Below are positions 1 to 64,000 of a stretch of DNA of 64,000 nucleotides, one piece after another. Source of the stretch: Arthrobacter sp. B1805 (GTDB lineage Bacteria; Actinomycetota; Actinomycetes; Actinomycetales; Micrococcaceae); the NCBI RefSeq assembly GCF_002929745.1, contig NZ_PJIQ01000012.1, positions 1 through 64,000 on the forward strand, given 5' to 3'. A program made the translations under genes and the position numbers. Numbering within the stretch: the first letter of the stretch is position 1; every line of letters begins with the position of its first letter. Under the pieces are notes generated by a model. It made no database searches, had not been told where the DNA came from, and saw only the letters and a list, made by a program, of their open reading frames with translations.

Positions 1-878
1 TAGCCGAAGATCGGCTTGCGGCTGAAGACCGGGAAGATCTCGGAGACGATGCCGAAGAACGGCAGCGCGATGATGTAGACCTCCGGGTGCCCGAAGAACC
101 AGAAGAGGTGCTGCCACATGATCGCCCCACCGTTCTCCGGGTCGAAGATGTGCGCTCCGAACCGGCGGTCCGCGCCGAGGGCGAACAGGGCTGCGGCCAG
201 GACGGGAAAGGCCATGATGACGAGGATCGAGGTGATCAGGGTGTTCCAGGTGAAGATGGGCATGCGCCACATGGTCATGCCCGGAACGCGCATGCAGATG
301 ATCGTGGTGATGAAGTTGACGGATCCGAGGATGGTGCCGAAGCCTGCCAGCGCCAGCCCGAAAACCCACAGATCCCCGCCGATACTGGGGGAGAAGCTGA
401 CGTTCGCGAGGGGCGGGTAGGACGTCCAGCCGAAGGAGGCACTGCCCTGGGGCGTGAAGATGCCCAGCCCGACGATGATCCCGCCGAAGAGGTAGAACCA
501 GTAGGCGAGGGCGTTCAGGCGCGGGAAGGCGACGTCGGGTGCGCCGATCTGCAGCGGCATGATCACGTTCGCGAAGCCGGCGAACAGCGGTGTCGCGAAG
601 AGGAGCAGCATGATGGTGCCGTGCATCGTGAACAGCTGGTTGTACTGCTCCTTCGTCTGCAAGATCTGCATGCCGGGTGCGAAGAGTTCCGCCCGGATGA
701 TCAGTGCCTCGATGCCGCTCAGGGCGAACCATACGAACGACGTGATGATGTAGAGGTAGCCGATCGTCTTGTGGTCCGTCGTCGTGATCCACTCAACGAT
801 GATCCGCCCAGGGGCCCGGCTCTTCGACGTTGCCGCCGGCGTCGCTGCCAGCGTCGAATCTGCGTACTCAGCGGTCAT
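1..878 (-). CDS. ctaD: Cytochrome c oxidase subunit I, 5' part
   Basis: Catalytic subunit of the aa3-type oxidase, an integral membrane protein carrying heme a and the heme a3-CuB centre. About 292 N-terminal residues are present; the gene runs off the left edge. The protein starts [10 protein letters not shown]; later segments include [12 protein letters not shown] (heme ligand His) and [15 protein letters not shown] (CuB-ligand His and cross-linked Tyr region), separated by hydrophobic helices. The ATG at 878 follows AGGAG at a normal distance. The upstream same-strand gene is a spermidine-synthase-like gene and not ctaC, so this copy is not directly behind ctaC as is common. Function is secure; whether it is the only ctaD copy cannot be told here. 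Confidence 0.95.
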
Positions 879-1225
879 CGTCCGCTCCTGCCGGTTCGGT
901 TGTCGGGGGAGGGCTCCATGCCGCGGTGGTGCTGCATCGGGAAGGAGGGATCCCGGGTCATGCTGCGGACCTCAGGCTGCCGTGCGGCCGGTGGAACCGG
1001 AACACGCGGTCGGTGCCGTTCCGGCCGCCGGCGCGATGGTCCGGACGGACGGTGATGCGGAGTCCATGGCTCATCGTTCGGCCCCCGGTGGGAAGGTGTT
1101 CCGTGCGCGCTGTTCAGCCCCTCAAGGCTAGGAGTCTAGGAACACCGATTGCGCGCCATATTCCCGCTTGACAGGACGACGTCGCACGGTCCCGCGTGTG
1201 GTAGGCGTCACACTCGGTGCGAACG
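879..1225. other. Intergenic region upstream of ctaD
   Basis: 347 bases between ctaD and the upstream same-strand gene. It should hold the ctaD promoter and leader on the minus strand. I see no convincing small gene, no RNA gene and no strong hairpin. Candidate -10 hexamers on the minus strand (TAGACT and TAGCCT, around 1130-1140) have no matching -35. Confidence 0.5.
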
Positions 1226-2074
1226 CTACGCGCGGGGCGCCTGCTCGAAGGCCTCCCGCGCGGGCCCGACCAGCACTGCTGCAGGATGTGGCCCGGCGGC
1301 GAGGAGTGCCGCAGTCCAGGCGGCCGGCCACGACTGCCGTCGTGCCGCGACGATGACATTCCCTGCGAATCCACCGCTCACCATGGCGGCTTCGGTCAGC
1401 ACAGCGGTCTCGACGGCGAGCGAGGACAACTGCCGGCTCTGCGCCCGGGCGAAGGACAGCGGCGGATCGTCCCCGACGTTGACCAGCACGATCCCGTCCT
1501 CGGCGCAGATCCTCAGCAGGTGTGCTGCGAAATCCGGCGACGTCAGGTGGGAGGGGGCGTCGGCTCCGGCGAAGATGTCGAGTACGACGGCGTCGAAGGC
1601 CGCGTCGGGCTGCTCGAGGACCACGTCGGCCGCGTCCCCGATGACGACCTCGCACTCTGTACCGTGCGGGAGCGGCATGGCGTCGAGGACGAGCTCGATC
1701 AGGTCGGCTTCGGTGTCGACGGCGACCTGGACGGACCCGGGGCGCGTCGCCTGGATATAGCGGACCAGAGTGAGGGCTCCTGCGCCGAGATGGAGAACCC
1801 GCAGGGGAGCGCCTGGGGCCTTCAGCACATCGATGACGTGCGCGATGCGCTGGAGGTACTCGTAGAAGATCCGCTCCGGGTGCTGTACATCGACGTGGGA
1901 CTGCTGGGCCCCGCCGATGCTGAGGATCAGCGCTCCCTCGATGTAGGCGTCCTCATCGATCTCCGCATAGGCCCCGATTCCGGACAACCAGCGCGTCGGG
2001 ACGTCGAAGCCGCCGTCGCGCTCGGGTTCAGGGCCGGTCCGCTGCTCGGCGGCTCCGGGCTGCGCTGCACTCAC
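1226..2074 (-). CDS. Spermidine synthase-like SAM-dependent methyltransferase fold protein
   Basis: 282 residues with a Rossmann methyltransferase/spermidine-synthase fold. The motif I-like segment is VLHLGAGALTL (about residue 93), followed by an acidic strand end (VDTEADLIEL) and DAVVLDIFAGADAP in the position of the spermidine-synthase aspartate loop. The family transfers aminopropyl or methyl groups; many actinobacterial members near other enzymes lack a proven polyamine role. The ATG at 2074 overlaps the stop of the aminotransferase gene by 4 bases (ATGA), so the two are probably translationally coupled. No neighbouring S-adenosylmethionine decarboxylase is seen, so true spermidine synthesis is not supported. 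The fold is fairly sure; the substrate is unknown. Confidence 0.75.
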   Translation of the reverse strand: MSAAQPGAAEQRTGPEPERDGGFDVPTRWLSGIGAYAEIDEDAYIEGALILSIGGAQQSHVDVQHPERIFYEYLQRIAHVIDVLKAPGAPLRVLHLGAGALTLVRYIQATRPGSVQVAVDTEADLIELVLDAMPLPHGTECEVVIGDAADVVLEQPDAAFDAVVLDIFAGADAPSHLTSPDFAAHLLRICAEDGIVLVNVGDDPPLSFARAQSRQLSSLAVETAVLTEAAMVSGGFAGNVIVAARRQSWPAAWTAALLAAGPHPAAVLVGPAREAFEQAPRA

Positions 2075-3303
2075 AAGCGCTCCCTCAGTGTGCCGAGGCG
2101 CCGGGCGCCTTCCTCGACGACGTCGAACCGCTTGCAGAACGCGAAGCGCAGCAGGGATCGCGTACGCTCGGCACCCTCCTCGTGGCAGAACATGGACACC
2201 GGGATGGCGGCGACGCCGATGAGCGACGGCAGGCGTCGGGCGAGTTCGGTCGCGTCGCCGATGCCCAGCGGTGCGGCGTCGACCATGGTGAAGAAGGTGC
2301 CCTCCGGCTCGAAGACTTCGAAGCCCGCTGCCCGGAGCCCATCACCGAGAAGATCCCGCTTCTTCCGCAGCGTGGCCTCGATCGAGGTGAAGAACTCCTC
2401 GGGCAGACCTAGGCCGAGAGCGACGGCTCCCTGGAACGGTGTCCCGGAGGTGTAGGTGAGGAACGTCTTGACGGTGCGGACCTGCGCCACGAGTTCCGCC
2501 GGTCCGCTGAGCCAGCCGACCTTCCATCCGGTCACGGAGAACGTCTTCCCCGCCGATGAGATCGTCAGGGTCCGATCCGCTGCCCCGGGCAGGGACGCTA
2601 TCGGCAGGTGCCTGGTCCCGAACGTCAGGTGTTCGTAGACCTCGTCGGTCACGATGATGGCGCCGTGACGCTCCGCCAGCTGCACGATGCGTTCGAGGAC
2701 GGGGCGGGCGAAGACGCTGCCCGTCGGGTTGTGCGGATTGTTCACGACGACGATCTTCGTCCGATCGCTGAACGCGGCCTCCAGCCCCGCGGCGTCCGGC
2801 TGGAAATCCGGCGCGAGCAGGGGTGCGGTGGTGTGCGTCGCGCCGGCGAGGCCGATGACGGCGCCGTAGGAGTCGTAGAAGGGCTCGAACGTCAGCACCT
2901 CGTCGCCCGGTCCCGCGAAGGCCAGGATGGCTGCGGCGATCGACTCCGTGGCGCCGGTGCTGACGATGACGTCGGTCCTCGGATCGACCCGCAGCCCGTA
3001 GAAGCGTTCCTGGTGGGCTGCGATCGCTTCACGGAGGACCGCGAGTCCCTGGCCGGGTGCGTATTGGTTCGCTCCATCGGCGATCGCTGCGCGCGCCGCG
3101 TCGAGGATCTCCTGCGGACCGTCCTCGTCGGGGAAACCCTGGCCGAGGTTGATGGCCGAGTGCTTCTGGGCGAGCGCCGTGATCTCCTCGAAGATCGTGA
3201 TGCCGAGCGTGCCGTCGTCCCCGAGGAGGTTCGCGCCCCGCGCGGTCCTCGCCCATGGCGCTGGTGCACCGGCGATGGCAACCGGGCGCGTGTGTGTCGT
3301 CAT
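2071..3303 (-). CDS. Class I/II PLP-dependent aminotransferase
   Basis: 410-residue fold-type I aminotransferase related to methionine/kynurenine/N-succinyl-diaminopimelate aminotransferases. Visible motifs: NLGQGFPDEDGP near the N-terminus, the PLP-region NNPHNPTGSVF, TDEVYEHLTF, and the Schiff-base lysine in SSAGKTFSVTGWKVGW. It transfers an amino group from an amino acid to a 2-oxo acid in the cytosol. I chose ATG 3303 (MTTHTRP); a longer frame reaches 3417 but would overlap the divergent coaD gene and its promoter. The gene ends overlapping the next gene by 4 bases. Exact substrate cannot be inferred. Confidence 0.88.
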   Translation of the reverse strand: MTTHTRPVAIAGAPAPWARTARGANLLGDDGTLGITIFEEITALAQKHSAINLGQGFPDEDGPQEILDAARAAIADGANQYAPGQGLAVLREAIAAHQERFYGLRVDPRTDVIVSTGATESIAAAILAFAGPGDEVLTFEPFYDSYGAVIGLAGATHTTAPLLAPDFQPDAAGLEAAFSDRTKIVVVNNPHNPTGSVFARPVLERIVQLAERHGAIIVTDEVYEHLTFGTRHLPIASLPGAADRTLTISSAGKTFSVTGWKVGWLSGPAELVAQVRTVKTFLTYTSGTPFQGAVALGLGLPEEFFTSIEATLRKKRDLLGDGLRAAGFEVFEPEGTFFTMVDAAPLGIGDATELARRLPSLIGVAAIPVSMFCHEEGAERTRSLLRFAFCKRFDVVEEGARRLGTLRERL

Positions 3304-3410
3304 GACACCAGTATTGCCGTTCCGTGCTGCCCGCTGCTGGTTTGCCCCGACACCCGGTGACCGCCGCGTCATATCCCGTGCGCACCTCGGTACTGGGTAC
3401 CGTGGACTGT

Positions 3411-3878
3411 ATGACACGCGCCGTCTGCCCAGGATCGTTCGACCCCATCCACAACGGACACGTGGATGTGATCGGCCGGGCGGCCCGGCTCTTCGACGAG
3501 GTGGTCGTGGCGGTGTCGACGAACTATGCGAAGAAGTACCGGTTCGGCATCGACGAACGCATGGCGTTCTGCGCGCAGAGCCTCGCGCACCTGCCCGAGG
3601 TGACGGTCCTCCCGTTGGGAGCGGGGCTGCTGGCCGACTTCTGCAGGGAACAGGGCGCGACGGCGCTCATCAAGGGGTTGAGGTCGGGTCTGGACTTCGA
3701 CTACGAGATGCCCATGGCCACCATGAACCGTCACCTGGGCGACGTGGAGACGGTCTTCCTGCCGACCGCGCCGCAGCTCGCCCACGTCTCGTCCACCCTG
3801 ATCAAGGAAGTCTCGTCGCTCGGAGGCGACGTGGGTCCCTTCGTGCCGGACGCCGTCCTACGTCGACTCGTCCCGTAA
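3411..3878 (+). CDS. coaD: Phosphopantetheine adenylyltransferase
   Basis: Fourth step of coenzyme A synthesis: ATP plus 4'-phosphopantetheine gives dephospho-CoA and pyrophosphate. 155 residues, the usual family length. Motifs: CPGSFDPIHNGHVDVIGRAA (nucleotidyltransferase HxGH), LIKGLRSGLDFDYE and VSSTLIKEV. The start is ATG 3411; there is no Shine-Dalgarno sequence but TACCGT (3398-3403) lies 7 bases before the ATG, so a leaderless transcript is plausible. It is divergent from the aminotransferase gene across about 107 bases. Confidence 0.96.
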   Translation: MTRAVCPGSFDPIHNGHVDVIGRAARLFDEVVVAVSTNYAKKYRFGIDERMAFCAQSLAHLPEVTVLPLGAGLLADFCREQGATALIKGLRSGLDFDYEMPMATMNRHLGDVETVFLPTAPQLAHVSSTLIKEVSSLGGDVGPFVPDAVLRRLVP

Positions 3879-3975
3879 CCCGGCGTCCGGCGGGAGCCCG
3901 TCCGGAGGGCAGCCCTGCCGCGCACCCACCGGTGGACCGGGCACGCCTGGTGCTATGGCCCTCGAGCGGCACGTT

Positions 3976-4005
3976 TTGGGACTGCCCGCCTCATCAGGCT
4001 AGGAT
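3976..4005 (+). promoter_or_regulatory. Promoter of the DUF177-rpmF-rnc-mutM operon
   Basis: TTGGGA (3976-3981), an 18-base spacer and TAGGAT (4000-4005) form a good sigma-70-like promoter. It lies about 33 bases before the proposed ATT start at 4039, leaving room for the AGGAG at 4029-4033. Confidence 0.6.
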
Positions 4006-4038
4006 GGTACGTCGGTCATATGTTCTACAGGAGTCACC

Positions 4039-4629
4039 ATTAAAAGCGATCTCAGTTCGCCTTTGACTTTCAGTGTCAAGGATCTCGGACGCAGTCCGGG
4101 AAGCATGCGGACAATCGAAGAACATGTACCGGCGCCCAAGGACTTCGGAGTCGCGCTGATCGGCGTGCAGGAGGGTTCCGAGATGGAGCTCGACCTGCGG
4201 TTCGAATCGGTGCACGAGGGAATCCTGGTGTCGGGAACGGCGAACGTCGAGGTAACCGGCGAGTGCGGCCGTTGCCTGGAGCCACTGCGGTTCGACCGCG
4301 AGGTGGACCTCCAGGAGCTCTTCTTCTACAGCGACTCCGAGTCGCTGTCGGTGGAAGAGGAAGAAGAACAGCACAGGGTGGAGAACGATTCGGTCGATCT
4401 GGAGCCCGTGCTGCGGGACGCGGTGGTCACATCGCTGCCTTTCCAGCCGGTGTGCCGGGAGGATTGCAAGGGCCTGTGCTCCGAATGTGGAGCCCAGCTC
4501 AATGATGATCCGGACCACCACCACGAAGTTTTGGACCCTCGCTGGTCAGCCCTCGCAGGGTTGGCGGGCACCGCCGCAGAGAACGACGCGGCACCAAAGT
4601 CAGAGTCAGACGAGAGAGAAGAGAGTTAG
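4039..4629 (+). CDS. DUF177 (YceD) family protein
   Basis: 196 residues. The family is found next to rpmF in most bacteria and is linked to 23S rRNA processing in some; biochemical function is not settled. Cysteine motifs are clear: CGRCLEP, then [13 protein letters not shown], which may bind zinc. Starts: no ATG, GTG or TTG lies between the upstream in-frame stop (4000) and TTG 4063. ATT 4039 sits 5 bases after a strong AGGAG and gives a product starting [16 protein letters not shown] after the initiator; TTG 4063 has no ribosome site. I therefore annotate ATT as the start. First gene of an operon with rpmF, rnc and mutM. Confidence 0.88.
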
Positions 4630-4631
4630 CC

Positions 4632-4835
4632 GTGGCTGTCCCGAAGCGGAAGATGTCCCGCGCGAATACCCGTGCACGCCGGTCCCAGTGGAAGGCAACC
4701 GCCCCCAAGCTGGTCAAGACCCTCGAGAACGGTCGCGTCACCTACAGCCTCGCCCACCAGGCCAAGGTTGTCACCGATTCAGCCGGTACCCCGCTGTTCC
4801 TTGAGTACAAGGGCCGCAAGGTAGCCGACGTCTGA
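4632..4835 (+). CDS. rpmF: 50S ribosomal protein L32
   Basis: 67 residues starting [20 protein letters not shown], a typical actinobacterial L32. GTG start 2 bases after the stop of the DUF177 gene, with GAGAGA-type purines upstream. Structural protein of the large subunit. The conserved order DUF177-rpmF-rnc supports the call. The four zinc cysteines of some L32 forms are absent, as in other C-minus versions. Confidence 0.97.
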
Positions 4836-4908
4836 CAACGGACCGTGACCCGCTCGGGCTTCCTGCCTGAGTGGGCTTCCGTCCGATGCTGGATCAGCTG
4901 ATGCGGTT

Positions 4909-5673
4909 GTGAAGAATACAGCAGAACTCACGAAGCGTCTCGGTGTCGATATCGACACCGAGACGCTTCGTCTTGCCCTGACGCACCGGTCCTACGCCTA
5001 CGAGAAGGGCGGCATACCCACGAACGAACGCCTCGAGTTCCTGGGCGATTCGGTGTTGGGTCTTGCGGTCACCGATGCCCTGTACAGGGACAACCCCGGC
5101 CTGTCCGAGGGTGAGCTCGCCAAGCGGCGATCCGCGGTCGTCAGCACGAAGGCACTCGCAGGCGTGGCGCGCAGCCTCGACCTCGGCAGCCACGTGCTGC
5201 TGGGCCAGGGGGAGAAGCTCACCAACGGACGGGACAAGGCGTCCATCCTTGCAGACACCATGGAAGCGGTCATCGGTGCCGCCTATCTGAGCCACGGCAT
5301 CGAGACTGCACGCGCCATGGTCATGCGGCTGATTGCGCCCTTGCTGCGCGACTCCGCGATCCTCGGTGAGGGCACCGATTGGAAGACCCGGATCCAGGAG
5401 ACGGCCGCCGGTCGGCGCCTGGGCCCGATCGACTACCAGGTAGAGGGAACAGGCCCCGACCACGCGCGCACCTTCACGGCGCGCCTGGTGATCGGCGGCG
5501 TCGAGTACGGATCGGGATGCGGCCATTCCAAGAAAGAGGCCGAGCAGGCGGCGGCCGCAGAGTCCTGGAAGCTCCTCTCGGACCGTCCGGCGAATCCGGT
5601 TGGCGGTGATCCCGCCGGAGCCCAGCAGGCAGACGGCGAGCCGGCCGGAGCCCAGCAGGCAGACAGGGCCTGA
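4909..5673 (+). CDS. rnc: Ribonuclease III
   Basis: Double-strand-specific endoribonuclease that matures rRNA and cuts structured mRNAs. 254 residues: RNase III domain about 1-150 with signature NERLEFLGDSVLG and the second acidic motif DTMEAVIGA, then a dsRNA-binding domain about 155-225 (DWKTRIQETA, GCGHSKKEAEQAAA). The tail carries a repeated PAGAQQAD segment. GTG start at 4909. The stop is followed directly by mutM. Codons 8-21 form a perfect 42-bp palindrome at DNA level (4930-4971), listed separately, which could make the mRNA a substrate for its own product. Confidence 0.96.
   Translation: MKNTAELTKRLGVDIDTETLRLALTHRSYAYEKGGIPTNERLEFLGDSVLGLAVTDALYRDNPGLSEGELAKRRSAVVSTKALAGVARSLDLGSHVLLGQGEKLTNGRDKASILADTMEAVIGAAYLSHGIETARAMVMRLIAPLLRDSAILGEGTDWKTRIQETAAGRRLGPIDYQVEGTGPDHARTFTARLVIGGVEYGSGCGHSKKEAEQAAAAESWKLLSDRPANPVGGDPAGAQQADGEPAGAQQADRA
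4930..4971. repeat. Perfect 42-bp palindrome inside rnc codons 8-21
   Basis: Two 21-base arms with no spacer: the left arm starts ACGAAGCGTC and the right arm ends GACGCTTCGT. Because the arms are codon-aligned, both strands encode the same peptide (TKRLGVDIDTETLR). In RNA it would fold into a stem of about 19 bp with an AUAU loop, 21 bases after the start codon. See findings. Confidence 0.95.
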
Positions 5674-6636
5674 GTGCCCGAGCTGCCCGAGGTCGAGGTG
5701 GTCCGACGCGGACTGGTCCGTTGGGCCGCGGGCCGCAGCATCGAGGCGGTGGACGTGCTCGATCCCCGGTCCCTGCGGAGGCACGTCCTCGGCGCCGAGG
5801 ATTTCGTGGGCAACCTGACGGGCGCCCGTATCCGCGATGTCGTGCGCCGGGGGAAATTCCTCTGGATGACGCTCGGGGACCCGACCCGGGCGCACCCCCA
5901 GCCGCGGGACGCGCTGATGTCCCATCTCGGCATGAGCGGACAACTGCTCATCGAAGAACCGGACGCCCCGACCGAGAAGCACCTCAAGGTCCGCCTCAGG
6001 CTCTCCGCCGCCTTCGACGAGGAGGGTGGACGGCTGCCGACCGAGCTACGGTTCGTCGATCAGCGGATCTTCGGCGGCATGTTCGTCACCGACCTCGAAC
6101 CGACCGCCGATGGACAACCTGGTGGACTTGGATCGGAGAACCTGGCCCTGATACCGCGCCAGGCTGCGCACATCGCGAGGGATCCGCTCGATCCCGCGTT
6201 CTCCGTCGAGAGCTTCCACCGGCGGTTGCGGGAGCGCCGGACGGGACTGAAGCGCGCCCTCCTCGACCAGGGCCTCATCTCGGGGATCGGCAACATCTAC
6301 GCGGACGAGGCGCTCTGGCTCGCGAAGATGCACTATGCCCGTCCCACCGACACGATGCGCCGGCCTGACACAGTCAGGATCATCGATGCCGTGACGGCCG
6401 TCATGGTGCGTGCCCTCGACGCGGGTGGCACCAGTTTCGACTCGCTGTACGTGAACGTCAACGGAGCGTCGGGATACTTCGCGCGTGAGCTCGAAGCCTA
6501 TGGGCGCGCGGGGCACTACTGCCGCCGGTGCCTGGACGAGGGCAGGCAGACGGCCATGCGTAGGGAGTCCTTCATGAACCGTTCCTCGTTCCTGTGCCCG
6601 TTCTGCCAGCCCAGGCCGCGCAACGCCAGGATGTAG
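5674..6636 (+). CDS. mutM: Formamidopyrimidine-DNA glycosylase
   Basis: Base-excision repair glycosylase/AP lyase for 8-oxoguanine and ring-opened purines. 320 residues beginning [13 protein letters not shown] after the initiator (Pro is the catalytic nucleophile, Glu the second residue). It also has the helix-two-turn-helix segment [21 protein letters not shown] and a C-terminal zinc finger (CRRCLDEG and CPFCQP). GTG start directly after the rnc stop. The order rnc-mutM is usual in actinobacteria. Confidence 0.96.
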
Positions 6637-6687
6637 GCGACGGCGCACCACTGCCGCCCCGAGTGATCAGCGCCTCGTAACCCAAAT

Positions 6688-6716
6688 GTGACAATAGCTC
6701 GGACGACGCGTACCGT
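6688..6716 (+). promoter_or_regulatory. Promoter for the riboswitch-led cell-wall hydrolase
   Basis: GTGACA (6688-6693), 17-base spacer, TACCGT (6711-6716). Transcription from about 6723 would give a leader of roughly 240 bases containing the riboswitch below. Confidence 0.5.
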
Positions 6717-6759
6717 TGAGGGCGCGCTCGTTCCACAACGGAAGGGCGCCCACCCTCAC

Positions 6760-6946
6760 TCTGCCTAACCCTGTCGATGAGGATGGACCGTTCGCACACC
6801 ACGTTCGACAGGGGCGGGGGAACCGATAGCGGGCTCGTTCCACGAGTCCTAGGGGTAAAGACGCGCGTAGACCAGCTTTGGGGCGGTGGTCTGCAGGCAA
6901 GGCGTCCGGATGTCCCATCCGAACCCGACAGCTAACTTCGCAGGCA
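6760..6946 (+). promoter_or_regulatory. c-di-AMP riboswitch (ydaO/yuaA type)
   Basis: The leader of the LysM-NlpC/P60 gene carries hallmarks of the ydaO-yuaA class. There is a 9-bp stem (6769-6777 with 6805-6813), then the GGGGGAACCGA segment (from about 6816), and near the 3' end the conserved GAACCCGACAGCTAAC followed by TTCGCAGGC (about 6921-6945). The class binds cyclic di-AMP and in actinobacteria commonly precedes secreted wall hydrolases. Boundaries are approximate; identification rests on the conserved blocks and on the downstream gene type. Confidence 0.85.
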
Positions 6947-6963
6947 TTGGGAAAGGCAACAGC

Positions 6964-7776
6964 ATGTCCAAGAAGAGCCATATCGCGCGCCACCGGGCAG
7001 TCCCCACGCGCGTCAACCCCCTCGTCACGGCGTCGCGTGCCGTCACGGCAACCGCGTCCGTCGCAGGCAAGCCCGCCGGCGTCGTCGCCGTCGCTTCGGG
7101 CATCATGTTCGGCGCAGCGCTCCCGGCAAATGCAGCAGCAGGCGAGATCAGCCTCGAGTCCGTGAGTACCCAGCAGGCAGCGGTCAGCACTGCGACGGCC
7201 AGCTACACGGTGCAGGCGGGCGACACGCTGGGAAGCATCGCAGCGGCCCACGGTCTGAGCCTCGAAGCCCTGTTCACGGCCAACGGGCTCGGGTACAGCT
7301 CCATCATCTACCCCGGCCAGTCCATCTCACTCGGTGGTTCCGCTGCACCCCAGCAGTACTCGGTGCAGTCAGCAGCCGTCGTTGCTCCCGCAGCTGCAGG
7401 AAACTCCACGGGCCTCAGCACGCAGTCCGCAGCGTCGAGGGGACCCGTCAGCGGTATCGTCGCGACTGCGCTGCAGGGCCAGGGTTCGGGATACGTCTAC
7501 GGCGGTACCTCCTACGGTGCCTGGGACTGCTCGGGCTTCGTGCAGTGGGTCTACGCCCAGCACGGCATCAACTTGCCCCGCACCACGTGGTCGCAGTTCG
7601 CCTCCCTGAGGCCCACCAGCAACCCGCAGCCGGGTGACCTGGTGAGCCAGAACGGCGGCGGCCACGTCGGTATCTACCTCGGTAACGGCCAGATGATCAG
7701 TGCGCTGAACCCTTCGCAGGGCACGCAGATCCACTCCGTCAACGTCATGGCGGTCGACGGGTACTACACCCGCTAA
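6964..7776 (+). CDS. Secreted LysM / NlpC-P60 peptidoglycan endopeptidase
   Basis: 270 residues. An export signal occupies about 1-58, with a hydrophobic stretch GVVAVASGIMFGAAL and likely cleavage near ANA-AA. A LysM domain (about 81-123, YTVQAGDTLGSIAAAHG) binds peptidoglycan. The C-terminal NlpC/P60 domain (about 160-270) has the catalytic Cys in WDCSGFVQWVY and His in GGHVGIYLG. It probably cuts D-gamma-glutamyl-diaminoacid or related stem-peptide bonds outside the membrane. ATG 6964 follows GAAAGG; an earlier in-frame ATG at 6886 lies inside the riboswitch and was rejected. Likely controlled by c-di-AMP; ends at a strong terminator. Confidence 0.92.
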   Translation: MSKKSHIARHRAVPTRVNPLVTASRAVTATASVAGKPAGVVAVASGIMFGAALPANAAAGEISLESVSTQQAAVSTATASYTVQAGDTLGSIAAAHGLSLEALFTANGLGYSSIIYPGQSISLGGSAAPQQYSVQSAAVVAPAAAGNSTGLSTQSAASRGPVSGIVATALQGQGSGYVYGGTSYGAWDCSGFVQWVYAQHGINLPRTTWSQFASLRPTSNPQPGDLVSQNGGGHVGIYLGNGQMISALNPSQGTQIHSVNVMAVDGYYTR

Positions 7777-7799
7777 TCGCTCTCGGCGACGACACAGCG

Positions 7800-7831
7800 A
7801 AAGGACGGGATGCATCGCATCCCGTCCTTTT
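7800..7831 (+). terminator. Rho-independent terminator
   Basis: 14-bp perfect stem (7800-7813 with 7817-7830) with a 3-base loop, ending in CCTTTT. It also lies just past the end of the convergent oleD gene and may serve both strands. Confidence 0.85.
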
Positions 7832-7869
7832 GCGTGTGTGTGCGCTTTTTCCGTGGAAGGGCGATTGAT

Positions 7870-8838
7870 TCAGCGCCGGTAGTGCGCAGCGAGCCGGTGG
7901 AAGCCCTCGTCGATACTGACGGTCGGCTGCCAGTCGAGCAGAGCGCGTGTCCGCCGCTGGTCGAACCAGTGGGCCGTGGAGAGCTGCTCGGCGAGGAACC
8001 GGGTCATCGGAGGCTCGTCCGCGCGCCCCATGCGGAGCCAGGTCCGCTCGATCACGGCTCCGGCGCCCCGGGCAAGCCCTCCCGGAACCGACCATCGGGG
8101 CGGCTCGACGCCACCGGCGACGCATATGCCCTGCAGCAGTTCTGCGATAGGGCGCGGTTCGCCGTTGGTCACGACGAGCGACTGCCCCTGCGTCGCGTCG
8201 ATCCGGCGCAGGCAGGCGACGATGGCGGTCGCGGCGTTGTCGACGTAGGTGGTGTCGATCAGGGCAGTGCCACCGCCGAGCAACGGCAGGCGCCCGTGCC
8301 TCGCACGGTCGATCACGCGTTCCACGAGCTGTGTGTCGCCCGGTCCCCACACGATGTGAGGACGCAGGGCCGCGACCCTGAACCGGCTCGAGGAGCGGCT
8401 GAGGGCCAGCAGCTCCGCATTGGCCTTGGTCCTCGCGTAGTCGCCGCGTGCACGGATGGGATCGGCCGGTCCCGCCGGAGCGCCGACCAGGGACGTCCCC
8501 GTGTGCGCCACCGACGGTGAGGAGATGTACACGACGTCGGCCACGCCCGCCTGCTGCGCCGCGTCGAGCAGGAGCCTCGTCCCCTCGACATTGGTGCGGT
8601 CGAAGTCGGACGCTGCCCCGGTGAAGGAGACCTTCGCCGCCAGGTGCACCACAGCGCTGCAGCCCCGGACCGCCGTACCGACGGCGGACTGGTCTTCGAT
8701 CGAGCCGAGGATGTCATGGGCGCCGGCGACGCCGGACGGCCGGCGCTGGAAGCATCGGACGTCGTCGCCGTCGGCCACGAGTTGCTCGGCGACGGCCCGC
8801 CCGAGCATGCCGCTGGCCCCGGTGACGAGGACGGTCAC
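7870..8838 (-). CDS. oleD: OleD-type NAD(P)H-dependent 2-alkyl-3-oxoalkanoate reductase
   Basis: 322-residue short-chain dehydrogenase of the 3-beta-HSD/epimerase type. N-terminal nucleotide motif VTGASGMLGRAVAEQL; catalytic YARTK (Tyr-x-x-x-Lys) in RGDYARTKANAE. In olefin synthesis OleD reduces the beta-keto acid from OleA to a beta-hydroxy acid. The chosen GTG 8838 overlaps the oleBC stop by 4 bases (GTGA); an ATG at 8880 would need a 46-base overlap. Third gene of the oleA-oleBC-oleD operon. Function is assigned mainly from the cluster. Confidence 0.88.
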   Translation of the reverse strand: MTVLVTGASGMLGRAVAEQLVADGDDVRCFQRRPSGVAGAHDILGSIEDQSAVGTAVRGCSAVVHLAAKVSFTGAASDFDRTNVEGTRLLLDAAQQAGVADVVYISSPSVAHTGTSLVGAPAGPADPIRARGDYARTKANAELLALSRSSSRFRVAALRPHIVWGPGDTQLVERVIDRARHGRLPLLGGGTALIDTTYVDNAATAIVACLRRIDATQGQSLVVTNGEPRPIAELLQGICVAGGVEPPRWSVPGGLARGAGAVIERTWLRMGRADEPPMTRFLAEQLSTAHWFDQRRTRALLDWQPTVSIDEGFHRLAAHYRR

Positions 8839-11474
8839 AGCGATCCGGCCCGCGTACCGGAGAGGAATCTGCTGCTCCATTCAGCGACCCGGGCGCGATC
8901 GATCTTGGCGTTGTGACGGATGTCCACTGGAAGCGCGGGAACAGCGATGACCGCGGCAAGTTCGACACCACGCTCGCGGGCGGACGACCGGGCCTCGGCC
9001 GCGAGCTGGGCGTCAGCGAGCTGTGGACGCCGCACCCCTGCCGTCGCCTCGACGACGGCGACGACGGCCTGCGTGCCGCCGGGCCCGACGCCGACGGCCG
9101 CAGCGAGGGCGACCCCGTCGAGCAGCTCCAGTGCCTGCTCGAGCCCGACGGGCGTCACGATGCCGGAGGCCGCCGTGATGACGTGGCCGAGCCTGCCCTC
9201 GACCCACAGTCGGCCATCGGCGTCGAAGTGCCCGACGTCTCCGGTGCGGTGCCACGGGCGCGGGCGCGCCGAGTCCTGCTGGGTCTTCCACAGCCGGAAG
9301 TAGCGGTCCTTCACGTGCGGTGCGTCGACGAGTATCTCGCCCGTCACTCCGGGTGCTGCCGTCACCTCGCCCGTTGCCGCGCCCGTGCTGTCGAGCGGGC
9401 TTACAGCGACACGGGCACGGTGGACGGGATGCCCGACACACACGCCGTTGCCTGCTCCGTCGACCCCTGCCGCTGCACCGCGCGCGGCGGCTCTGATGCC
9501 GTCGAGGTCTATGTCGGCGACGAGAAGCGATTCCGTCATCCCGTAGGGCGTGTGCAGTGCCGCCGCCGGGACGAGGCCCTGCACTGCCTCGAGGAGGGGA
9601 ACGGGGATGGGCGCGCCTGCCGAGAGCAGCAGGGAGATCCTGCCCAGGGCCTCCCTGCCCTTCGCACTCAGGTCGCCCGAGCTGGCCCGGACATTCCGGA
9701 GGGCGGCAGGAGAGGCGAACACGACGCTAGCGCCGATGGCGTCCGCCGCATCGGCAAGAGCCTGGGCCGTCAGGGTCCGCGGCGCAGTGACGTCCATGTC
9801 GGGGGTCACCGACGTCGCACCGAGGGCAGGACCGAGCAGGGCGAAGGGCGCAAAACCTGCAACAAGTGCGGTGCCCGGGCCCAGACCGAGGGTGGACTCG
9901 ACGGCGTCGCGCATCGCCGCGAGCCGGCGGTGCGTGTAGACGACGCCCTTCGCCGGTCCGGTGGAGCCGGAGGTGAAGAGGATTGCCGCATCGGCGTCAG
10001 CGGCCGGTACCGGCGAATCCGCCAGGACGTCCGGCAGGGCAGTTGCGGCGCGGAGATCATTCAGCGACGCGTCCACACGCAGCACCCTCCGTCTGGCCGC
10101 CGACAGCGGAGTGGCGCTGATGCGGCGCCCCGGCCAACCGAAGGCTCGGGCGGCAACGAGGGCGCGCTCGATGCCGATGACGACGTCCGGTGCCGAGCCC
10201 CGAACCGCTCGGCTCAACCCGCGGGTGCCGAGGCCGGCATCGGCGACGACGATGACGGCACCGATTCGAAGGCACGCGTAGATGAGGACGGTGAGGTCCA
10301 CTCCGGGCGGAACGAGCAGACTCACCCTCGTGCCGGGACCGTGACCGAGGGCTCTGAGACCTGCGGCGACGGCGGCGACGTCGTCGGCGAGTTCCCGCCA
10401 GGTCAGTGTCCGCGGCGGGCCGGAGGACGACATCTCGGCGACCGCGGTCACGGGTCCCTCGGGCCCGGCTGCCAGTTCGTCGATGCGGCGGCCGAGCGGA
10501 ACGTACGGGACCTCTTCGGAAAGGGATCCGTGGTCGGTGGCGTCCGCTGCATCTCCGACGCTCCTGGTGGCGAGCCACTCCATGGCAGTCGAAGCGGTAT
10601 CTGCATCCTCCTGCACGAGGTGGCCCGCGTGTTCGAAACGGTGGATGTCGGCGTGCGGCATCCGGCGGGCGAGGTCCTCGAGGTAGGGGTCCGAGAAAAT
10701 CGGATCGTGGGGGCCCCACATCATGAGGGTGGGCACGCGGAGGCTGCGGATGCCGGTGGCCGTCGCGGTCAGGGCGGCGTAGCTGGGGTGCGAAGCGTCG
10801 ACGGGGATGTCCGAGACGAAGTTGGCGATGCCCTGCCGGTCCGAGGCGCTGCGGTAGGGGTCCCTGAAGGCACGCCTCACGTCCCGGTCCAGAGAGGGAC
10901 GGGCGAGGGCGAGAGTCACATCCAGGAAGGTACTGGTGGTCCTGGTGCCCACACCGTGCACGCCCGGCGCCAGTGCGAGCCTCAGCGGTGCCGGGATCGG
11001 GCGGTCGGGGTCCTGGTGGATGGCTGTGTTCGTCAGGATGACGCCCGCCAGGTGCTCCCGGTTCCGGTTCGCGTATCCGAGGCTGACGACGCCTCCCCAG
11101 TCGTGCCCCACCGTGACCACGGAGCCGCGGAGACCGATGGCACGGACGAAGTCCTCGAGGTCGGTGACGCGGTCCGCCAGGCGCCGGAACGCTCCGGTGC
11201 GGGCGGAGTAGCCCATGTCCAGCTGGTCCACCGCGATGACGCGCCACCCGGCCGCGGTCCCGGCCGCAAGGTAACTGCGCCACAGGTAGGACCATGTCGG
11301 ATTTCCGTGAACGCACAGCAGCGTCCCATTGGCGGCGTCGTCGTCGCCGCCGACGCCGAGCCGGTTGTCGAGGTAGTGCCAGCGGTGACTGGTACCAGGA
11401 CTATCCGACCCGCTGGTCGAGGGCACGTCGATGTACGTCGACCACGAGGGATCGACGCCGGGGAGTGCTACCAC
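8835..11474 (-). CDS. oleBC: OleBC fusion: beta-lactone decarboxylase / beta-lactone synthetase
   Basis: 879-residue two-domain protein. The N-terminal part (about 1-320) is an alpha/beta hydrolase of haloalkane-dehalogenase type with nucleophile Asp in TVGHDWGGVVSLGY (OleB). The C-terminal part is an AMP-forming ligase-like domain with P-loop FTSGSTGPAKGVVYTH and motif HRTGDVGHFDADGRLW (OleC). OleC closes the beta-hydroxy acid to a beta-lactone; OleB releases CO2 to give a cis-alkene. The fusion is typical of actinobacteria. GTG 11474 is preceded by GGAG and overlaps the oleA end by 7 bases; an in-frame ATG at 11522 lies inside oleA without a good site. Confidence 0.92.
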   Translation of the reverse strand: MVALPGVDPSWSTYIDVPSTSGSDSPGTSHRWHYLDNRLGVGGDDDAANGTLLCVHGNPTWSYLWRSYLAAGTAAGWRVIAVDQLDMGYSARTGAFRRLADRVTDLEDFVRAIGLRGSVVTVGHDWGGVVSLGYANRNREHLAGVILTNTAIHQDPDRPIPAPLRLALAPGVHGVGTRTTSTFLDVTLALARPSLDRDVRRAFRDPYRSASDRQGIANFVSDIPVDASHPSYAALTATATGIRSLRVPTLMMWGPHDPIFSDPYLEDLARRMPHADIHRFEHAGHLVQEDADTASTAMEWLATRSVGDAADATDHGSLSEEVPYVPLGRRIDELAAGPEGPVTAVAEMSSSGPPRTLTWRELADDVAAVAAGLRALGHGPGTRVSLLVPPGVDLTVLIYACLRIGAVIVVADAGLGTRGLSRAVRGSAPDVVIGIERALVAARAFGWPGRRISATPLSAARRRVLRVDASLNDLRAATALPDVLADSPVPAADADAAILFTSGSTGPAKGVVYTHRRLAAMRDAVESTLGLGPGTALVAGFAPFALLGPALGATSVTPDMDVTAPRTLTAQALADAADAIGASVVFASPAALRNVRASSGDLSAKGREALGRISLLLSAGAPIPVPLLEAVQGLVPAAALHTPYGMTESLLVADIDLDGIRAAARGAAAGVDGAGNGVCVGHPVHRARVAVSPLDSTGAATGEVTAAPGVTGEILVDAPHVKDRYFRLWKTQQDSARPRPWHRTGDVGHFDADGRLWVEGRLGHVITAASGIVTPVGLEQALELLDGVALAAAVGVGPGGTQAVVAVVEATAGVRRPQLADAQLAAEARSSARERGVELAAVIAVPALPVDIRHNAKIDRARVAEWSSRFLSGTRAGSL

Positions 11475-12493
11475 GCAATCTCCATCATCGACGTGTTCAG
11501 GCCTGATCCGACGCCGAGGCACAGCACCCGGTCTCCCGGCGCCAGGGACTGCGACTCCTGGGCGAGGGTCATGGGCAGTGATGCGGGCCCCACGTTGCCC
11601 CAGTGCGGGAAGGTGATGGGCACCCTCTCACGCTCGAGGTCGACGGCCTTGATGATGGCGTTGGTGTAGCTGTTCGAGACCTGGTGCGTCACGTAGCGGT
11701 CCATCGCGTTCCACGACCAGCCGTCGGCCTGAGCCTCGTGCCAGGCGGTGACCACGAGTTCCAGGCCACCGTCGAGCAAGCCCTTCGTGTCGGTGTACAT
11801 GCCGTCGATGCCGCCCACGCACAGCTCGTGGTGCTGGGTGCCGGCCCTGGAGACACCGCCCAGGATGCGGTGCGAGCCGGGGTGGAGGTCCGCCGGGCCG
11901 ATGACTGCTGCTGCAGCACCGGAACCCAACGTGAGCGTGGCGAACTCGCTGAGGAAGTCCTCGCGCGTCGAGTCCTCGCGATTCAGGCGCTTGAACGTGG
12001 CCTCCTGCGTACGCTGCGCATCCTCACCCGCAACGATGAGGGCGTACTTGATCTGCCCGGAATCGATCATGTTGGCGGCGAGCGTCATGCCGTTCACGAA
12101 GCCGAGGCAGGCGTTCGCCAGGTCGAAGTTCATCGCCGACGTGGGAAGACCCAGGGAGTGGTGGATCTTGACGGCCACGGAGGGCTCGAGGTTGCGCCGG
12201 GTCACGGACGTGTTGATGAGGAGTCCCACGTCGTCGGGCTCGATACCGGCCTCCGCCATGGCCTTCGCGCCGGCCTCGATAGCGGCGTCGTCGAAGTCGG
12301 ATCCGGGCGACCACCATCGTCGCTCGGTCACGCCGGCCACGCGCTCGAGAAGGCGCTTGGAGAGGCGGAGCCTCTTCAGGCTGGGGGCCAGCCGTTCGTC
12401 GAACTCTGCGGAACTGACGACTACCGGCGCCTCCACACTCGTGACGGCGAGCAAAGCCGTGTTGTCATGTCGAAACGTCGCGTTACCGGTCAA
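11468..12493 (-). CDS. oleA: OleA-type thiolase (acyl-CoA condensing enzyme)
   Basis: 341-residue FabH-like thiolase that joins two fatty acyl-CoAs in a non-decarboxylative Claisen condensation, the first step of long-chain olefin synthesis. Catalytic Cys lies in FDLANACLGFVNGM; other signatures are SNSYTNAIIKAV and FPHWGNVGPASLP. It differs from the cluster FabH at 40-41 kb (which has AACAGYC and PHQANIRI). Start TTG 12493 follows AGGGAA; no ATG or GTG alternative fits. Divergent from smc, with about 250 bases between holding both promoters. Confidence 0.92.
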   Translation of the reverse strand: MTGNATFRHDNTALLAVTSVEAPVVVSSAEFDERLAPSLKRLRLSKRLLERVAGVTERRWWSPGSDFDDAAIEAGAKAMAEAGIEPDDVGLLINTSVTRRNLEPSVAVKIHHSLGLPTSAMNFDLANACLGFVNGMTLAANMIDSGQIKYALIVAGEDAQRTQEATFKRLNREDSTREDFLSEFATLTLGSGAAAAVIGPADLHPGSHRILGGVSRAGTQHHELCVGGIDGMYTDTKGLLDGGLELVVTAWHEAQADGWSWNAMDRYVTHQVSNSYTNAIIKAVDLERERVPITFPHWGNVGPASLPMTLAQESQSLAPGDRVLCLGVGSGLNTSMMEIAW

Positions 12494-12744
12494 ATTCCCT
12501 GCCTCGTCAACTGGTCAGCGCCGGTGGGTGGCCGTGAAGGACCCACGGATGGATCGGCCTGGACGCCTCTGGATGCTGCTTGATACTTCGTGCTACCGCT
12601 GAAACTTCAGTAAGCCTACTTCTTAACGCGCAGCCCGGTCACTCGGGAATCCTGGCGTTCGCCGTCTTGCATGCCTCATGCCCTGCATGGTCGGTGCGTT
12701 CCAGTAGATTGGGGAGGTCCCGTCCACCTGGAGATCCTGACACT

Positions 12745-15700
12745 GTGCATCTGAAGAGTCTAACCGTGCGAGGGTTCAAGTCTTTCGCCTCGGCGACCAC
12801 CTTCGACTTCGAACCCGGCGTCACCGCCGTCGTCGGTCCGAACGGTTCCGGCAAGTCCAACGTCGTCGACGCGCTCGCCTGGGTGATGGGGGAGCAGGGG
12901 GCCAAGACCCTGCGGGGCGGCAAGATGGAGGACGTCATCTTCGCCGGCACCTCGGGCCGGGCACCACTCGGGCGGGCGCAGGTGTCGCTCACCATCGACA
13001 ATTCGGACGGCGCGCTCCCGATCGAATACACCGAGGTCACCATCTCCCGCACGCTCTTCCGAGCGGGCGGCTCCGAGTACGCCATCAACGGCAAGAACTG
13101 CAGGCTGCTCGACATCCAGGAACTCCTCTCGGACTCGGGACTGGGCCGGGAGATGCACGTCATCGTCGGGCAGGGACAGCTCGACAAGGTGCTGCATGCC
13201 ACACCCGAGGACCGTCGCGGATTCATCGAGGAGGCCGCCGGGATCCTCAAGCACCGCCGTCGTCGCGAGAAGACCGTCCGCAAGCTGGACGCCATGCAGG
13301 CCAACCTTGCCCGGCTCTCGGACCTCACCGCCGAGTTGCGACGCCAGCTGACGCCGCTCGGGAAGCAGGCCGAGGTGGCGCGGCGCGCCCAGCAGGTGCA
13401 ATTCACCGTCCGTGATGCCCGCTCCCGCCTGCTCGCGGACGAGCTGGTGACGCTGCGGTCGAGCTTCGAACGCGACATCGCCGCCGAAGCCGCTCTGCAG
13501 GCGCGCCGTGACGAGGTCGAGAGGGCTCTCGGTGCGGGTCGGCAGCGCCAGGCCGAGCTCGAGCAGGCAGCGGCGGCCTCGGTTCCGGCACTCCAGCGCG
13601 CGAGGGACACGTGGTACGCCCTGTCCAGTGCGCGCGAGAAGCTCGCCGCGCTCGCTGCGCGGGCTGAGGACCGCGGCCACCTGCTCGGGCAGGGCGGTAC
13701 CGAGCCGGACCAGGGGCGCGATCCCGACCACCTCGACCGCCAGGCGGCTCGTGTCCGGATCGAGGTCGAAAGCCTACGGGACGAGGTCGCGTCTCTCGGG
13801 CGCGCACTCGAGGTGACACTCGACGGGCGCCGGGCGGCGGAGGAGGCATCGAGGGAAGAGGAGGCGAGGCTGGCGCGTCTGCTCCGGCTGGCCGCCGATC
13901 GACGGGAGGGTGAGGCGCGCGTCGCCGGGACGGTGGGAGCGGCACGGTCACGGGTCGAGGCGGCCGTTGCCGAGCTGGGCCGGCTGCGCGCGTCGATAGC
14001 GGCCGCGGAGGAGCGGCGCCGGACGGCCGAGCACGAATTCACCGCACTGGAGACCCAGGTTGCCGGTCATGAGGAGGGCGAGGAGGGCCTCGACGCCGAG
14101 TTCGAGGAGGCCTCCGCCGTCCTCCTGTCACTCGACGCGGAACTGGCCGGACTCGTCGAGGAGGAGCGGACAGCCGAGCGTGAGCGTGGTGCCCTTGCAG
14201 CCCGCCTCGGGGCCCAGCGCGAGGGCCTGCAGCAGCGTGACGGCTCAGGGGTACTCCTCGCAGCAGGGCTCGACGGTGTCTCGCAGCCGCTGGCCCAGCT
14301 CCTGCAGGTCGCTCCGGGATTCGAGAAGGCAGTGGCCGCAGCACTGTCCACTGCTGCCGACGCCGTCACCGTCGAGAGCGTAGCCGCCGCGGTTCAGGCC
14401 CTGGAACTGCTGAAGGCCGAGGATGCGGGGCAGGTGTCCCTCGTCGTCGCTCCGGTACGTGACGGCAGCTCGGGGGAGAGGGCGGTGTCACCGGTGTCGC
14501 CGGTGTCGCCGGTGTCGCCGTCGCCCGTCGCCGATGCCGCTGGAGCCAGGCCGGTCCTCTCGGTGGTGACCGTGCCGACGGCCCTTCAGCCCGCCGTCGA
14601 GGACCTGCTGGGCGGCATCGTCGTGGTCGCCGATCTTGCGGAGGCCCGCAGGGTCGTCGGCGATGGCGGTGCTGACGGCGGTGCTGATGGCGGTGCTGAT
14701 GGCGGTGCTGACGGCGGTGCTGACGGCGGCGCTGACGGTACTGGTGGCGCTGATGACGCGGGGGCCCTCGGGGGTGACGACGGCGGTGCCCGCCGTGGTG
14801 CATCGCTCGTGGCAGTGACGCGCGACGGCGACGTCCTGTCCCGGTATGCAGCCCGTGGCGGGACCCCTGGTGCTGCGGGCTACCTCGAGCTGCGCGCAGC
14901 TGCCGAGGAGACGGAAACGAAACTGGCCGGCGTCTCGGCGGCGATCGAGCGCTTGCGCTTCCGCCTGTCCGGAGTGAGAACCGCGCGGCAGGCGGCGCAG
15001 CACCGTGTCGACACCGCCCTGGAGCGACTCCACGAGTCCGATGCGCGCATGGCCGCCGTCGCGGAGAAGCTCGGACAACTGAACGCGACCTTGCGGTCCG
15101 CTTCGGGTGAGGCCGAACGACTCACCGCCCTCGTCCGGGTGGCCGAAGCGAACCTCGCACAGGAGGAGATCCGGCTGCAGGAGGCCACCCAGCGGTTGCA
15201 GGACCTGCAGGAGCAGCCCGTCGAGGGCGAGCCGTCGACCGAACAACGGGATGCGCTTCAGCGGGCCGCCGTCGATGCCCGGCAGGCCGAACTGGAGGCG
15301 CGCCTGGCCCTGCGTAGCCGGGAAGAACAACTGGCGGCGCTCGAGAACCGGGCGGCGTCCCTCGAGCGCGCTGCCCAGGCGGAGCGCCGGGCGCGCGAGC
15401 AAGCCGCAGAGAAGGCGAGGGTCCGCAGGGCGCAGGCGCTCATGGCGGCCGCCATCGCGAAGGCGGCACGCCGTGCCGAGCAGAGGGCTGCCGAGTCCAT
15501 CGCGGTAGCGGCCGACGAGCGTGACGCCTCCGAGCGCCTGCGTGAGCACCAGGACAGGGAACTGCAGGAAATCCGCAGGACGACGGCGGATCTCGGCACC
15601 GAACTGACGCGGCTGACCGACTCCGCCCACCGCGACGAACTCGCCCGCACCCAGCAGCGATTGAGGATCGAGGCGCTGGAGAACCGCTCGATCGAGGAGC

Positions 15701-16533
15701 TCGGGCTCACGCCGGACCACCTGGTCGACGAATTCGGTCCACACCTCCCCGTACCGGAGGACGTCGTCACCGGGGACAAGTGGGCAGTCCTGCGGGCACC
15801 GGTCGACGACGACGGCAATCCGGTACCCCAGGGCGTCCCGTTCGTGCGCGAGCAGCAGGAGAAGCGACTGAAGCGGGCGGAGCGGGATCTCGCGTCACTC
15901 GGCAAAGTGAATCCCCTCGCGCTCGAGGAATTCGCTGCGCTGGAGGAGCGGCACCAGTTCCTGAGCACCCAGCTCGCGGACCTGAAAGCCACGCGAAAGG
16001 ACCTGCTCGACATCATCCGCGAGGTCGACGAGCGCGTGGAGCAGGTCTTCACCGCCGCCTACCGGGACACGGCCGAGCAGTTCGAGCGCGTCTTCGGGAC
16101 GCTCTTCCCGGGCGGTGAGGGCCGCCTGGTCCTCACCGACCCGTCGGACATGCTCACGACGGGGATCGAGGTGGAGGCGAGGCCTGCGGGAAAGAAGATC
16201 AAGCGCCTGTCACTGCTGTCGGGCGGTGAGCGATCCCTGACGGCGGTGGCGCTCCTCGTGGCGATCTTCAAAGCCAGGCCCTCGCCGTTCTACGTGATGG
16301 ACGAGGTGGAAGCTGCGCTGGACGATACCAACCTCGGACGGCTCATCACCATCTTCAGGGAACTGCGGGAATCGAGCCAGCTCATCATCATCACGCACCA
16401 GAAACGCACGATGGAGGTCGCCGATGCGCTCTACGGCGTCACGATGCGCGGGGACGGCGTCTCGACCGTCATCAGCCAGCGCCTTGCCGCCGAGGTCGAA
16501 CAGGTCCTCGACGAGGGCGGCCCGCGCCGCTAG
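12745..16533 (+). CDS. smc: Chromosome segregation protein SMC
   Basis: 1262 residues. Walker A GPNGSGKSNVVDAL near residue 32, long coiled coils, a hinge around 500-690, and at the C-terminus the ABC signature LSLLSGGERSLTAVALL and Walker B FYVMDEVEAALDD. It forms the condensin ring with ScpA/ScpB and organises the chromosome. GTG 12745 gives the canonical start HLKSLTVRGFKSF after the initiator; the longer frame is not conserved. A -10-like TAGATT lies at 12705-12710. The hinge contains two low-complexity inserts from DNA tandem repeats (see repeats). The gene ends sharing a CTAG with the convergent MFS gene. Confidence 0.97.
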   Translation: MHLKSLTVRGFKSFASATTFDFEPGVTAVVGPNGSGKSNVVDALAWVMGEQGAKTLRGGKMEDVIFAGTSGRAPLGRAQVSLTIDNSDGALPIEYTEVTISRTLFRAGGSEYAINGKNCRLLDIQELLSDSGLGREMHVIVGQGQLDKVLHATPEDRRGFIEEAAGILKHRRRREKTVRKLDAMQANLARLSDLTAELRRQLTPLGKQAEVARRAQQVQFTVRDARSRLLADELVTLRSSFERDIAAEAALQARRDEVERALGAGRQRQAELEQAAAASVPALQRARDTWYALSSAREKLAALAARAEDRGHLLGQGGTEPDQGRDPDHLDRQAARVRIEVESLRDEVASLGRALEVTLDGRRAAEEASREEEARLARLLRLAADRREGEARVAGTVGAARSRVEAAVAELGRLRASIAAAEERRRTAEHEFTALETQVAGHEEGEEGLDAEFEEASAVLLSLDAELAGLVEEERTAERERGALAARLGAQREGLQQRDGSGVLLAAGLDGVSQPLAQLLQVAPGFEKAVAAALSTAADAVTVESVAAAVQALELLKAEDAGQVSLVVAPVRDGSSGERAVSPVSPVSPVSPSPVADAAGARPVLSVVTVPTALQPAVEDLLGGIVVVADLAEARRVVGDGGADGGADGGADGGADGGADGGADGTGGADDAGALGGDDGGARRGASLVAVTRDGDVLSRYAARGGTPGAAGYLELRAAAEETETKLAGVSAAIERLRFRLSGVRTARQAAQHRVDTALERLHESDARMAAVAEKLGQLNATLRSASGEAERLTALVRVAEANLAQEEIRLQEATQRLQDLQEQPVEGEPSTEQRDALQRAAVDARQAELEARLALRSREEQLAALENRAASLERAAQAERRAREQAAEKARVRRAQALMAAAIAKAARRAEQRAAESIAVAADERDASERLREHQDRELQEIRRTTADLGTELTRLTDSAHRDELARTQQRLRIEALENRSIEELGLTPDHLVDEFGPHLPVPEDVVTGDKWAVLRAPVDDDGNPVPQGVPFVREQQEKRLKRAERDLASLGKVNPLALEEFAALEERHQFLSTQLADLKATRKDLLDIIREVDERVEQVFTAAYRDTAEQFERVFGTLFPGGEGRLVLTDPSDMLTTGIEVEARPAGKKIKRLSLLSGGERSLTAVALLVAIFKARPSPFYVMDEVEAALDDTNLGRLITIFRELRESSQLIIITHQKRTMEVADALYGVTMRGDGVSTVISQRLAAEVEQVLDEGGPRR
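14485..14520 (+). repeat. Four 9-bp units in smc encoding (VSP)4
   Basis: GTGTCACCG followed by three copies of GTGTCGCCG, in frame, encoding VSPVSPVSPVSP. It lies within the hinge-domain region, about residues 581-592 of SMC. Confidence 0.9.
14665..14736 (+). repeat. Six 12-bp units in smc encoding (GGAD)6
   Basis: Six in-frame copies of GGCGGTGCTGAY (last copy GGCGGCGCTGAC), giving GGAD repeats at about residues 641-664. The flanks are also Gly/Asp rich. The unit keeps frame when copies are gained or lost, so length could vary between strains. Confidence 0.92.
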
Positions 16534-17903
16534 TCCTCCGGAGAGGGAGTGCGCGGCGAGGACGCGTTCTGGTCCGCGGCCGGTGCGCGTCGCTCGTCCT
16601 CGTCCGCGTCGGTGCGCGTTCCTGACCCGGGATGGTGTGCCGGAAGGGTTTCCCTCGACATCAGCCACACGACGGCAGCACCCACCGTGAGCACCCCTGT
16701 CACCACGAAGGCGACGTCGTACGCCCCGACGAAGAGCTGGTCGATGATGACACCGGCCGCGATCGGACCGAAGATGGCGCCGAGGTCCGAGCTCATCTGG
16801 AAGAACGCCAGGACCTTGCCGCCACTGCGTCCGTTACCGATGACGTCCGCGACCGCAGCCTGCTGGGCCGGATTCAGCAGGCCCGTCCCGATTCCGCCGA
16901 CGACGCAGATCACCAGGAAGACGACGAGGTCGGCCGAGAAGCCGAGGGCGGCCATAGCTGCGCCGTTCACCAGGAGCCCGCTGATGACCAGGGGCTTCCG
17001 TCCCACCGAGTCCGCAAGGCGCCCGGACACCGTCAGGGCGAGGGCCGTCCCGGCGGCGAAGAAGGCGAGTGAGACTCCCGCTATCTCCGGTCCGGCGGCT
17101 AGGACGGCGGTTGCGAAGAGGGGAACCAGCGCCATGCGGATTCCGAACGAGGACCATCCGTTCGCGAAGCTCGAGACGAGGGCGGCTCGGTATGCGGAGT
17201 CCCTGAAGGCTTCGCGTACAGTCAACGGTGCCTCGCTCCGACCCGCCTGGCGGTCCGCGAGGGTAGTGCCCTTGAGCTGGAAGAAGACGACGGCGGAGGC
17301 CGCGAGCAGCGCCGCGGCGTAGACGAGGAACGGCACGCGGAGCCCGAAGCGACCCAGCAGGCCTCCGAGGATCGGGCCGCCGATGCTGCCGAGCAGGAAG
17401 GCGGTCGCGTACGCGCCGGACACCCGGCCCCGGATGGATGGCGGCGCGAGGCGGACGATCAGCCCCATGGCGGAGACGGTGAACATCGTGGAGCCGATGC
17501 CACCGAGCCCGCGGAAGACGAGCAATTGCCAATAGTCCGCCGCGAAGGCACAGGCAGCGGTGGAAAGAGCGACGATGAGCAGGCCGATGATGTAGATGGG
17601 CCGCTCTCCGAGCTTCTCCACGAGCCGGCCGCCCGCAGGCGCGAACACCAGGCGCGTGAAGGCGAAGGCACTCACGATGACCGACGACGCCGTCACTCCG
17701 ACGTCGAAGCTCTGGGCGAACTGCGGGAGGATCGGAGCGACGAGACCGAAACCGATGGCGATCACGAAGGCGGCGGCGATGAGCACCCTGATCTCGCGCG
17801 GGATGCGCTCGGGTTCCGCGGGGGGAGCGGACTGCGCGGCTGCCTGCCCTCTCCGCACGGGAATCCTGGGTAGGCGCCTGCGCGCGCGAGAGGTTCCGGC
17901 CAT
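16530..17903 (-). CDS. MFS transporter (drug-exporter type)
   Basis: 457 residues with about 12 hydrophobic helices after a basic N-terminal tail (RARRRLPRIPVRRG). The segment GLVAPILPQFAQSFDV in helix 1 and GGRLVEKLGERP between helices 2 and 3 resemble proton-coupled drug exporters; RLADSVGRKPLV is the equivalent loop in the second half. Substrate cannot be told. ATG 17903. Convergent with smc, with stop codons overlapping in a palindromic CTAG; no terminator hairpin is visible between them. Confidence 0.85.
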   Translation of the reverse strand: MAGTSRARRRLPRIPVRRGQAAAQSAPPAEPERIPREIRVLIAAAFVIAIGFGLVAPILPQFAQSFDVGVTASSVIVSAFAFTRLVFAPAGGRLVEKLGERPIYIIGLLIVALSTAACAFAADYWQLLVFRGLGGIGSTMFTVSAMGLIVRLAPPSIRGRVSGAYATAFLLGSIGGPILGGLLGRFGLRVPFLVYAAALLAASAVVFFQLKGTTLADRQAGRSEAPLTVREAFRDSAYRAALVSSFANGWSSFGIRMALVPLFATAVLAAGPEIAGVSLAFFAAGTALALTVSGRLADSVGRKPLVISGLLVNGAAMAALGFSADLVVFLVICVVGGIGTGLLNPAQQAAVADVIGNGRSGGKVLAFFQMSSDLGAIFGPIAAGVIIDQLFVGAYDVAFVVTGVLTVGAAVVWLMSRETLPAHHPGSGTRTDADEDERRAPAADQNASSPRTPSPED

Positions 17904-17967
17904 GGTCCTCGCATTGTGTCACTGCTTGAACCGGATGCTCAATCGGCCCGTGTGAGAAGGTGGATCA

Positions 17968-19161
17968 GTGAACGACATCCTTCTGCCTGTCATCTTCGTC
18001 ATCCTCGCGATCGCCGTGGTCGGGTCGCTCGCCGTACTCCTCCTGCGCGGCAGGCGTACTCCTCCGGGCCTCTACTCCTCACCGAGGGATCCCGATGACC
18101 AGGTGACCGGGGCCGCCCACGGCGCCACGTCGACCGAAGTCCTGGATCGCCCTGACGGAACGACGACCGACGTCCTGGTACCGGACGATCTCAGCGGCCT
18201 CGATGAAGCTCCTCCCGCACCGCGATTCGATACCGTCGAACCGGTTCAGGGCAGGCTCGCGAGGTTGCGGGCCCGGCTGGTCCGCTCGAACAACGCACTG
18301 GGCAAGGGCCTGCTCGCCCTGCTGTCCCGCGACAAGATCGACGAGGACGTGTGGGACGAGGTGGAGGAGACGCTGCTCATGGCGGACCTCGGGACCGAAC
18401 CCACGATGGAACTCGTGGATGCCCTCCGCGACCGCGTGAAAGTGGCAGGAAGCCGCAATCCGGCGGAGGTGAAGGACATGCTGCGCGAGGAGCTGGTGAA
18501 GCTCGTCGATCCCACGATGGACCGCACTCTTGCGACCGCGCGCCACGCCGACCGGCCGGCCATCGTCATGGTGGTCGGGGTCAACGGAGTCGGAAAGACC
18601 ACCACCGTCGGCAAGCTGGCCCGAGTACTGGTCGCCGACGACAAGGACGTCCTTCTCGGTGCTGCAGACACGTTCCGCGCGGCTGCGGCCGAACAACTGG
18701 CCACCTGGGGCGCCCGCGTAGGGGTTCCCACCGTCAAGTCCGACGTCGACGGCGCGGATCCGGCGTCGGTGGCCTTCGAAGCGGTCAAGGCGGGGATCGA
18801 GCAGGAAGTGGACGTCGTCCTCATCGACACGGCTGGTCGGCTCCAGAACAAGGTCGGTCTGATGGACGAGCTCGGCAAGGTCAAGCGTGTCGTCGAGAAG
18901 CAGGGCACGGTCGACGAGGTGCTGCTGGTCCTGGATGCGACGACGGGCCAGAACGGGCTCAACCAGGCGCGGGTCTTCGCCGAGGTCGTGAACATCACGG
19001 GCATCGTGCTGACCAAGCTGGATGGCACGGCGAAGGGCGGCATCGTGGTCGCGATCCAGCGGAGCCTCGGTGTACCCGTCAAGCTGATCGGACTGGGCGA
19101 GGGCGCCGACGATCTCGCTCCCTTCGAAGCGGAGAGCTTCGTGGACGCCCTGCTCAACTAG
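17968..19161 (+). CDS. ftsY: Signal recognition particle receptor FtsY
   Basis: 397 residues. Unlike proteobacterial FtsY it begins with a clear transmembrane segment (ILLPVIFVILAIAVVGSLAV), the actinobacterial form, then an acidic linker. The NG GTPase domain follows: GVNGVGKTTTVGKLA (P-loop), DTFRAAAAEQL, DTAGRLQNK, TKLDGTAKGG. It docks SRP-ribosome complexes at the membrane through Ffh, encoded at 22.9 kb. GTG 17968 follows a GAAGGTGG site. Confidence 0.96.
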   Translation: MNDILLPVIFVILAIAVVGSLAVLLLRGRRTPPGLYSSPRDPDDQVTGAAHGATSTEVLDRPDGTTTDVLVPDDLSGLDEAPPAPRFDTVEPVQGRLARLRARLVRSNNALGKGLLALLSRDKIDEDVWDEVEETLLMADLGTEPTMELVDALRDRVKVAGSRNPAEVKDMLREELVKLVDPTMDRTLATARHADRPAIVMVVGVNGVGKTTTVGKLARVLVADDKDVLLGAADTFRAAAAEQLATWGARVGVPTVKSDVDGADPASVAFEAVKAGIEQEVDVVLIDTAGRLQNKVGLMDELGKVKRVVEKQGTVDEVLLVLDATTGQNGLNQARVFAEVVNITGIVLTKLDGTAKGGIVVAIQRSLGVPVKLIGLGEGADDLAPFEAESFVDALLN

Positions 19162-19257
19162 CAACCCCCATGTGCTAGCCCCGCCGATACCTTCTGGCAA
19201 GGGCGGTGGGGTCGGGAAACCTCCCGGAAACATCGACGTCATGCGGCTTTTACCTCG

Positions 19258-19284
19258 GTGAGACTGATGTAACCTCCCTGCAAC
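19258..19284 (+). promoter_or_regulatory. Candidate GlnR-type nitrogen control site before amtB
   Basis: Three half-site-like words at an exact 11-base pitch: GTGAG, GTAAC, GCAAC, each separated by 6 bases. GlnR boxes in actinobacteria are built from GTnAC/GnAAC words with 6-base gaps. It lies about 80 bases before the amtB start. The first word is imperfect. Confidence 0.4.
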
Positions 19285-19365
19285 GAAACGCCCAAAAGAC
19301 GGAAACACGGCCGCCGCATTCTGGAGGAGCGGGAAGTCCCCGCCCCTTTGGAAGGATCGTGTTTG

Positions 19366-21068
<1,703 letters not shown>

Positions 21069-21097
21069 GAACACCCGACGGGCGGATACCAGGTCGG

Positions 21098-21140
21098 AAC
21101 GAGGAAGGGCCATCACAAGATGTGATGGCCCTTCCTCGTT
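21098..21140 (+). terminator. Terminator after glnK
   Basis: 20-bp perfect stem (21098-21117 with 21121-21140), loop AGA. No long T tract follows. The outer arm AACGAGG...CCTCGTT matches the outer arm of the hairpin after gnd (51847-51888). Confidence 0.8.
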
Positions 21141-21142
21141 GT

Positions 21143-21180
21143 CTGCGGTCTTCGGAGGGGAAGCCCTCCGGATACCGCAG
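21143..21180. terminator. Secondary hairpin between glnK and zwf
   Basis: Nested stems: CTGCGGT (21143-21149) with ACCGCAG near 21174-21180, and inside it CGGAGGG with CCCTCCG. It lies between two convergent genes, so a bidirectional terminator is likely. Confidence 0.45.
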
Positions 21181-21203
21181 GCCGTGCATAGGCCGCTCGA
21201 GCG

Positions 21204-21233
21204 ACGGCCGCGCTCAGTACTGAGCGCGGCCGT
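21204..21233 (-). terminator. 30-bp palindrome spanning the zwf stop codon
   Basis: Perfect palindrome ACGGCCGCGCTCAGT with its complement, no spacer. The zwf TGA (21214-21216) lies inside it, so the hairpin would form on the last codons of the transcript. Confidence 0.55.
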
Positions 21234-22659
21234 GCGAGGAAGGCCAGGAGTCGGGTCCCGTGGAACCCGCAGGGTATTCCTCCAGCGGAACCCTGTTCTC
21301 CGACCACGCCTTGAGGACGGGCTCCACGATGCGCCAGCAGTCCTCGGCAGTGTCGCCGCGGACCGAGAGTGTCGGATCACCGGCCAGGACGCCGTCGAGC
21401 ACTTCGCCGTAGGGCAGGAGATCCGTCTCGTTCAAATCGGCGCTGAGGGTCGCACGGTCCAGCGAGAAGATATCGCCCGGGCCGTTGACGTCCAGTTCGA
21501 GCTGCAGCGTGTCCGGTCCGAACCCGATGCGGAGCTTCGTCGGGGCGTCCTGACCCGTGAATCCGACGGGCAGGTGGCTGACGGGCTTGAAGGTGATGAC
21601 GGCCTCCTTGCGCTTGGCGCCGAGCGCCTTGCCGGAGCGGAGGACGAACGGCACGCCGGACCACCGCTCGTTGTTGATGGAGACGGTGACCTCGGCCAGC
21701 GTCTCCGTGCCCCTCGCCGCATCGACCCCCGGCTCGGCGGTGTAGTCGGGAATCTGTCGGTCACCGATGCTGCCGGCTGTGTAGCGGGCACGGCGGCTGC
21801 TTCCCGGCGTGTCGAGATCGACCGTACTGGCCCTGAGGATCGAGCCGATGTGATCCCGCAGGTCACGTTCATGAAGGGTCGACGGCGCGTTGAGCGCAAG
21901 GAGGGCCATGACGTGCAGGAGATGGCTCTGAATCATGTCCCGCAGTGCGCCGGCCCCGTCGTAGTAGCGCGCGCGGTTCTCGAGAGCGAGATCCTCGTCG
22001 AAGATCACCTCGACCTTCTCGATGTGCAGATTGTTCCAGACGGGCTCGAGGATGCGGTTGGCGAAGCGGAGGCCCAAGATATTGAAGACGGTGGCCTTGC
22101 CGAGGAAGTGGTCGACGCGGTGGATGTTCTGCTCCGGGACCAGTTTCGAGAGCTTCTCGTTGAGGTCGTGGGCTGAGGCCTGATCGGTGCCGAATGGTTT
22201 CTCCATCACCAGGCGGGTGCTCTTCGGCAGGGAGTTGGTGCCCAAGGCGCTGCAGGCCATCTGGCTGACAGCCGGGGGGAGGGCGAAGTAGAGGGCCACC
22301 GGCCCGTCGAGCGTCCTCACCAGATCGGCGAGGCCGTCCTGAGTGACGTCTATCAGGTGGTAGGAACTGTTGTCGCGAACCTGCTGGAGGGACGCGCGGC
22401 CGGCGTCGTCCGCTTTCTCCATGGCGGCGGAGAACGCTCCGTCGACGCGCTGGCGCCATTGTTCGTCCGTCCAGTCGTCCGAACCTGCACCCACCAGCTT
22501 CAAGCCGTCAGCGCGACCGAGGCGGATGAGCCGCGCGAGTCCGGGGAGCAGCAGCCGCCCCGTGAGGTCACCGGATGCGCCCAGAATGAGCAGGGTCTTC
22601 ACGCGGGTATCGGCCTCGGCGGGAATCATGTCGTGTTCTGCGAGAGAGGAAGTATCCAC
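21214..22659 (-). CDS. zwf: Glucose-6-phosphate 1-dehydrogenase
   Basis: First oxidative pentose phosphate step: glucose-6-phosphate to 6-phosphogluconolactone with NADP reduction. About 481 residues. Nucleotide site LLILGASGDLTGRLLLPGL, catalytic motif RVDHFLGKATVFNILGLRFAN (the family has R-I-D-H-Y-L-G-K, here Val and Phe variants), VMEKPFGTD. GTG 22659 follows AAGGTGAAG; ATG 22629 (MIPAEADTRVK) is the alternative. It stands alone, not with tal, opcA or gnd, so it may be a second, divergent zwf copy. Divergent from ffh. Confidence 0.9.
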   Translation of the reverse strand: MDTSSLAEHDMIPAEADTRVKTLLILGASGDLTGRLLLPGLARLIRLGRADGLKLVGAGSDDWTDEQWRQRVDGAFSAAMEKADDAGRASLQQVRDNSSYHLIDVTQDGLADLVRTLDGPVALYFALPPAVSQMACSALGTNSLPKSTRLVMEKPFGTDQASAHDLNEKLSKLVPEQNIHRVDHFLGKATVFNILGLRFANRILEPVWNNLHIEKVEVIFDEDLALENRARYYDGAGALRDMIQSHLLHVMALLALNAPSTLHERDLRDHIGSILRASTVDLDTPGSSRRARYTAGSIGDRQIPDYTAEPGVDAARGTETLAEVTVSINNERWSGVPFVLRSGKALGAKRKEAVITFKPVSHLPVGFTGQDAPTKLRIGFGPDTLQLELDVNGPGDIFSLDRATLSADLNETDLLPYGEVLDGVLAGDPTLSVRGDTAEDCWRIVEPVLKAWSENRVPLEEYPAGSTGPDSWPSSHGRAQY

Positions 22660-22859
22660 CTCTTCACCTTGCCACTTAACCCTGCGTGTGTCCCGCTGTC
22701 CGGCAACGCGTCCGGCAATGCGTCCGGCTGGTGTCGGGTGGTGCGACCACCGGCCCCGCTGACGAGCGGAGGCAGGACCCGGACAGCCCGTGGCGCTGCT
22801 CAGTTGGTACCCTTGGGAGTTGAGTCTTCCTATCTCCCGATGAAAGTAGTTCACGGCAC

Positions 22860-24446
22860 GTGTTCAATTCACTCTCCGACCGGCTGACTGCGACCTTCAA
22901 GAACCTCCGTGGGAAGGGCCGCCTCACCGAGGCCGACATCGACGCTACGGTGCGTGAGATCCGGCGGGCCCTGCTCGACGCGGATGTGGCCGTGCCCGTC
23001 GTGCGTGCGTTCACCGCCGCCGTCAGGGAACGCGCCCTCGGGCTGGAGGTCTCGCAGGCACTGAACCCCGGGCAGCAGATCGTCAAGATCGTCAACGAGG
23101 AGCTCGTGGGGATCCTGGGCGGGGAGACCCGACGGCTCCGCCTCGCCAAGAATCCGCCCACGGTCATCATGCTGGCGGGTTTGCAGGGCGCGGGAAAGAC
23201 GACCCTCGCGGGCAAGCTGTCCAAGTGGCTCAAGGGCCAGGGTCACAGCCCCCTCCTCGTCGCGTGCGACCTCCAGCGTCCGAACGCTGTCCGACAGCTC
23301 CAGGTCAACGGCGAGCGTGCCGGCGTTCCCGTCTATGCTCCGCACCCGGGCGTCAGTTCGGAATTCGAGTCCGCCACCGGTGATCCCGTCGCCGTTGCGC
23401 GCCAGGGCGTCGCCGAGGCGCGTGCCCGCCTGCACGACGTCGTGATCGTCGACACCGCCGGCCGTCTCGGCGTGGATGCCGAGCTCATGCAGCAGGCGGC
23501 CGACATCCGCGCTGCCATCAGCCCCGACGAGGTGCTGTTCGTCATCGACGCGATGATCGGCCAGGACGCTGTCAACACCGCGCTCGCCTTCAATGAGGGT
23601 GTCGACTTCACCGGCGTCGTGCTGACGAAGCTCGACGGCGATGCCCGCGGCGGCGCCGCCCTCTCGGTCGCATCCGTGACCGGCAAGCCGGTCATGTTCG
23701 CCTCCACGGGCGAAGGACTGAACGACTTCGAGCTGTTCCACCCCGATCGCATGGCATCGCGCATCCTCGACATGGGCGACATCCTGACCCTGATCGAGCA
23801 GGCGGAGAAGTCCTGGGACAAGGATGAAGCGGCCCGGATGGCGAAGAAGTTCGCCGACCAGGAGGACTTCACACTCGACGATTTCCTCGCGCAGATGCAG
23901 CAGATCCGCAACATGGGCTCCATGAAGAAGATGCTCATGATGATGCCGGGTGCCGCGAACATGCGGGAGCAGCTGGAGAACTTCGACGAGCGTGAGATCG
24001 ACCGCGTGGAAGCCATCGTCCGCTCCATGACCCCGCACGAGCGCCTGGCGCCCAAGATCATCAACGGCTCGCGCCGCGCGAGGATCGCCCGCGGTTCCGG
24101 CGTGCATGTGTCGGAGGTCAACGGCCTGCTGGAGCGCTTCACGCAGGCGCAGAAGATGATGCGGAAGATGGCGTCCGGTGGTGGTATCCCGGGTATGCCA
24201 GGCATGGCAGGGCCCGGCGGTTTCGGCGGTCCGCGGAAGGCCAAGGCTGCAGCGGCGGCCAAGGGCAAGAAGAAGCCGCGGTCGGGTAATCCTGCCAAGG
24301 CCGCCCTGGAGGCCCAGGAAGCCGAGGCGCGGCGCGCCGCTGCCCGTACTGCGGCGCCGACGGGAGCTGCCTTCGGGGGCCAGCAGGACTTCGATCCCGC
24401 CGCGATGAACCTTCCCAAGGGCTTCGAGAAGTTCCTCGGGAAGTAA
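22860..24446 (+). CDS. ffh: Signal recognition particle protein Ffh
   Basis: 528-residue SRP54 GTPase that binds signal sequences and 4.5S RNA and hands ribosomes to FtsY. N domain, then G domain with GLQGAGKTTLAGKL, DTAGRLGVDAEL and TKLDGDARGG; the Met-rich M domain follows (MGSMKKMLMMMPGAANM, SGVHVSEVNGLLERF). Low-complexity Gly/Ala/Lys tail. GTG 22860 gives the conserved FNSLSDRLTATFKNLRGKG after the initiator. A TACCCT -10-like element lies about 50 bases upstream. Confidence 0.97.
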   Translation: MFNSLSDRLTATFKNLRGKGRLTEADIDATVREIRRALLDADVAVPVVRAFTAAVRERALGLEVSQALNPGQQIVKIVNEELVGILGGETRRLRLAKNPPTVIMLAGLQGAGKTTLAGKLSKWLKGQGHSPLLVACDLQRPNAVRQLQVNGERAGVPVYAPHPGVSSEFESATGDPVAVARQGVAEARARLHDVVIVDTAGRLGVDAELMQQAADIRAAISPDEVLFVIDAMIGQDAVNTALAFNEGVDFTGVVLTKLDGDARGGAALSVASVTGKPVMFASTGEGLNDFELFHPDRMASRILDMGDILTLIEQAEKSWDKDEAARMAKKFADQEDFTLDDFLAQMQQIRNMGSMKKMLMMMPGAANMREQLENFDEREIDRVEAIVRSMTPHERLAPKIINGSRRARIARGSGVHVSEVNGLLERFTQAQKMMRKMASGGGIPGMPGMAGPGGFGGPRKAKAAAAAKGKKKPRSGNPAKAALEAQEAEARRAAARTAAPTGAAFGGQQDFDPAAMNLPKGFEKFLGK

Positions 24447-24454
24447 CGGGAGTC

Positions 24455-25195
24455 ATGCCCGTCCCCCGTTCGAGGAGCGGCTCGGTGCTGAGCGCCGAGC
24501 GGGTCGTCTTCGTCCATGGCAGCGGCGAGTTCGGCGCGGCCGCGTGGCCGAGGCAGCACGGACTGTCCCTCGAGTTCGACTGCCTCTACCTGCGACGCCA
24601 CGGTTTCTCCGCGGTGGAGGAACCTTCCCCCACCGACCACGTTCGCGATCAGGCGATCATCGCGGAAGCCCTGGGAGCGGGCGGACATGTCGTCGCCCAC
24701 TCGCAGGGCGCTGTCCCTGCCATGATGCTCGCAGTCGAACGCCCGGACCTGGTGAGGACGCTCACGCTGATCGAACCTGCGTGCCTCTCCCTGACGGTCG
24801 GCCTCCCAGCGACGGCTGCGCACATCGCGCTGATGGCCCCGCTGTTCGATGATCGTGAACTGATGTCCGACGAGGAGTTCCTCCAGACCTTCGTGCGCCG
24901 GGTCTTCGCCGCTGACGCTCCCGCTCCGGCAACCACCGATGCCCGCCGCGACGCGGCGAGATTGCGCCTGCAGGCCCCGCCCTGGGAGGCGCCCCTGTCG
25001 ATCGTGCCCGGCGTACCGACCCTCGTGCTGACGGGTGGCTGGGAACCGCTCTACGAGGAGGTCGCCGAGTACCTCGCAGGTACCGGCGCGGTGCACCGGA
25101 TCGCTCCCGGGGGTCACCGTCCGCATGACACCGTGCAAGGAGACGCGCACATCCGAGCCTTCCTGCGCTCTGCCAGCGAGGAAGCAGCAGCCTGA
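24455..25195 (+). CDS. Alpha/beta hydrolase
   Basis: 246 residues. Oxyanion region VVFVHGSGEFGAAAW and nucleophile Ser in HVVAHSQGAVPAMML (GxSxG relaxed to HSQG); an Asp/His pair near the C-terminus is likely (GGHRPHDTV). Starts ATG 24455, 8 bases after the ffh stop, so possibly co-transcribed with ffh. No signal peptide. Substrate unknown; not one of the well-defined esterase families I can name. Confidence 0.75.
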   Translation: MPVPRSRSGSVLSAERVVFVHGSGEFGAAAWPRQHGLSLEFDCLYLRRHGFSAVEEPSPTDHVRDQAIIAEALGAGGHVVAHSQGAVPAMMLAVERPDLVRTLTLIEPACLSLTVGLPATAAHIALMAPLFDDRELMSDEEFLQTFVRRVFAADAPAPATTDARRDAARLRLQAPPWEAPLSIVPGVPTLVLTGGWEPLYEEVAEYLAGTGAVHRIAPGGHRPHDTVQGDAHIRAFLRSASEEAAA

Positions 25196-25331
25196 CGAGC
25201 CATGGCCGCGCGTGGAGCCGGCGCGGCCGCCGTCGTCGGCAGTTCCGATCCCCGGGTGACGTCGTCTCCCTGGTTACCTCACGTCCGTCGTCCCGCTTGG
25301 AACGGTCAAGAAGCGCGCGGTCGAGGAATAA

Positions 25332-25345
25332 GTTGAAGGTTCAAC
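25332..25345 (+). promoter_or_regulatory. Candidate MarR-type operator upstream of the VOC dioxygenase
   Basis: Perfect inverted repeat GTTGAA-GG-TTCAAC. It overlaps TTGAAG (25333-25338), which could be the -35 of a promoter with GTATCC or TATCCG about 18-19 bases later. MarR-family repressors commonly bind TTGAA/TTCAA repeats and often control aromatic-responsive genes. No regulator gene is adjacent. Confidence 0.45.
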
Positions 25346-25388
25346 CAGTTGTGTGGGTATCCGCTGTTCTTCCTACTCAGGAGCCGAC

Positions 25389-26288
25389 ATGTCCGCGCAG
25401 GATCTGCTGCCCACCGACACCACCATGGGAACGCTGACACTCAAAGTCGGCGACCTGGCCCTGATGTCCACCTACTACGCCACGGCCCTCGGCCTGCAGG
25501 TGCTCGAGGACGGTGTGAACGTCGTCGTGCTCGGGCGCCAGGGCGCGGCCGTCATCCGTCTGGAGGAGGCCCGGCAGCTGCACCTGCCGCAGCGCGGCGA
25601 AGCCGGCCTCTTCCACACGGCCCTCCTCTTCCCGGATCGCGCAGGTCTCGCCGCGGCCGTCGCCTCCGCCGCCCGCCACCCCCTCAGCACCTTCGTGGGA
25701 AGTGCCGATCACCTCGTGAGTGAGGCGTTCTACTTCAGCGACCCCGAAGGCAACGGCATAGAACTGTATTTCGATCGGCCACGGAACGTATGGAACTGGT
25801 CGCAGGACGAGCGCGGAAACCGCACGGTCGTGATGGACAGTCTTCCGCTCGCACCCCGGGATTACATCGACAGGCACCTCACTGAGGACGCGGCGTCGCA
25901 CGCGGTGTCCCGCAGCGCGTCGATTGGACATGTCCACCTGCAGGTCGGTGATGTCGACCTCGCCCAGCGCTTCTACGTCGACGTGCTCGGATTCGAACGC
26001 ACGGCAGGCTGGCATGACCAGGCGCTCTTCGTCTCGGCGGGCGGCTACCACCACCACATGGCCATGAATGTCTGGAACAGCAGGGGAGCGGGGCCCCGCA
26101 AGGACACCCTCGGGCTCGGCGAGGTCCTCATCCGGGTGCCCGCGGCCGACGAGGTGGCTGCGCTGGCCGACAGGCTCTCCCACGCCGGAATCACGAGCTA
26201 CCACACCGGGGCCGAACTGCGCTTCGAGGACCCTTGGCGGAACCGTTTGAGAGTCGCGGCAGACGGGCAGGACGGCGGAATCGCCTAA
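25389..26288 (+). CDS. VOC family protein, CatE-like ring-cleaving dioxygenase
   Basis: 299 residues with two vicinal-oxygen-chelate modules. First module about 10-120 ([20 protein letters not shown], His in LFHTALLF, Glu in [11 protein letters not shown]); second about 170-290 (His in [24 protein letters not shown], Glu in [12 protein letters not shown]). The layout matches CatE/YfiE-type proteins, some of which are extradiol dioxygenases or detoxify quinones. ATG 25389 follows AGGAG. Stands alone between the hydrolase gene and the rpsP operon, with its own candidate operator. Confidence 0.82.
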
Positions 26289-26442
26289 AGTACGGCGGTC
26301 TGGCACAATGGATTCGTACTCGATCCGTGCAGCCCCTCTCTCTGTGCGTGAATTGTGTCCTTTGAACCCCTCTGAATGGCCCGCCCCACGGGAGCAGGAC
26401 GACGGGTTCGCCCCTTTTCATTTACAAGGAGTGACCACACAA

Positions 26443-26847
26443 GTGGCCGTAAAGATTCGCCTCAAGCGCATGGGCAAGATCCGCGCACCTTTCTACCGTG
26501 TCGTCGTCATGGATGCACGCTCCAAGCGTGATGGCCGTGCCCTCGAAGAGATCGGTAAGTACAACCCCACCGAGGAGCCCTCGTTCATCGAGATCAACTC
26601 CGAGCGTGCGCAGTACTGGCTCGGCGTCGGCGCACAGCCGACCGAGCAGGTCTCCGTACTGCTGAAGATCACCGGTGACTGGCAGAAGTTCAAGGGACTC
26701 AAGGGCCAGGAAGGCACCCTGAGGACCAAGGCAGCCAAGGAGTCGTTCGTCGCACCCGAGAAAGGCTCCGTGATCGTCCCCGAGGCCATCACCCCCAAGG
26801 CGAAGAAGAACGACGACGCCGCGGCGGAAGCCACCGAGGCAGAGTAA
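26443..26847 (+). CDS. rpsP: 30S ribosomal protein S16
   Basis: 134 residues; begins [20 protein letters not shown] after the initiator. Longer than minimal S16 because of a charged, Lys/Ala/Glu-rich tail common in actinobacteria. GTG 26443 has AAGGAG 10 bases upstream; the GTG at 26431 is in frame but adds nonconserved residues. First gene of rpsP-khpA-rimM-trmD. Confidence 0.96.
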
Positions 26848-26848
26848 C

Positions 26849-27094
26849 TTGCTGGCCGAAGCTCTGGAGCACCTCGTCCGCGGCATCGTGGACAACCCGG
26901 ACGACGTCCGGGTATCCGCGAAGAACAACCGCCGCGGTGAGACGCTCGAGGTCCGGGTCCATCAGGAGGACCTCGGCCGAGTGATCGGTCGCCAGGGCCG
27001 CACGGCGCGTGCCCTGCGTACCGTCGTCGCCGCCCTCGCGGACGGTGAGCCCGTACGGGTCGACGTCGTCGACACCGACCGCCGCCGGGGCTGA
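26849..27094 (+). CDS. khpA: KH-domain RNA-binding protein KhpA
   Basis: 81 residues, TTG start 1 base after rpsP. KH signature GRVIGRQGRTARALR with the GxxG loop (IGRQGR). The family binds mRNA and sRNA, often with KhpB. Its place between rpsP and rimM is the usual one in Gram-positives. Confidence 0.93.
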   Translation: MLAEALEHLVRGIVDNPDDVRVSAKNNRRGETLEVRVHQEDLGRVIGRQGRTARALRTVVAALADGEPVRVDVVDTDRRRG

Positions 27095-27125
27095 CCCCGC
27101 CCGGAGCTTCACGCCACCATTATTC

Positions 27126-27164
27126 GATCGGCCCCACCACCAGGACATGGCGGTGGGGCCGATC
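27126..27164 (+). terminator. Hairpin between khpA and rimM (attenuator candidate)
   Basis: 13-bp perfect stem GATCGGCCCCACC with GGTGGGGCCGATC, 13-base loop, no T tract. In a 166-base gap inside the rpsP operon it may reduce read-through to rimM-trmD or stabilise the upstream mRNA. Confidence 0.55.
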
Positions 27165-27260
27165 TCATGTCCCACCCGTGTCGGTACCTCCGACACCGCA
27201 CGTATCGACGCACGTATCACCGCACGGATCACTGAAGGCACAAGCAGCAGGAGCACCACC

Positions 27261-27836
27261 ATGGAAGTACTCGTTGCGAGGATCGGCAAGCCCCACGGCA
27301 TCCGGGGCGAGGTAACGGTCCAGCTGTTCACCGACGCGCCCGAGGACCGCTTCGAACCGGGCGAGACGTTCCGGGTCGAGGACGCCGTGGTGTCCGCCCT
27401 GACCGTCGCGAAGGCGCGATGGAACAAGGACATCCTGATCGTCGGCTTCGAGCAGGTGGCAGACCGCAACCAGGCCGAGACACTGCGCGGTGCCCGGCTC
27501 TTCATCGACAGTGACACGACGAGCGACGACGAGGACGACGCCTGGTACGAGCACGAACTCGTGGGGCTCGACGTCCGCGTCGACGGCGAGGCGGTCGGCA
27601 AGGTCACCGCACTGCGCACCATGGCCGTGCAGGATCTGCTGGTGGTCGAACTGGCCGACGGACACGAGGCCCTCGTGCCGTTCGTCGAAGCTATCGTGCC
27701 CGAGGTGAATGTCGTCGACGGCTTCGTGGTGGTCGTCCCGCCCGCAGGCCTGTTCGATCTCAACACCCCCGGCTCGAACCAGGCGCCCGACGACGGCGAC
27801 GGCATCGCCGCACCCGAGGGTGAGGCACGCCGCTAG
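27261..27836 (+). CDS. rimM: Ribosome maturation factor RimM
   Basis: 191 residues. N-terminal RimM barrel ([23 protein letters not shown]), then a PRC-barrel (about 95-170; [41 protein letters not shown]). Assists 30S head assembly with S19. ATG 27261 with CAGGAG upstream. Overlaps trmD by 1 base. Asp/Gly-rich tail. Confidence 0.94.
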
Positions 27837-28627
27837 TGCGTATCGACGTCGTCTCCATCTTCCCGGAGTACCTCGCCGCACTCGACCTGTCGCTGATCGG
27901 CAAGGCGCGGCAGGACGGCGTCCTCGACGTACGCGTCCACGACCTCCGTGCCTTCACCACGGACCGGCATCGGACGGTGGACGACACCCCCTACGGCGGG
28001 GGCGCGGGAATGGTCATGAAGGCGGAGCCGTGGGCGCAAGCGCTCGAAGCGGTGCTGGCGGAAGCCCCGGCGGCAGAACGCCCTCCTACCCTGATCGTGC
28101 CGTCGCCGGCAGGAGCGGTCTTCAACCAGGCGATGGCGTACGAGCTCGCCGAACTGGACCACCTCGTCTTCGCCTGCGGACGGTACGAGGGTATCGACGA
28201 GCGCGCAGTCGACTGGGCGCGGACCGCATTCGATGTCCGCCCGGTCTCCCTGGGGGATTACGTCCTGAATGGGGGAGAGGTGGCCGTCCTCGCGATGGTC
28301 GAGGCGGTGGGCAGGCTCATTCCCGGAGTGGTCGGCAATCCTGCTTCGCTCGTCGAGGAATCCCATTCCGACGGTCTGCTCGAGTACCCGGTCTACACGA
28401 AACCCTCATTGTGGCGGGGCCGCGACGTCCCCGAGGTCCTCCTGAGCGGCAACCACGCCAGGATTGCCCAGTGGCGGCGGCTGGAGCAGTTCCACCGCAC
28501 CGCGGAGCGACGACCAGACCTGCTCGCCGGAGTGGACACCGGCGAGCTGACGAAGGCCGACCTCAAGGCGTTGCGCGAGACCGGGTTCGACGTCGTGGAC
28601 GGCGTGCTCAGGCGCGTATCGCATTAA
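27836..28627 (+). CDS. trmD: tRNA (guanine-N1)-methyltransferase
   Basis: 263 residues, SPOUT fold. Methylates G37 of tRNAs using SAM, preventing +1 frameshifts. Begins [15 protein letters not shown]; motifs [31 protein letters not shown] and the knot segment [16 protein letters not shown] 27836 overlaps the rimM TAG by 1 base. Confidence 0.96.
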
Positions 28628-28630
28628 CGA

Positions 28631-28662
28631 TTGACGCGGTCACTGTGGAATAATCGTAGATT
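28631..28662 (+). promoter_or_regulatory. Possible rplS promoter
   Basis: TTGACG (28631-28636) and TAGATT (28657-28662) with a long 20-base spacer; a shorter spacing would use TAATCG. Transcript leader would be about 170 bases. Confidence 0.3.
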
Positions 28663-28840
28663 GTGTCCACTGGGCCGGACCCTGCCACAGGGGGCGTCCT
28701 GCCAACAGTCCAGCACACCGGCTTCCGAATCATCGGATCAGCCGGGAATCTACTTCGACGGCATTGCCGCGGCCCTGCGCCTCGTCCTTGACCGTCGTGA
28801 CCAACGTGAGTGACCTGTGGCGTTCACCAGGAGCAGCATC

Positions 28841-29200
28841 ATGCATATTCTCGATTCCGTTGACGCCGGATCCTTCCGCGACAACGTCCCCGACTTCCGC
28901 GCTGGCGATACCGTCAACGTCCACGTCAACATCATCGAAGGCAAGAACACCCGTGTTCAGATCTTCAAGGGCTTCGTCGTCGGCCGCCAGGGCGACGGCA
29001 TCCGCGAGACCTTCACGGTCCGCAAGGTGAGCTTCGGTGTCGGTGTGGAGCGTACGTTCCCGGTCCACAGCCCGGTCCTCGACAAGATCGAAGTTGTCTC
29101 CAAGGGCGATGTGCGCCGCGCCAAGCTGTACTACATGCGCGAACTGCGCGGCAAGGCAGCGAAGATCAAGGAGAAGCGCGACCCCAAGACGGTCAAGTAA
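28841..29200 (+). CDS. rplS: 50S ribosomal protein L19
   Basis: 119 residues beginning [25 protein letters not shown]; the family segment [20 protein letters not shown] closes the protein. L19 sits at the 30S-50S interface. ATG 28841 with CAGGAG upstream; an earlier TTC-GTG frame opening was not used because MHILD is the conserved start. Confidence 0.97.
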
Positions 29201-29209
29201 CCTCCTCTG

Positions 29210-29893
29210 GTGCACGAAACCCCCGCTTCCCGGCTTCCGGTCGGAGAGCACACGAAACGCCGGCCCCGTTCTGCGGGCTGGCGTTTCGTGTTCTCCGCCG
29301 TCGTCATCGCAGCCCTCCTCACCGGACTCGTACGAGGCTTTCTCGTCGACGTCTACTACATTCCGTCGACATCCATGGAGCCTCTGCTCACCAAGGGTGA
29401 CCGGGTGCTCGTGAGTAAATTCGAGGGGGAAGCCGGCGGCGTGCGACGGGGGGACGTCGTTGTCTTCGACGGCCGCGGTTCGTTCGATCCGATCAGTGAT
29501 GGACGAAGCGTGCCGGAGCGCCTGCTGGCCGGCGCCGGTCAGTGGCTGGGCCTGACGGGCAGCGACACGGTCTACGTCAAGAGGGTGATCGGAGTGGGCG
29601 GTGATCGCGTCGCCTGTTGCTCCGAGGACGGACGACTGATGCTCAACGGGAACGCCGTGGATGAGCCGTACGTCTATCCGGGGGACGCAGCGAGCGACCT
29701 GGGGTTCGACTCTGTCGTGCCCGAGGGACGCGTGTGGCTTCTCGGCGACCACCGCTCGGCCTCGATGGATTCACGCTCGTTGCTGGGTGCGCCGGGGGGA
29801 GGGCTCATCGCCGAGGATCGGATCATCGGACGAGCCTTTCAGTTAGTCTGGCCACTTGACCGGTTCGCCCCGATCGACCAGCCGGTCGGCTGA
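29210..29893 (+). CDS. lepB: Signal peptidase I (first of two)
   Basis: 227 residues. One N-terminal membrane helix (VFSAVVIAALLTGLVRGFLV), catalytic Ser in YIPSTSMEPLL, Lys in VYVKRVIGVGGD, and the GDHRSASMDSR motif (box E). Removes signal peptides outside the membrane. GTG 29210 starts 9 bases after rplS; the first 27 codons include a 16-bp hairpin (29251-29290). A GTG at 29288, after the hairpin, would still leave the whole catalytic domain but no cytosolic tail. Confidence 0.92.
   Translation: MHETPASRLPVGEHTKRRPRSAGWRFVFSAVVIAALLTGLVRGFLVDVYYIPSTSMEPLLTKGDRVLVSKFEGEAGGVRRGDVVVFDGRGSFDPISDGRSVPERLLAGAGQWLGLTGSDTVYVKRVIGVGGDRVACCSEDGRLMLNGNAVDEPYVYPGDAASDLGFDSVVPEGRVWLLGDHRSASMDSRSLLGAPGGGLIAEDRIIGRAFQLVWPLDRFAPIDQPVG
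29251..29290 (+). terminator. Hairpin inside the start of lepB
   Basis: 16-bp stem with one G-U pair (29251-29266 with 29275-29290), 8-base loop, followed by TTCT. It begins about 50 bases after the rplS stop, as expected for an rplS terminator, yet lies in the annotated lepB coding region. Confidence 0.6.
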
Positions 29894-29974
29894 CGCGTCC
29901 GGCGCAACCGGCGCTCAGCAGTACTCCATTCGGTGGGTGGCCGCCGGTATCACGACCACAGAGGACATCAGCAC

Positions 29975-30799
29975 ATGGCACGGAGCTTCCGCAGGAAGTC
30001 GCCCTCGGGGGCCGAGACACCCGCAGTACCCGCTTTCGATCCTGAGGCCGCCGTGACGGCCGGTGCCGGCGATGCCTCCCGGAACCCGAAGCACGACACG
30101 AAGGGCACGGATCGGGGTTTCCTCGCGTGGCTGAAGGAGATTGGCACGATCGTGGTGATCGCGCTGGTGCTGTCCTTCCTCATCAAGACCTTTCTCTTCC
30201 GGGCGTTCTTCATCCCGTCGGGATCGATGGAGAAGACTCTGGAGATCGACGATCGGATCTTCGTCAATCAGCTCGTGCCGCAGCCCTTCGATCTGGAACG
30301 CGGCGACATCGTCGTCTTCCGCGACACCGAGGGCTGGCTGCCCGAACAGGCCGAGGTCGAGGTCAGCTGGCTGAAGGAGGCGATGATCTTCATCGGGCTG
30401 GCTCCGGACGAGTCGCAGCAGCACCTCGTGAAGCGTGTCATCGGGCTTCCTGGTGATCATGTCATCTGCTGCGATGCACAAGGACGCATCACCGTGAACG
30501 GGCAGCCGCTCGACGAGCCCTACCTGTATCCGGGAGCGAATCCTTCCGACCTCCCGTTCGACGTGGTGGTACCCGAGGGCCGGATCTGGGTGATGGGGGA
30601 CCACCGCAACGCTTCCGCCGACTCACGGGCAAACCGGGACAAGCCCGGCGAGGGTTTCGTCGAAGTCGATGACATCGAAGGCAAAGCGGCCGTCATCGCT
30701 TGGCCCCTGAATCGCATCGGCTTCCTCGGCAACCATCCGGACGTGTTCGACGACGTCCCCGATCCGCAGCCGTCGGCACAGCCCGTCCCTGCAGAATGA
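29975..30799 (+). CDS. lepB: Signal peptidase I (second of two)
   Basis: 274 residues. Longer polar N-terminus, then a membrane helix ([20 protein letters not shown]), Ser in [16 protein letters not shown], Lys in [14 protein letters not shown], and [13 protein letters not shown] different, larger paralogue of the gene just upstream; two tandem type I signal peptidases are known in several actinobacteria. ATG 29975 follows GAGGA. Overlaps rnhB. Confidence 0.94.
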
Positions 30800-31539
30800 T
30801 GGCACCTCTGCGCAAGAAGCGCTCCACTGCTCCCAGCCTGAGGTTCGAGAAGTCCTTCGCCGTCGACGGCCACCGGTACATCGCCGGGTGCGACGAGGTC
30901 GGCAGGGGAGCCCTGGCCGGGCCGGTCTCGGTCGGGATCGTCGTCGTCGACCTCGATGCCTCGAAGGCCCTCCGCGGAGTACGTGACAGCAAACTGCTCC
31001 TGCCGGCCGAGCGCGAAGCATTGGTGCCGCGCATCCGCCGCTGGTCAGCGGCCTCCGCTGTGGGGCACGCCAGTGCTGCCGAGATCGACGAACTGGGGCT
31101 GATGGCCGCCCTGCGCACCGCCGGCAGCAGGGCCTGGGCGTCCGTTCTCGAGACGGTGAGGCCGGACGCCGTGATCCTCGACGGCAACCACGACTGGCTC
31201 TCCGCGCCGGCCGCCCAGGAGGCCCTCTTCGAGCCGGACGGGCCGACGCAGATCGAGGTTGCCGGCTGCACCGCACCCGTGCGCACGCGGATCAAGGCCG
31301 ACCTGACGTGCCAGAGCGTCGCAGCCGCGAGCGTTCTGGCGAAGGTGGAGCGCGATGCCCTGATGGTGTCCCTGGCGAGCGACCATCCTGCGTTCGGCTG
31401 GGATGTGAACAAGGGCTACGCCACCGAGGGACACCGGGCGGCGATCGATGTCGTCGGACCCAGCGAGTATCACCGGAAGACGTGGCGCCTGGGAAGCCTG
31501 GACCGGCCCGACATGCCACGCGTCGAAATTGGAGGATGA
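30796..31539 (+). CDS. rnhB: Ribonuclease HII
   Basis: 247 residues. Active-site segment [17 protein letters not shown] (Asp, Glu) with further acidic residues in ILDGNHD and [22 protein letters not shown]. Cuts RNA of RNA-DNA hybrids and at single ribonucleotides. Two in-frame ATGs at 30796 and 30799 overlap the lepB stop (ATGATG), indicating coupling. A second RNase H, type I, is at 56 kb. Confidence 0.95.
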
Positions 31540-31546
31540 TGGTCGA

Positions 31547-31873
31547 ATGAGCGCCGAGGATCTTGAGAACTACGAAACCGATATGGAGCTTCAGCTCTAC
31601 CGCGAATACCGCGACGTCGTCGGGCTGTTCAGCTACGTCGTGGAGACGGAGCGCCGCTTCTACCTTGCCAACAACGTGGACCTACAGGCTCGTTCGGCCG
31701 ACGGCGAGATCTACTTCGACCTGACGCTGCAGGACGCGTGGGTGTGGGACGTGTACCGATCAGCGCGTTTCGTGAAGAACGTGCGCGTCATCACCTTTAA
31801 AGACGTCAATGTCGAGGAGCTGTCGAAATCGGACGACATCGCGTTGCCGAAGGACGGCACGCTGGGCAACTGA
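31547..31873 (+). CDS. DUF2469 family protein
   Basis: 108 residues, acidic, beginning MSAEDLENYETDMELQLYREYRDVVGLF. A small actinobacterial protein of unknown function that is conserved directly after rnhB. Contains an aromatic-rich segment (VVETERRFYLANNVDL). ATG 31547 follows GGAGG at 12 bases. Probably the last gene of the lepB-rnhB unit. Confidence 0.92.
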   Translation: MSAEDLENYETDMELQLYREYRDVVGLFSYVVETERRFYLANNVDLQARSADGEIYFDLTLQDAWVWDVYRSARFVKNVRVITFKDVNVEELSKSDDIALPKDGTLGN

Positions 31874-32078
31874 TACTGCTTCTCTGCTGCGCTGCCGGAA
31901 CCGCAGGCACGGACCAGTAGCCGTCCCTCGGGGGAGGCTGGCGGAGGATTGTCCTGACGCACCTTCGACCGCAGCAAGGGGCGTTGCCAGGGTCGGCGTT
32001 TCCCGGGCCGGCGTTGTCACGGCGTTGCCCAGGTCGCTGCGGCCTAAGCCGGCGTCGTCCGGGCCAGCATTGGCCGGG
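31874..32078. other. Repeat-rich stretch after DUF2469
   Basis: 205 bases with no convincing gene. On the minus strand, downstream of the stop of the acidic repeat gene, frames continue repeat-like text such as GRSDPANAGPDDAGLGRSDL and, one frame over, DNAGPGNADPGNAP. This looks like a decayed or frameshifted extension of that gene. No clear terminator. Confidence 0.45.
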
Positions 32079-32384
32079 TCACTGCGGCCTGTCCTCATCG
32101 GCTGCGCCACGGGGAAAGGCGTCTTCTCCTTCGAGCGGCACGACCGCGACCTGTTCCAGACGGTCCGCCTCGGACCCGCCCGTTCCTTCGCCTCCGATGC
32201 TGCCGGTATCCGTTGTCTCTGCCGAATCCGCCGGGACGGCCTGTTCCTGGAGATCGGCTTCCGACCCGCCAGTTCCGGCGCTCACGATGTCCGGACCGGG
32301 TCCGGGGGAGCCGGAGGGGACGATGGTCCCCTGTTCCTGGCGGTCCGCCTCCGTGCCACTGGGTAGGGCGCTGCTTTCTGACAC
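32079..32384 (-). CDS. Small acidic repeat protein, unknown function
   Basis: 101 residues: MSESSALPSGTEADRQEQG and so on, rich in Glu, Asp, Gly, Ser and Pro, with no predicted structure. Three copies of an octamer are visible: TEADRQEQ, SEADLQEQ, SEADRLEQ, two of them preceded by GTGG. GTG 32384 has a good ribosome site (AGGAG, part of AAGGAGAAGGAG). Not recognised from any family. Oriented against its neighbours. Real expression is supported by the ribosome site and in-frame repeats, but it may be the remnant of a longer gene. Confidence 0.5.
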   Translation of the reverse strand: MSESSALPSGTEADRQEQGTIVPSGSPGPGPDIVSAGTGGSEADLQEQAVPADSAETTDTGSIGGEGTGGSEADRLEQVAVVPLEGEDAFPRGAADEDRPQ

Positions 32385-32592
32385 TGTCTCTCCTTCTCCT
32401 TGCGGCCGACGTGACGGGAACTGTAACCCCACGCTCCCACGCTACGAGCGAGTACGGGCTGGTGCCACCGCTTTCTCGCACTGTGCACAACTGAGCCCTG
32501 TGCGACGCCTACCGTGCTCGTTGTCCACATAGCCCTGAACGAGGTCCTCCTCCACCCGCCCATCCCGAAGGCTGAGGCTGGGAGGTGAAGCC

Positions 32593-32949
32593 ATGTTGGC
32601 GAAAGATCAACTGGGTCGTCGCGGGGAAGCGACGGCCGCTGTGTTTCTCGAACGGGCCGGGCTGAAGATCGTCGATCGCAACTGGCGGTGTCCCGCAGGG
32701 GAGATCGACCTCGTAGCCATCGACGGATCGACGCTCGTCATCGTCGAGGTGAAGACCCGTAGCTCGGACAACTTCGGCCAGCCATTGGAGGCGATCACCG
32801 CCGGCAAGCTCGAGAGACTCTACGTGCTCGCCTCGAAGTGGGCCCGAGCGCACAACCTGCGCTTCAGCGGCTTCCGTATCGACGCCGTCGGTGTCCTCGA
32901 CGACGGCTCCGGCGCACCACGGGTCGAACATGTGCGAGCAGTGATCTGA
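32593..32949 (+). CDS. UPF0102 (YraN) family nuclease-fold protein
   Basis: 118 residues with a restriction-endonuclease-like core: GRRGEATAAVFLERAGL, then CPAGEIDLVAIDG and VIVEVKTRS (the E...D...ExK pattern). Activity in vivo is not established for the family. ATG 32593 with GGAGG upstream. Overlaps the next gene by 1 base. Order yraN-comM-dprA is conserved. Confidence 0.92.
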   Translation: MLAKDQLGRRGEATAAVFLERAGLKIVDRNWRCPAGEIDLVAIDGSTLVIVEVKTRSSDNFGQPLEAITAGKLERLYVLASKWARAHNLRFSGFRIDAVGVLDDGSGAPRVEHVRAVI

Positions 32950-34484
32950 TGCCACTCGGACGCACCTACGCGGTGTCCCTGGTGGGTATGAACGGTCATG
33001 TCGTGGAGGTCGAGGCCGACATCGGGCAAACCCTGCCGGCGTTCGTGCTGCTCGGCCTGCCGGACGCGTCCCTGAATGAGGCAAAGGACCGCATCAGGGC
33101 TGCAGCACGCAACGCAGGCGTACCGCTCAGTCGCCGGAAGATCACGGTCAACCTCATTCCCGCCTCGCTTCCGAAACGCGGATCCTCCTTCGATCTGGCA
33201 ATCGTCATGTCTGCGCTGGCAGCGGCCGGGGATGTGCGGGGTTCCGGCTCCACGGTGTTCATCGCGGAATTGGGATTGGACGGGCAGCTGAGGCCGGTCC
33301 ATGGTGTCCTGCCGGCCGTCATGGCAGCGGTGGACGCCGGTCATCAACGCATCGTGGTCGCCGCGGAGAATGCTGCTGAGGCAGCCCTGGTTCCCTCCGC
33401 CGAGGTCCGCTCCTTCCTGACTCTTGCCGACGTCGCACTTGCCTTCGGGGCAGACGATGCCCAGGTCACGGTGCCCGTGCGGGCACAGCGGCAGGTGCCT
33501 CAGGTTCCCGTCGTATCGGCCGGACCGCTACGGGACCTGTCGGACATAGCAGGACAGCACGAAGCGAGATACGCGCTGGAGATCGCCGCGGCCGGCGCTC
33601 ATCACCTGCTCATGGTCGGACCGCCGGGAGCAGGGAAGACGATGCTGGCCGAGCGGCTACCGGGCATCCTGCCGGATCTGCAGGATGACCATGCAATGGA
33701 GGTGACCGCTATTCACAGCCTGAGTGGTGAGAAGCACTGTACGGAGCTGGTCCGGAAGCCGCCCTTCGAGAGCCCGCATCATACTGCGACGCCCGCCTCC
33801 ATCATCGGAGGAGGAAGTGGCATCCCTAGACCGGGTGCTGCGTCACGTGCCCATCGCGGGATCCTGTTCCTCGACGAGGCACCGGAGTACGAGCGCCGTG
33901 TGCTCGAGGCGCTGCGCGAGCCCCTGGAGAGTGGGCGACTGGTACTGCACCGCTCGTCAGGTACTGCTACCTATCCCGCCCGCTTCCAACTCGTCCTCGC
34001 TCTCAACCCGTGCCCCTGCGGGCTGGCGAGCGGCAAGGGAATCGACTGCATGTGCACTGCCCAGCAGCGCCGACGGTACTTCAACAGGCTCTCCGGTCCG
34101 CTGCTGGACCGCGTGGACGTGCAGCTGGTTGTGCAAAGGGTGGGGCTGGCCGACTACGTGGGGGCAGAGCCGGCTGAGCAATCAGCAACGGTCGCTCTTC
34201 GCGTCGCGAAGGCAAGGGAGGCCCAGCGAGAGAGGCTGCGAGGGTGGAAGTACGCAACCAACGCCGAGGTGCAGGGACGTATCCTTCGTGGTGACCTCGC
34301 GTTGCCCCGGTCGGTCACTGCCCCTTTGGACAAGGCGCTGGAGCGCAACCTGATCAGCGCGCGCGGCTGGGACCGGGTCCTCCGGGTGGCGTGGACCATC
34401 GCTGATCTCTCCGGTCAGGACAGGCCTAGCGCCGATGATGTCGTCACGGCTCTCGGGTTCCGGCTGCAAGAGCGAGCAGCGTGA
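32949..34484 (+). CDS. YifB/ComM-type Mg chelatase-like AAA+ ATPase
   Basis: 511 residues. N-terminal Lon-like fold (GMNGHVVEVEADIGQTLPAFVLLGLPD), then an AAA+ domain with Walker A MVGPPGAGKTMLAERLPG, Walker B GILFLDEAPEY and the zinc-like segment NPCPCGLASG...CMC. The ComM family drives branch migration that extends heteroduplex in natural transformation. The next gene is dprA, which fits a DNA-uptake/recombination role. ATG 32949 overlaps the upstream stop by 1 base. Confidence 0.93.
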   Translation: MPLGRTYAVSLVGMNGHVVEVEADIGQTLPAFVLLGLPDASLNEAKDRIRAAARNAGVPLSRRKITVNLIPASLPKRGSSFDLAIVMSALAAAGDVRGSGSTVFIAELGLDGQLRPVHGVLPAVMAAVDAGHQRIVVAAENAAEAALVPSAEVRSFLTLADVALAFGADDAQVTVPVRAQRQVPQVPVVSAGPLRDLSDIAGQHEARYALEIAAAGAHHLLMVGPPGAGKTMLAERLPGILPDLQDDHAMEVTAIHSLSGEKHCTELVRKPPFESPHHTATPASIIGGGSGIPRPGAASRAHRGILFLDEAPEYERRVLEALREPLESGRLVLHRSSGTATYPARFQLVLALNPCPCGLASGKGIDCMCTAQQRRRYFNRLSGPLLDRVDVQLVVQRVGLADYVGAEPAEQSATVALRVAKAREAQRERLRGWKYATNAEVQGRILRGDLALPRSVTAPLDKALERNLISARGWDRVLRVAWTIADLSGQDRPSADDVVTALGFRLQERAA

Positions 34485-35689
34485 GTAGCTTGCGGGAGAC
34501 TACGCTGGCACGAGCGGCCCTTTCGCGGTTGTTCGAACCCTCTGATGCTGTAGGGCTCGCACTGGTGTCCATTGCGGGCCCGGTCGATGCCCTCCGGATC
34601 GCTCGACGGGACATCGCTGCGGGCAGAGACCTGACATCGCAGCTGTGCTCGGCGCTTGACGTTGAACCTGCTCGCAGCAACCTTTTGACGGACGGGCTGG
34701 CCCGGTGGTCGCCGAGGCTTCGTGACCTGGCTCCCGCGCGTGACCTCGCGACGCTGGAACGGCTGGGCGGGCGACTCGTGGTGCCTGAATCGACAGAGTG
34801 GCCCCATTCCCTCGACGACTTGCAAGGCTCGGCACCGCTGTGTCTGTGGGTGAGGGGACACTCGAGAATTCCCGAGTCGAGCTGCATCGCTGCGCTCGTG
34901 GGGTCGCGGGACAGCACCAATTACGGAGCCTCAGTGACGGCGGACATGGCGTCCGGCCTTTCGAGCCGTGGTTACACGATCGTGTCGGGGGGCGCGTACG
35001 GCATCGATGCACAGGCACACCGCGCCGCACTGGCCGTGGCTGGGGTGGATTCCGAGGCAGGCGGGCCTCCGGCGACAATCGCGGTCCTCGCATGCGGTGT
35101 CGACCGATACTACCCGGCAGGGAATGAAGACCTGTTGAGAACGATCGTGCAGCGCGGCCTCCTGATCTCCGAGGTACCACCCGGCAGTTCGCCGACCCGG
35201 TGGAGGTTCCTGCAGCGCAACAGGATCATCGCTGCGCTCAGCGCCGTCACCGTTGTCATCGAGGCGCGGTGGCGCTCCGGCGCACTCAATACAGCCCATC
35301 ACGCGGCCGGCCTGGGCAGGCCTGTCGGCGCAGTACCGGGCTCTGTCCATTCGGCCAACTCCGCCGGCTGCCATCGGCTGCTCAGGGACGGTACGGCTGT
35401 CTGCACCACGGACGCGGCAGACGTGGCCGAGCTGGCCGGTCCGCTCGGAACTGACCCCTTCGGCGACCGAGTGAGGGAGGAGTCAGCACCCAGGAAGGAT
35501 CACGACGGGCTGACCATACCGGATCTCCTGCTCCTGGACGCGTTACCGGTTCGTGCGTGGACGACGGTCGACAAGCTCGCGCAGGTGGCGGGGCTTTCTG
35601 CAAAGGAGGTCGTCAGCGGCCTCACGCGACTGGAGATCGAAGGTCTGGCCAGGAAAACGAGCGAGGGGTGGCGCCGAGAGAAGAAGTGA
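34481..35689 (+). CDS. dprA: DNA processing protein DprA
   Basis: 402 residues. Rossmann-like DprA core from about 100 (VGSRDSTNYGASVTADMASGL, IVSGGAYGIDAQAHRAAL, ACGVDRYYP, RWRFLQRNRIIAALS, AHHAAGLGRPVGAVPGSV) and a C-terminal winged-helix segment (LDALPVRAWTTVDKLAQVAGL). Protects incoming single-stranded DNA and loads RecA. GTG 34481 overlaps the comM-like gene by 4 bases (GTGA). Confidence 0.93.
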   Translation: MSSLRETTLARAALSRLFEPSDAVGLALVSIAGPVDALRIARRDIAAGRDLTSQLCSALDVEPARSNLLTDGLARWSPRLRDLAPARDLATLERLGGRLVVPESTEWPHSLDDLQGSAPLCLWVRGHSRIPESSCIAALVGSRDSTNYGASVTADMASGLSSRGYTIVSGGAYGIDAQAHRAALAVAGVDSEAGGPPATIAVLACGVDRYYPAGNEDLLRTIVQRGLLISEVPPGSSPTRWRFLQRNRIIAALSAVTVVIEARWRSGALNTAHHAAGLGRPVGAVPGSVHSANSAGCHRLLRDGTAVCTTDAADVAELAGPLGTDPFGDRVREESAPRKDHDGLTIPDLLLLDALPVRAWTTVDKLAQVAGLSAKEVVSGLTRLEIEGLARKTSEGWRREKK

Positions 35690-35793
35690 CCTGCTCGGCG
35701 CACTCACGACGACGAGTGCCGATATTCGACGCGCCGACACTATCGGTGACCGCCGGTCACCGCCCGCAACAGCACCAGGACAGGAGATCAGGG

Positions 35794-36396
35794 ATGGACA
35801 GTGCAAGGACGAACACCGGAGACGACGAGCGGTTCCACTGCGTGATGGCGACACCGATCGGTTCGCTGCGGATCGTTGCATCCGGTTCGGCAGTGACAGG
35901 CATCTACCACGAAAAGCACGATCCCTGTCCGGCGCAGTCCCTCCTCGGTATACCCATCGGTGTTCTGCGAACGTCGGAGAGGGGCGGTGCGTGCCGGACG
36001 GCCACGGATGAGATGTATGGTCCGACGCACACAACCGTTGAGTTGCTCGATGCGGCAGTGCGGGAGATCGACGGATATTTCGAAGGCTCCCGTCGAGCCT
36101 TCGACATACCGATAGAGCCTCGGGGAACGCCGTTCCAGCGACGAGTGTGGGCTGCACTGGCGCAGATTCCCTACGGCGAAAAGCGGAGCTACCGCGATGT
36201 GGCCGCCGCCCTGGGGAACGCGAGCATGGGGCGGGCGATCGGAGCGGCAGTCAGGGCCAACCCACTCGCCATCGTCATTCCTGGCCATCGGGTGGTCAGC
36301 AGTGCAGGCGCTGTCGTGGGGTACTCCGCGGGCACCGATGCCAAGGTGGCGTTGCTGGAACGGGAGGGACACTTCGCTTCATCGAGGGCCCGGTGA
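35794..36396 (+). CDS. Ogt/MGMT homologue lacking the catalytic cysteine (alkyltransferase-like)
   Basis: 200 residues with the full Ogt layout: N-terminal alpha/beta part (CVMATPIGSLRIVASG), then the DNA-binding domain GTPFQRRVWAALAQIPYGEKRSYRDVAAALG and the arginine-finger/hinge region MGRAIGAAVRANPLAIVI. The active-site motif, PCHR in true O6-alkylguanine alkyltransferases, reads PGHR here: codon 164 (36283-36285) is GGC. Without Cys no alkyl transfer is possible. Cys-less ATL proteins bind lesions and recruit nucleotide excision repair. It could also be an inactive Ogt (one T-to-G change). ATG 35794 with AGGAG upstream. Inserted between dprA and xerC. Confidence 0.85.
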   Translation: MDSARTNTGDDERFHCVMATPIGSLRIVASGSAVTGIYHEKHDPCPAQSLLGIPIGVLRTSERGGACRTATDEMYGPTHTTVELLDAAVREIDGYFEGSRRAFDIPIEPRGTPFQRRVWAALAQIPYGEKRSYRDVAAALGNASMGRAIGAAVRANPLAIVIPGHRVVSSAGAVVGYSAGTDAKVALLEREGHFASSRAR

Positions 36397-36634
36397 AGCG
36401 TGATCGGCACTGCCTGGCAGTCGGGGAAGGCCTGCGTACCGGCAGTTCGGAGGCTTCAGCACCGATCCCGGATAACGCCGAGGGCGTACCGGTCATGCAA
36501 CCGGCACCGAGGCGTTTGCGCCGGAGCGTAGCCGGGCCTTCACAGGTACTCGGATAACACGCAGTTGATCCCCGTTTCAGTGTGAGGTCCGGGTTATGCT
36601 GGCTTGCCAGTGGTTGCTGGCGGGGAAGGCGGAG

Positions 36635-37567
36635 ATGACAGAAGGCAGTGCTCCTCTGGTTGCTGGTCTCTCCCGAACCATCCAGGAGTTCGAGGACTAT
36701 CTGGTGCGGGAGCGCAATCGCTCCACGCACACTGTCAGGGCATACCGGAAGGATCTTGAACTCTTCCTCTCGCATGCTGCCCAGGCAGGGGTATCCGAGG
36801 TGGGACAGCTCGAGCTGTACCACTTCCGCTCCTGGCTGGGTGCACTCGACGGGGCAGGGCTTTCCCGTTCCACCATCGCTCGGCGAGCCGCTTCGATACG
36901 GAGCTTCATGGATTGGGCTGTCCGCGAGGAACTCGTCTCTGCCAATCCCGCTGTCCGGTTGCGGTCCCCGAGACGACACGGCAGCCTGCCGACGGTGCTG
37001 ACTCACCAGCAGGCGGCCTCGTTGCTCGACGGGATGAACGACCACGCCGAGCAGGGCGACCCGCACCTGCTGCAGCGACGCGCGATGCTCGAACTCCTGT
37101 ACGGGACAGGAATCCGCGTCGGTGAACTCGTCGGACTTGACGTGGACGATGTGGACACCGAGCGAAGAACGCTCGTGGTGCTGGGTAAGGGCTCGAAGGA
37201 GCGCACGGTCCCTTACGGCACTCCAGCGGGATATGCTCTCGATGACTGGCTGAGGCGCGGCCGGACGCAATGGTGGACGGAGAAGAGCGGTCCTGCGCTG
37301 TTTCTGGGACGCCGCGGCGGGCGGATCGACCAGCGTGCTGTCCGAACCCAGGTGAAGGGAGCGCTGGAGAGCCTCGGTGACACCGCGGCGCGCGGCCCGC
37401 ACGCGCTACGGCACAGTGCCGCGACCCACCTTCTGGACGGAGGGGCCGACCTCCGGGCGGTACAGGAGCTCCTCGGACACTCGAGCCTGGCAACCACCCA
37501 GCTGTATACCCATGTCTCCGTCGATCGTCTCCGGCGCAGCTACGAGCAGGCGCACCCCAGGGCCTGA
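36635..37567 (+). CDS. xerC: Tyrosine recombinase XerC
   Basis: 310 residues. N-terminal SAM-like core-binding domain (TIQEFEDYLVRERNRSTHTVRAYRKDL); catalytic domain with Arg in YGTGIRVGELVGL, Lys in VLGKGSKERTVP, His-x-x-Arg in HALRHSAATHLLDGG, His in LLGHSSLATTQLYTHVS and the nucleophile Tyr in QLYTH. With XerD it resolves chromosome dimers at dif. ATG 36635 has AAGG nearby; its place after dprA supports XerC over other phage-type integrases. Confidence 0.92.
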   Translation: MTEGSAPLVAGLSRTIQEFEDYLVRERNRSTHTVRAYRKDLELFLSHAAQAGVSEVGQLELYHFRSWLGALDGAGLSRSTIARRAASIRSFMDWAVREELVSANPAVRLRSPRRHGSLPTVLTHQQAASLLDGMNDHAEQGDPHLLQRRAMLELLYGTGIRVGELVGLDVDDVDTERRTLVVLGKGSKERTVPYGTPAGYALDDWLRRGRTQWWTEKSGPALFLGRRGGRIDQRAVRTQVKGALESLGDTAARGPHALRHSAATHLLDGGADLRAVQELLGHSSLATTQLYTHVSVDRLRRSYEQAHPRA

Positions 37568-37788
37568 GGTGCTTCGGATCCTTCACGAACGCTGGCCGCG
37601 AAGCGCTGAATAGCACTGCAGTAGTTACAGTGGCGGAATTTCCCCTTCTCGGGCACAATGGGCAATAGTCACAGGGAGCCCGCGCCGTGCGTGCGGGTAG
37701 GTCTCGTGGAGGTTCCGTCGATTCGTCGCAGTGTCATCAGCCATAGAAGGTCGTTGGGGAAGACGTACCTACAGCTATGGAGGATGGA

Positions 37789-38292
37789 ATGTCTGTTGTG
37801 ATGGCGCGCGGTGTCCTATACGTGCACTCAGCCCCTTCTGCGTTGTGCCCTCATGTCGAGTGGGCCATCGGTTCTGTGCTGGACAAGCGCATCGACATGG
37901 AGTGGACGGCGCAGCCCGCCGCGCCCGGAATGTTGCGTGCGGAGCTGTCGTGGATAGGACCGCAGGGTTCAGGGGCGCAGCTTGCTTCTGCCCTCCGGGG
38001 CTGGGCGCACCTCCGCTACGAGGTCACCGAGGAGCAGAGCGCCGGAGCAGACGGCGGCCGGTGGTCGCACACGCCCGAGCTGGGCATCTTCCACGCCACG
38101 ACGGACGTGCACGGCAACATCATGGTGACCGAGGACCGCATCCGTTATGCCTACGAGACGGGTGCCGGCGACCCGGCCGCGGTCTACCACGAGTTGTCCC
38201 TCGCGCTGGGGGAGTCGTGGGACGAGGAGCTCGAACCCTTCCGGCATGCCGCCGAGGGTGCTCCCGTTCGCTGGCTCCACCAGGTGGGCTGA
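37789..38292 (+). CDS. DUF3145 family protein
   Basis: 167 residues beginning MSVVMARGVLYVHSAPSALCPHVEWAIGSVL. Conserved in actinobacteria, function unknown. Trp- and His-rich (RWSHTPELGIFHATTDVHGN). ATG 37789 has GGAGG 5 bases before it; the ATG at 37777 contributes only four residues and part of that ribosome site. Monocistronic, ending at a strong terminator shared with fabF. Confidence 0.93.
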   Translation: MSVVMARGVLYVHSAPSALCPHVEWAIGSVLDKRIDMEWTAQPAAPGMLRAELSWIGPQGSGAQLASALRGWAHLRYEVTEEQSAGADGGRWSHTPELGIFHATTDVHGNIMVTEDRIRYAYETGAGDPAAVYHELSLALGESWDEELEPFRHAAEGAPVRWLHQVG

Positions 38293-38378
38293 AAACCCCA
38301 CAAGAGTTGCACCTGATGATCCCGTTCCATGGCGGGGTACTCGCGATGCAGGGATCAAGCGGATCGGCTGGTAACCCT

Positions 38379-38420
38379 ATACGCGAGAGGCGCCACCAAT
38401 CGGTGGCGCCTCTCGCGTAT
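38379..38420. terminator. Bidirectional terminator between DUF3145 and fabF
   Basis: 19-bp perfect stem (38379-38397 with 38402-38420), 4-base loop AATC. It lies between convergent genes, 18 bases past the fabF stop on the minus strand. Confidence 0.85.
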
Positions 38421-38438
38421 CCGGGGTCGGCGGGCTAT

Positions 38439-39674
38439 TCAGACGCTGCGAAGCACGATGACGGCGTTGTGGCCGCCGAACCCGAACGAGTTGCTCAGTG
38501 CGACGATGTCGCCCTGAGGCAGTTCCCTGGGCGAGGTGACCACATCCAGCGGAATCTCGGGATCCTGGTTGTCGAGGTTGATCGTGACGGGGACCTTCCG
38601 GTCGTAGATGGCAAGCACCGTCATGACGGCCTCCACGGCTCCGGACGCTCCCAGGAGGTGACCTGTCTGGGACTTGGTGGCCGACACGGCTACCTGTTCG
38701 ACATGGGACCCCAGTGCAGCTTTCAGAGCGGTGTACTCGGGCTTGTCACCCACGGGTGTCGACGTCGCGTGCGCGTTGACGTGCACGACGTCCTCCGCCT
38801 GGGCCCGCGCGTCGAAGAGCGCGGCCTTCAATGCACGTGTGGCTCCGAGGCCTTCGGGGTCCGGCGCTGTGATGTGGTAGGCGTCGGCAGTGACGGAGGT
38901 GCCACCCAGCTCGGCGTAGATACGTGCACCGCGGGCGAGGGCGTGCTCCTCGGCCTCGATGACGAGGGCGCCGGCTCCCTCGCCCATGACGAACCCGTCG
39001 CGGTTGGTGTCATACGGGCGCGATGCGAGTTCGGGCTCGTCGTTGCGCCGCGACAATGCCTGCATGGCAGCGAAGGCCGCGATGGGCATCGGATGGATTG
39101 CGGCCTCGGCGCCACCGCACACGACGACGTCGGCCTTGCCGGAGCGAATCAGCTCGAGTCCCTGATGCAGCGCTTCGGTGCCGGAGGCACAGGCCGATAC
39201 TGGTGTATGCGCCCCCGCGCGTGCGCCCAGATCCAGGCTCACCGCCGCCGCGGGTCCGTTCGGCATCAGCATCGGAACGGTCATGGGGAGGACACGCCGG
39301 GGTCCCTTCTCGCGCAGGACGTCCCATGCGTCGAGCAGGGTCCACACCCCGCCGATTCCGGTAGCGAACGCCACCGCTAGGCGGTCCTTGTCGACCTCCT
39401 CGATACCGGAGTCACGCCAGGCCTCCCGGGAAGCGACCACGGCGAACTGCGTCGACGGGTCCATGCGCTTCGCCTCGACGCGGGAGAGGACCTCCGCGGC
39501 CGGGGTTGCGATCTGGGCGGCGAAGGTCACGGGCAGCTCGTACTTCTGCACCCAGTCGGCCTCGATCGTCCGTGCGCCCGATACGCCCTTGAGGGAGTTG
39601 GCCCACATGGTGGGAACGTCCCCGCCAATCGGGGTGGTTGCACCGAGTCCGGTGATGACGACTTTGCGTGGCAT
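38439..39674 (-). CDS. fabF: 3-oxoacyl-ACP synthase II
   Basis: 411 residues. Condenses malonyl-ACP with acyl-ACP during chain elongation. Catalytic Cys in VSACASGTEALHQG, His in NAHATSTPVGD, second His in TKSQTGHLLGASGAVEA, Gly-rich end NSFGFGGHNAVIV. ATG 39674 (MPRKVVITGLGATTP); a GTG at 39680 adds two residues. Last gene of fabD-fabH-acpP-fabF. Confidence 0.96.
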   Translation of the reverse strand: MPRKVVITGLGATTPIGGDVPTMWANSLKGVSGARTIEADWVQKYELPVTFAAQIATPAAEVLSRVEAKRMDPSTQFAVVASREAWRDSGIEEVDKDRLAVAFATGIGGVWTLLDAWDVLREKGPRRVLPMTVPMLMPNGPAAAVSLDLGARAGAHTPVSACASGTEALHQGLELIRSGKADVVVCGGAEAAIHPMPIAAFAAMQALSRRNDEPELASRPYDTNRDGFVMGEGAGALVIEAEEHALARGARIYAELGGTSVTADAYHITAPDPEGLGATRALKAALFDARAQAEDVVHVNAHATSTPVGDKPEYTALKAALGSHVEQVAVSATKSQTGHLLGASGAVEAVMTVLAIYDRKVPVTINLDNQDPEIPLDVVTSPRELPQGDIVALSNSFGFGGHNAVIVLRSV

Positions 39675-39789
39675 GGTCACTCTTTCAAAGCTGTGGCGTG
39701 CGCCGGCAGCGCCGGGGCAGGGAGATGACGAGTACGGCCGCCCACGGCGGTGACACCGGGAGCGGCCGCAGCGCTGGGAGGGTCTGGAA

Positions 39790-40035
39790 CTAGGCCTGCG
39801 CGCCCGAGATGAAGTTGACGGCGTCGCCGACGGTCTTCAGGTTCTTGACCTCTTCGTCGGGGATGCGAACGCCGAACTTCTCCTCCGCGTTGACGACGAT
39901 GGTCATCATCGAGATGGAGTCGATGTCCAGGTCGTCGGTGAAGGACTTGTCCATCTCGACCGACTCGGGCGCGAGGCCCGTCTCCTCGTTCACGATCTCG
40001 GCCAGACCGGACAGGATCTCTTCATTGCTAGCCAT
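39790..40035 (-). CDS. acpP: Acyl carrier protein
   Basis: 81 residues, acidic, with the phosphopantetheine Ser40 in DDLDIDSISMM (Ile after Ser where many have Leu). Carries the growing chain. ATG 40035 follows AAGGAGCCACC. Cluster order fabH-acpP-fabF as in Streptomyces. Confidence 0.97.
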   Translation of the reverse strand: MASNEEILSGLAEIVNEETGLAPESVEMDKSFTDDLDIDSISMMTIVVNAEEKFGVRIPDEEVKNLKTVGDAVNFISGAQA

Positions 40036-40112
40036 GGTGGCTCCTTTTCTGTTCTTGCCGGTGTGCCGGCGGGGATGGTCAAACCGCACTGTGCGCGGTC
40101 TGGGCTTGAAAA

Positions 40113-41174
40113 CTACGGAAGGATCACGACCTGCGCCCCGAAGACGAGGCCGGCGCCGAAACCGATCTGCAGCGCGAGCTTGCCGCTGAGTTCAGGCTGT
40201 TCCTTGAGTGTGCGATGCATGGCCAGGGGAATCGAAGCAGCCGAGGTGTTGCCGGCGTCGACGATGTCCCGCGCGACGTGGACGTGCTCGGGCAGTTTCA
40301 ACTGCTTCACCATCTCATCGATGATACGGATGTTGGCCTGATGGGGAAGGAAGACGGCCAGATCATCGGCTGTCACACCCGCTTCGTCCAGTGCCCGCTG
40401 CGCGACTTTCGCCATCTCCCATACGGCCCAGCGGAAGACGGTCGGCCCGTCCTGGCGCATGGTCGGCCAGAGGCTCTCGCGGCCGGCGTCGATGTCTTCG
40501 TCGCGTTCAGTATCCGTCGCGACGGCGCCGAGCGCGTAGTCACGGACATCGGTGAGCGAGCGCGTCATGCGGATCGACTCGTGCTTGCTGCCATCCGAAC
40601 CCCAGACCGAAGGGCCGATTCCGGGAGTGTCGCCAGGCCCGATGACGACGGCACCGGCGCCGTCGCCGAGAAGGAACGAGATGGTCCGGTCGGAGTTGTC
40701 GATGAAGTCCGACAGCTTTTCCACGCCGACGACCAGCACGTACTCGGCCGTCCCTGCATGCACCAGGGCGTCGCCCTGTGCAATGCCGTAGCAGTAGCCG
40801 GCACATGCCGCGGAGATGTCGAAGGCCGGCGCCGGAGTCGCACCGAGGCGGTCCGTCAGCTGCGCGGCCGCGGACGGTGTCGCGTAGGGGTGCGTCACGG
40901 TCGAGACGAGGACCGCGCCGAGCTGGGATGCGTCGATGCCGGCGGCGGCGAGTGCTTCCCGGGAGGCTGCCTCCGCCATGTCGATGACACTGACGTCGCG
41001 GGGAGCCCGGTGGCGCGTGACGATGCCGGTGCGCTGCCGGATCCACTCGTCCGACGAGTCGATCCACTGGCACACGTCGTCGTTGGTGACGATGATCTCC
41101 GGCCGGTAGGCGCCGACGCCGAGGAGGCGGGTGTGCTCGCGGAGGGGCGCTTGCTTGATGGCGGTGATGCTCAC
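40113..41174 (-). CDS. fabH: 3-oxoacyl-ACP synthase III
   Basis: 353 residues. Starts fatty acid synthesis by condensing an acyl-CoA primer with malonyl-ACP. Cys in SAACAGYCYGIAQ, His in FLPHQANIRIID, Asn in DAGNTSAASIP. GTG 41174 overlaps the fabD stop by 4 bases (GTGA). In this group FabH usually prefers branched short primers (inference). Confidence 0.96.
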   Translation of the reverse strand: MSITAIKQAPLREHTRLLGVGAYRPEIIVTNDDVCQWIDSSDEWIRQRTGIVTRHRAPRDVSVIDMAEAASREALAAAGIDASQLGAVLVSTVTHPYATPSAAAQLTDRLGATPAPAFDISAACAGYCYGIAQGDALVHAGTAEYVLVVGVEKLSDFIDNSDRTISFLLGDGAGAVVIGPGDTPGIGPSVWGSDGSKHESIRMTRSLTDVRDYALGAVATDTERDEDIDAGRESLWPTMRQDGPTVFRWAVWEMAKVAQRALDEAGVTADDLAVFLPHQANIRIIDEMVKQLKLPEHVHVARDIVDAGNTSAASIPLAMHRTLKEQPELSGKLALQIGFGAGLVFGAQVVILP

Positions 41175-42136
41175 TGGGGTCCTTCAGGTCTAAGGGACGG
41201 ATCGAGGTCCGTGGTCCGCGTGTGGTCTTCGATGAAGCTGCGGGCGGCGTCCAGGTCCTCCGGCGATTTTACGGCGAAGGTAGCCGTACCGCGCATTCCG
41301 CGCTTCGCGAGACCGGTCAGGGTCCCTGCGGGAGACAGTTCGATCATGCCGGTGACGCCCATGCCCTGCATGGATTCCATGCACAGATCCCACCGCACCG
41401 GACGTGACACCTGCGCAATGAGGCTGTCGAGATTACCGTCGCCGGTAGCGACCGGGTTGCCGTCGTAGTTGGAGATCAGGGTGGCAAGGGGATCCGCCGG
41501 CGTCAGCAGAGGCCGCAACTGCTCGAGTGCAGTGACCGCAGGAGCCATGTGGCTGGTGTGGAAGGCTCCGGCGACCTTCAGTGCGATCACGCGGGCCTTG
41601 GCCGGCGGTTCGTCGGCGAGGGCGGCGAGCTGGTCCAGGGTTCCGGCTGCTACGACCTGCCCGCCCCCATTGGCGTTCGCGGCCGTGAGCCCCAGGTCGG
41701 CCAGCCGCGCTGCGACTTCCTCCGGGTCGCCGCCGAGAACGGCGCTCATGCCGGTCGGGGTCGCGCCGGCTGCCTCGGCCATCGCGTTGGCGCGGACGCG
41801 GACCAGGGCGACTGCATCCTCCTCGCTGAGGGCTCCGGCGACTGCTGACGCGGTGATCTCCCCGACGGAGTGACCGGCGAGAACCGTCGCCGCGGTCAGC
41901 GTGTGGTTGGTCAGCAGCAGTCGGGCCGTCACGATGCCGGCGGCGACGATGAGCGGCTGGGCGACGGCGGTGTCCTTGATGGTGTCCTCGTCGGAGACGG
42001 TGCCGTGCCGGATCAGGTCCGTGCCGGCACGGTCACTGAGCTGCTCGAGATGGCCTCGGACTCCCGGGAGATCGAGCCATGGGTTCAGGAAACCCGGAGT
42101 CTGTGAGCCCTGTCCCGGGCAGGCAATTGCAAGCAC
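41171..42136 (-). CDS. fabD: Malonyl-CoA:ACP transacylase
   Basis: 321 residues. Loads malonyl groups onto ACP. N-terminal PGQGSQTPGFL, nucleophile Ser in VLAGHSVGEITA, catalytic His in AGAFHTSHMAPA. GTG 42136 follows GGAAGA. Minus-strand -10-like TAATGC at 42162-42167 and the 17-bp site at 42204-42220 further upstream suggest activation by FasR. Confidence 0.95.
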   Translation of the reverse strand: MLAIACPGQGSQTPGFLNPWLDLPGVRGHLEQLSDRAGTDLIRHGTVSDEDTIKDTAVAQPLIVAAGIVTARLLLTNHTLTAATVLAGHSVGEITASAVAGALSEEDAVALVRVRANAMAEAAGATPTGMSAVLGGDPEEVAARLADLGLTAANANGGGQVVAAGTLDQLAALADEPPAKARVIALKVAGAFHTSHMAPAVTALEQLRPLLTPADPLATLISNYDGNPVATGDGNLDSLIAQVSRPVRWDLCMESMQGMGVTGMIELSPAGTLTGLAKRGMRGTATFAVKSPEDLDAARSFIEDHTRTTDLDPSLRPEGPQ

Positions 42137-42203
42137 TCTTCCAGCTTTCCAAAGTGGTGGGGCATTATCGGGTGTTCGGCTGAACCAAGCTCGCAGTGTG
42201 CCT

Positions 42204-42220
42204 TTGTAGGAAGTCTACAA
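42204..42220 (-). promoter_or_regulatory. Candidate FasR box upstream of fabD
   Basis: Perfect inverted repeat TTGTAG-GAAGT-CTACAA overlapping the fasR stop codon. It lies about 40 bases upstream of the candidate fabD -10 (42162-42167), an activator-like position. It matches the site at 43580-43596 in 14 of 17 positions. Confidence 0.6.
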
Positions 42221-43543
42221 GCTGGACGAGCGAGCGGAGGCGGCGGGAGCGGCCTTGTCGGTCGCTCCCGAGCGGACGGCGCGCCCTGAGCCGGGGGTTG
42301 ATCCGCCTGACGGGGGCACGAGGGGCACGGTTGGTGCGGACAGGCGCCCAACGACGAGTGCGGTCTGCAGCACGTACGCCTCCCGGGGGATGAGGGGATC
42401 CCAGCCGGTCACGTCGCAGACGCGCCGCAGGCGGTACCGCACCGTATTGGCGTGGACGAAGAGGGAGCGTGAGGTCGCTTCCAGTGAGTGCCCGAGGGTG
42501 AGGTAGGCGGACAGGGTCTGCTCGAGACCGTTCGATGCCGCGACAAGCGGCCGGTAGATGTTCCGCACGAGCGCGCGGCGTGCTGTCTCGTCACCCGACA
42601 CGACGCGCTCCGGCCAGAGGTCCTCCGAGGAGACGGGACGTGGTGCCGCAGGCCAGGCCCGGGCCGCCGTGAGGCCGGCGAATGCGGCCTGCGCCGAACT
42701 GCTGGCTTCGACGAGGGATTCCGCTTCGGGCCCGAACACGACGGCTCCGTCGCCGAAGAGTTCGCTGATGCGGGGGTACGCCTTCGCTGCGTCCTTCACG
42801 CCGCCCAGCACCAGGATGAGCCGCTCGCCCTGGATGCCGACGAGGACATCCTCGGCGAACCGACCCGTGACGCGGCGGAGTTCGTTGAGGAAACCGGCGT
42901 TGGGTTCGGGGGGAGCACTGCCGACCATGACGGTGATGCGCGCCTGGGACTTCCACCCGACGGCGGCGATGCGCGAACGCAGGGCATCGGAGCTCTCACC
43001 GCGGAGGATGGCATCGACGACGAGCGCTTCGAGCCGCGTATCCCAGGAGCCCCTGGTCTCGGCAGCGCGCGCATAGACGTCCGCCGCGGCGAACGCCACC
43101 TCGCGCGAGTAGCGCAGGACCGCTTCCCGGAGGGGAGCCTGGTCGGCGGCGGGAGCGAGGAAGGGCACATGGTCCTCCACGACCTGCACCACGACGCGGA
43201 TGAGTTGCAGGGCCTTCTGAAGGCTGATGGAGCGGGTGAGTTCCGTCGGTGCGGTCCCGAAGACGTCGCTGAGCACCCAGGCCGGTGATACCGGCTTCTG
43301 GTACCAGTTGACGAAGGACGCGATGCCCTTCTGCGCGACCAAGCCGAGGGCGGAGCGCTCGTCCGGTCGGAGTCCCCGGTACCACGGCAGGTCTGCGTCG
43401 AGTTGCTTGAGGGTCGCCGTGGACAGCGAACCGATTGTCGCCCGCAGCTTGTCGACCGTCGCCGGATCCGGGGGAGAGGAGCCTGCATTCGTCGCTCCGC
43501 CTCGGTCCGGGGCGCTACCGGATACTTCTTTGGGCTGCGGCAT
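42215..43543 (-). CDS. fasR: FasR-type PucR/CdaR-family regulator of fatty acid synthesis
   Basis: 442 residues. Central GGDEF-like/PucR module and the C-terminal PucR helix-turn-helix (SLEATSRSLFVHANTVRYRLRRVCDVTGWDP). In Streptomyces the regulator at the same place before fabD activates the fab operon. ATG 43543 (MPQPKEVSG) preferred: TATGCT (43549-43554) sits 5 bases before it, suggesting a nearly leaderless transcript; ATG 43579 would lie upstream of that promoter and against the 17-bp site. Confidence 0.85.
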   Translation of the reverse strand: MPQPKEVSGSAPDRGGATNAGSSPPDPATVDKLRATIGSLSTATLKQLDADLPWYRGLRPDERSALGLVAQKGIASFVNWYQKPVSPAWVLSDVFGTAPTELTRSISLQKALQLIRVVVQVVEDHVPFLAPAADQAPLREAVLRYSREVAFAAADVYARAAETRGSWDTRLEALVVDAILRGESSDALRSRIAAVGWKSQARITVMVGSAPPEPNAGFLNELRRVTGRFAEDVLVGIQGERLILVLGGVKDAAKAYPRISELFGDGAVVFGPEAESLVEASSSAQAAFAGLTAARAWPAAPRPVSSEDLWPERVVSGDETARRALVRNIYRPLVAASNGLEQTLSAYLTLGHSLEATSRSLFVHANTVRYRLRRVCDVTGWDPLIPREAYVLQTALVVGRLSAPTVPLVPPSGGSTPGSGRAVRSGATDKAAPAASARSSSL

Positions 43544-43579
43544 CCTTTGAGCATACGGCTTTGCGCCACGTGCTCCCAT

Positions 43580-43596
43580 TTGTGAGAAGGCTACAA
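43580..43596 (-). promoter_or_regulatory. Candidate FasR box upstream of fasR
   Basis: TTGTGA-GAAGG-CTACAA, a near match to the perfect site before fabD. It lies 26 bases upstream of the fasR -10-like TATGCT, near the -35 position, and touches the U-tract of the aceE terminator. Confidence 0.5.
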
Positions 43597-43644
43597 AAAG
43601 GGGCGACGGCGGAGCAGCACCGAAGCTGCTCCGCCGTCGCCCCT
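43595..43644 (-). terminator. Rho-independent terminator of aceE
   Basis: 20-bp perfect stem (43599-43618 with 43625-43644), 6-base loop, followed on the minus strand by TTTTT (43595-43599). The strongest classical terminator in the window. Confidence 0.92.
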
Positions 43645-43662
43645 CGGGGACCCGCTCAGGTC

Positions 43663-46413
43663 CTAGGAGTCGCCGCCGGCGTTGCCGGTCGTTCCGGCGT
43701 TCACGTCCAGCAGGCGGTACCGCTCGATGGCTTCCTTCGGCGCGTTCGCGTCGACCTCGCCCCTGCGCGCGAGCATCTCGAGCGCCCGGACGACGACCGA
43801 GTGGCTGTCGATCTTGAAGAACCTACGAGCGGCCGCTCGCGTGTCGGAGAACCCGAAGCCGTCCGCACCGAGGGTCGCGAACTCGTTCGGCAGGAACTGG
43901 CGGATCTGGTCGGGCACGGCTTTCATGAAGTCCGACACCGCGACGATCGGCCCGGTCGCACCTTCGAGCTGCTGCGTGATGAAGGGCTTCCGCGCGTCTG
44001 CTCCCGGGTTGAGGAAGGCTTCCTCCTCGGCCTCCAGGCCGTCGCGGCGCAGCTCGTTCCAGGAGGTCACCGACCAGACATCGGCCGAGACTCCCCAGTC
44101 CTTCGCGAGGATCTTCTGGGCCTCGAGGGCCCACGGCACGGCGACACCCGACGCGAGCAGTTGCGTCCGGGGACCGTCCACCTTCGCGGGCTTCAGGAGG
44201 TAGATCCCCTTCAGCAGGCCGTCAAGATCCAGTTCCTCCGGCTCGGCAGGCTGTACGAACGGCTCGTTGTAGACCGTGAGGTAGTACATGACGTTGCGGA
44301 AGGACTCCGGCTTGTCGCCGATGTCCCCGTACATCCTGTTGAGGCCGTCACGCACGATGTGCCCGATCTCATAGCCGAATGCGGGATCGTAGGTGACCAC
44401 TGCGGGATTCGTCGACGCGAGGATCGGTGAGTGCCCGTCCGCGTGCTGCAGGCCTTCGCCCGTCAGCGTTGTGCGTCCGGCGGTGGCTCCGATGATGAAA
44501 CCACGTGCCATCTGGTCCGCGGCGGCCCAGATCGAGTCACCCGTCCGCTGGAAACCGAACATCGAGTAGAACACGTAGATCGGGATGAGCGGCTGGCCCT
44601 GCGTGGCATAGGCGGTACCGGCTGCCGTGAAGGCTGCCATCGACCCAGCCTCATTGATGCCCGCGTGCAGGATCTGGCCCTCGATCGACTCCTTGTACGC
44701 CAGGACGAGATCGCGATCCACCGACAGGTAGTTCTGCCCGTTGGGGTTGTAGATCTTGGCGGTCGGGAAGAACGCATCCATGCCGAAGGTCCGTGCCTCG
44801 TCAGGGATGATCGGCGCGATGCGCTTGCCAAATTCCTTGTCCCGCATCAGGTCCTTCAGGATGCGGACGAAAGCCATCGTCGTGGCGGCCATCTGCTTGC
44901 CGGAGCCGCGCTTGGCCGTCTCGTACGCCTTGTCCCCCGGCAGGACGACGTCGGCGTGCTTCGTCCGCCGTTCGGGGACGAAGCCACCCAGTTCGCGGCG
45001 ACGCTCGAGCAGGTACTTGATCTCGGGAGCGTCGGCACCCGGGTGGTAGTACGGCGCGTTGTAGAGGTCGTCGTCGATCTGCTCGTCGGTGACGGGGATG
45101 CGCAGGTGGTCGCGGAACGCCTTGAGGTCGGCGTTCGTCAGCTTCTTCATCTGGTGGGTCGCATTGCGGCCCTCGAAGTGCGGACCCAGACCGTAACCCT
45201 TGACAGTCTTGGCGAGGATGACCGTCGGCTTGCCCTTGAACTCCGTCGCAGCCTTGTAGGCCGCGTAGACCTTGCGGTAGTCGTGGCCGCCGCGCTTGAG
45301 GTTCCAGATCTCGGCGTCGGAGAGGTCCTCGACCATGGCCTTGGTCGCGGGGGACTTGCCGAAGAAGTGGTCGCGCACGAAGCCACCGGACTCGGCCTTG
45401 TACGTCTGGTAGTCGCCGTCCGGCGTCTGGTTCATGATGTCGACGAGCGCGCCGTCGTCCTTGGCGAGCAGCGAATCCCACTCACGTCCCCAGACGACCT
45501 TGATGACGTTCCAGCCGGCACCGCGGAAGAACGCCTCGAGCTCCTGCATGATCTTGCCGTTGCCGCGGACCGGTCCGTCGAGGCGCTGCAGGTTGCAGTT
45601 GATGACGAAGTTCAGGTTGTCCAGCTTCTCGTTCGCGGCGAGCTGGAGAAGGCCACGGGACTCGGGCTCGTCCATCTCACCGTCGCCGAGGAAGGCCCAC
45701 ACCTGCTGCTCGGACGTGTCCTTCATCCCGCGGTTGTGCAGGTAGCGGTTGGACTGCGCCTGGTAGATCGCGTTCATGGGACCGATGCCCATCGACACGG
45801 TCGGGAATTCCCAGAAATCGGGCATCAGGCGCGGGTGCGGGTAGGAGGAGAGCGCGTGGCCCTCCTTCGACTTCTCCTGGCGGAACCCGTCGAGGTCCTC
45901 TTCGGTGAGGCGCCCCTCGAGGTAGGCGCGCGCGTACATCCCAGGGGACGCGTGCCCCTGGAAGAACACCTGGTCGCCGCCGCTGGGGTGGTCCTTGCCC
46001 TTGAAGAAGTGGTTGAAGCCGACCTCGTAGAGCGTGGCCGCACCGGCGTAGGTGGAGATATGGCCACCGACACCGATCTCGGGGCGCTGTGCGCGATGCA
46101 CCATGACAGCGGCGTTCCAGCGCATCCATGCGCGGTACTTCCGCTCGATCTCCTCGTCGCCCGGGAACTCCGGTTCCTGGTCGGCAGGGATGGTGTTGAC
46201 GTAATCCGTCGTGGTGACCATGGGCACGCCCACGGACTGTGCACCGGCACGCTGGAGGAGCGAACGCATAATGTACTGCGCGCGCTCGGTGCCCTGGGTG
46301 CGAATCAGCTGGTCGAGGGATTCGATCCACTCCGCGGTCTCTTCGGGATCGCCGTCGGGCTTGCCGACGGTCAGACCGCTCAGAATATCCGCCGTACCTT
46401 GTTCTGCAGCCAC
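43663..46413 (-). CDS. aceE: Pyruvate dehydrogenase E1 component, homodimeric
   Basis: 916 residues. Thiamine-diphosphate enzyme decarboxylating pyruvate and passing the acetyl group to E2 lipoate. ThDP motif [12 protein letters not shown] through to [18 protein letters not shown]; other conserved segments [21 protein letters not shown] and [21 protein letters not shown] 46413 with GGAG 12 bases upstream; the longer frame to 46482 is not conserved. Supplies acetyl-CoA for the adjacent fatty acid cluster. In actinobacteria it works with E2 from elsewhere in the genome. Confidence 0.96.
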
Positions 46414-46681
46414 GCGATATCTCTCCACTTCCACAGATCTTGTCTGTGTCGCTTTATGCCTGCGCGCGGCTCGTGTGGGCACGCGCAGGGATACATGCTC
46501 GGCCGATCGGTGTAGGAACCGGGGCCATATACCGATTCACTCTATCGCCGCCGCGCCTTCGATGCGTAGCGGGATCGGGGCCGTCCGACAGATTACGCCG
46601 AGGGCTTGCACACAACCCCTCCCGCTCTCGGTGGGAGACCGATGCATCCCGGGCCCCTCAATCGCCCGACTGGCTTGATGC
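46414..46681. other. Divergent intergenic region aceE / DUF3052
   Basis: Part of a 355-base gap between divergent genes. Should hold the aceE promoter on the minus strand; TATATG and CATAAA hexamers occur but lack clear -35 partners. No RNA gene or strong hairpin seen. Confidence 0.4.
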
Positions 46682-46711
46682 TTGGCGTATAAAGGTGTTG
46701 GCTGGTAGCAA
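46682..46711 (+). promoter_or_regulatory. Promoter of the DUF3052-peroxiredoxin-sirtuin operon
   Basis: TTGGCG (46682-46687), 18-base spacer, TAGCAA (46706-46711), about 57 bases before the GTG start. Confidence 0.45.
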
Positions 46712-46768
46712 TGTATTTCCATACGAGGGCCCGTCAGGCGACAGTCCCGTTTTTCCAGGAGGAGCTAA

Positions 46769-47191
46769 GTGAGCGAGGCTGAAGCCGCCACTGCGGTCAA
46801 CGTGGCAGGCAAGTTGGGTTTCAAGAATGGAGACCTTGTTCAGGAACTCGGTTACGACGACGACGACGTCGATTTCGACTTCCGGGAGAACCTGGAGGAC
46901 GGCATAGGGTCCGAACTGCTCACGGAAGATGACCAGGACGTCGTCGACGGCGTGATTCTCTGGTGGCGCAGTGGCGACGGAGACCTGGTCGACGCACTGG
47001 TCGACGCGCTGACCTCACTCGGAGCCGGTGGTGTGGTCTGGCTGCTCACGCCGAAGTCAGGACGCCCGGGCTACGTCGCTCCGGCAGATGTCCAGGAAGC
47101 TGCTCCGACGGCTGGCCTGCACTCGACGTCGTCCGCCGGCGTCTCGAAGGAATGGGCCGCGACCCGGCTCGTCAGTCGACGGAAGCAGTAG
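46769..47191 (+). CDS. DUF3052 family protein
   Basis: 140 residues, strongly acidic in the first half (ELGYDDDDVDFDFRENLEDGIG). A conserved actinobacterial family of unknown function, found near aceE in many genomes. GTG 46769 with a strong AGGAGGAG. Followed by a peroxiredoxin gene 3 bases later, so co-transcribed. Confidence 0.92.
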   Translation: MSEAEAATAVNVAGKLGFKNGDLVQELGYDDDDVDFDFRENLEDGIGSELLTEDDQDVVDGVILWWRSGDGDLVDALVDALTSLGAGGVVWLLTPKSGRPGYVAPADVQEAAPTAGLHSTSSAGVSKEWAATRLVSRRKQ

Positions 47192-47194
47192 GCC

Positions 47195-47659
47195 TTGCCG
47201 CTGGAGGTGGGGTCCGTCGCACCCGGGTTCGCCCTCGCGAACCAGTTCGGTGAGACCGTCGAGAGCTCTTCGCTCAGCGGGGGAGCTGTCGTCGTGTTCT
47301 TCCCCTTCGCCTTCTCGCGGGTATGCACCGACGAGCTCGGTCAGTTGCGGGACAACCTCGACCTGTTCGACGCCGCGGGCGTGACCCTCGTGGCAGTCTC
47401 CGTCGACCACAAGTACACGTTGCGCGCCTTCGCGGATGCCAATGACATCTCATTCGATCTCCTCGCCGACTTCTGGCCCCACGGCGCCGTGACGCGGGCT
47501 TACGGCGCGTTCGACGACGCCCAGGGCTTCGCCGAACGTGTCAGTTATGTCCTGGACGGCGGGGGCACCGTGCGGGCGGTCATTTCCTCGCCCCACGGGC
47601 AAGGCCGACCGATCGGCGATTACGCACGGACGCTGGGTGCCGTCGAAGCGGCCCTGTGA
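47195..47659 (+). CDS. AhpE-like peroxiredoxin
   Basis: 154 residues. Peroxidatic Cys in FFPFAFSRVCTDELGQLRDN; the usual Pro before V-C-T is Arg here. No second resolving Cys, so a one-Cys type like AhpE that needs an external thiol. Reduces peroxides. TTG 47195 start; GTG 47207 is possible. Overlaps the sirtuin gene by 4 bases. Confidence 0.9.
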   Translation: MPLEVGSVAPGFALANQFGETVESSSLSGGAVVVFFPFAFSRVCTDELGQLRDNLDLFDAAGVTLVAVSVDHKYTLRAFADANDISFDLLADFWPHGAVTRAYGAFDDAQGFAERVSYVLDGGGTVRAVISSPHGQGRPIGDYARTLGAVEAAL

Positions 47660-48618
47660 GCGCCCAGGGTGACGGCGGGGCGAGCGGGAACGACCTCCCG
47701 GGTCCGGAGTTGAACCCGCAGCTCGGACTGACCGGTTTCGTCAGTGGGACCCCGGCATCCGATCTCGCCCCGATGGCGGTCCGGGAGCAGGAACTCCTCG
47801 ATCAGGCAGTCGAGCTGCTGGCCGGGCTGCGTCTTGCGGTGCTGACCGGAGCGGGACTGAGTACCGACTCCGGCATTCCGGACTATCGAGGGCCTCAGTC
47901 TGTGCCGCGCAACCCGATGACCTACCAGCAATTCGTCGGCGATGAGAATCTGCGGCGCCGCTACTGGGCCAGGAACCACGTGGGATGGGGCCACCTTCGC
48001 AGAGCCGATCCCAACGCGGGCCACGCGGCGGTCGCCCTGCTGGAGCAGCGGGGCCTGCTCTCGGGCCTGATCACGCAGAATGTCGACAGGCTCCACTCGT
48101 CCGCCTGGAGCGTCAACGTCATCGACCTGCACGGGACCTTCGACCGGGTGGTTTGCCTGCAATGCGCGTCGGTCTTCCCTCGGTCGCGCATCGCGGAGAT
48201 CCTCGAGGACCTGAATCCCGGCTACCTCGAGCGTGCGTCCGACGCCGGTGACGTCGCACCGGACGCGGATGCCGATGTCGATGACACGGGCGATTTCGTG
48301 ATGGCACCGTGTCCGGTCTGCGGAGGAATGCTCAAGCCCGACTTCGTCTATTTCGGCGAGAATGTCCCGAAGAGCAGGGTGGCCGACGCCTATGCCATGG
48401 TCGATGCGGCAGACGCCCTGCTGGTCGCCGGATCATCGCTGACGGTGATGAGCGGTTTGCGCTTCGTCCGGCACGCGGCCAAGGCAGGCAAACCGGTGGT
48501 CATCATCAATCGTGGCCCGACCCGCGGCGACGAGTTCGCATCGCTCAAGGTCGAGGTCGGGGTCTCCGAGGCCCTGACCTATCTCGCCGCCCGGTTGCCG
48601 GACCTGCCGCACGGGTAG
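47656..48618 (+). CDS. Sir2-family NAD-dependent protein deacylase
   Basis: 320 residues. NAD site LTGAGLSTDSGIPDYRGP, TQNVDRLH with catalytic His in VIDLHGTFDRVVC, zinc ligands CLQC and CPVC, and FGENVP. Removes acyl groups from lysine using NAD. GTG 47656 overlaps the peroxiredoxin stop (GTGA). A stretch DADADVDDTGD between the zinc cysteine pairs is unusually acidic. The first 45 residues precede the domain. Confidence 0.93.
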   Translation: MSAQGDGGASGNDLPGPELNPQLGLTGFVSGTPASDLAPMAVREQELLDQAVELLAGLRLAVLTGAGLSTDSGIPDYRGPQSVPRNPMTYQQFVGDENLRRRYWARNHVGWGHLRRADPNAGHAAVALLEQRGLLSGLITQNVDRLHSSAWSVNVIDLHGTFDRVVCLQCASVFPRSRIAEILEDLNPGYLERASDAGDVAPDADADVDDTGDFVMAPCPVCGGMLKPDFVYFGENVPKSRVADAYAMVDAADALLVAGSSLTVMSGLRFVRHAAKAGKPVVIINRGPTRGDEFASLKVEVGVSEALTYLAARLPDLPHG

Positions 48619-48685
48619 CTTCGAGGGGTGATCACGCGCCGGACAGTCCGTGCAGGACGCCATCGACCAGGACGCGGTACAAACA

Positions 48686-48726
48686 GGAACAGGCCGAGCC
48701 CCGCAGTGCGAGGCTCGGCCTGTTCC
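48686..48726. terminator. Terminator between the sirtuin gene and tRNA-Val
   Basis: 15-bp perfect stem GGAACAGGCCGAGCC (48686-48700) with 48712-48726; the loop can pair further. It lies between a plus-strand operon and a minus-strand tRNA, so it may stop both. Confidence 0.8.
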
Positions 48727-48730
48727 GTGG

Positions 48731-48803
48731 TGGGTCCTACCGGGATCGAACCGATGACATCCACGGTGTAAACGTGGCGCTCTACCAGCTGAGCTAAAGA
48801 CCC
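48731..48803 (-). tRNA. tRNA-Val (TAC anticodon)
   Basis: 73-nt cloverleaf: acceptor GGGTCTT with AGGACCC, D-arm GCTC/GAGC, anticodon stem CCACG/CGTGG with loop TTTACAC (anticodon TAC, reading GTA), T-arm with TTCGATC. Discriminator A; CCA is not encoded. Confidence 0.97.
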
Positions 48804-48936
48804 GAAACGTGCGATGCCGTTCCGTCGGCTACAGCTCGACGGGCGCCATCACGAGGGACGACTATACCGGCTCGGCGGGGTGCCGCGCCAATCGAGGGGC
48901 CGTGCCGGTTGGATTGGAGTGCCGATCGGTGTGGCC

Positions 48937-50163
48937 TCACTCGCCCGCTGCGAGCTGACCGCAGGCGCCGTCGATCTCCTTGCCGCGCGTATCGCGCAGC
49001 GTCGTCGGGATCCCGGCAGCACGCAGCCGATTGATGAACTCGGTCGAGACATGCTTCTCCGACGCGGTCCAGATGGAACCAGGGGTCGGATTGAGCGGGA
49101 TCGGGTTGACGTGCACCCACCCGCGCCCGCGCTGGTTGAGCTTCTTCGCGAGCAGGTCGGCACGCCAGGCGTGATCGTTCATGTCCTTGATCAGTGCGTA
49201 CTCGATGCTCACCCGACGCCCGGTGGTGCGGTAGTAGTTGTAGGCCGCGTCGAGGGCCTCATCGACCTTCCAGCGTGTGTTCACGGGAATCAGCTCGTCG
49301 CGGAGCTCGTCGTCGGGAGCGTGGAGCGACAGTGCGAAGGTCACCGGCAGGGACTCGGCCGCGAGCTTGTTGATTGCCGGTACCAGGCCCACGGTGGACA
49401 CCGTGATGTTGCGTGCCGACATGCCGAGACCTTCCGGGGAGTCGTCGACGAACCGGTGCAACGCCGCCATCACGCGCTTGTAGTTGGCCAAGGGCTCGCC
49501 CATACCCATGAACACGATGTTGGTGACGCGATCGGCGTCGTGCCCGCCATCCGTGCGCAGGTCGCCGAGGGCACCCTCGGCGAGGGCGCGGTTGGCCGCG
49601 ACGACCTGGTCGACGATCTCCGCCGTCGACATGTTGCGCGTCAGGCCGGCCTGGCCGGTGGCGCAGAAGGGGCAGTTCATGCCGCAACCGGCCTGCGAGG
49701 AGACGCAGAGCGTCACGCGGCCCGGGTAGCGCATCAGGACCGATTCCACGAGCGCCCCGTCGAAGAGGCGCCAGAGGAACTTGATCGTGTCCCCGTTGTC
49801 CGTCGTCAGGCGCTTCACCTCGGTGAGCAGCGGCGGGAACATGGACTCCACCAGCTCCTCGCGACCGGCCTTGGGAAGATCGCTCATCGCCGCGGGGTCG
49901 GTGGTGAAGTGGGAGAAGTAGTGGGTCGACAGCTGCTTCGCGCGAAAGCCCTGGTGGCCCAGTTCCTTCAGGCGCTCCTGCCGCTCGACGAGCGTGAGAT
50001 CCGCCAGATGCACGGGTGGCTGACTGACGCGCGGCGACTTGAACTGCAGCAACGGGCGCCCATCGCTCGCCACGATCGGCTCGGCACCCTCCACTTCAGG
50101 GCGCACCTGAGGGCGCGAGGAGGAGGGGGCTGGGGTAGCGGGGGTAACCGTAACGTCGGACAT
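48937..50163 (-). CDS. rlmN: 23S rRNA (adenine2503-C2)-methyltransferase
   Basis: 408 residues, radical SAM enzyme methylating A2503 of 23S rRNA and A37 of some tRNAs. Cluster motif CGMNCPFC; N-terminal segment [20 protein letters not shown]; the resolving Cys near the end in [10 protein letters not shown] 50163 (MSDVTVTPA) preferred; an in-frame ATG at 50172 adds three residues. Confidence 0.95.
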
Positions 50164-50393
50164 CCTTATCATTCTTTCACGGATGGCGCCAGCGTCACAG
50201 TCCGCGGTCTGTTAGTGCGGACACGTCGCCGTGCCGCACCGATGAAACATAACGCCGTGTGGGGCGGGTGGTGTGGCGGCGGGTGTTGCCACGGTAATAG
50301 TGTGAAAGCGACCGGATGGCTCGCGCGGCGACGCGCCCGGAGCACCGGCACATGCAGCGCTATGCATGCAGCTGACAAACGACGGGAAACACA

Positions 50394-51830
50394 TTGAGCG
50401 CACAGATCGGCGTCACAGGCCTTGCAGTCATGGGGGCGAATCTCGCCCGGAACCTCGCCCGGAACGGTTACACGGTGGCCTTGCACAACAGGTCGGTCGA
50501 GAAGACGGACGCGCTGCTGGAGAAGCACGGCGGCGACGGCGAGTTCATCCGCACGGAGACCCTGCAGGAGCTCGTCGACTCCCTCGAGAAGCCCCGCCGC
50601 GTGCTGATCATGGTCAAGGCGGGCAAGCCCGTGGATTCCGTGATCGATCAGCTCACGCCGCTGCTGGAACCTGGTGACATCGTGATCGACGGCGGCAACT
50701 CGCACTACGAGGACACCCGCCGCCGCGAAGCTGCCCTGTCGGCGCAGGACCTCCACTTCGTGGGCGTCGGCGTCTCCGGTGGCGAGGAAGGCGCGCTCCT
50801 CGGCCCATCGATCATGCCCGGTGGATCCCGCGAGTCCTACGATTCGCTCGGCCCGATGCTCGAGAAGATTTCCGCGAAGTACAACGGCGAACCCTGCTGC
50901 CGCTGGATCGGCACGGATGGAGCCGGACACTTCGTGAAGATGGTGCACAACGGCATCGAGTATGCCGACATGCAGGTCATCGGCGAGGCCTTCGACCTCC
51001 TCCGTTCCGGTGCGGGGATCGAGCCGGCGGAGCAGGCGAAGATCTTCACGGACTGGAACTCGGGCACCCTGTCCTCGTTCCTGATCGAGATCACCGCCGA
51101 GGTGCTCGGTCACACGGACGGGCGTACCGGCAAGCCCTTCGTCGACGTCGTCGTCGATGCGGCCGGGCAGAAGGGGACCGGGCGTTGGACGGTCGTCTCG
51201 GCGCTCGAACTGGGAAGCCCGACGTCGGGTATCGCCGAGTCTGTCTTCGCCCGCGCGTTGTCCTCGCAGCTGGAGCAGCGCCTCCAGGCCCAGGAAATCC
51301 TGCAGGGCCACGAGGGCACGGTCGAGCTGCCCGAGACCTTCGTCGAGGACGTCCGCCTCGCGCTCTACGCGTCCAAGCTCGTCAGCTACGCGCAGGGCAT
51401 CGACATGCTCACGGCCGCCGCCAAGGAGTACGGCTGGGAACTCAAGCTCGACGAGATCGCGTCGCTGTGGCGTGCCGGTTGCATCATCCGCGCCGAGCTC
51501 CTCGACGACATCATGAAGGCCTACGCCGGTGACGACCGTCCGGCTAACCTCCTCCTCGCTCCCGCGTTCGCGGAAGCGATCGCGGGCGCGGTACCGGCGT
51601 GGCGCCGCGTCGTCGCCACGGCCGTCCAGCTGGGGATCCCCGTGCCCGTCTTCTCCGCATCGCTGGCCTACTACGACGGACTGCGCCGCACACGCCTTCC
51701 CGCCGCGCTCACCCAGGGCCTGCGTGACCTCTTCGGTGCCCACACCTACAACCGCGTCGACACCGACGGAACGTTCCACACGCTCTGGGGCGAGGACAAG
51801 TCCGAGATCGAGGCCGTCGACACCCACTGA
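50394..51830 (+). CDS. gnd: 6-phosphogluconate dehydrogenase, decarboxylating
   Basis: 478 residues. Oxidises 6-phosphogluconate to ribulose 5-phosphate and CO2 with NADP. NADP site IGVTGLAVMGANLARNLARNG, substrate motif VGVGVSGGEEGALLGPSIMPGG, GAGHFVKMVHNGIEYADMQ, and AAGQKGTGRWT. TTG 50394 follows GGGAA; no ATG/GTG fits. Ends at a 42-bp palindromic terminator. The second oxidative pentose phosphate gene here, remote from zwf. Confidence 0.96.
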   Translation: MSAQIGVTGLAVMGANLARNLARNGYTVALHNRSVEKTDALLEKHGGDGEFIRTETLQELVDSLEKPRRVLIMVKAGKPVDSVIDQLTPLLEPGDIVIDGGNSHYEDTRRREAALSAQDLHFVGVGVSGGEEGALLGPSIMPGGSRESYDSLGPMLEKISAKYNGEPCCRWIGTDGAGHFVKMVHNGIEYADMQVIGEAFDLLRSGAGIEPAEQAKIFTDWNSGTLSSFLIEITAEVLGHTDGRTGKPFVDVVVDAAGQKGTGRWTVVSALELGSPTSGIAESVFARALSSQLEQRLQAQEILQGHEGTVELPETFVEDVRLALYASKLVSYAQGIDMLTAAAKEYGWELKLDEIASLWRAGCIIRAELLDDIMKAYAGDDRPANLLLAPAFAEAIAGAVPAWRRVVATAVQLGIPVPVFSASLAYYDGLRRTRLPAALTQGLRDLFGAHTYNRVDTDGTFHTLWGEDKSEIEAVDTH

Positions 51831-51846
51831 CGCACTGTCGATCGAT

Positions 51847-51888
51847 AACGAGGTAAGCCCCGGACAGCTGTCCGGGGCTTACCTCGTT
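51847..51888. terminator. 42-bp perfect palindrome between gnd and cysE
   Basis: Two 21-base arms without spacer, starting AACGAGGTAAGCCCC. Between convergent genes; expected hairpin of about 19 bp. No T tract. Outer bases resemble the hairpin after glnK. Confidence 0.85.
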
Positions 51889-51930
51889 CTGCGTCAGGAT
51901 CGGTCATGCGTTAGCTACGCGTGACCCGCA

Positions 51931-52518
51931 TCAGATGTAGATGGCAGGATCCACATACTCCGCCGGATCGACGGCGGGCTGCGTCTCCCGGCGCGAATCG
52001 CGGTGGCGGAACGTCGCAGGGATCCCGGTGACGATGGAATCCGGCGGCGTGTCCTTCACGACGACCGCGTTCGCACCGACAGCGCTTCCCGCCCCGATCG
52101 TGATCGGACCGAGGACCTTGGCTCCGGCTCCGATCGTCACGCGGTCGCCGATCGTCGGATGGCGCTTGATCTTCTCGAGCGACCGCCCTCCGAGGGTCAC
52201 GCCCTGGTAGAGCATGACGTCGTCACCGATCTCGGCGGTACCGCCGATCACGATGCCCATGCCATGGTCGATGAAGAACCGGCGGCCGATGGTGGCTGCC
52301 GGATGGATCTCGACACCGGTGAGGGCGCGAGCCAGTTGCGACAGGACACGTGCCGGAAAGCGCAGCTTCTCGTGACGCCACATGCGGTGGGTCAGCCGGT
52401 GCACCCAGATGGCGTGGAGCCCCGAGTAGACGACCGTGTTCTCCAGCGAACCACGGGCAGCCGGGTCGTGGGCGCGCGCGGTCTCGAGATCCTCGCGCAG
52501 TCGTTCCAGAAAACTCAC
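51931..52518 (-). CDS. cysE: Serine O-acetyltransferase
   Basis: 195 residues, first step of cysteine synthesis from serine and acetyl-CoA. Left-handed beta-helix hexapeptides ([53 protein letters not shown]). C-terminus ends DPAIYI, fitting CysK binding by a terminal Ile. GTG 52518 with AAGG upstream. Downstream of cysK, 62 bases apart. Confidence 0.95.
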
Positions 52519-52580
52519 GGCTACCTTTTCATCGGGTGGTGGAGGTGTGCGGAACCGGTCTGGAGGTCACTCGTCCCGGT

Positions 52581-53516
52581 TCAGCCGCGGATGTCGTCGA
52601 ACAGCACCGTGGAGATGTACCGCTCGCCGAAGTCGCAGACGACGGCCACAATGAGCTTACCGGCGTTCTCGGGTCGCTTCGCGAGCTCGAGCGCTGCCCA
52701 GACGATCGCCCCGGACGAGATCCCTCCGAGGATTCCCTCCTGCGTGCCGAGCGCCCGAGCCACCCGGACCGAGTCCTCGACCGTGGCGTCGAGTACCTCG
52801 TCGTAGACCGTGCGGTCGAGGTTCTCCGGTACGAAGTTCGCGCCGAGCCCCTGAATCTTGTGGGGACCGGGCGCACCACCGTTGAGGATCGCGGAGTCCG
52901 CGGGCTCGACGACGACGATCTGGACGCCGGGCTTGCGCTCCTTGAGTACCTGACCGACGCCGGTGATGGTACCACCGGTACCCACACCCGCGACGAAGAT
53001 GTCGACGGCTCCGTCGGTGTCGTCCCAGATCTCCTCGGCCGTCGTCGCGCGGTGGATGGCAGGGTTGGCCGCGTTGGCGAACTGCTGCGCCCAGATGGCG
53101 TTCTCCGTCGTGGCGACGATCTCCTTTGCCCGCTCGACGGCGCCCCGCATGCCCTCGGAACCCGGGGTCAGGACGATCTCCGCTCCGTACGCGCGCAACA
53201 TCACACGGCGCTCGGTCGACATCGTCTCGGGCATCGTGAGGATCACCTTGTAGCCGCGTGCGGCGCCCACCATGGCCAGGGCGATACCGGTGTTCCCGGA
53301 GGTTCCTTCGACGATCGTGCCGCCGGGACGCAGGGCTCCGGCCTTCTCTGCCGCGTCGATGATGGCGACGCCGATGCGGTCCTTCACGCTGTTCGCGGGG
53401 TTGTAGAACTCCAACTTGACGGCGACCTGGGCGTCGAGACCCTCGGTGAGGCGGTTGAGGCGGACGAGGGGAGTGCGTCCCACCAGTTGGGTGACGTCGT
53501 CGTAGATCTTTGCCAT
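52581..53516 (-). CDS. cysK: Cysteine synthase A
   Basis: 311 residues. PLP lysine in [12 protein letters not shown], phosphate loop [10 protein letters not shown] and GTGGTITG. Makes cysteine from O-acetylserine and sulfide. Co-oriented with cysE; the pair can form the cysteine synthase complex. No clear Shine-Dalgarno sequence was resolved for ATG 53516. Confidence 0.96.
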
Positions 53517-53630
53517 GCGGAGCCTGCCTGTTCAGAGGAGTCGGGAAGTTCGGGATGACGTCGGCCGCGGGCGCATGGAAGCCACCCCGTCACCGACGGC
53601 GGTCAGCTTAACGGCTGGGTGCTGATGCGC

Positions 53631-54155
53631 CTACGCGGCAAGCCACTGGGAGTAATATTTCCTGGCCTTGGACAGCTTCGGGTTGATGATCACCTGGCAG
53701 TAGCCCTGTTCCGGGTGCTTCGCGTAGTAGTTCTGATGCCATTCCTCCGCCACGTGGAACTCGGGGAGGCGGCTGACCTCGGTGACGATCGGGTTCTTCC
53801 AGTTCTCCTGGTTGCGCGCGATGGCTTCCTCGAAGAGGCTCTTCTGCTCCGCGTCCTGGTAGTACATGACGCTCCGGTACTGCGTGCCGACGTCGTATCC
53901 CTGTCGGTTCAGCGTCGTCGGGTCATGCGATACGAAGTACATGTCCAGGATGACGTCCTCCGGAATGACGGTCTCGTCGAAGGTCACCGCGACAACCTCC
54001 GCATGACCCGTGATGCCCGAGCAGACGGAGTCGTAGTCGGGATGCTTCGTATGGCCGCCGGTGTAACCGGATACGACCTCGGTCACCCCCCGGGTTTTCT
54101 GGTAAAGGGCATCGAGGCACCAGAAACAGCCCCCTCCGAGCACAAAAGTCTTCAT
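53631..54155 (-). CDS. msrA: Peptide methionine (S)-S-oxide reductase
   Basis: 174 residues. Active-site GGGCFWCLDALY near the N-terminus, GYTGGHTKHPDYDSVCSGITGHAEVV, HDPTTLNRQGYDVGTQYRS. Repairs oxidised Met. ATG 54155; no Shine-Dalgarno sequence seen, so leaderless or weak. Divergent from the Nif3-like gene. Confidence 0.95.
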   Translation of the reverse strand: MKTFVLGGGCFWCLDALYQKTRGVTEVVSGYTGGHTKHPDYDSVCSGITGHAEVVAVTFDETVIPEDVILDMYFVSHDPTTLNRQGYDVGTQYRSVMYYQDAEQKSLFEEAIARNQENWKNPIVTEVSRLPEFHVAEEWHQNYYAKHPEQGYCQVIINPKLSKARKYYSQWLAA

Positions 54156-54225
54156 GACTGTGTCAATGCACGGCGGGCACCGATGATTCCCGTCTGTCAT
54201 CCGCCCAGGGAGGAAGCCCGCAGAG

Positions 54226-54254
54226 TTGGAGGGGCCGGCAGCGGCAGGTATTAC
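54226..54254 (+). promoter_or_regulatory. Promoter giving a leaderless Nif3-like transcript
   Basis: TTGGAG (54226-54231), exactly 17 bases, TATTAC (54249-54254). The ATG at 54262 lies 7 bases past the -10, where transcription should begin, and there is no ribosome site. Confidence 0.65.
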
Positions 54255-54261
54255 TGGTGTC

Positions 54262-55215
54262 ATGGAACAGAACGATCACGACGCCGGCGTCGAAGCGTCC
54301 CCGACCGGCGGCACGGTGGGAGACGAAGAGACAGGTACCGCGGGGACCGGGGCCGACGGGAGCGCAGCGGTCGCAGTAGCGCCGACGGTCGGGGACGTGC
54401 TGCTCGCGATCGAGGAATTGTGGCCCGAGAGCCTCGCCGAGGGGTGGGACGCCGTCGGGCTCGTCGCCGGGCGGTCCGAGAACCGGGTGGAGAAGATCCT
54501 GTTCACCGTCGATCCGACCGCGGAGGTCCTCGACGAGGCGCTCGCGTGGGGAGCGGCGATGATCGTGTCCCACCACCCGCTGCTGCTCAGGCCGGTCACC
54601 TCTGTCGCAGCGACAGGGTTCAAGGGCGAGGTGGTGCACCGGTTGATCGAGGCGGGATGCGCTCTGGTGACGGTGCATACGAATGGTGACAGCGCCGTCG
54701 GCGGTGTCTCCGACGTGTTGGCCGATGCGCTGGGACTGACGGACGTCGAACCGCTCGCTCCGGCAGCGGACGGCCTGCCCGAGGAGGGAATCGGGCGCGT
54801 GGGCAACCTCGGAGCTCCGATGGCACTCGGATCGTTCGCGGAGATGGTGTTCTCCATCCTTCCGGCCGTCGCCGGAGGAGTTCGCGTGGCGGGGGACAAG
54901 GACGCGCTAGTGCGCAGGATCGCCGTGTGCGGAGGAGCTGGTGATTCGCTCTTCGACCGCGTCCGCTCGAGCCAGGCCGACGTCTACGTCACCGCAGACC
55001 TGCGCCACCACGCCGCCTCGGAAGTACGGGAGGCCGCGTCCGGCGGGACGCCGTACCTCATCGATGTCTCGCACTTCGGCAGCGAGTGGCTGTGGCTCAC
55101 GCCCGCGAGTGACGCCCTGAGCAACGTCCTGTCCGATCAGGGATTCGTGACCGATATCCGGGTCAGCGGGGTCAACACCGATCCCTGGGACTTCGTCCTC
55201 ACACCGGGCCGCTGA
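54262..55215 (+). CDS. Nif3-like dinuclear metal centre protein
   Basis: 317 residues. NIF3/DUF34 fold: EGWDAVGLVAGR, metal ligands in IVSHHPLLLRPV, VTVHTNGDSAVGGVSDVLADALGL, and DVSHFGSEWLW at the C-terminus. Proposed GTP cyclohydrolase-related or metal-dependent hydrolase; role unsettled. Forms an operon with the zinc-ribbon-like gene, as is usual. Acidic N-terminal extension (about 45 residues). Confidence 0.92.
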   Translation: MEQNDHDAGVEASPTGGTVGDEETGTAGTGADGSAAVAVAPTVGDVLLAIEELWPESLAEGWDAVGLVAGRSENRVEKILFTVDPTAEVLDEALAWGAAMIVSHHPLLLRPVTSVAATGFKGEVVHRLIEAGCALVTVHTNGDSAVGGVSDVLADALGLTDVEPLAPAADGLPEEGIGRVGNLGAPMALGSFAEMVFSILPAVAGGVRVAGDKDALVRRIAVCGGAGDSLFDRVRSSQADVYVTADLRHHAASEVREAASGGTPYLIDVSHFGSEWLWLTPASDALSNVLSDQGFVTDIRVSGVNTDPWDFVLTPGR

Positions 55216-55296
55216 CGAACGACGACGTGGCCTAGGCTGGAACGACGCTGACGCCCGCCCGTCGTTGCCCTTTTTCGACCGACCCTGGAGGTTACC

Positions 55297-56040
55297 GTGG
55301 CCAAGGCTGCACCCGAGGAACAACTCCGCCTGCTCGACCTGCAGGCACTCGACTCGACCCTGAACAAACTCAGCAGGCAGGCTGCCGCCGCCCGCAGCAA
55401 CCCCGAACTGGGCGTCGTCGCCGCGCGCGTGGCCGAGGTGGACGGCGAACTCATCCGTGCGACGACCGAGCTCGGCGATCTCCAGCGCGAACTGACGAAG
55501 GCGGAGGACGAGGTACAGAGCGTCGTCAACCGGCTCGAACGGGACGAGAAGCGGCTGAACAGCGGAACCGGCACCTCGAAGGACCTCACCGCCCTGCAGC
55601 ACGAGGTCGCATCGCTCACCAAGCGGCGTTCGGACCTCGAGGACGTCGAACTGGACGTGATGGAACGTGTGGATGCAGCACGTGCTGCACAGGCTGAAGT
55701 CCAGGGCCGCACGGATGCGGTCCGCGCGGAACTCCGCGCGCTCGAGGAGGCCCGCGATGCGGAACTCGCCGACGTCGAGGTTCAGCGCACCCGGGTGCAG
55801 GCCCAGCGGGACGAACTCGCCGCGACCTTCGAGGCCGGCCTGCTGGCGATCTACGAGCGCATCCTCGCGAAGCGCGGCGTCGGCGCCGCGCGGCTGTTCC
55901 ACGGGAAGTCCGAGGGCTCGGGCATGCAGCTCAGTCCGGGCGATCTCGCCGACATCTCCGGCGCTGCGCCGGACGACGTCGTGCTGTGCCCCGATTCCGG
56001 CTGCATCCTGGTGCGGTCCGGCGATTGGGGAAACCAGTAG
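55297..56040 (+). CDS. C4-type zinc-ribbon family protein with lost cysteines
   Basis: 247 residues, mostly long coiled coil (about 20-175). The C-terminus matches the CT398-like zinc-ribbon family, but the first knuckle reads FHGKSEGSGMQLSPGDL (Ser in place of both Cys) and the second CPDSGCILVR, leaving at best two Cys. Zinc binding is therefore unlikely. Family role unknown, linked by context to Nif3 and RNase H. GTG 55297 after GGAGG. Two bases before rnhA. Confidence 0.85.
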   Translation: MAKAAPEEQLRLLDLQALDSTLNKLSRQAAAARSNPELGVVAARVAEVDGELIRATTELGDLQRELTKAEDEVQSVVNRLERDEKRLNSGTGTSKDLTALQHEVASLTKRRSDLEDVELDVMERVDAARAAQAEVQGRTDAVRAELRALEEARDAELADVEVQRTRVQAQRDELAATFEAGLLAIYERILAKRGVGAARLFHGKSEGSGMQLSPGDLADISGAAPDDVVLCPDSGCILVRSGDWGNQ

Positions 56041-56042
56041 CC

Positions 56043-56978
56043 GTGACGGACCAGCAGTTGTTCGATCCCTACGAATCGGACCATGACCAGCAGCCTGCGG
56101 ACGCGCCCGCGCGGCTCATCGTCGAGGCCGACGGCGGCTCCCGCGGGAACCCGGGACACGCCGGCTATGGTGCGCTCGTGCGGGACCCCGACACCGGGCG
56201 GATCCTCGTCGAGAAGGCCGCCTACATCGGCAAGGCCTCAAACAATGTCGCGGAGTACTCGGGCCTGGTGTCGGGCCTCGAGCTGGCGCGTGAGATCAAT
56301 CCAGCCGCGTCGGTGCACGTCAAGATGGACTCCAAGCTCGTGGTTGAACAGATGTCCGGGCGCTGGCAGATCAAGCACGCGGACATGCGCGTCCTTGCAG
56401 CGAAGGCCCGCAAGGTGCTCGATCCGCGCCGGGTCACCTACGAGTGGATCCCGCGCGAGCGCAACAAGGACGCAGACCGGCTGTCCAATGAGGCGATGGA
56501 CGCCGGCATGGCCGGCGTCGACTGGAAACCGCGGGCGGCAGCAGCAACCGTGGCGGGCGAACCACCCGTCGCGGCAGCGGTTCCTCGTCCTGCCGGCAGG
56601 CTCCATCACCTGGAGGTCTGGACGCGTGATCTACCCGCCGCGGAAGCAAGTCTCGGCTGGCTGCTCGAGAGGCTCGGCTTCCCGCGCAGGGAGTCCTGGA
56701 AGGACGGCGTCAGTTACGGCTCCGACGATTTCTACGTCGTGCTCGAAAGTGGTCCGGACGTCGCCGATGCTACCCATGAGCGCCGTCGCCCCGGCGTGAA
56801 CCATCTTGCGTTCCGAGCAGGCAGCCGTGCTGACGTCGACCTCCTGGCACGACGGGCAGCCAGCCACGGGTGGACCCTGCTGTTCGCCGACCGCCACCCG
56901 TTCGCTGGAGGACCCGAGCATTATGCGGCGTACCTCGAGAACGCGGAGGGCTTCGAGATGGAGCTCGTGGCCGTCTGA
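56043..56978 (+). CDS. Ribonuclease HI fused to a VOC domain
   Basis: 311 residues in one uninterrupted frame. RNase HI about 22-160: catalytic Asp30 (VEADGGSRGNPGHAGYGA), Glu71 (NNVAEYSGL), Asp96 (VKMDSKLVV) and Asp144 (RNKDADRLSNEAM). After a Pro/Ala linker a VOC module spans about 185-311: LHHLEVWTRDLPAAEASLGWLLERLGF, then GVNHLAFRAGSRADV, HPFAGGPEHYAAYLENAEGFEMELV, with His189, His254 and a C-terminal Glu as likely metal ligands. In mycobacteria the partner domain is a CobC-like phosphatase. GTG 56043. Degrades RNA in hybrids; VOC role unknown. Confidence 0.93.
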   Translation: MTDQQLFDPYESDHDQQPADAPARLIVEADGGSRGNPGHAGYGALVRDPDTGRILVEKAAYIGKASNNVAEYSGLVSGLELAREINPAASVHVKMDSKLVVEQMSGRWQIKHADMRVLAAKARKVLDPRRVTYEWIPRERNKDADRLSNEAMDAGMAGVDWKPRAAAATVAGEPPVAAAVPRPAGRLHHLEVWTRDLPAAEASLGWLLERLGFPRRESWKDGVSYGSDDFYVVLESGPDVADATHERRRPGVNHLAFRAGSRADVDLLARRAASHGWTLLFADRHPFAGGPEHYAAYLENAEGFEMELVAV

Positions 56979-56992
56979 CGGCCACGGGTTCC

Positions 56993-57754
56993 TCACCCGA
57001 GGATGATGCTGAGCTGGGCAGGCTTCCGTGTCGATGCCGGTTCGAGTTCAGCCGTCCACCTCTCCCGTGCGGCCCTTAGCAGGGCCTCGGGAGTCGCAGG
57101 AGGCGTGCCGCGCCGCGTCAGCAGATGCCGGGCGAGCTCACCGCGTGTGTGCTTAGCGAAGTGGGACACCACGGTGCGCTTGCCGTTGCGCACCTGGTAC
57201 ACGTTGACGGCAGCACTCTGGTGCACGGGCGGCGCCCAGGCTGCAGCGTAAGTGCTGGACCGGCAATCGACGACGAGGTCCGCGCCGGCGTGCTGCACCA
57301 GGGGATCCGCCAGGTGTCTCTTCCAGTACCCCGCGAGGCGTCCCGTGCCGGGAAGATCCACCGCCATGGACAACCGGTAGGCGGGGATTCGGTCGCCGAA
57401 GCCGATGGCACCCCACAGGGCGGAGACGACGACGCACTGTTCCCGCGCCTTGCGCTTCTGTGCCGCTGTCATTCCGGCGTAGTCGAGAGCGTCGTACAGG
57501 ACCCCGGAGTAGACGTCGTGCGCGGGCGCGGCGGGTACCTCGTCGAGGATCACGTTGCGCCTGACATCTGCTGCAAGGGACTCGCCGACGCCGAGGATCG
57601 AATGCGCGTCGTTTGCGCTGCTGGCCTCAGCCAGAGCGGTGAGCACCGCGCGCCTGGCGCTGAGCAGTTCGGGAAAGTGCAGGTCCTCCAGCCGCAGCGG
57701 CTCGCCCTTGCGGGCTTCGGTCTTACCCTCGGACGGCGGAAGCAGGATCAGCAC
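56993..57754 (-). CDS. yaaA: YaaA family peroxide stress protein
   Basis: 253 residues. Begins LILLPPSEGKTEA after the initiator; other conserved segments: YSGVLYDALDY, VVVSALWGAIGFGDRIPAYRLSM, SHFAKHTRGELAR. E. coli YaaA lowers free iron under peroxide stress and binds DNA. GTG 57754. Convergent with the rnhA-VOC gene. Confidence 0.9.
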   Translation of the reverse strand: MLILLPPSEGKTEARKGEPLRLEDLHFPELLSARRAVLTALAEASSANDAHSILGVGESLAADVRRNVILDEVPAAPAHDVYSGVLYDALDYAGMTAAQKRKAREQCVVVSALWGAIGFGDRIPAYRLSMAVDLPGTGRLAGYWKRHLADPLVQHAGADLVVDCRSSTYAAAWAPPVHQSAAVNVYQVRNGKRTVVSHFAKHTRGELARHLLTRRGTPPATPEALLRAARERWTAELEPASTRKPAQLSIILG

Positions 57755-57819
57755 TGATCAACTCTATCCAACTCGGGCACCCCGCCCGAGCGCTGTGCGC
57801 CAGAAGCTCCGGGTCCGCC

Positions 57820-57825
57820 TAGAAT
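57820..57825 (+). promoter_or_regulatory. -10 element of rnpB
   Basis: TAGAAT 7 bases before the predicted 5' end of RNase P RNA; -35 not clear. Confidence 0.55.
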
Positions 57826-57832
57826 GGACGAC

Positions 57833-58237
57833 GGATGGGTCGACCAGGCGGTCGCGTTGGATGGTGTGCAAGCATCGATTCCACCGAGGAACGTCCGGGC
57901 TCCGCAGGGCAGGGTGGTGGGTAACGCCCACTCGGGGTAACCCGCAGGCCAGTGCCACAGAAAAGAAACCGCTGTCCGCAGCAGGCCTCGGCCCACGCAC
58001 GGGCAGTAAGGGTGAAAAGGTGGTGTAAGAGACCACCAGCGTGCCGGGTGACCGGCATGGCTCGGTAAACCCCACCCGGAGCAAGGCCAGACAGTGCGCG
58101 TTATCAGGGCTGCCCGCCCGAGTGCACGGGTAGGCCGCTGGAGGGCGTCGGCAACGGCGTCCGTAGATGGATGGCCGCCACTCGCGCGACGGTAACGGCG
58201 CGCGATGACAGAACCCGGCGTATCGGTCGGCCCATCC
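57833..58237 (+). ncRNA. rnpB: RNase P RNA, class A
   Basis: Ends pair as P1 (GGATGGG at 57833 with CCCATCC at 58231-58237). Conserved cores are visible: GAGGAACGTCCGGGCTCC, CAGTGCCACAGAAA, GGTAAACCCCACCCGGAGC, and GACAGAACCCGGCGTATC near the 3' end. Catalytic RNA that matures tRNA 5' ends. Long antisense open frames here have no coding support. Confidence 0.96.
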
Positions 58238-58586
58238 CATAATCCCTGCGGCGTCATGAAGCGGCCCCCCGTACCCGGTCTCAAGAGGTAGGGGGACCGC
58301 CCGGCGTCTATAGCCGCCTCAGGAGGGCATCGACCGCGATACTGCTGGGGGAACGACCGCGGGAAACCCTCCCGGAGACTATCTTCCGCCCACCCTCGTC
58401 GCGCGGCAACGTAATAGCTGCGGCTAAGCCATCGGTGAAATCGGGAACTCCGCGGGACCAGCCGATCATTGCTGAAGCGAACAATTATCGGTGTGCGGCG
58501 TGCGTTGGTCAAGGGGCCGTGAGAAGGAGCCGATCATTGGACTGCTCGGGCCGGTCCTCCTAGTCGTGCTCGGCTAGGGTGATCGG
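58238..58586. other. Intergenic region rnpB / MFS gene
   Basis: 349 bases. The words AGCCGATCATTG occur twice (about 58461 and 58530), a short direct repeat near the MFS start. TAGGGT (58575-58580) lies 6 bases before the ATG at 58587 and could give a leaderless transcript. No gene or clear rnpB terminator seen. Confidence 0.4.
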
Positions 58587-59894
58587 ATGAGCGCTGGGGG
58601 TACCGGGACGAAACACCTGCTGGTGCGCAACCACAACTTCCGGGCACTGATGGTCTCCAGCACGTTCGGCGTGCTGGGGAACGCAGTCGCAGCCGTAGCA
58701 CTGCCTGTCATCGCTGCGGTAGAACTCGACGCCAGCAATTTCGAGGTCGCGGCCCTCGCCGGCATGACGTTCCTGCCGTGGCTCCTTTTCGGGCTTGCCA
58801 TCGGCGTGTGGGTGGACAGGCTGCCGCGCAGGCCCGTGATGCTGGCGTCCCTTGCCGCGCGCGTCGTCGTTCTCGCGCTCCTGCCGCTCGGGTACTGGCT
58901 CGGTTTCCTCAGCACGCCACTGCTGTTCGCGGCGGCCTTCCTCGCCGGTATCGCGTCCGTCTTCTTCCAGTTGGCCGACGCAGCCCTCGTGCAGCAGGCC
59001 GTCACACCCGATGAGCTCATGGAGGGGAACGGCCTGATCACCGGTTCAGGAGCGGCCGCGGACGCGGCGGGCCGGTCGGTTGCAGGATGGTTGACGACGA
59101 TGGCGGGAGCCTCCAACACGCTCGTCGTCCAACTGGCGACGTCGGTCGTCTCCCTCATCGCCATCCAGCGCCTCGACGTGAAGGAGATCGTGCAGCCTCA
59201 CACCGAACGGCGGATCCTCCACGACATGTGGGCGGGGCTCCGCTACACCTTCAGCACGGCTCCGCTGCGGGCCATCCTCCTCAACGCCGCCCTCTGGAAC
59301 CTGGGCGGCAACATCGCGGCCTCCCTGCTCGTCCTCCTCGTGCTGAGGACCCTGGGGGAGTCGGAGGTGTGGCTGGGATTCCTGTTGGCGGCTGCCTCCG
59401 CCGGCGGAGCGGTCGGTGGTATCACCGCCCACTCCATGGGGGAGCGCTTCGGATCAGGACCCCTCTGGCGGTGGTCCATGGTGCCGGGTGTCTTCGGCTA
59501 TGCCTCGTTGCTGATGCTCACTCCCGGGTGGGGCATGCTCTGGGGAGTCCTCGGCATGTTCGTGATGGGCGCAAGCATCGCCTGGAACATCGTCGTCGGC
59601 TCGAGTTTCCGTCAGCGCGTGTGCCCGCCGGGGATGATGGGCAGGTTGGGGGCTGCCTCAAGGACCGTGAGCTGGGGCATGCTTGCCCTGGCCAGTTTGC
59701 TGGCAGGCGTCCTGGCAGAGACGCTCGGCATTCGTGAGGCCGTGCTGATCGGCGTACTGATCGCCTCCCTCGCCCCCCTCGTCGCCCTGGTGGGACCACT
59801 GCGGGGTGTCAGGAGACTGGAAGACCTCGTCGAGGCACCCGGGCCACACCTCGGGACTCCCGAGAAAGGCCTCGGTACGTCAGGGAGAGCATGA
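58587..59894 (+). CDS. MFS transporter, MFS_3/enterobactin-exporter-like
   Basis: 435 residues, about 12 membrane helices. The segment LLVRNHNFRALMVSSTFGVLGNAVAAVALP starts helix 1 as in the MFS_3 family, with GVWVDRLPRRPVML between helices 2 and 3. Members export siderophores or macrolides; substrate unknown here. ATG 58587 lacks a ribosome site. No regulator adjacent. Confidence 0.85.
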   Translation: MSAGGTGTKHLLVRNHNFRALMVSSTFGVLGNAVAAVALPVIAAVELDASNFEVAALAGMTFLPWLLFGLAIGVWVDRLPRRPVMLASLAARVVVLALLPLGYWLGFLSTPLLFAAAFLAGIASVFFQLADAALVQQAVTPDELMEGNGLITGSGAAADAAGRSVAGWLTTMAGASNTLVVQLATSVVSLIAIQRLDVKEIVQPHTERRILHDMWAGLRYTFSTAPLRAILLNAALWNLGGNIAASLLVLLVLRTLGESEVWLGFLLAAASAGGAVGGITAHSMGERFGSGPLWRWSMVPGVFGYASLLMLTPGWGMLWGVLGMFVMGASIAWNIVVGSSFRQRVCPPGMMGRLGAASRTVSWGMLALASLLAGVLAETLGIREAVLIGVLIASLAPLVALVGPLRGVRRLEDLVEAPGPHLGTPEKGLGTSGRA

Positions 59895-59928
59895 CGGCGC
59901 TCCCGCGCCTGGTTCTGGTCGGCCTGAC

Positions 59929-60501
59929 CTAGTGGCCGAAGGGATCCGGATCGACCCCGGGCATCCACGTCAGCCCCGGCACGCCCCACCCCTGATTCTT
60001 CATCGCCTTGCTCGCTTTCCGCGCCTGGCGATTGTTCAGCCTGTCGACGTAGAGCTTGCCGTCCAGGTGGTCGTACTCGTGCTGCATGCACCGGGCGAAC
60101 CACCCTGTCGCCTCGAATCCGACCGGAGCGCCATGACCGTCGAACCCGGACACCCGGACCCATTCGGCGCGCTTGAGCGGAAAGGCTTCTCCGGGCACGG
60201 AGAGGCAGCCCTCGGACTCCTCCTCCGGATCGGGATCCGAGCCGGGGACCTTGGAGGTGACGAGCGTCGGGTTCACGAGCACGCCGCGGGGGGCGACGCC
60301 GTCGTCGTTCTCCATCGCGTAGACGAAGACGCGCAGTCCCACACCGATCTGCGGCGCGGCGAGACCGACGCCGTTGGCGACGTCCATCGTCTCGAACATG
60401 TCGGCGATCAGGCTCCGCAGCTCATCGTCGAAGGCCTCGACGAGCTGGGCACGCCGGTGCAGAACTGGTTCTCCCATGATGGTGATGGGGTGGACAGCCA
60501 T
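59929..60501 (-). CDS. def: Peptide deformylase
   Basis: 190 residues. Motifs GVGLAAPQIGVGLRVFVY, EGCLSVPGEAFP and QHEYDHLDGKLY (metal-binding Cys and two His). Removes formyl groups from new proteins. ATG 60501 comes 5 bases after the acyl-CoA dehydrogenase stop; co-transcribed. Many actinobacteria have two def copies; this one may be the second. Confidence 0.96.
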   Translation of the reverse strand: MAVHPITIMGEPVLHRRAQLVEAFDDELRSLIADMFETMDVANGVGLAAPQIGVGLRVFVYAMENDDGVAPRGVLVNPTLVTSKVPGSDPDPEEESEGCLSVPGEAFPLKRAEWVRVSGFDGHGAPVGFEATGWFARCMQHEYDHLDGKLYVDRLNNRQARKASKAMKNQGWGVPGLTWMPGVDPDPFGH

Positions 60502-60506
60502 GGAAC

Positions 60507-61679
60507 TTACCTCTTCTGGGTTGAACGGTCGGCGATCGACCGCCCGATCGACTCGCGCATGATCTCGCTGGTGCCGCCGAAGATGGTCAACAGCCGTGCT
60601 GCGAGGAAGGCCTGCGATACCGGGTACTCGAGGATGTAGCCGTACCCGCCGTGCAGCTGCAGGCACCTGTCGGTGATGGATTTCGCCCGCTCACTCGCCC
60701 ACAGCTTGGCCTGCGCTGCAGCCGTAGGCGTCAGTGAACCGGAGTTGAACGCGAGCACCGCGGCGTCGACGAAGGTCTCCGTCACCTCCACCTCGGTGAG
60801 GATGTCGGCGAGGACATGGCGGGTGTTCTGGAAGTCGAGCACCCGCTCACCGAAGGCGCTGCGCTCGGTCACGTACCTCAGCGTCTGCTCGTAGGTGGCG
60901 CGCGCGAGGGCGGAGGAGGCGACGGCGATTCCCAGCCGGCCCTGTGGAATCTGCTCGAGGCTGTAGCGCAGTCCCTGACCGACCTCACCGACGAGGTCAC
61001 CCCCCGGGACGCGCACGTTGTCGAAGAACAGTTCGGCCGTGTCCGATGCCCGGAGTCCCATCTTGTCCAGCTGGCGGCCGGGAGTGTAGCCCTCACCTTT
61101 GCCCACCAAGAAGAGCGAGAAGGAATCGCTCGATCCACGGCCTGTGCTGCCGTCGGTACGAGCGAGCACCAGGGAGGCATCGCCGCTGATTCCATTGCCG
61201 ATGAAGACCTTCTGGCCGGTGATCAACCAGTCGTCGCCGTCGCGGACGGCCCTGGTGCGGATGCCCCGCAGATCGCTGCCTGCTCCCGGTTCGGTCCAGG
61301 CGCACGACGTGACGATCTCGCCGGAGACCATACCGGGCAGCCAGCGTTCCTTGAGGTCGTCCGAGCCGTGAGCGAGCAGGTGCGGCAGGACGAGATCGTC
61401 GTGCAGGTGGAAGGCCAGTCCTACCGCGAGGTGGTTACTGCGGGCGAACTCCTCGTCGAGCACCGAACGGAAGCGGTAGTCGGGCATACCCGCGCCGCCG
61501 AACTCCTCCGGTACGGCCAACCCGAGAAGCCCCTGCTCCCCGGCGGCAGTCCAGACCGACCGGTCCATCATGTGGCGCTGGTCCCACCCCGCGTAGTGGG
61601 GAGCGACGGCGCGATCGTTGAACTCGCGGGCGACGTCGCGGAAGAGTTCGTGATCCTCTTCGAACACTGTGCGTTCCAT
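60507..61679 (-). CDS. Acyl-CoA dehydrogenase family protein
   Basis: 390 residues. FAD and substrate motifs CAWTEPGAGSDLRGI, ITGQKVFIGNG, RSAFGERVLDFQ, QLHGGYGYILEYPV and IFGGTSEIMRESIGR. Reduces to FADH2 while forming an enoyl-CoA. The MCAD-type base (Glu in YEGT) is Gly here, and the positions of the LCAD and IVD Glu bases also look replaced (Arg and Gly), so the catalytic base is not evident. ATG 61679. Confidence 0.88.
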   Translation of the reverse strand: MERTVFEEDHELFRDVAREFNDRAVAPHYAGWDQRHMMDRSVWTAAGEQGLLGLAVPEEFGGAGMPDYRFRSVLDEEFARSNHLAVGLAFHLHDDLVLPHLLAHGSDDLKERWLPGMVSGEIVTSCAWTEPGAGSDLRGIRTRAVRDGDDWLITGQKVFIGNGISGDASLVLARTDGSTGRGSSDSFSLFLVGKGEGYTPGRQLDKMGLRASDTAELFFDNVRVPGGDLVGEVGQGLRYSLEQIPQGRLGIAVASSALARATYEQTLRYVTERSAFGERVLDFQNTRHVLADILTEVEVTETFVDAAVLAFNSGSLTPTAAAQAKLWASERAKSITDRCLQLHGGYGYILEYPVSQAFLAARLLTIFGGTSEIMRESIGRSIADRSTQKR

Positions 61680-61766
61680 GGCAGGGATCCTTCGTTGCAG
61701 TCAGCCGGAGGAGTTCAGACAGTGGCGGACTGTCATCCGGGCGTGGGCTTACTGGGGCCGGAAATG

Positions 61767-61803
61767 CGTATGCCGTCCCGGACGGTCTCCGGGACGGCAT
61801 ACG
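61767..61803 (-). terminator. Terminator downstream of tRNA-His
   Basis: 16-bp perfect stem (61767-61782 with 61788-61803), 5-base loop; no T tract on the minus strand beyond CATTTCC. Confidence 0.75.
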
Positions 61804-61829
61804 TGGTCAGGATTTCCCTGACGACTGAG

Positions 61830-61903
61830 GGTGAGTAACGGGGGTTGAACCCGCGACCTCCTGGACCACAACCAGGCGCTCTGCCAACTGAGCTATACCC
61901 ACC
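61830..61903 (-). tRNA. tRNA-His (GTG anticodon)
   Basis: Cloverleaf GTGGGTA with TACTCAC, D-arm GCTC/GAGC, anticodon stem CCTGG/CCAGG with loop TTGTGGT (anticodon GTG), T-arm TTCAACC. The G at 61903 opposite C at 61830 is the His-specific G-1. CCA not encoded. Confidence 0.96.
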
Positions 61904-62028
61904 AAGTGTCTCCGCTGTCCGGCCCGTCGGATCGCTCCGTCGAAGCTGTCTGCGGAAGGCAGCGGATACAAGTTTACACACTTTTTCGTGTGCTTCCGAC
62001 CGCCCGCCGGGGTGGGTGGCAGCGGCGG

Positions 62029-62631
62029 TCAGGAAGCGATCGTCCGGGCTATGGCCCTGCTCGTGGCCGAGTCCGGTCCGGGAGCAGGAACGAAGACTGC
62101 TGCACGGTAGTAGCGCAGCTCCCTGATGGAGTCCTCGATATCACCCAGCGCCCTGTGTCCGCCGGTCTTCGCAGGAGCCTGGAAGTAGGCACGGGTGTAC
62201 CAGCGGCGTGCGAGTTCCTTGATGGTGGACACGTCGATGATGCGGTAGTGCAGGTAGTCGACGACGAGCGGCATGTCGCGGACGAGGAAGTTGCGGTCCG
62301 TTCCTACGGAATTACCCGCGAGCTGCGCCTTTCGAGGCTCCGGGACCCACTTCCGGATGTAGCTGAGAACCTGTTCCTGCGCGTCCTCCATCGTGATGCC
62401 GCCGTCCAGTTCCTCGAGCAGGCCCGAGGTGGTGTGCATGTCCCGGACGAAGTCGCCCATCTGGGCGAGAGCTTCGGCGGTGGGTTTGATCACGACGTCC
62501 ACACCGTCTCCCAGGATGTTGAGCTCGGAATCGGTCACGAGGACGGCCACCTCGATCAGGGCGTCGTTGACGAGGTCCAGTCCCGTCATCTCGCAGTCGA
62601 TCCAGACGATGTGTTCATTCGATATCGGCAT
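62029..62631 (-). CDS. orn: Oligoribonuclease
   Basis: 200 residues, DEDDh exonuclease finishing degradation of 2-5-nt RNAs and pGpG-type dinucleotides. IVWIDCEMTGLDLVNDALIE, NSVGTDRNFLVRDMP, and HRALGDIEDSIRELRYYR. ATG 62631; no ribosome site, TACATT lies 6 bases upstream, so leaderless initiation is possible. Long upstream frames are not conserved. Confidence 0.96.
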   Translation of the reverse strand: MPISNEHIVWIDCEMTGLDLVNDALIEVAVLVTDSELNILGDGVDVVIKPTAEALAQMGDFVRDMHTTSGLLEELDGGITMEDAQEQVLSYIRKWVPEPRKAQLAGNSVGTDRNFLVRDMPLVVDYLHYRIIDVSTIKELARRWYTRAYFQAPAKTGGHRALGDIEDSIRELRYYRAAVFVPAPGPDSATSRAIARTIAS

Positions 62632-62769
62632 CAGACCAATGTACCGCTCGGCTCTGACCCCGCGGCGCCGCCCCAGGCCGTGCGCTTCCTGGTCCCGCTC
62701 CATGTCAGGGGCCGCCTGTCGATGCCGATCCCATAGCCTGCCCATACGGTGCAGGCGGAGGCCCGGTGC

Positions 62770-62775
62770 TAATAT
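62770..62775 (+). promoter_or_regulatory. Extended -10 upstream of mptB-like gene
   Basis: TGCTAATAT contains TAATAT with an extended TG. It would give a leader of about 155 bases before ATG 62938. Confidence 0.4.
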
Positions 62776-62937
62776 TCGAACAGTTCGCTCAGGGCTGCGG
62801 GGAGATCTGGGTGACCCTGCTGCTTCCGGCAAGGGTGCCGCACCGCGGACGCCCGACGTCCACCGCATGACGGTGGAAGGTCTGAGAACGAGGGCGTTCC
62901 ACGCCGACTCCTGCTTGCCGAAGATTGGATTTTCCAG

Positions 62938-64000
62938 ATGCCCGCCCAGGTCCCGCTCACCGAGATCGAGACGCAGCCGGGCCCCAACCGACCCAATGTC
63001 GCCGTCCTCCAGGGATTCATCGGGTCCCTGATGATGTGGATGGGATCGCTCGGGGTTGGTTGGCTTTCACTCGCCTCCGCCGAACTGCGCCGTCATCCGA
63101 TCATCATCTGGCTCCGCTTCGAACCCGCCGGGGCCGTGCTGTCCGTCCTGGTCCTGGCGCTGGGCGGGATGCTGCTGATCCGGGCGTGGCTCCGGCTCGG
63201 TCAACGGTTGAACGGCTGGTCCGACGAGACACGCCCCTATCTCCTGAAGGCCATCGTCGCTTGGACGATCCCACTCGCAGCAGCGCTTCCGCTGTTCAGC
63301 AGGGACGTGTTCGCCTACATCGCGCAGGGCCAGGTCATGGTGGCCAAACTCAACCCCTACGTCGACGGCTATTCGCAGATCTCCAACTACCTGCAGATCG
63401 GTGCCGATGATCTGTGGGCTCAAAGCCCCACCCCCTATGGGCCGGTCTTCCTCTGGATCGAAGAGGGCATCGTCAGGATCACCGGAGGACACCCCGACAC
63501 GTCGATCATCCTGTTCAGGGTCGTCGCGCTGATCGGGGTCGCGCTGTGCGTCTATTTCGTCCCGAAACTTGCCGAGCTGCACTCCATCAACGCCAACCGG
63601 GCGCTCTGGCTGACGGCAGCCAACCCACTCTTCCTGATCAACTTCGTCGCCGCGATCCACAATGACGCCCTGATGATCGGCCTGGCGCTCGCGGGTCTCT
63701 ACTTCGCCGCAGCCAAACGGCCCGTGCTCGGCATCCTGCTCATCACCCTGTCCGTCGGCATCAAGCCGATCACATTGATCTTCCTGCCGTTCGTGGGGCT
63801 CATGTGGGCCGGCAGGGGGGCGTCCTGGCCGCGGCGATTCCTCTACTGGTTCCTGACGGCAGGGCTGTGCCTCGGGATCCTGTGGATCATGGGCCTCGTG
63901 AACACCTTCGGATTCGGTTGGGTCGGAGCGCTGAGTACCCCGGGAAGCGTGTGGATCTGGTACGCGCCGATCGGTTTCATCGGACTCGTCATCGCTACGC
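62938..64000 (+). CDS. mptB: MptB-like polyprenol-phosphomannose alpha-1,6-mannosyltransferase, 5' part
   Basis: 354 codons before the window ends. GT-C type membrane glycosyltransferase with many helices. Loop motif SRDVFAYIAQGQVMVAKLNPY carries the acidic residue expected in GT-C catalysis, and AQSPTPYGPVFLWIEE follows. In mycobacteria/corynebacteria MptB starts the lipomannan mannan core; here it probably serves lipomannan or related wall glycolipids. ATG 62938. Frame open to the edge. Confidence 0.85.
   Translation, partial: MPAQVPLTEIETQPGPNRPNVAVLQGFIGSLMMWMGSLGVGWLSLASAELRRHPIIIWLRFEPAGAVLSVLVLALGGMLLIRAWLRLGQRLNGWSDETRPYLLKAIVAWTIPLAAALPLFSRDVFAYIAQGQVMVAKLNPYVDGYSQISNYLQIGADDLWAQSPTPYGPVFLWIEEGIVRITGGHPDTSIILFRVVALIGVALCVYFVPKLAELHSINANRALWLTAANPLFLINFVAAIHNDALMIGLALAGLYFAAAKRPVLGILLITLSVGIKPITLIFLPFVGLMWAGRGASWPRRFLYWFLTAGLCLGILWIMGLVNTFGFGWVGALSTPGSVWIWYAPIGFIGLVIAT

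Follow-up and report, generated by a model that had tools for sequence, protein, structure and literature searches.

In Streptomyces coelicolor, according to the accessible parts of the published accounts, RNase III (the product of absB, or rnc) acts on the transcript of its own operon (work of Xu, Huang and Cohen 2008, as related in PMC10126417 and PMC2936110), cutting it in two stem-loops, of which one precedes rnc and the other lies inside its cistron (PMC10126417), and rnc mRNA is raised in the mutant (PMC10126417, PMC2936110). In Staphylococcus aureus, as described in the available text of a further report, a hairpin within the rnc coding sequence is the target that the enzyme cuts, starting the decay of rnc mRNA, and conservation of this hairpin is stated among staphylococci (Lioliou et al. 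2012, PMC3386247). The same source text relates that in Escherichia coli RNase III cuts the rncO stem-loop in its own mRNA, lowering its own synthesis (PMC3386247). For Streptomyces venezuelae without RNase J, the available part of the report describes a rise in the 3' half of rnc mRNA, which its authors read as decay following an internal RNase III cut (PMC12096830).

Here, we describe a hairpin formed by the opening codons of rnc within a 64-kb stretch of DNA from Arthrobacter sp. B1805 (the window; Table 1). As far as the available part of the source goes, the gene order rpmF-rnc found here is that of the S. coelicolor operon (PMC5775266), and both loci present an actinobacterial rnc behind rpmF. 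The S. aureus cut, as given in the accessible text, falls at U+296, within an irregular bulged helix a long way from the start (PMC3386247), whereas the window has a regular stem in codons 8-21. Similarly, while rncO of E. coli is described as lying in an untranslated leader, and thus carries no protein constraint, the window's hairpin is part of a coding sequence. In-frame palindromy and codon-by-codon covariation, both seen here, are absent from the available parts of the S. coelicolor accounts, and the titles and abstracts listed in searches of the open-licence literature contain no description of a conserved hairpin in the first rnc codons. The nearest solved relative of the encoded RNase III is 2a11. 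A scan of the in-frame stretch upstream of rnc, back to the stop, found no other ATG, GTG or TTG codon.

Table 1 Features of the rpmF-rnc-mutM locus, in positions of the window.
Feature	Position	Strand	Details
rpmF, ribosomal protein L32	4632..4835	+	TIGR01031 39.2 bits (cut-off 22.6); 5' neighbour of rnc
Second hairpin, rpmF-rnc gap	4839..4885	+	core 4849-4859 with 4865-4875; whole-gap z -4.35
rnc, RNase III	4909..5673	+	254 aa, GTG start; TIGR02191 222.7 bits (cut-off 166.25)
Stem, 5' arm	4930..4948	+	codons 8 to 14 (first base); 19 pairs in the MFE fold
Apical loop	4949..4952	+	two inner palindrome pairs open in the RNA fold; loop letters variable
Stem, 3' arm	4953..4971	+	codon 15 (last base) to codon 21
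Codon 22 (CTT)	4972..4974	+	frozen outside the helix; CTT in 88/89 distinct genes and 162/173 family loci
mutM/fpg	5674..6636	+	NF002211 292.9 bits; adjoins the rnc stop directly

A reading of this DNA made earlier from its letters (the sequence-only reading) had pointed to a perfect 42-bp palindrome with 21-base arms in codons 8-21 of rnc, to a stem of about 19 bp beginning 21 nt past the start, and to a perfection beyond chance; all three points were borne out. The palindrome, at 4930-4971, consists of ACGAAGCGTCTCGGTGTCGAT and, directly after it, the exact reverse complement of these letters, the two arms (4930-4950 and 4951-4971) being 100% complementary over 21 nt each with a spacer of 0 nt. 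Folded as RNA, the 42-mer gives 19 pairs and a 4-nt loop at -37.3 kcal/mol (z -9.6, with none of 200 dinucleotide shuffles as low), and the stem starts 21 nt past the first base of the rnc start codon. When 5908 coding windows of 54 nt were compared across the 53 genes called by our own ORF script within the 64 kb, the rnc hairpin ranked lowest both in codon-shuffle z (-6.4) and in energy. A chance origin is rejected by this ranking together with the dinucleotide-shuffle fold. A dispersed motif was likewise rejected, as a degenerate hairpin pattern has a single match in the window's assembly; an 11-base half of the palindrome occurs five times, two of these being the two arms of the rnc palindrome itself. 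A scan of the whole window with Rfam 15 at gathering score gave no match in rnc, and admitting E values up to 1 across 4000-6000 produced a sole match, to mir-4523, which was sub-threshold and lies at 5356-5432.

Elsewhere in the window, the Rfam families include a c-di-AMP riboswitch (RF00379) at 6787-6961, with 48 bits against a gathering threshold of 38, and a class A RNase P RNA (RF00010, 286.9 bits) at 57836-58238. One other perfect, loopless 21+21 palindrome is present, at 51847-51888, outside the called genes. Strong hairpins were also noted at 27126-27164 (z -5.7), upstream of rimM, where the ORF called at 27009-27836 is over-long and the RimM match begins at residue 87, and at about 16108-16170 (z -5.5), within the 3' part of smc (12580-16533).

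We followed the element through the window's family, here termed f1, in which a protein search identified rnc in 147 of 149 genomes, with 32 of 32 genera represented. With at least one rnc 5' end read per genus, pairing is present in all 32. In one set of f1 rows, each has at least 14 Watson-Crick pairs of the 21, except for one locus (L150), which has a downstream indel and was placed by hand with a one-codon shift, after which it pairs; many relatives have about 16-17 pairs and a loop of 6 nt. The codons of the arms are also largely fixed. Counting identical sequences once, the 110 rnc loci read gave 89 distinct genes, among which Arg10 is CGT, Leu11 CTC and Val13 GTC in 89/89 each and, on the 3' side, Thr19 is ACG in 87/87, Leu20 CTT in 88/89 and Arg21 CGT in 88/88. 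Mean codon entropy is 0.31 in the nine conserved-residue columns of the hairpin versus 1.12 in 110 others (Mann-Whitney p 5e-5), and this synonymous freeze is limited to codons 9-13 and 16-22, with just single columns elsewhere in rnc. Codon 22 falls outside the helix; an extension of the lower stem was sought to account for its freeze and yielded no single consistent pairing, and the codon is perhaps part of a protein contact or of a lower stem. Among the records, locus L033 (WNZI01000002.1) is titled Vibrio cholerae 35D, but its rnc is of the Arthrobacter type (91% identical) and has the hairpin; the record is mislabelled.

The sequence-only reading had suggested aligning relatives at the nucleotide level, and this was done in an alignment, A1, of 99 rows (98 distinct) from the window's family only, giving 1862 cells. 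Compensatory changes were found in both arms: the 98 distinct rows are paired in 93.5% of cells, 12 of the 19 pairs have changed on both sides, and cells changed on both sides number 81 compared with 23.7 in column shuffles (0/500 as high). Sliding the partner by one to three columns reduced pairing to 29-45%. Since the rows are related, column shuffles overstate the significance; the slid controls and the tree described below are free of that fault. A peptide kept where the pairing is lost, the outcome that the sequence-only reading had named as speaking against it, is not the pattern of these relatives: it is the peptide that changes while the pairing persists. Its further suggestion, that RNA folding constrains the peptide, gains support from the same alignments, the pairing dictating the peptide in part.

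This was followed codon by codon in 117 distinct 42-mers drawn from f1 and two further families of its order. All three base pairs are kept in 114 of the 117 for codons 9x20, 115 for 10x19, 117 for 11x18, 110 for 12x17 (55 in shuffles) and 112 for 13x16. At codons 10/19 the helix is met with the residue pairs Arg-Thr, Lys-Leu, Ser-Thr, His-Met, Arg-Ala, Gln-Leu, Ser-Ala and Glu-Leu, and at codons 12/17 with the combinations GGG-CCC, GGT-GCC, GGC-GCC, GGT-ACC and GGA-TCC. A FastTree tree of 168 sequences, built on the 80 codons downstream of the hairpin (the hairpin itself being left out), implies at least 28 changes at the third base of codon 12 and at least 24 at the first base of codon 17, whilst the second base of codon 18 has switched back and forth at least 26 times, the two letters concerned both being able to pair with U. 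In this self-complementary frame codon n covaries with codon 29-n, so that amino acids that do not touch would coevolve via the mRNA helix.

Beyond f1, a covariance model (R1) was searched against a sample of 198 genomes of the order, with matches in all 15 f1 genomes and all 14 genomes of a second family, f6, and with every match of at least 30 bits at rnc. A class-level covariance-model scan matched 59 of 394 genomes at E <= 0.01, those above 45 bits being confined to f1, f6 and one f19 genome. Register-free folding, scored as a codon-shuffle z below -3, identified hairpins in 24/25 f1, 10/11 f6, 7/8 f8 (like f6, another family of the same order) and 4/6 f7 loci, together with 3/9 in f19, 1/3 in f5, 1/5 in f9 and 0/42 in the remaining ten families of the order; the f7 stem is shifted by one codon and the f5 stem starts earlier. 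In class-level folding of 60 loci (at most 12 distinct per family, a locus being counted if any of eight windows passes -3), positives were 8/9 in f37, 2/5 in f45, 1/9 in f22, 0/5 in f36, 1/5 in f38 and 1/5 in f35, with a downstream background that is above zero, amounting to 1.7 window-equivalents for the nine f37 loci. We take f37 to be Streptomyces, a guess made from the AbsB peptide. Its hairpin, with arms CTGGAAGGGCGGCTCGG..CTCGAGTCCGCCCTTCTGG (also cited as CTGGAAGGGCGG..CCGCCCTTCTGG), occupies the same segment and differs from that of the window in sequence and register. By these folds, the segment hosts different or register-shifted hairpins in further families, one of them Streptomyces-like. 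The element is not universal, because rnc of many families is without a hairpin; a pairing excess was found, for example, in 0/10 f13, 0/8 f20 and 0/6 f14 loci. Because the hairpin is missing from many actinobacterial rnc genes, these must be controlled differently or not at all.

Taken as a whole, these patterns show that the palindrome is an RNA element, in which codons 8-21 form an mRNA hairpin of 16 to 21 bp kept by selection. Fold energy, covariation and the mRNA-strand bias set out below agree on a stable double-stranded stem-loop inside the RNase III transcript, and the gene is the same in all relatives used. We put the probability that this hairpin is an in-gene operator for RNase III at about three in four; the gene that holds it encodes the one enzyme that takes stems of this kind as substrate, and hairpins of other sequence or register recur in this segment in other families. 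By analogy with S. coelicolor and S. aureus, the hairpin would be cut by RNase III itself: enzyme in excess over rRNA and other substrates would bind this stem, close to the beginning of the rnc coding sequence, and cut it, severing the start region from the remaining message, so that RNase III synthesis would stop and the 3' piece would be exposed to decay, whereas frequent translation would keep the stem melted and protected. Binding, cutting and the feedback effect are each what we infer for this locus. Two helical turns are often quoted for full RNase III substrates, and the stems of about 16-17 pairs in the relatives, being shorter than this, speak against an operator.

The rpmF-rnc gap holds a second hairpin (Table 1), for which a terminator-like T run was sought and none found. 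In the 45 of 87 rows compared, near relatives have comparable hairpins with other sequences here, so that in the window and these relatives a stem-loop stands both upstream of rnc and within it; other Arthrobacter gaps are just 24-41 nt long. From this distribution, the gap hairpin is lineage-limited and lies outside the conserved element. It is possible that it is a second RNase III site or the 3' end of rpmF.

Of the alternatives to an RNase III operator, we consider the one that survives best to be unlikely, namely that the helix is functional without cleavage, acting in translation regulation, in co-translational folding through a pause just after initiation, or in cut-free binding of RNase III or another dsRNA-binding protein. 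Covariation marks a helix and is silent on its partner, and another dsRNA-binding protein or an effect on translation would look alike. In f1, moreover, 100 of the 122 distinct segments have an ATG, GTG or TTG at a distance of exactly seven codons upstream of the stem, as might be expected of an element tied to initiation. However, the nearest ATG or GTG is 4, 9 or 10 codons away in f6, 8 to 17 in f8, and, in f37, 10 in one locus and 19 to 31 in ten. The seven-codon spacing is thus absent in other families, indicating that the element keeps to the protein segment and is not tied to initiation, and weakening translation-start spacing as a cause. A role without cleavage also has to account for the fact that, of all genes, it is rnc that carries the element, with no match of the pattern model at 30 bits or more outside rnc in the 198 genomes of the order.

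A second alternative is a DNA palindrome serving a dimeric protein, recombination or replication, as the perfect symmetry of the window and a few relatives might suggest. Among the cells of columns 12-27 we counted 1428 Watson-Crick pairs, 113 G.U, 3 A.C and 24 other, and the G.U sites break the DNA symmetry in many relatives. An A.C in the mRNA corresponds to a G.U on the opposite strand, and A.C is nearly absent. Codons 11/18, which account for 42 of the 113 G.U cells, offer no clean test of strand because Leu fixes U there; clean cases among the 117 sequences are codons 9/20, where GAG-CTT occurs 17 times and AAG-CTC 0/117, and codons 12/17, where GGT-GCC occurs 30 times and GGC-ACC 0/117. 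It follows from the 113 to 3 ratio and the clean cases that the mRNA strand is constrained, and not DNA symmetry or an antisense RNA. In addition, the letters change between families as the pairing persists, and the pattern is single in the assembly. We reject the DNA reading, whose chances we hold to be very slim, on these lineage-specific letter changes and the G.U/A.C asymmetry, and selection, on the evidence of the alignments, acts on the mRNA helix.

We next weighed the possibility that the pairing is a by-product of the peptide, of codon bias or of an overlapping antisense gene. Written in GC-rich codons, the peptide Leu-Gly-Val-Asp/Ile-Asp-x-Glu-x-Leu is in part self-complementary and by itself gives, in codon shuffles, about 11 of 17 pairs on average, and a long antisense ORF of 362 codons (4894-5982) overlaps rnc. 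To set the peptide aside, codons were drawn from family usage with the peptide fixed and the 17 inner pairs were scored, taking p <= 0.01 as significant; loci L276 and L283, which the search expression did not read, are absent from these counts. In f1 this gave 16.4/17 pairs observed versus 10.9 expected (z 4.0), with 140 of 145 distinct genes significant and five without a significant excess. The excess was likewise found in 14/14 f6 genes and 8/9 f8 genes (one being without it), as compared with 2/67 across 14 further families in this order; families of the order that have a similar peptide show no excess. The f6 loci were first obtained through R1, yet their excess is not a selection effect, because all 14 f6 genomes of the sample match that model. 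Peptide and codon bias alone are therefore rejected by the peptide-fixed null, and the antisense gene by the local nature of the synonymous freeze, since a gene of 362 codons would not give a freeze limited to codons 9-13 and 16-22; we give the by-product explanation almost no credence. Finally, an arrangement in which the important RNA comes from the other strand, for which the available part of an S. coelicolor study reports an RNA antisense to rnc (PMC5775266), is highly improbable given that G.U favours the mRNA strand by 113 to 3, with the clean codons 9/20 and 12/17 in agreement.

Returning to the RNase III operator, the distribution across families raises a broader possibility, on which we are evenly divided: that in the N-terminal segment of actinobacterial RNase III the protein sequence is written by an RNA operator, which would have been repeatedly lost, rebuilt and codon-shifted (with the same centre in f1, f6 and f8, a codon shift in f7, an earlier position in f5 and different hairpins in f45 and the Streptomyces-like f37), each version being a self-cleavage switch.

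Feedback by RNase III that runs through the enzyme's own coding sequence is known from individual species. The element described here is defined by evolution alone, as an RNA helix that a housekeeping enzyme has kept through double substitutions altering its amino acids, across 32 genera and two more families, and re-registered versions of the hairpin exist beyond the three families. The natural combinations offer exact compensatory mutants for tests of autoregulation. The element is also a clear-cut example of a protein sequence steered by RNA structure, and it cautions that residues seen to coevolve in protein alignments can bear the imprint of pairing in the mRNA.
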